Shown here in pieces: positions 1 through 15,608 of a stretch of 15,608 bases of DNA (positions within the stretch are counted from its first letter, which is position 1; each line of letters opens with the position of its first letter). A program made the translations under genes and the position numbers. Source of the stretch: Gammaproteobacteria bacterium (GTDB taxonomy: Bacteria > Pseudomonadota > Gammaproteobacteria > J113); contig RFJX01000045.1 in NCBI GenBank assembly GCA_003694425.1, forward strand, positions 1-15,608, given 5' to 3'. The notes beneath the pieces are model-generated. The model made no database searches and was not told where the DNA came from. It was given only the letters and a program-made list of their open reading frames with translations.

Positions 1-67
1 CGTGGCGGTCCACCTCCACCCGCCGCGAATGGTAGGATAGGTGCTGTCACGCAACAAGCCGCCATCC

Positions 68-1054
68 ATGTTCAAGCTGTTCCGCAATTCCACCGATGAC
101 CAGACCACGGGGACACCGCGCAGGGGGCTGATCGCCTCTTTCGGCAGGGGCCTGGCGAAGACCCGGCAGGGGCTGATGGGCGGCCTCTCCCGCCTGCTGC
201 GCCCGGGGGCCCGGCTGGACCCGGCCACCCTGGAGGAGCTGGAGGACCACCTGCTGATGGCCGATGTCGGCGTGGAGGCGACCCGCCGCATCATCGATGC
301 CCTGCGCCAGCGCGGGACGGCGGGTGAACCCGACGCGATCCGCCAGGCCCTGCGGGAGGTGATGCTCGAGCTGCTCGAGCCGGTGGACCGGCCGCTGGAG
401 GTCCCCGCGCATCCCGAGAGCCCCTTCGTCATCCTGATGGTGGGGATCAACGGGGCCGGCAAGACCACCACCATAGGCAAACTGGCCCACCGCCTCGGGG
501 CGGAGGGGCGCCAGGTCATGCTGGCGGCCGGGGACACCTTCCGCGCCGCCGCCATCGAGCAGCTCCAGCGCTGGGGCGAGCGCAACGGCGTCCCCGTCGT
601 CGCCCAGCAGCCGGGCGCCGACCCCGCCTCGGTCATCTTCGATGCCCTGCAGTCGGCCCGGGCCCGCGGCTGTGACGTACTGATCGCCGATACCGCCGGC
701 CGGCTGCACACCCAGGGCGGGCTGATGGAGGAGCTGAAGAAGGTCCGCCGGGTGATGGGCAAGATCGACCCCGAGGCCCCGCACGAGGTGATGCTGGTGC
801 TGGACGCCGGCACCGGCCAGAACGCCCTGCAGCAGGTCGAGCAGTTCAACCAGGCGGTCGGGGTCACCGGGATCACCCTGACCAAGCTCGACGGCACCGC
901 CCGGGGCGGCATCGTCTTCGCCCTGGCGGAACGGTTCGGCATCCCCATCCGCTTCATCGGCCTGGGGGAGGGGCCCGAGGACCTGCGGCCCTTCTCCGCC
1001 GCGGAGTTCGTGGATGCCCTGCTGGCCACCGACGAGGACACCGGTCAGGCGTGA
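68..1054 (+). CDS. ftsY: Signal recognition particle receptor FtsY (SRP GTPase)
   Basis: FtsY is the membrane-associated receptor that docks the Ffh-ribosome complex to the Sec translocon. With the ATG at 68 the protein has 328 residues: a short basic N-terminus, a helical N domain (about 35-110) and the GTPase G domain. Visible GTPase motifs are GINGAGKTT (126-134), DTFRAAA (156-162), DTAGR (208-212) and TKLDG (272-276), followed by the GxGE-type C-terminus. It lacks the long acidic A domain of E. coli FtsY (about 500 residues), like many short bacterial FtsY proteins. A GTG at 41 would add nine residues. I prefer the ATG because MFKLF matches the usual FtsY beginning, although neither start has a good Shine-Dalgarno sequence. 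Its stop overlaps the ftsE start (GTGA), so it is the first gene of an ftsY-ftsE-ftsX operon. Bases 1-67 show no gene. Confidence 0.96.
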   Translation: MFKLFRNSTDDQTTGTPRRGLIASFGRGLAKTRQGLMGGLSRLLRPGARLDPATLEELEDHLLMADVGVEATRRIIDALRQRGTAGEPDAIRQALREVMLELLEPVDRPLEVPAHPESPFVILMVGINGAGKTTTIGKLAHRLGAEGRQVMLAAGDTFRAAAIEQLQRWGERNGVPVVAQQPGADPASVIFDALQSARARGCDVLIADTAGRLHTQGGLMEELKKVRRVMGKIDPEAPHEVMLVLDAGTGQNALQQVEQFNQAVGVTGITLTKLDGTARGGIVFALAERFGIPIRFIGLGEGPEDLRPFSAAEFVDALLATDEDTGQA

Positions 1055-1725
1055 TCCAGCTGCACCAGGTCAGCAAGGTCTATCCGGAGCGGGGCGAGGC
1101 ACTGCGGCAGGTCTCCCTGCAGATCGATCGCGGCGAGATGGCCTTCCTCACCGGCCCGTCCGGCGCCGGCAAGAGCACCCTGCTGAAGATCATCGCCCTG
1201 ATCGAACGGCACACCCGGGGCCAGGTGGTGGTGGACGGCAAGAATCTGGAACGGATCGGCCGCCGGGCCCTGCCCTACTACCGGCGCCACATCGGCTTCA
1301 TCTTCCAGGACCACCGGCTGCTCACCGAACGGACCGTGTTCGACAATGTCGCCCTGCCGCTGGTGGTGGCCGGGGTCGGTCGTGGCGAGATCGAACGGCG
1401 GGTCCGGGCGGCGCTGGACAAGGTGGGGCTGCTGGCGATGGAGCGGCGCCATCCCCGGGCGCTGTCCAGCGGTGAGCAGCAGCGGGTCGGGATCGCCCGC
1501 GCGGTGGTGCATCGCCCGGCCCTGCTGCTGGCCGACGAGCCCACCGGCAACCTCGACCCGGAACTCTCGCTGGAGATCATGCGGCTGTTCGAGCAGTTCA
1601 ACCGGGTCGGTGTGACGGTGCTCATCGCCAGCCACGACCTCATGCTGATCCGCAGCATGCCGCACCGGATCATCCGCCTGCGCGACGGCCGGGTGGAGGA
1701 CAGCGGGAGACGCGAGGCCTCATGA
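1051..1725 (+). CDS. ftsE: Cell division ATP-binding protein FtsE
   Basis: FtsE is the cytoplasmic ABC-type ATPase of the FtsEX complex, which activates periplasmic murein hydrolases at the division septum. The 224-residue product matches the usual length (about 222). It shows Walker A GPSGAGKST (35-43), a Q-loop in the FIFQDHR stretch, an ABC signature variant LSSGEQQ (138-144), Walker B LLLADEP ending at 164 with catalytic E163, the D-loop (GNLD, 166-169) and the switch histidine H195 (ASHD). The start is GTG, overlapping the ftsY TGA by four bases. The TGA of ftsE in turn overlaps the ftsX ATG (ATGA). This suggests translational coupling and equal output of the two complex subunits. The family assignment is secure from both motifs and context. 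Confidence 0.97.
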   Translation: MIQLHQVSKVYPERGEALRQVSLQIDRGEMAFLTGPSGAGKSTLLKIIALIERHTRGQVVVDGKNLERIGRRALPYYRRHIGFIFQDHRLLTERTVFDNVALPLVVAGVGRGEIERRVRAALDKVGLLAMERRHPRALSSGEQQRVGIARAVVHRPALLLADEPTGNLDPELSLEIMRLFEQFNRVGVTVLIASHDLMLIRSMPHRIIRLRDGRVEDSGRREAS

Positions 1726-2666
1726 ACCGCTCCCGCCGGGACCGCAGGGCACGCTGGACCGCCTGGGTCACCGCCCACCTCCAGGCCGCGGTCTCCAGCC
1801 TGGGCCAGCTGGTCCGCGCCCCCCTCTCCACCCTGATCACCAGCGCGGTGATCGGCATCACTCTGTGTCTCCCCGCCGCCCTCTATTTCGCCCTCGAGGA
1901 CCTCTCGCGCGCCCTCTCCGGGCTGGATCGGGAGCAGTCCGTTTCCCTCTACCTGCGCAGGGAGGTCACGCTGGAGCAGGCCCGCGCGCTCGCCGGCCAC
2001 CTGCAGACCCAGCCGGGGGTAGGATCGGTCAGCCTGATCGACGCGGACACCGCCCTGGAACAGTTCCGCCGGCAGAGCGGTTACGACCAGGCCCTCGCCC
2101 TGCTGGAGGAGAACCCACTGCCCCACGTCCTGGTCGTCACCCCGCTGCAACGCCTCGATCCCTCCGGGATCGAGGCGTTGCAGAAGCGTCTGGCCGGCCT
2201 GCCGGAAGTGGAGCTGGCCCAGTACGACCTGCTCTGGATCCAGCGGCTGGACGCGATCCTGGCCGTGGCCAGGAGGGCGACCACCCTGGTCTCCGCCCTC
2301 CTGGCCATCGCCGTGCTGGTCATCGTCGGCAACACGATCCGGGTCGCCATCGACCAGCGCCGCGACGAGATCGTCATCGGCAAGCTGTTCGGTGCCACCG
2401 ATGCCTTCATGCGCCGGCCCTTCCTCTACGCCGGCGCCGGCTACGGCCTGTTCGCCGGGGTCATCGCGTGCATCCTGCTGGGTCTGGGCGAGCTTCTGCT
2501 GCAGGGGCCGGTGACACGGGTCAGCGGTCTCTACCAGTCCGGCTTCCGCCTCGGATGGATCGACCCGGGCAACCTCCTCAGCCTGCTCCTTTCCGGCCTT
2601 CTGCTCGGCCTCATCGGCGCCTGGTTCACCGTGGTGCGGCGGCTGCGCGAGATCGAACCCCAGTAG
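1722..2666 (+). CDS. ftsX: Cell division protein FtsX (permease-like subunit)
   Basis: FtsX is the inner-membrane partner of FtsE. It relays ATP-driven conformational change to periplasmic peptidoglycan hydrolase activators. The 314-residue protein has the FtsX topology: a cytoplasmic basic N-terminus (1-35), TM1 (about 38-60), a large periplasmic domain (about 61-185), then TM2 (about 187-208), TM3 (about 233-258) and TM4 (about 285-308) with a short charged tail. The periplasmic segment NPLPHVLVVTP is typical of the family. It starts by a 4-base overlap with ftsE. Its coding sequence contains a perfect 18-bp inverted repeat (2145-2183, listed separately), yet the encoded protein there looks normal. 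No clear factor-independent terminator follows; 79 bases separate it from rpoH. Confidence 0.96.
   Translation: MNRSRRDRRARWTAWVTAHLQAAVSSLGQLVRAPLSTLITSAVIGITLCLPAALYFALEDLSRALSGLDREQSVSLYLRREVTLEQARALAGHLQTQPGVGSVSLIDADTALEQFRRQSGYDQALALLEENPLPHVLVVTPLQRLDPSGIEALQKRLAGLPEVELAQYDLLWIQRLDAILAVARRATTLVSALLAIAVLVIVGNTIRVAIDQRRDEIVIGKLFGATDAFMRRPFLYAGAGYGLFAGVIACILLGLGELLLQGPVTRVSGLYQSGFRLGWIDPGNLLSLLLSGLLLGLIGAWFTVVRRLREIEPQ
2145..2183. repeat. Perfect 18-bp inverted repeat with 3-base loop inside ftsX
   Basis: The left arm CTGCAACGCCTCGATCCC (2145-2162) is exactly reverse-complementary to 2166-2183, separated by TCC. The symmetry is 18 of 18, and pairing stops at the next base on both sides. 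It encodes the ordinary FtsX segment LQRLDPSGIEALQ. The arms contain a CAA (Gln) and a TTG (Leu) codon that are less common here than CAG and CTG, and the unusual bases pair with each other across the hairpin. In RNA this would be a very stable stem. There is no T-tract, so it is not a standard terminator. Function is unknown. Confidence 0.9.
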
Positions 2667-2694
2667 ACCCCGGGCCATTGAACTCTGCCCTCCA

Positions 2695-2721
2695 TTAGCA
2701 CTCTAACCAAACGAGTGCTAA
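2695..2721 (+). promoter_or_regulatory. CIRCE element (HrcA repressor operator) upstream of rpoH
   Basis: The sequence is TTAGCACTC, nine bases, then GAGTGCTAA: a perfect match to the CIRCE consensus with 9-9-9 geometry. CIRCE is the operator of the heat-shock repressor HrcA, best known in front of groESL and dnaK operons. It ends 24 bases before the rpoH ATG. Weak sigma-70-like promoter elements overlap it: TTGAAC (2678-2683) with TCTAAC 18 bases later, or TTAGCA with TAAACT. HrcA bound here could therefore block initiation. The element is seen directly. HrcA control of rpoH is inferred, and hrcA itself is not in the window. Confidence 0.93.
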
Positions 2722-2745
2722 ACTTGGGTACAGGAGGAGGCTTTC

Positions 2746-3618
<873 letters not shown>

Positions 3619-3621
3619 GGT

Positions 3622-3639
3622 CCGGGGACGCAGCCCCGG
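3622..3639. terminator. Possible GC hairpin between convergent rpoH and ctaA
   Basis: CCGGGG (3622-3627), six-base loop, CCCCGG (3634-3639) lies in the 29-base gap between the rpoH stop and the ctaA stop. The position suits a terminator or 3'-end stabilising hairpin for rpoH mRNA. There is no run of T after the stem on either strand, so intrinsic termination is doubtful. Confidence 0.4.
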
Positions 3640-3647
3640 CCCGGTTC

Positions 3648-4664
3648 TCAGAAACCGCTGCGAAAGGCAGGGCGCACCGTGGTGGTGCGCAGGAGGGTGA
3701 CACAGCTCAGGAGCAGGAGGGCGGCCACGCCGTTGTGCGCGACCGCCGCCCAAATCGGCAACCCGAGTATCACGTTGGCGATCCCGAGCGAGATCTGCAG
3801 CAGCAGGAAGCCCAGCATGAAACCACCCGTCCGCCGCACCGGGCCATTGCCCCGGCGCAGCGCGGTCAGCGCCACCATGCCCACGACCAGGAGGGTGATC
3901 AGGGCACCGATCCGATGGGTGACGTGGATCGCCGTGCGCGCGGCCAGGTCCAGCACCCCGTATTCGTAATTGACACCGGTCCCGTGCCAGATCCGGAAGC
4001 CCTGGGAGAAGTCCATCTCCGGCCACCACTCTCCCCTGCAGGTAGGGAAGTCCCCGCACACCAGCGCCGCATAGTTGGTACTGGTCCAGCCACCCAGGGC
4101 GATCTGCGCCGCGACCACCAGGAGCGCGAGCAGGGCGAGGGCACGCAGAGACCCCTGTCCCTCTGTCATGCTCAGCGTGCTCCGGCTCAGCTCCCTGCGG
4201 CTGAGGGTCAGCCACCACAGCAGGCTGACCGTGAGCATCCCGCCGAGCAGATGGGCGGTCACGATGGCCGGCATCACCAGCAGGGTGACGGTCCACATCC
4301 CCAGCGCCGCCTGGAACAGGACCACGGCCACCAGCAGGAGATGGAGCAGGTGTCCGCCCTGCAGGCGTCGGCGCAGGCGCCAGTCCATCACCGCCAGGAT
4401 CACGATCAGCAGGCCCAGGGTGCCGGCCAGATAGCGGTGGACCATCTCCTTCCAGGCCTTGCCCGCCTCCAGCGGCCGCTGGGGATGCAGTTCGTTGGCC
4501 GCCGCTATCTCGTGCTCCTCGTCCGGCACCACCATGCGACCGTAACAGCCCGGCCAGTCGGGACAGCCCAGCCCTGCGTCGGAGAGCCGGACATAGGCGC
4601 CCACCACCACGACTACCAGGGCGAGCAGGGTGGTCAGCGTCAGCAACAGTCTGTAGGTATGCAT
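3648..4664 (-). CDS. ctaA: Heme A synthase (CtaA/COX15 family)
   Basis: CtaA oxidises the C8 methyl of heme O to the formyl group of heme A, the cofactor of aa3/caa3 oxidases, in the cytoplasmic membrane. The 338-residue protein has eight predicted hydrophobic helices in two pseudo-symmetric halves. Half one has a cysteine pair C34/C40 (GLGCPDWPGC), the ExxHR motif E73/H76 and H138. Half two has a second cysteine pair C203/C209 and H250 and H310. The four histidines correspond to the two heme sites of the family. The start ATG at 4664 has a GAGGGG Shine-Dalgarno upstream. It is divergent from the COX1-like gene across a 129-base region carrying a perfect inverted repeat. It belongs to the heme A branch together with ctaB further on. 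Confidence 0.95.
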   Translation of the reverse strand: MHTYRLLLTLTTLLALVVVVVGAYVRLSDAGLGCPDWPGCYGRMVVPDEEHEIAAANELHPQRPLEAGKAWKEMVHRYLAGTLGLLIVILAVMDWRLRRRLQGGHLLHLLLVAVVLFQAALGMWTVTLLVMPAIVTAHLLGGMLTVSLLWWLTLSRRELSRSTLSMTEGQGSLRALALLALLVVAAQIALGGWTSTNYAALVCGDFPTCRGEWWPEMDFSQGFRIWHGTGVNYEYGVLDLAARTAIHVTHRIGALITLLVVGMVALTALRRGNGPVRRTGGFMLGFLLLQISLGIANVILGLPIWAAVAHNGVAALLLLSCVTLLRTTTVRPAFRSGF

Positions 4665-4698
4665 CTTTCCCCTCTCGCCGGCACGACCTGATTCCGCT

Positions 4699-4767
4699 CC
4701 GGGTTACAATGGCCGCGCGCCGCCCCGCTCCCCCTGGCGGGTGATTCACGTCCGGATTGTAACCCGG
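4699..4767. promoter_or_regulatory. 12-bp inverted repeat with mirrored TACAAT boxes in the ctaA / COX1-like divergent region
   Basis: CCGGGTTACAAT (4699-4710) and ATTGTAACCCGG (4756-4767) are exact reverse complements separated by 45 bases. Each arm contains TACAAT, a good sigma-70 -10 hexamer: rightward at 4705-4710, and leftward on the - strand at 4756-4761. Read as promoters, they would fire toward each other and give leaders of about 75-85 bases for both divergent genes, with overlapping 5' ends. No convincing -35 boxes are seen. An alternative is two sites for one regulator controlling both genes. The repeat is certain; the role is inferred. Confidence 0.6.
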
Positions 4768-4793
4768 GCACAGCAAGTTGAGGAAATTCAGTC

Positions 4794-6116
4794 GTGTATC
4801 TGACCGCACCGCCTCCCGCCTCGCGCCAGCTCGCGTTGCGCTGGCTCCAGCTCGGACTGGCCGCGCTGGTCTTCGCCGGCATCTACGCCATCCTGCTGGT
4901 CAGCTCCCGCACTCCCGGAGTGGCCGAACACCTGCCCTGGCTGGACTTCTTCCACACCGCCCTGGTGGTCCACGTCGATCTGTCGGTCCTGATCTGGTTC
5001 CTCTCGCTCAGCGGAGTGCTCTGGACCTGGGGTTCGGCCGGACCACTGCCGGCCCTCGACCGTCCCGCCCTGTGGCTCGCCGCTGCCGGTACCGCCCTGA
5101 TCGTCCTCTCGCCCTTCACCGGCGAAGGCAAACCCCTGATCAACAACTATGTGCCGGTACTCCAGCAACCGGTATTCCTGGCCGGGCTGGGACTGTTCGG
5201 CGGTGGTATCCTGCTCAAGGGTCTCGCCGCCCTGGCTGCCCGATCCATCGCCCCCGCGCCCCTGGCCATGGGCCTGCGGCTGGCCGCCTTCACCACCCTG
5301 GTCTCGATCCTGCTGCTGCCGGTGTCCCACCTCATGATCCTGCCCCGGGTCGGCGGCGCGGGCTACTACGAGCTGCTGTTCTGGGGTCCGGGCCACGTCC
5401 TCCAGCTCACCCACACCCTGCTCGTGCTGGTGGTCTGGATCGGACTCGCCCCGCTCTCGCCAGGTCCGGCGGGCAGACGGCTGCTCGGCGCGCTCTTCCT
5501 CCTCATCGCCCTGCCGGTAGTGGTCGCGCCGCTGATCTACGGCGCCGGCGGGATAGACGGCGGGGAGTTCCGCAACCGCTTCACCACCTTCATGCGGCAC
5601 GGAGGCCTGGCCAGCCTCCCACTGCTCCTCTATGCCCTGCACCTGTGGTTCCGCCGCCGGGTGGAGGGCGACGCACCGGTGGCTGCCGCGATGCGCGGCT
5701 CCCTGCTGCTCTTTGTCGCCGGCGGGATCCTCGGCTTCATGATCGAGGGGGTGAACGTGGTCATCCCGGCCCACTATCACGGCTCCATCGTGGGCATCAC
5801 CCTGGCCTACATGGGGCTGGCCTATGCCCTGCTGCCACGACTCGGGATACCGCTCACCCTGCCCCGGCTGGCCCGCTGGCAGGCCTGGATCTACACTGTC
5901 GGGCAGCTGATGCACATCTCGGGACTGGCCTGGTCAGGTGGTTACGGGGTGGCGCGCAAGGTCGCGGGCAGCGCCCAGGGCCTGGAGCAGCTCCAGGCGA
6001 TATGGGGGATGAGACTGATGGGCGCCGGGGGCGGGATCGCCATCATCGGCGGGGTCCTGTTCCTGGTGGTCTGCCTCCACGCCCTCTGGCGAGGGCGTGG
6101 TCAGGAGAGCCAGTAG
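4794..6116 (+). CDS. Heme-copper oxidase subunit I-like membrane protein (COX1 family relative)
   Basis: The 440-residue protein has about twelve hydrophobic helices and resembles the heme-copper oxidase catalytic-subunit family. Alignable landmarks are a helix-II-like VVHVDLSVLIWF (H60), a helix-VI-like FWGPGHVLQ (H201), and a helix-X-like PAHYHG with H327 and H329, the His-x-His spacing that ligates the two hemes in CoxA (AHFH). I find no adjacent His-His pair for CuB anywhere; the nearest candidate is R268-H269. The helix VI tyrosine of GHPEVY is also missing. It may therefore bind heme but have an altered or absent CuB site. It is shorter than the CoxA encoded nearby (532 residues). The start is GTG with AGGA about nine bases upstream. 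The gene lies between ctaA (divergent) and ctaB (convergent, 16-base overlap), which hints at a role in heme or oxidase assembly or as an accessory oxidase. Precise function is unknown. Confidence 0.75.
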   Translation: MYLTAPPPASRQLALRWLQLGLAALVFAGIYAILLVSSRTPGVAEHLPWLDFFHTALVVHVDLSVLIWFLSLSGVLWTWGSAGPLPALDRPALWLAAAGTALIVLSPFTGEGKPLINNYVPVLQQPVFLAGLGLFGGGILLKGLAALAARSIAPAPLAMGLRLAAFTTLVSILLLPVSHLMILPRVGGAGYYELLFWGPGHVLQLTHTLLVLVVWIGLAPLSPGPAGRRLLGALFLLIALPVVVAPLIYGAGGIDGGEFRNRFTTFMRHGGLASLPLLLYALHLWFRRRVEGDAPVAAAMRGSLLLFVAGGILGFMIEGVNVVIPAHYHGSIVGITLAYMGLAYALLPRLGIPLTLPRLARWQAWIYTVGQLMHISGLAWSGGYGVARKVAGSAQGLEQLQAIWGMRLMGAGGGIAIIGGVLFLVVCLHALWRGRGQESQ

Positions 6117-7018
6117 CGGATGGCGATGCGGACGTAGTGATCGAGCAGGAGGAAGGCGAACAGGCAGCTCAGGTAGAAGATCGAGTAACCGAAGGTCTTC
6201 ATCGCCAGGGAATCACCCTCCTCCCGGTACAGGCGGATGGCGTACCAGAGGAAGCCGATGCCCAGGGAGATGGCGCCCGATAGATAGATGAGGCCGCTCA
6301 TCCGGGTGAGGAAGGGCAGCAGGGTCACCGAGACCAGCAGCAGGGTGTAGAGGACGATCTGGCACTTGGTGTAGGGCACGCCGTGGGTGACCGGGAGCAT
6401 CGGAAGTCCCGCCCGGGCATACTCGGCCCTGCGGCGTATCGCCAGGGCCCAGAAGTGGGGCGGGGTCCAGACGAAGATGATCAGGAACAGCAGCAGGGCC
6501 TCCTGGGAGACCTCCCCGGTCACGGCGGCCCAGCCGAGTATGGGAGGCGCGGCGCCGGCGGCCCCGCCCCAGACGATGTTCTGCGGCGTGCTCCGCTTGA
6601 GGAAGATGGTGTAGATCACCGCGTAGCCGATCAGCGCGATGAAGGTCAGCAGGGCCGTGAGGGGATTGACCAGCAGGGTCAGCACCACCATCGAGACGAC
6701 CGCCAGGGCCGTGGCAAAGACCAGGGCGCTGCGCTGGGTCAGCCGGGACCTCGGCAACGGCCGGTCCCTGGTCCGCGCCATCAGGGTATCGATGTGGTGA
6801 TCGATGACGTGGTTGAAGGCGGCACCCGATGCCGCGGCCAGACCGATCCCGACCAGCCCGAAGAAGACCCGTGCCAGGTCCATTTCACCCGGTTCCCCTG
6901 CCAGCAGCATCCCGACCAGGGCGGTGAACACGATCAGCGCGACCACCTTGAGCTTGCAGAGCTGCAGATAGGGCCGCCAGCCCTGGGGGAGGGCCAGGGT
7001 TGCACTCATGCCGTTCAT
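6101..7018 (-). CDS. ctaB: Protoheme IX farnesyltransferase (heme O synthase)
   Basis: CtaB (CyoE) transfers a farnesyl group to protoheme IX to give heme O, the substrate of CtaA, in the inner membrane. The 305-residue UbiA-superfamily protein shows the first Asp-rich motif N69-x3-D73-x3-D77 followed by MARTRDRPL (R82, T83, R86, P87). It also has a second family motif (YTIFLKRSTPQN, then GGAAGAAPP) and multiple membrane helices. The ATG at 7018 is preferred over a longer open frame because AAGGAG (7029-7034 on the - strand) lies ten bases upstream. It is the last gene of a leftward SURF1 / SCO-like / ctaB run. Its end overlaps the end of the convergent COX1-like gene by 16 bases. Confidence 0.95.
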   Translation of the reverse strand: MNGMSATLALPQGWRPYLQLCKLKVVALIVFTALVGMLLAGEPGEMDLARVFFGLVGIGLAAASGAAFNHVIDHHIDTLMARTRDRPLPRSRLTQRSALVFATALAVVSMVVLTLLVNPLTALLTFIALIGYAVIYTIFLKRSTPQNIVWGGAAGAAPPILGWAAVTGEVSQEALLLFLIIFVWTPPHFWALAIRRRAEYARAGLPMLPVTHGVPYTKCQIVLYTLLLVSVTLLPFLTRMSGLIYLSGAISLGIGFLWYAIRLYREEGDSLAMKTFGYSIFYLSCLFAFLLLDHYVRIAIRYWLS

Positions 7019-7032
7019 CGTCTCGTCACTCC

Positions 7033-7638
7033 TTACCTCGCCTTGAGCAGGCGCTGGATGTCCTTGAGGATACCCTTTGCCGGGGTCTCCGGTCCATACG
7101 CCATCATCACCTGACCATCCGGATCCAGCAGGTAGATCCGGTCCTTCAGAACGCGCCCCGGGGGCAGGAGCAATCCCGTTGCCTGGCCCTTGCGCGCCGC
7201 GGGCAGGATCACGACCCGCATGCCGGGATAGTCCTTCCGCAGCTCCTCCAGCAGTGCCGGTTGCGGCTCTCCAGAGTACAGCAGCAGCCGCTGAAGGCGG
7301 GCGTAGTCCCTTCCGAGGGCCCGCTGGATCTGGCGCAGATGGAACAGGTTGCTGCGGCAGTTCTGCTCGCATCCCCCCTCGGCAACGGCCATCAGGGTCC
7401 AGCGCCCCTGCCGCAGCCAGTCCGGGGAGAATTCCCTGCCGTCGACTTCCTCCAGCCCTTCGAGCGACCAGGGCCGGGCCGGCACGATCAGCTCCCCGTG
7501 GCCCACCGTCCCCTGCGGCATCCACTCCGGATGCTGCAGCAGCAGCCAGGACCCGATATAGGGCAGGCCGAACAGGAGCAACAGGGCGATCAGCGGCCAG
7601 TGGGCTCTCCTGCGCCGGGTCCCGCTCTCCTCAGCCAT
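7033..7638 (-). CDS. Membrane-anchored SCO-like thioredoxin-fold protein, probable oxidase assembly factor
   Basis: The 201-residue protein has a basic N-terminus, one membrane anchor (about 14-34) and a periplasmic domain resembling the SCO1/SenC fold. It has a CxxxC motif, C90 and C94 in EGGCEQNC, and a LLDPDGQVMMAYGPE strand region like the YLIDPDG segment of SCO proteins. SCO copper chaperones also carry a distal histidine just before that segment. Here the residues are VLKDR, with no His. Copper binding as in Sco1 is therefore doubtful, and a thiol-disulfide role is an alternative. It overlaps the SURF1 stop by eight bases and is 14 bases from ctaB. Equivalent short proteins commonly sit in cox assembly clusters of gammaproteobacteria. 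Family placement is by motif and context. Confidence 0.75.
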   Translation of the reverse strand: MAEESGTRRRRAHWPLIALLLLFGLPYIGSWLLLQHPEWMPQGTVGHGELIVPARPWSLEGLEEVDGREFSPDWLRQGRWTLMAVAEGGCEQNCRSNLFHLRQIQRALGRDYARLQRLLLYSGEPQPALLEELRKDYPGMRVVILPAARKGQATGLLLPPGRVLKDRIYLLDPDGQVMMAYGPETPAKGILKDIQRLLKAR

Positions 7639-8374
7639 CGATCTCTGCCTCCCGGGTGCTCTGCCAGGCCCAGATCAGCGCCGTGATGAGGGCGAAGGCG
7701 AACCACTGTATCGCGTAGCCGATGTGCATCGCGCTGCGCGCCCTGGGGGGCGGCCAGTCCCGCCGGTAGCCTCCCGGCAGCTCCGGGTCGAGCCGGATCA
7801 CGAAGGGCAGCAACTCCCTGCCGGAAAGCTCACGATAGCGCTGCAGGTCCGCCCACAGCCACAGCGGCGGCCGCTGCGCTCCACCGCGCAGACTGGTTCC
7901 CGCCTCGAAGCGCCTCCCCGACGGCACCCAGACCCGCCCCGAGACACGCTGCGAGCCGGTTGGCGCGGACCAGTCCGCGTGCACCTCCCGGCCCGGCCCC
8001 ATGGGCACCCAGCCACGGTCGACCAGTACCTCGCGTTCGCTCCCGGTAAGCCGGAGTGGCGTGAGCACCTCGACCCCAGGCCGCCCGTCCCGGACGATGT
8101 TGTCGATGAGCAGCTGGCGCTGTGGCAGGTATACGCCACGCACGACGACCCGGCGCTGTGACAGCTCTGCCGGGTCTCCATCCCAGTCCGCGAAGATCTC
8201 CACCGCCGCCTGTTCGCCGCTCCTGAGCCAGGCCGCCCGCTGCGCCTCCCGCTCCTTCGCCCGCTGCAGCTGCCAGACACCCAGGGAACAGAACAGGGCA
8301 ATCAGGAGCAGGGCGGCCGCGGTGGGGAACAGCCGCGGTCGGAAGCGCCATCGCCGGGAGGCCCCGCCGCTCAT
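7631..8374 (-). CDS. SURF1 family cytochrome oxidase biogenesis protein
   Basis: SURF1 (Shy1) proteins help insert heme A into subunit I of aa3-type oxidases. The 247-residue product has the two-helix architecture of the family. TM1 is near 16-33, followed by GVWQLQR (32-38, the GxWQxxR signature). A soluble periplasmic domain follows, then a C-terminal HIGYAIQWF motif (H217, Y220, Q223, W224) leading into TM2 (about 218-238). The ATG at 8374 has an AGGAAGGAAG ribosome site. The open frame extends further upstream but would run antisense through the DUF2909 gene. It is first in the run with the SCO-like gene (8-base overlap) and ctaB. It is divergent from DUF2909 with 51 bases between. Confidence 0.93.
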   Translation of the reverse strand: MSGGASRRWRFRPRLFPTAAALLLIALFCSLGVWQLQRAKEREAQRAAWLRSGEQAAVEIFADWDGDPAELSQRRVVVRGVYLPQRQLLIDNIVRDGRPGVEVLTPLRLTGSEREVLVDRGWVPMGPGREVHADWSAPTGSQRVSGRVWVPSGRRFEAGTSLRGGAQRPPLWLWADLQRYRELSGRELLPFVIRLDPELPGGYRRDWPPPRARSAMHIGYAIQWFAFALITALIWAWQSTREAEIDG

Positions 8375-8409
8375 GCAGCGGCTTCCTTCCTGCCACCGCG
8401 GTTTGGGGC

Positions 8410-8415
8410 TACAAT
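8410..8415 (+). promoter_or_regulatory. Candidate -10 box TACAAT just upstream of the DUF2909 gene
   Basis: TACAAT matches five of six positions of the sigma-70 -10 consensus and sits only ten bases before the ATG at 8426. A start about seven bases downstream would give an almost leaderless mRNA. No convincing -35 box is seen (TTCCTG at 8387-8392 is the best at 17-base spacing), and no Shine-Dalgarno sequence lies before the ATG. Confidence 0.4.
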
Positions 8416-8425
8416 CCCCTCCATC

Positions 8426-8629
8426 ATGAAGCTGATCATCATTCTGCTGTTTCTGGTCATCGTCGGGGCGCTTGCCAGCGGGCTCTTCTTCCTCATCCGC
8501 GATCCCAGTGACAGCAACCGCACGGTCAAGTCCCTGACCTGGCGGATCTCGCTCTCCTTCCTGCTCATGGGCCTGGTCCTGCTCGGGATCCTCACCGGGG
8601 TCATCCAGCCCCACGGTATCGGCCAGTAG
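8426..8629 (+). CDS. DUF2909 family twin-transmembrane protein
   Basis: The 67-residue protein has two hydrophobic helices (about 2-23 and 38-60) joined by a short polar loop with RDPSDSNRTVKSLTWRISLS, matching my recollection of the DUF2909 family. That family is typically found next to coxC and SURF1 in gamma- and betaproteobacteria. No biochemical role is established to my knowledge; the location suggests oxidase biogenesis. It lies between SURF1 (divergent) and coxC (convergent), with a strong hairpin terminator just after its stop. There is no obvious ribosome site, and a TACAAT box only ten bases upstream raises the possibility of a leaderless message. Confidence 0.85.
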   Translation: MKLIIILLFLVIVGALASGLFFLIRDPSDSNRTVKSLTWRISLSFLLMGLVLLGILTGVIQPHGIGQ

Positions 8630-8637
8630 GCACAAGC

Positions 8638-8665
8638 AAAAAGGCCACCCGGGACGGGTGGCCTT
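8638..8665 (-). terminator. Strong intrinsic terminator for the leftward cox operon, possibly bidirectional
   Basis: A perfect 10-bp stem AAGGCCACCC (8641-8650) / GGGTGGCCTT (8656-8665) with a five-base loop lies in the gap between the DUF2909 stop and the coxC stop. On the - strand the stem is followed by a run of five T, the classic intrinsic form, so it should end transcripts coming from coxC. In the + direction the tail is only TTGCTCT, so termination of the DUF2909 message would be weaker. Confidence 0.88.
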
Positions 8666-8686
8666 GCTCTGCGTTCGCCCTTTCCC

Positions 8687-9583
8687 TCAGATGAGGTAGA
8701 CAAAGGTGAACAGGCCCAGCCAGACCACGTCCACGAAGTGCCAGTACCAGGCCACCGCCTCGAAGGCGAAGTGGTGTTCCGGGCTGAAATGGCCCTTCAT
8801 CGCCCGCAGCAGGATGACGATCAGCATGGTGGCGCCGATGATCACGTGGAAGCCGTGGAACCCGGTCAGCATGAAGAACAGGGAGCCGTAGATCCCGGAA
8901 TTGAGGGTCAGGCCGAGCTCGTGATAGGCGTGGCCATACTCATAGGCCTGGGCGGCGACGAACAGCAGGCCCAGCGTGACCGTCAGGATCAGTCCCAGGA
9001 CCAGCTGCCGGTTGTCCCGCTTCTTCAGGCCCCAGTGGGCCCAGGTCACGGTCGCGCCGGAAGAGAGCAGCAGCAGGGTGTTCAACGCCGGGATACCCCA
9101 TGCCCCCATCGGTTCCTTAACGTCCATGTACTTCTCCGGGGCACCGGCCGCCTGCGCCACGTCCTCCGGCTGGATCGAAAGGGGCCAGGTGAATTTGAAC
9201 CCCTCGTGGAGCATGTTCGACAGGCCCAGCCATCCTTCCCCGCCGAGCCAGGGCCCGGAGATGACCCGGATATAGAACAGGCTGCCGAAGAAGGCCATGA
9301 AGAAGAAGACCTCCGAACCGATGAACCAGATCATCCCCTGACGGAACGACCGGTCCACCTCCTCGTTGTAGTAACCGGACATGCTCTCGTGGATGACGTC
9401 GCTGAACCAGGCGTAGAACAGGTAGATCATGGTCAGCAGGCCGATGATGATGAACAGGCCGCCACCGCCGACGTCATTGACCGTGAGGGCGACCCCGCTG
9501 GTCAGCAGGAGCACGCCCAGGGTCGCCACGATCGGCCAGGGACTGCCCTCCGGAATGTAGTAATGGCCGTCACCACTCGTCAT
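8687..9583 (-). CDS. coxC: Cytochrome c oxidase subunit III
   Basis: Subunit III is the third core subunit of aa3/caa3 oxidases; it stabilises the enzyme and the D proton channel. The 298-residue protein has seven hydrophobic helices. Family landmarks are the early MSGYYNEEVDRSFRQGMIWFIGSEVFFF segment (split here: EVDRSFRQGMI, then GSEVFFF), a WGIPALNTLLLLSSG segment, and the C-terminal FEAVAWYWHFVDVVWLGLF region. The extended loop between the third and fourth helices is usual in gammaproteobacterial CoxC. The ATG at 9583 is chosen: GAGGAGG lies seven to eight bases before it, whereas the GTG at 9589 would touch that ribosome site. It is the last gene of the cox operon, 44 bases after ctaG, and is followed by a strong terminator. 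Confidence 0.95.
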   Translation of the reverse strand: MTSGDGHYYIPEGSPWPIVATLGVLLLTSGVALTVNDVGGGGLFIIIGLLTMIYLFYAWFSDVIHESMSGYYNEEVDRSFRQGMIWFIGSEVFFFMAFFGSLFYIRVISGPWLGGEGWLGLSNMLHEGFKFTWPLSIQPEDVAQAAGAPEKYMDVKEPMGAWGIPALNTLLLLSSGATVTWAHWGLKKRDNRQLVLGLILTVTLGLLFVAAQAYEYGHAYHELGLTLNSGIYGSLFFMLTGFHGFHVIIGATMLIVILLRAMKGHFSPEHHFAFEAVAWYWHFVDVVWLGLFTFVYLI

Positions 9584-9627
9584 GTCCACTCCTCCTCACT
9601 CTAGTATCGTTGTCGTTCATGTCTGTC

Positions 9628-10215
9628 TCAGCCGCTGTCGGCGCGGCTTTCCCCTCCCCTTGCGGCCGTCTGCTCCGGTGCCGTCATCAGCATGTAGGAG
9701 AGCGTCACGACCTTGTACTCCTGCGGCAGCTCCGGGTCGATCACGAACCTGAGCGGCATCTCCCGCGATTCCCGCGGCCCGAGGGTCTGGCGGGAGAAGC
9801 AGAAGCACTCGATCTTGTGCAGATGCCCGGTCGCCTGCCAGGGGGTCACGCCCGGGACCGCCTGGGCGGTGACGGTCTGTCCCTCGTTGTTCGTGGCCCG
9901 GTAGCGAACCTCGTACACCTTCCCCGGATGGACCTCCATGCTCCGGGTGAGCGGCGTCACCTCCCACGGCAGCCCGGTGTTCACCGTGGCATCGAAATAT
10001 ATCCTGACGGTCCGCTGTTCATCGACCCGCCCGGCGAGGGCGCCGGCATCGGCCCTTCTCGCCTGGCCGATGACATTGCTTCCGGTCACCTGGCAGACCA
10101 GCCTGTAGAGCGGCACAAGGGCGAAGCCGAAGGCGAACATCCCCGCCACCAGCGCCCCCAGCACCAGGGAGGTGCGCCGGTTGCGCCGCTCCAGGTCGCC
10201 GCCGGCCCCGGTCAC
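9628..10215 (-). CDS. ctaG: Cytochrome c oxidase assembly protein CtaG/Cox11
   Basis: CtaG (Cox11) is a membrane-anchored periplasmic copper chaperone that delivers CuB to subunit I. The 195-residue protein has one N-terminal helix (about 16-36), the conserved juxtamembrane cysteine C41 in LYRLVCQVTG, and a beta-rich domain with the copper-binding CFCF motif (C137, C139). The family segment LPWEV and the C-terminal MPLRFVIDPELP are also present. The start is GTG at 10215, overlapping the stop of the upstream 44-residue gene by four bases (GTGA) with no clear ribosome site of its own. Translation is therefore probably coupled. It sits between the small gene and coxC, the standard place. Confidence 0.95.
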   Translation of the reverse strand: MTGAGGDLERRNRRTSLVLGALVAGMFAFGFALVPLYRLVCQVTGSNVIGQARRADAGALAGRVDEQRTVRIYFDATVNTGLPWEVTPLTRSMEVHPGKVYEVRYRATNNEGQTVTAQAVPGVTPWQATGHLHKIECFCFSRQTLGPRESREMPLRFVIDPELPQEYKVVTLSYMLMTAPEQTAARGGESRADSG

Positions 10216-10346
10216 GGCAGGTGGTGGCTGAAGTTGTACATGCTCAGCAGCATCAGCCCCACGGCGACGATCCCGAGTGCCCAGGCCAGGCGCAGATTGG
10301 CCCGGCGCAACGCCTTGTCTCTCTCTTCCTGCGTCTTCTCCATCAT
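10212..10346 (-). CDS. 44-residue single-pass membrane protein, probable cytochrome oxidase small assembly protein
   Basis: This short frame begins at ATG 10346 (an ATG at 10343 is equally possible) with GGAGG at 10352-10356 well spaced. It ends in a TGA that overlaps the ctaG GTG by four bases. The product has a charged, basic N-terminal half (MMEKTQEERDKALRRANLR) and one hydrophobic helix (about 20-36), ending in YNFSHHLP. Small proteins of this shape between coxA and ctaG are common in proteobacterial cox operons and have been named cytochrome oxidase small assembly proteins. The ribosome site, coupling and location support a real gene. The function is inferred from context only. Confidence 0.75.
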   Translation of the reverse strand: MMEKTQEERDKALRRANLRLAWALGIVAVGLMLLSMYNFSHHLP

Positions 10347-10360
10347 CCAGACCTCCGGAC

Positions 10361-10382
10361 CGGGGCCCGATGCCGGGCCCCG
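10361..10382 (-). other. Intercistronic GC hairpin after coxA
   Basis: CGGGGCCCG (10361-10369), a four-base loop and CGGGCCCCG (10374-10382) form a perfect 9-bp stem in the 51-base gap between the coxA stop and the next start. There is no T-tract after it on the - strand, so it is unlikely to terminate fully. It could protect the 3' end of coxAB mRNA or reduce expression of the downstream assembly genes relative to coxA. Confidence 0.6.
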
Positions 10383-10397
10383 CCCCAACTCAGTCGG

Positions 10398-11996
10398 CTA
10401 GCGCACCACCGGCGGGGTGGTGTAGCTGTGGAACGGCGGCGGAGAGGGCAGCTCCCACTCCAGCCCGGTCGTGCCCGCCTTGGCGCCCTCCCAGGGCATG
10501 TCGCCGGCCTTCTCTCCACCCCGGATGCACTTGATCACGATGTAGAGGAACAGCAGGTGCGAGGTGCCGAAGATGAAGGCGCCGATGCTCGAGAGCATGT
10601 TGATCTCGGCGAACTGCGGGCTGTAGTCGACGATCCGGCGCGGCATTCCGGCCAGGCCGACGAAGTGCTGCGGGAAGAAGGTCAGGTTGAAACCGATGAT
10701 GTTCCACCAGAAGAAGATCTTCCCCAGCTTCTCGTCATACATGTGCCCGGTCCACTTGGGCAGCCAGTAGAACACCCCGGCGAACAGCCCGAACAGGGCC
10801 CCCGGAAGCAGGGCGTAGTGGAAATGGGCCACCACGAAGTAGGTGTCGTGGTATTCCATGTCGGCCGGCACCACCGCCAGCATGACCCCGGTGACCCCGG
10901 CGAAGGAGAACATGATGACGATGGAGATGGCGTAGAGCATCGGGGTCTCGAAGGTCATCGCCCCGCGCCACATGGTCATCAGGAAGTTGAGGATCATCAG
11001 CCCCACCGGGATGGAGATCACGATGGTCATGATCATGAAATACTCGGTGGCCAGGGGCGACATCCCGACCGTGTACTGGTGGTGCGCCCATACGATCAGG
11101 CTCAGGGAGAACAGGAAGATCAGCCCTCCCACCAGCGCCTTGTAACCGAACAGCGGCTTGCGCGAGAAGGTCGGGATCACCATGCTCAGCACCCCGATCG
11201 CCGGCAGCAGCATGACATAGACCTCCGGGTGGCCGAAGAACCAGAACAGGTGCTGGAACAGGACCGGGTCACCGCCGCCGGCGGCATCGAAGAAGCTGGT
11301 GCCGAAGTGGCGGTCGAACAGCAGCATGGTTACCCCGCCCGCGAGTACCGGGGCGACGATGATCAGCAGCAGCGCGGTGAACAGCATGCACCAGGCGAAC
11401 ATCGGCATCTTCATCATGGTCATGCCGGGCGCGCGCATGTTGAGGATGGTCACGACGATGTTGATCGAGCCCAGGATGGAGCTTGCCCCCAGCAGGTGGA
11501 TGGCGAAGATGGTGAAGTCCATCCCCATGCCGCTCTGTACCGACAGCGGGGGATAGAGGGTCCAGCCGGTGGTCACCGGCGCGCCGCCGCCCGGCAGGAA
11601 GGGCAGCACCATCGAGGTGAGCAGCAGTGCCGCCGCCGCCGGCAGCAGCCAGAAGCTCAGGTTGTTGAGCCGCGGCAGGGCCATGTCCGGGGCGCCGAGC
11701 ATCATCGGCAGCATCCAGTTGGCCAGGCCCGTGGCCGCCGGCATCACCGCCCCGAAGATCATGATCAGGGCGTGGTCGGTCAGGATCATGTTGTAGATGT
11801 CCGGCTGCATGATCTGCAGGCCGGGCATGAACAGCTCGGCCCGGATCAGCATCGCCAGGGCGCCGCCGGTGAACATCATCACCAGGGCGAAGATCAGGTA
11901 CATCGTACCGATGTCCTTGTGGTTGGTGCTGAACAGCCACCGCTTCAGCCCGCTCGGGGCGCCGTGGTGTTCTTCCGCTACCGCTGTGGTGCTCAT
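10398..11996 (-). CDS. coxA: Cytochrome c oxidase subunit I (A-type), with K-channel Lys replaced by Met
   Basis: CoxA is the catalytic subunit with heme a, heme a3 and CuB, reducing O2 to water and pumping protons. The 532-residue protein has twelve helices. It keeps the heme a ligand H75, CuB ligands H256 (GHPEVY), H305 and H306, Y260, and the helix X pair H391/H393 (AHFHY). D-channel residues are present: N93, D104, N111/N112 and E258. At the position 28 residues after the second His of the HH pair, which is Lys in the K-channel of bovine (K319) and bacterial enzymes, there is M334. Three residues earlier, where Thr (T316) is usual, there is V331. The K-channel Ser after GHPEVY is kept. 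The ATG at 11996 has GAGGAGGAG upstream. It follows coxB by 39 bases. Confidence 0.97.
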   Translation of the reverse strand: MSTTAVAEEHHGAPSGLKRWLFSTNHKDIGTMYLIFALVMMFTGGALAMLIRAELFMPGLQIMQPDIYNMILTDHALIMIFGAVMPAATGLANWMLPMMLGAPDMALPRLNNLSFWLLPAAAALLLTSMVLPFLPGGGAPVTTGWTLYPPLSVQSGMGMDFTIFAIHLLGASSILGSINIVVTILNMRAPGMTMMKMPMFAWCMLFTALLLIIVAPVLAGGVTMLLFDRHFGTSFFDAAGGGDPVLFQHLFWFFGHPEVYVMLLPAIGVLSMVIPTFSRKPLFGYKALVGGLIFLFSLSLIVWAHHQYTVGMSPLATEYFMIMTIVISIPVGLMILNFLMTMWRGAMTFETPMLYAISIVIMFSFAGVTGVMLAVVPADMEYHDTYFVVAHFHYALLPGALFGLFAGVFYWLPKWTGHMYDEKLGKIFFWWNIIGFNLTFFPQHFVGLAGMPRRIVDYSPQFAEINMLSSIGAFIFGTSHLLFLYIVIKCIRGGEKAGDMPWEGAKAGTTGLEWELPSPPPFHSYTTPPVVR

Positions 11997-12035
11997 GGTT
12001 CTCCTCCTCTCTTGGGTTGCGGAGTTCTGTCCCGA

Positions 12036-13169
12036 TCAGCGCTGGGCGCCGACATCGGCAGGCTGGACGAGATCGCCGGTATCATTGCCCCACGCGTTGC
12101 GCTCGTAGGTGATCACGGCGGCGATCTCGCCGTCGTTCAGTATGTCACGCCAGGGCGGCATCATCCCGTAGCTGCCGGTACGACCGTTGAGGACGACCTT
12201 GATGTGGCCCTCTACCGGACCGGTCGCCACCTTGCTGCCCTTGAGGGCGGGGAAGACGTTGGGCACCCCCATGCCGTTGGCCTGGTGGCAGGCCATGCAG
12301 TTCTTCTTGTAGACCTCCTCCCCTCTGGCCAGCAGCTCCTCCTTCGACCAGGTCTTGGCGGCGGCCTCGGCGGCGGCGGCGAGTTGCTGTTTCTGCTCCT
12401 CGATCCACTGGTTGAAGGCCTCCTCGCTGACCGCCTTGACCACGATGGGCATGAAGGCGTGGCCACGGCCGCAGTTCTCGGCGCACTGCCCGCGATAGAC
12501 CCCTTCCCTCTTGATGAAGGCCTTGGTCTCGTTGATATAGCCGGGGATCGCGTCCTTCTTGGGCGCCACCTGGGGGACCCACCAGTTGTGGAGGACATCG
12601 GTGGCGGTATTGAGGATGCGGATGTTCTTGTTGACCGGCAGTACCACCGGCTTGTCGACCGAGCGCAGCCAGGGCTCGCCCTGCTTTTCGGCCTCCTCCT
12701 TGGGCAGGAGGGTACTGGTGAAGCGGACCGGCTTCCCATCCACCGTATGGTCGACGTATTCGTAGGTCCACTTCCACTGCGAACCGATCACCTTGAGGGT
12801 GAGGTCGGGCTCGATGGGGGATTCGATCTGGGCGAAGGTCTTGGAGGCCTGACCGGCGATGCTCAGGTCGATGCCGAGGACGATGACCGGCACCACCACC
12901 CAGGACCAGCGGCCCCACCAGCTGTGATGGAACTCCTGGTCGGCCTGGTAGCCCACCGACTTGCGGAAGCGGAAGATGGAGTAGCCGACCACGGCCAGGA
13001 TCACCACCATGATCCAGAAGGCGATCCAGCTGGTCATGTGGTGCAGATGGGTGATCTGTTCGGTCAGATCGGCCGCCGGTTCCGGGAAGTCGAACTTCCA
13101 TTCCGCCAGGGCGGCCCCTGAGATCAGCGACAGGGCCAACCCCGTGCCCGCGCGAAGGGTCTTGGTCAT
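12036..13169 (-). CDS. coxB: Cytochrome c oxidase subunit II with fused C-terminal cytochrome c domain (caa3-type)
   Basis: This subunit accepts electrons and passes them through CuA to CoxA. The 377-residue protein has a signal peptide (1-22, ending in ALA), two membrane helices (about 46-66 and 88-106), and the SQWKWTYEY aromatic electron-transfer segment. CuA ligands are H194 (DVLHNWW), C229, E231, C233, H237 and M240. After an Ala/Glu-rich linker (about 250-275) comes a class I cytochrome c domain with CMACH (291-295) and a YGMMPPW distal-Met segment (M336/M337). The fused heme c defines a caa3-type oxidase. The start ATG at 13169 follows GGAGAGGAGG. It is first in the cox operon. I see no convincing sigma-70 promoter in the 124 bases upstream, which contain only a weak CCCGC/GCGGG hairpin, so transcription may come from further upstream. 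Confidence 0.96.
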   Translation of the reverse strand: MTKTLRAGTGLALSLISGAALAEWKFDFPEPAADLTEQITHLHHMTSWIAFWIMVVILAVVGYSIFRFRKSVGYQADQEFHHSWWGRWSWVVVPVIVLGIDLSIAGQASKTFAQIESPIEPDLTLKVIGSQWKWTYEYVDHTVDGKPVRFTSTLLPKEEAEKQGEPWLRSVDKPVVLPVNKNIRILNTATDVLHNWWVPQVAPKKDAIPGYINETKAFIKREGVYRGQCAENCGRGHAFMPIVVKAVSEEAFNQWIEEQKQQLAAAAEAAAKTWSKEELLARGEEVYKKNCMACHQANGMGVPNVFPALKGSKVATGPVEGHIKVVLNGRTGSYGMMPPWRDILNDGEIAAVITYERNAWGNDTGDLVQPADVGAQR

Positions 13170-13293
13170 AATCCTCCTCTCCTGTTGGTCTCCCGCTCTT
13201 GCGGCGGGGTTGCTCTCGTTCTTCGGTCCGCGGGTGGAGAGGCCGTATCTCCCCTTCCCCCTGTCCGTTCCGGTGTGCTCATACCCGCACGCG

Positions 13294-13782
13294 TCAGCCC
13301 GCGGCCTGCGGCCGCAACAGGCCGATCAGCTCTTCGGCCAGCCCCTGCCGCTCCTCCTCGGTCAGGAACCTTCCAATCTCCAGCTCCCGGCCATGCGAGC
13401 GCAGCAGCAACCGGCTGGGATACCAGCCATCGCGCTGGCGCAGCAGGTGGACCTGCAGCCAGTAGCGCTGGAAGCTCCACTCCCGTTCGCCGCCGGCATC
13501 CCTCCGGCTGACGGTCACCCGGTCCTCCTCCACCAGCACCCGCTCCCGCACCGCGTTCCGGCGCAGGAAGTGGCGGTAGGCCAGCAGGAGCACCGCCAGC
13601 TCGATGACGCAGAAGGGCATCACCAGCCAGGCCCCGAGCAGGTAGAAGCGCACCCCGAGCGCCAGCAGTACCGCGGTCAGGGCCGCGCAGAACAGCCAGC
13701 TGTCGCCCTCCGACAGCGAACTGTTGGGTCGCATCTCGATGCAGGCAGAGCCCCGGGCCTGTTCTATCTGGGACGCTACCAA
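13294..13782 (-). CDS. DUF2244 domain membrane protein
   Basis: The 162-residue protein has a short N-terminal segment with RPNSSLS (18-24), two adjacent membrane helices (about 29-48 and 50-70) and a cytoplasmic domain with YRHFLRR after the helices. It then has WYPSRLLLRSHGRELEIG and an acidic-basic helical tail (GRFLTEEERQGLAEEL). This matches the DUF2244 family, often a neighbour of cox genes in proteobacteria. Function is unknown. The start is TTG at 13782, supported by GGGAGG seven bases upstream. An ATG at 13789 is out of frame, and the in-frame ATG at residue 17 has no ribosome site and would cut into the conserved segment. It lies between bioD and coxB on the same strand. Confidence 0.85.
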   Translation of the reverse strand: MVASQIEQARGSACIEMRPNSSLSEGDSWLFCAALTAVLLALGVRFYLLGAWLVMPFCVIELAVLLLAYRHFLRRNAVRERVLVEEDRVTVSRRDAGGEREWSFQRYWLQVHLLRQRDGWYPSRLLLRSHGRELEIGRFLTEEERQGLAEELIGLLRPQAAG

Positions 13783-13849
13783 CGGTCATCCTCCCACCTG
13801 GCGGGCGTAGAGGATAGTACAAAGCTGGCAGCCGCGACAAGCATTGAGA

Positions 13850-13879
13850 ATCATATGCTTTCATACTGCGCTGCGACAA
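13850..13879 (-). promoter_or_regulatory. Candidate promoter for the DUF2244 gene within the bioD 3' end
   Basis: On the - strand, TTGTCG (13874-13879) and TATGAT (13850-13855) are separated by 18 bases. The -10 matches five of six and the -35 four of six consensus positions. A start near 13843 would give a leader of about 60 bases before the TTG at 13782. A second TTGTCG and a TACTAT follow in the leader at 15-base spacing, so the exact start is uncertain. Confidence 0.35.
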
Positions 13880-14552
13880 TCCGCCCCAGCGCCGTCCTGC
13901 ATCGCGGCGGCAGGGTGTCCGCCCCCGCGCCGAGCCAGGGGATTGCCAGCAGCGGCGGTTGGCCGATGAAGCCGGTCAGTGTGGCCAGGGTCCCTTCCGG
14001 TTCATAACCGGGATCGAGCTGGCTTGCCACCCATCCGGCAAGGGAGACCCCGCTGCTGCGGATGGACTCCACCGTCAGCCGTGCGTGATTGATGCAGCCC
14101 AGCCGCAGCCCCACCACCAGCAGGACCGGATAGTCCAGTCTCCGGGCCAGCTCCGCCACGTCGTGGACGCGGTCGAAGGGGACCTTCCAGCCGCCGATGC
14201 CCTCGATCACCAGGAAGCCGGCCTGCTCTGCAAGGGCGTCCCGGACCTCGAGCAGGTGGCCGAGGTCGATGCTGCGACCACTGCGCCGCGCCGCCTCGTC
14301 GGGTGAGACCGGGGGCTCGAAGGCGAAGGGATTGACCATCTCGTAGGGAAGCGGCACGGAGGATGCCCGCTGCAGGGCCAGGGCGTCGGCGTTGCGCAGC
14401 CGGCCCCCCACCCGCTCACAGCCGCTGGCAACCGGTTTCATGCCCACCACCGCCAGCCCGGTGGCGGCCAGCGCCTCGACCAGGGCGACGCTGATCAGGG
14501 TCTTGCCGACCCCGGTGTCGGTGCCGGTGACGAAGACCCCGTCCCTTCTCAC
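13851..14552 (-). CDS. bioD: Dethiobiotin synthetase
   Basis: BioD closes the ureido ring of dethiobiotin from 7,8-diaminopelargonate, CO2 and ATP in the cytoplasm. The 233-residue protein shows the P-loop GTDTGVGKT (10-18, K17), the KPVASG segment with substrate-binding K39, and an EGIGGW motif (E. coli EGAGGW) that lines the active site. The later VVGLRLGCINHA segment is also typical. The start is GTG at 14552, sharing four bases with the bioC stop (GTGA), which indicates translational coupling. The last codons overlap a candidate promoter for the next gene. Length and motifs match the family fully. Confidence 0.96.
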   Translation of the reverse strand: MRRDGVFVTGTDTGVGKTLISVALVEALAATGLAVVGMKPVASGCERVGGRLRNADALALQRASSVPLPYEMVNPFAFEPPVSPDEAARRSGRSIDLGHLLEVRDALAEQAGFLVIEGIGGWKVPFDRVHDVAELARRLDYPVLLVVGLRLGCINHARLTVESIRSSGVSLAGWVASQLDPGYEPEGTLATLTGFIGQPPLLAIPWLGAGADTLPPRCRTALGRIVAAQYESI

Positions 14553-15406
14553 CCCCGGTTCCTCCTGCGGCCGATCCGGTCCAGCGGCACGCCGGCCTCC
14601 CTCTCCCGGGGCGCCTCCGCCCAGGCCTGGCCGTAGACCACCTCATAGCTGCAGGGGAGCCGCCCCTCACGGTCACGCATTTCCTCCCAGGCCTCCAGAA
14701 AGGCGCCAAAACGCCGCGGTGTGGTAAGTCCGGCGGCGCCCGGGCCCTTGTAGCTGGCCCCTATCTCGCGGATCTCCGCCATCGCCCGGGCCGGGTCGGG
14801 GTAGGTCAGGGTGATCCGGTCCACGTCCATGACCACCTCGCCAAAACCCTTGCGGCGAAGCAGATCGCCCACCTCGTGCATGTCCGGGAAGTCCAGTACG
14901 TGCCGCCGCCCGTCCACGCCCGACCACGCCTGACGGATCTCCTTCAGGGTATCGGGCCCGAAGGTGGTGAAGAGCAGGAGCCCCCCCGGGCGCAGGGTCC
15001 GGTGGAGCTCGGCAATCACCTGCTCGAGATCGCTACACCACTGCAGCGCCAGGTTGGACCAGACCAGGTCGAACAGGTCATCGGGCAGGGGCAGGCGGGC
15101 GGCATCGGCACAGACCGGATGGATCCGGGCGGACCATCGCGGCAACCCCTCCCGAAGTCGCTGCAGCATGCCTTCGGACAGGTCCAGGGCGCAGGTCCGG
15201 GCACGCCGGTAGCGCCTTCGCAGATGGTGTGATTCACTGCCGGTGCCACAGCCCAGATCGAGGATCCAGCCGGGTTCCAGGCGGAACAGATCCAGCCTCT
15301 CCCGCAGCCGGCCGGCCACCAGCTGCTGGAGGAAGGCCCTCGATTCATACCGGCGGGAATGACGACTGAAATCCCTCGCGACCCGCTGCAGCAGCCCGTT
15401 GCTCAA
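14549..15406 (-). CDS. bioC: Malonyl-ACP O-methyltransferase BioC
   Basis: BioC methylates the free carboxyl of malonyl-ACP with S-adenosylmethionine, disguising it so fatty acid synthesis can build pimeloyl-ACP for biotin. With a TTG start at 15406 the protein has 285 residues. The N-terminal VARDFSRHSRRYES is BioC-like. SAM motif I is ILDLGCGTG (48-56), with the acidic residue D75 in CALDLSEGM, then SNLALQWCSD and FTTFGPDTLKEI typical of BioC. The TTG overlaps the bioH TGA (TTGA) and has GGAGG about eight bases upstream. The open frame extends about 30 codons further but would overlap bioH with no supporting homology. It is followed by bioD with a 4-base overlap. Confidence 0.95.
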   Translation of the reverse strand: MSNGLLQRVARDFSRHSRRYESRAFLQQLVAGRLRERLDLFRLEPGWILDLGCGTGSESHHLRRRYRRARTCALDLSEGMLQRLREGLPRWSARIHPVCADAARLPLPDDLFDLVWSNLALQWCSDLEQVIAELHRTLRPGGLLLFTTFGPDTLKEIRQAWSGVDGRRHVLDFPDMHEVGDLLRRKGFGEVVMDVDRITLTYPDPARAMAEIREIGASYKGPGAAGLTTPRRFGAFLEAWEEMRDREGRLPCSYEVVYGQAWAEAPREREAGVPLDRIGRRRNRG

Positions 15407-15608
15407 CCCCTCACCTCCGGCAGCGCATGGCCGACGAATCTCCGGCACCCTTCGGCAAAGCCGCCCGGGCTGGAGAGGAACGGGGCATGGCCGCACCCCT
15501 CCATGACTTCCAGCCAGAGCCCGGGCCGGATGGCGGCCAGGGCCCCGGCCACCTCCATCGGGACCACGCGATCACGCTGCCCCAGGATCAGGCCAAGCGG
15601 CACCGGAC
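15403..15608 (-). CDS. bioH: Pimeloyl-ACP methyl ester esterase BioH, C-terminal part (runs off the window)
   Basis: Only the last 68 codons or so are present; the gene continues beyond 15608. BioH is an alpha/beta hydrolase that removes the methyl ester from pimeloyl-ACP methyl ester, ending the BioC-BioH pathway. Visible are the strand with the catalytic acid, LGLILGQRDRVVP (Asp in GQRD), and the catalytic histidine in GCGHAPFLSSP, which closely resembles the GHAPF-S-P segment of E. coli BioH. The stop overlaps the bioC TTG start. The catalytic serine lies outside the window. An alpha/beta hydrolase of another type is unlikely given bioC and bioD next to it. Confidence 0.88.
   Translation of the reverse strand, partial: PVPLGLILGQRDRVVPMEVAGALAAIRPGLWLEVMEGCGHAPFLSSPGGFAEGCRRFVGHALPEVRG

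Follow-up and report, generated by a model that had tools for sequence, protein, structure and literature searches.

The oxidase encoded at this locus raises the question of how a proton reaches the active-site tyrosine of an A-family enzyme that is without the Lys and Thr of the K channel. The K channel is one of the two entry paths for protons that are regarded as essential in this enzyme family. In the available text of Sousa et al. 2011 (PMC3084760), it figures as a defining part of the A type, with Lys, Thr and Ser given among its constituents. The window, by which we mean the whole 15,608-nucleotide stretch of DNA that was analysed, encodes a member of a natural clade that breaks this rule. 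A clade that has the D channel, the tyrosine and the metal sites and is without the K path in both subunits offers a way to test which protons truly need that path, and also whether a protonatable residue can move to another subunit. The preliminary description of the window had reported Met and Val in place of the K-channel Lys and Thr of CoxA. This observation is confirmed, and in the sequences compared it is larger in extent, including a whole clade and subunit II, in which a new buried acidic residue, D101, may replace the lost K path.

Window CoxA was aligned by phmmer to PDB chains of the Paracoccus enzyme (1ar1) and a plant enzyme (7jro). The gene and its positions of interest are as follows.

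10398..11996, minus strand: coxA, cytochrome c oxidase subunit I without the K-channel Lys and Thr (Pfam COX1, 500.9 bits; TIGR02891; PDB alignments)
10995..10997, minus strand: M334, at the position of Paracoccus K354 (codon ATG; PDB alignment)
11004..11006, minus strand: V331, at the position of Paracoccus T351 (codon GTG; PDB alignment)
11013..11015, minus strand: S328, at the position of Paracoccus A348 (codon; group alignment)
11184..11186, minus strand: S271, at the position of Paracoccus S291 of the K path, retained in the window (codon; group alignment)
11139..11141, minus strand: K286, at the position of Paracoccus L306, at the start of helix VII, which we take to be on the cytoplasmic side (codon; group alignment)
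11217..11225, minus strand: E258, the D-channel Glu, and Y260, the active-site Tyr, both intact (codons)

The region of helix VIII aligns without gaps to both chains, as had been claimed for the sequence flanking the two replaced positions, and the ATG and GTG codons read as first reported. In the alignment to Paracoccus subunit I, E258 corresponds to E278 and Y260 to Y280. Of the K-channel residues Lys354, Thr351 and Ser291, the first two are thus replaced in the window and the third is present. The possibility that the Lys had moved to a neighbouring position was checked, and a shift within helix VIII is ruled out because residues 314-345 contain no Lys. The predicted model of CoxA had low confidence (mean pLDDT 57) and was not used. 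Since AAG and ATG differ by a single base, a sequencing error or a misalignment could be suspected, but the chance of either is negligible: the alignment is ungapped, CoxB is altered in step, and none of the 118 readable proteins among the best 120 of 8000 scored CoxA homologues has the Lys. These homologues were read at a fixed offset, which left two unreadable; a one-residue insertion displaces three of the 118, whose printed sequence is also without Lys, and one is a chimaera. The commonest pairs at the Thr and Lys positions in the best 120 are V/M (80), V/I (20) and I/M (10).

By kinship, the window CoxA is placed among A-family enzymes, near beta- and gammaproteobacterial members. It scores 665.7 bits against TIGR02891 (CtaD_CoxA), narrowly below the curated cut-off of 670.75, and only 33.9 bits against the ccoN model, which has a cut-off of 583.15. 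All eight residues of the D-channel set (Y33, N93, D104, N111, S114, S173, N179 and E258) are present by codon, the list (Asp124, Asn199, Asn113, Asn131, Tyr35, Ser134, Ser193 and Glu278) being taken from PMC3084760. Y260, H305 and H306 are also encoded, and the codons agree with the earlier statement that the D channel, the metal-site residues and the Tyr of the GHPEVY motif are intact in the window. B- and C-type oxidases have Thr, Ser or Tyr at the K-path positions and no D channel, according to Table 2 in the accessible part of PMC3084760. The K-channel Lys is absent from the B type (ba3) and the C type (cbb3) too; unlike them, the window enzyme has a D channel, and its Lys and Thr positions are hydrophobic. 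With M334, V331, S271 and a full D channel, it does not have the arrangement of the B type, in which a Thr/Ser/Tyr alternative K channel occurs without a D channel, nor that of the C type, which has Tyr-II, a Ser and a Tyr at the positions of Thr351 and Ser291 and no D channel, as V331, S271, Tyr-I and the D channel are all present. An alternative path like those of B- or C-type enzymes, to which the preliminary description had pointed, is ruled out because neither the Lys nor the Thr position has a polar residue. On these sequence features, the window enzyme is an A-family caa3 oxidase by kinship, yet it lacks the K channel by which the type is defined.

The distribution of the enzyme was followed in 369 gammaproteobacterial genomes drawn evenly from the class, of which 258 have an A-family match at E <= 1e-80. 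Among the matches listed, 15 genomes, including that of the window, have a full-length gene at 73-100% identity, and the next full-length genes are at 66% identity or below, so that there is a clear gap after 73%. The K-channel Lys is absent from the full-length CoxA of all 15. Split genes of the same kind occur in two further genomes (G086 and G232), and the clade without the K-channel Lys is present in at least 17 of the 369 genomes. By their sequences, these enzymes, which we call group 1, form a discrete clade and are no local oddity. In six genomes with a full-length group-1 gene, all candidates were scored (G000, G013, G060, G065, G082 and G132); the gene is the sole A-family match at E <= 1e-3 in five of them, and the sixth, G132, has a Lys-bearing A-family enzyme besides. 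Fourteen of the 15 genomes have one match at E <= 1e-80, at most three candidates having been scored per genome. Named members without the Lys include Thioalkalivibrio sulfidiphilus (P0049), Sedimenticola thiotaurini (P0054) and Inmirania thermothiophila (P0074), which we take to be cultured; if they are, the enzyme could be purified. Four group-1 proteins (P0078, P0085, P0104 and P0112) have a Lys one residue later (VGLMKFNF), and Lys is found at Paracoccus position 355 in about 10% of group 1, not in the window or most members. The residue after the CuB His pair, Q307, is Gln in 97% of group 1 and mostly Met in other enzymes; P0112, P0114 and P0116 have Met there, together with a one-residue loop insertion.

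Subunit II, which the preliminary description had missed, is changed together with CoxA in the genes compared. Its features in the window are the following.

12036..13169, minus strand: coxB, subunit II, with the CuA residues H194, C229, C233, H237 and M240 and a C-terminal cytochrome c domain
12909..12911, minus strand: R87, at the position of the K-entry Glu (alignment; codon)
12867..12869, minus strand: D101, an Asp in transmembrane helix 2, in the apparent insertion G99-I100-D101 (alignment; codon)

The five CuA residues are at what we take to be the expected positions, and the cytochrome c motif CxxCH lies at residues 291-295. The K-entry Glu is presumably E78 of subunit II in Paracoccus numbering; in Rhodobacter, the K-entry residue is named as Glu 101 of subunit II in the available part of PMC8239185. 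The 189 distinct CoxA segments that were collected include 172 with a parsable CoxB and 16 without a readable one; the CoxB of locus L258, unparsed and outside the 172 pairs, has Glu in its motif. In all 154 Lys-bearing pairs, CoxB has the K-entry Glu, and no acidic residue occurs 3 to 12 positions after the helix-2 Pro. The 18 pairs without the K-channel Lys (hereafter non-K), 14 of group 1 and 4 of a second group described below, never have the Glu (R in 7, Q in 5, T in 4, K in 1 and N in 1) and always have an Asp in helix 2, at +7 from the helix-2 Pro in group 1 or +8 in group 2. Non-K genomes beyond these pairs agree, with Ala/Asp in L010, Arg/Asp in L133 and Thr/Asp in L167. Of the best 120 database homologues of the window CoxB, three are of the Glu type; the Asp is present in every one of the other 117, which belong to the clade type (93 by pattern and 24 from printed motifs). 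Genome G132 has both kinds of operon, each with the matching subunit II: Arg and Asp in L160, Glu and no Asp in L161. The association of Lys with Glu, and of its absence with Asp, is strong but little replicated, because no more than one or two evolutionary events lie behind the 18 non-K pairs.

In a local-pair alignment of the 172 CoxB sequences, the Asp falls within an insertion in helix 2, of 3 residues in group 1 and 5 in group 2, and because of this insertion the exact register of the helix is uncertain. When CoxB is modelled by itself (44 sequences, mean pLDDT 80.3), residues 84-115 are predicted to form one helix with D101 in its middle; the most hydrophobic 19-residue stretch of helix 2 is 91-109. 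Like the A1-type oxidases (Paracoccus and Rhodobacter aa3 and gammaproteobacterial caa3), to which it is related in sequence, the window enzyme has the metal-site residues and the Tyr, a complete D channel, a CuA domain, a fused cytochrome c and an operon order with ctaG, coxIII and SURF1. It differs from them in the replacement of K354, T351 and E78 of subunit II, in the Ser at Paracoccus position 348, and in a CoxB with the Asp and an apparent insertion in helix 2.

A second group of non-K enzymes, in other proteobacteria, came to light among the 80 loci listed by a scan of contigs, which is a biased sample. Two of these loci, L045 (labelled Ca. Methylopumilus universalis) and L070 (from a proteobacterial MAG), have L/L where the Thr and Lys would be; L035 and L036 fall in the group of the window. 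With L070 as the query, the 119 newly listed proteins comprised 97 non-K proteins, 18 with Thr and Lys and 4 unreadable ones; in the best 30 loci of the L070 search that were read, the group-2 kind is present in at least 2 of the 369 class genomes (G054 and G155). A CoxA tree of 81 sequences, calculated without the helix VIII columns and lacking eight loci intended for it, separates group 1 (22 rows, SH-aLRT 100), which sits beside Lys-bearing enzymes, from group 2 (21 rows, SH-aLRT 99, among them P0187, non-K by alignment). An AU test on CoxA does not reject a single non-K clade (p 0.36), and when CoxA is combined with CoxB (64 rows), a tree with a single clade scores above the free tree (p 0.79); therefore, the K path appears to have been lost once or twice in the two groups. 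P0176 and P0178 of group 2 have kept the Thr and are without the Lys, which is possibly an intermediate state. In 104 rows of group 2, including L045 and L070, the position of Paracoccus S134 is Gly in 78%, D404 is replaced by N in 64% and H in 33%, and H464 by F in 97%. Group 2 may for this reason differ beyond the K path.

Conservation in subunit I was read from an alignment of 137 group-1, 104 group-2 and 182 Lys-bearing CoxA sequences. The set includes near-duplicates, with the window counted twice (as itself and as L001), and leaves out P0119, P0174, P0210 and 22 loci without a core match. Its percentages are not population frequencies, because the queries enriched non-K sequences. The groups were defined by the Lys column, and the contrast in that column is therefore by construction: group 1 has M in 109 sequences (79%), I in 23 (16%), L in 4 (2%) and V in 1, and group 2 has L in 94% and M in 5%. 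At the Thr position, all 182 Lys-bearing enzymes have T, group 1 has V (123) or I (14), and group 2 has L (71), V (30), T (2) or I (1). The position of S291, in helix VI, is Ser in all Lys-bearing enzymes; group 1 has G (39%), A (33%) or S (26%) there, and 90% of group 2 have P. Every non-K enzyme with a residue at the position of Paracoccus A348 has Ser there, the equivalent of S328; this Ser is not specific to non-K enzymes, because 9% of the Lys-bearing ones also have it, next to A in 90%. At the position of L306, the equivalent of K286, group 1 has K in 58% and H in 14%, and group 2 has K in 51% and R in 37%. N93, D104, N111, N112, E258 and the His pair H391/H393 are 100% conserved in all three sets, and Y260, the equivalent of Tyr280 (Tyr-I, helix VI), is present in 100% of group 1 and 99% of group 2.

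The joint loss of the Lys and Thr of subunit I and the Glu of subunit II, with the D channel, the metal sites and the Tyr intact, means that the K pathway has, to judge by the genes, been removed in concert in both subunits and the enzyme kept. In the alignments, S328 of subunit I and D101 of subunit II are fixed in the clade of the window, and D101 apparently lies inside the 3-residue insertion. Because the non-K enzyme occurs widely, is conserved and in most of the scored genomes is the only A-family oxidase, it is probably active and turning over normally. We propose, with slightly less than even confidence, that a rebuilt route via D101 of subunit II and S328 of subunit I reprotonates Tyr260. 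The K-path proton for Tyr260, which belongs to the reductive half of the cycle, would arrive by this route at the interface of subunits I and II. D101 would be the buried protonatable residue in the role of the old Lys, S328 would act as a relay on helix VIII, and the D channel would take the remaining substrate protons and the pumped protons. An Asp amid a hydrophobic membrane helix is costly, so that the conservation of D101 suggests that it has a job. It is located 14 residues beyond the old Glu position, which by the arithmetic of helix geometry would place it on approximately the same face and about 20 Å deeper, given the uncertain register. The old K entrance is now neutral or basic (R87, K286), which argues against proton uptake at the same place. 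More doubtfully, the non-K enzymes might represent a third solution to proton delivery in the A family: the K path of subunit I would have been given up in favour of one built around the Asp that was inserted into helix 2 of subunit II, a change gained once or twice and now fixed in widespread groups of proteobacteria.

A K path that was either rebuilt or dispensed with in a working enzyme is favoured by the loss from two subunits, by conservation across the clade and by the newly gained, invariant polar residues, and to this extent the earlier suggestion of another proton path holds. If the K path were dispensable, the D channel alone would serve the enzyme, Tyr260 would be reprotonated from the binuclear centre, and D101 and S328 would have functions in packing or redox tuning. 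The intact D-channel set of the window and the invariance of N93, D104, N111 and E258 in both non-K groups fit such an enzyme, as do the hydrophobic path and the changed entrance, and it is allowed in part by the finding that the first reduction proceeds without the Lys, given in the available text of PMC8079940. However, the same text cites a barrier between the end of the D channel and the Tyr, packing fails to explain an invariant Asp in a membrane helix, and the D-channel Ser134 position is mostly Gly in group 2. We consider reliance on the D channel alone the main rival of the rebuilt route, though less likely than it. Alternatively, D101 could be a structural residue or an ion site, in a salt bridge with a lipid or a subunit I residue or in a cation site, and the K-path proton would use waters lined by the backbone and neutral residues. 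Charges within helices often have a partner, and the non-K enzymes differ at many other positions too, but K286, the sole new basic position flagged in both groups, is at a helix end, and no basic partner in the membrane was flagged, so that a structural or ion-binding D101 is improbable.

The preliminary description had also considered a specialised enzyme. In such an enzyme, reduction of heme a3 would be limited, and a low-rate or regulated form would work beside a main oxidase such as cbb3. The change of the Lys to Met inactivates model oxidases, and the genome of the window does have a cbb3 oxidase too. Loss of activity on mutating the ends of the channels is likewise described in the accessible portion of PMC8239185. 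Nevertheless, loss in two subunits, new invariant residues and a wide spread are unlike decay, and a slow accessory enzyme is made less likely by the group-1 gene being the sole A-family match in five of the six fully scored genomes. A specialised or slow enzyme thus fared worse than another proton path, and we judge it very unlikely.

The rebuilt route that we favour can be set against oxidases with known changes in the K path. Laboratory K-to-M mutants of A-type oxidases have the same change of Lys to Met; there it is the only alteration of the K path, whereas the native enzymes are altered in both subunits. Degli Esposti et al. 2021 (PMC8239418) describe, in the available text, variant K channels among the family A oxidases of archaea and on one hypothesis count seven losses. 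Some of these archaeal enzymes are alike in that the K channel is not conserved, but they are archaeal and not part of a proteobacterial clade, and the part of PMC8239418 at hand does not mention the subunit II Asp. Proton paths may shift during evolution, according to the accessible part of PMC8239185. The proteobacterial group and the subunit II Asp were not found in the literature on absence or loss of the K channel, which was covered mostly at the level of titles and abstracts, outside subscription papers and supplements. In the available parts of papers on symbionts and vents, no evidence for expression of the non-K enzyme was found, and no aa3 oxidase was detected in the metaproteomes of PMC5904459, as far as its accessible text goes. 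Loss of the K path is already in print for archaeal A-family enzymes, and nothing was found on the proteobacterial group in these partly available sources.

The genes around coxA and coxB in the window include the following.

10215..10346, minus strand: small protein between coxA and ctaG, 44 codons without a stop
9628..10215, minus strand: ctaG/cox11 (PRK05089, 207.6 bits, above cut-off)
8687..9589, minus strand: coxIII (PF00510)
6101..7525, minus strand: open frame containing ctaB, heme O synthase, from about residue 177-185 (TIGR01473 above cut-off)
3648..4664, minus strand: ctaA/cox15, heme A synthase (PF02628)

The heme A pathway genes ctaA and ctaB are thus in the same window as coxA. 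Elsewhere in the genome of the window, a heme-copper family protein of 563 residues (L003:1174-2865, minus strand) has FGHSSQQINVAA in place of GHPEVY; it had no match above cut-off among the NCBIfam models. Beside the cox operon of the window, positions 4794-6116 of the plus strand encode a 440-residue protein that is a distant relative of subunit I (PF00115, 50 bits). A relative of this protein is found near the cox genes in at least 4 of 14 group-1 loci (L151, L152, L157 and L164), several of the loci ending early.
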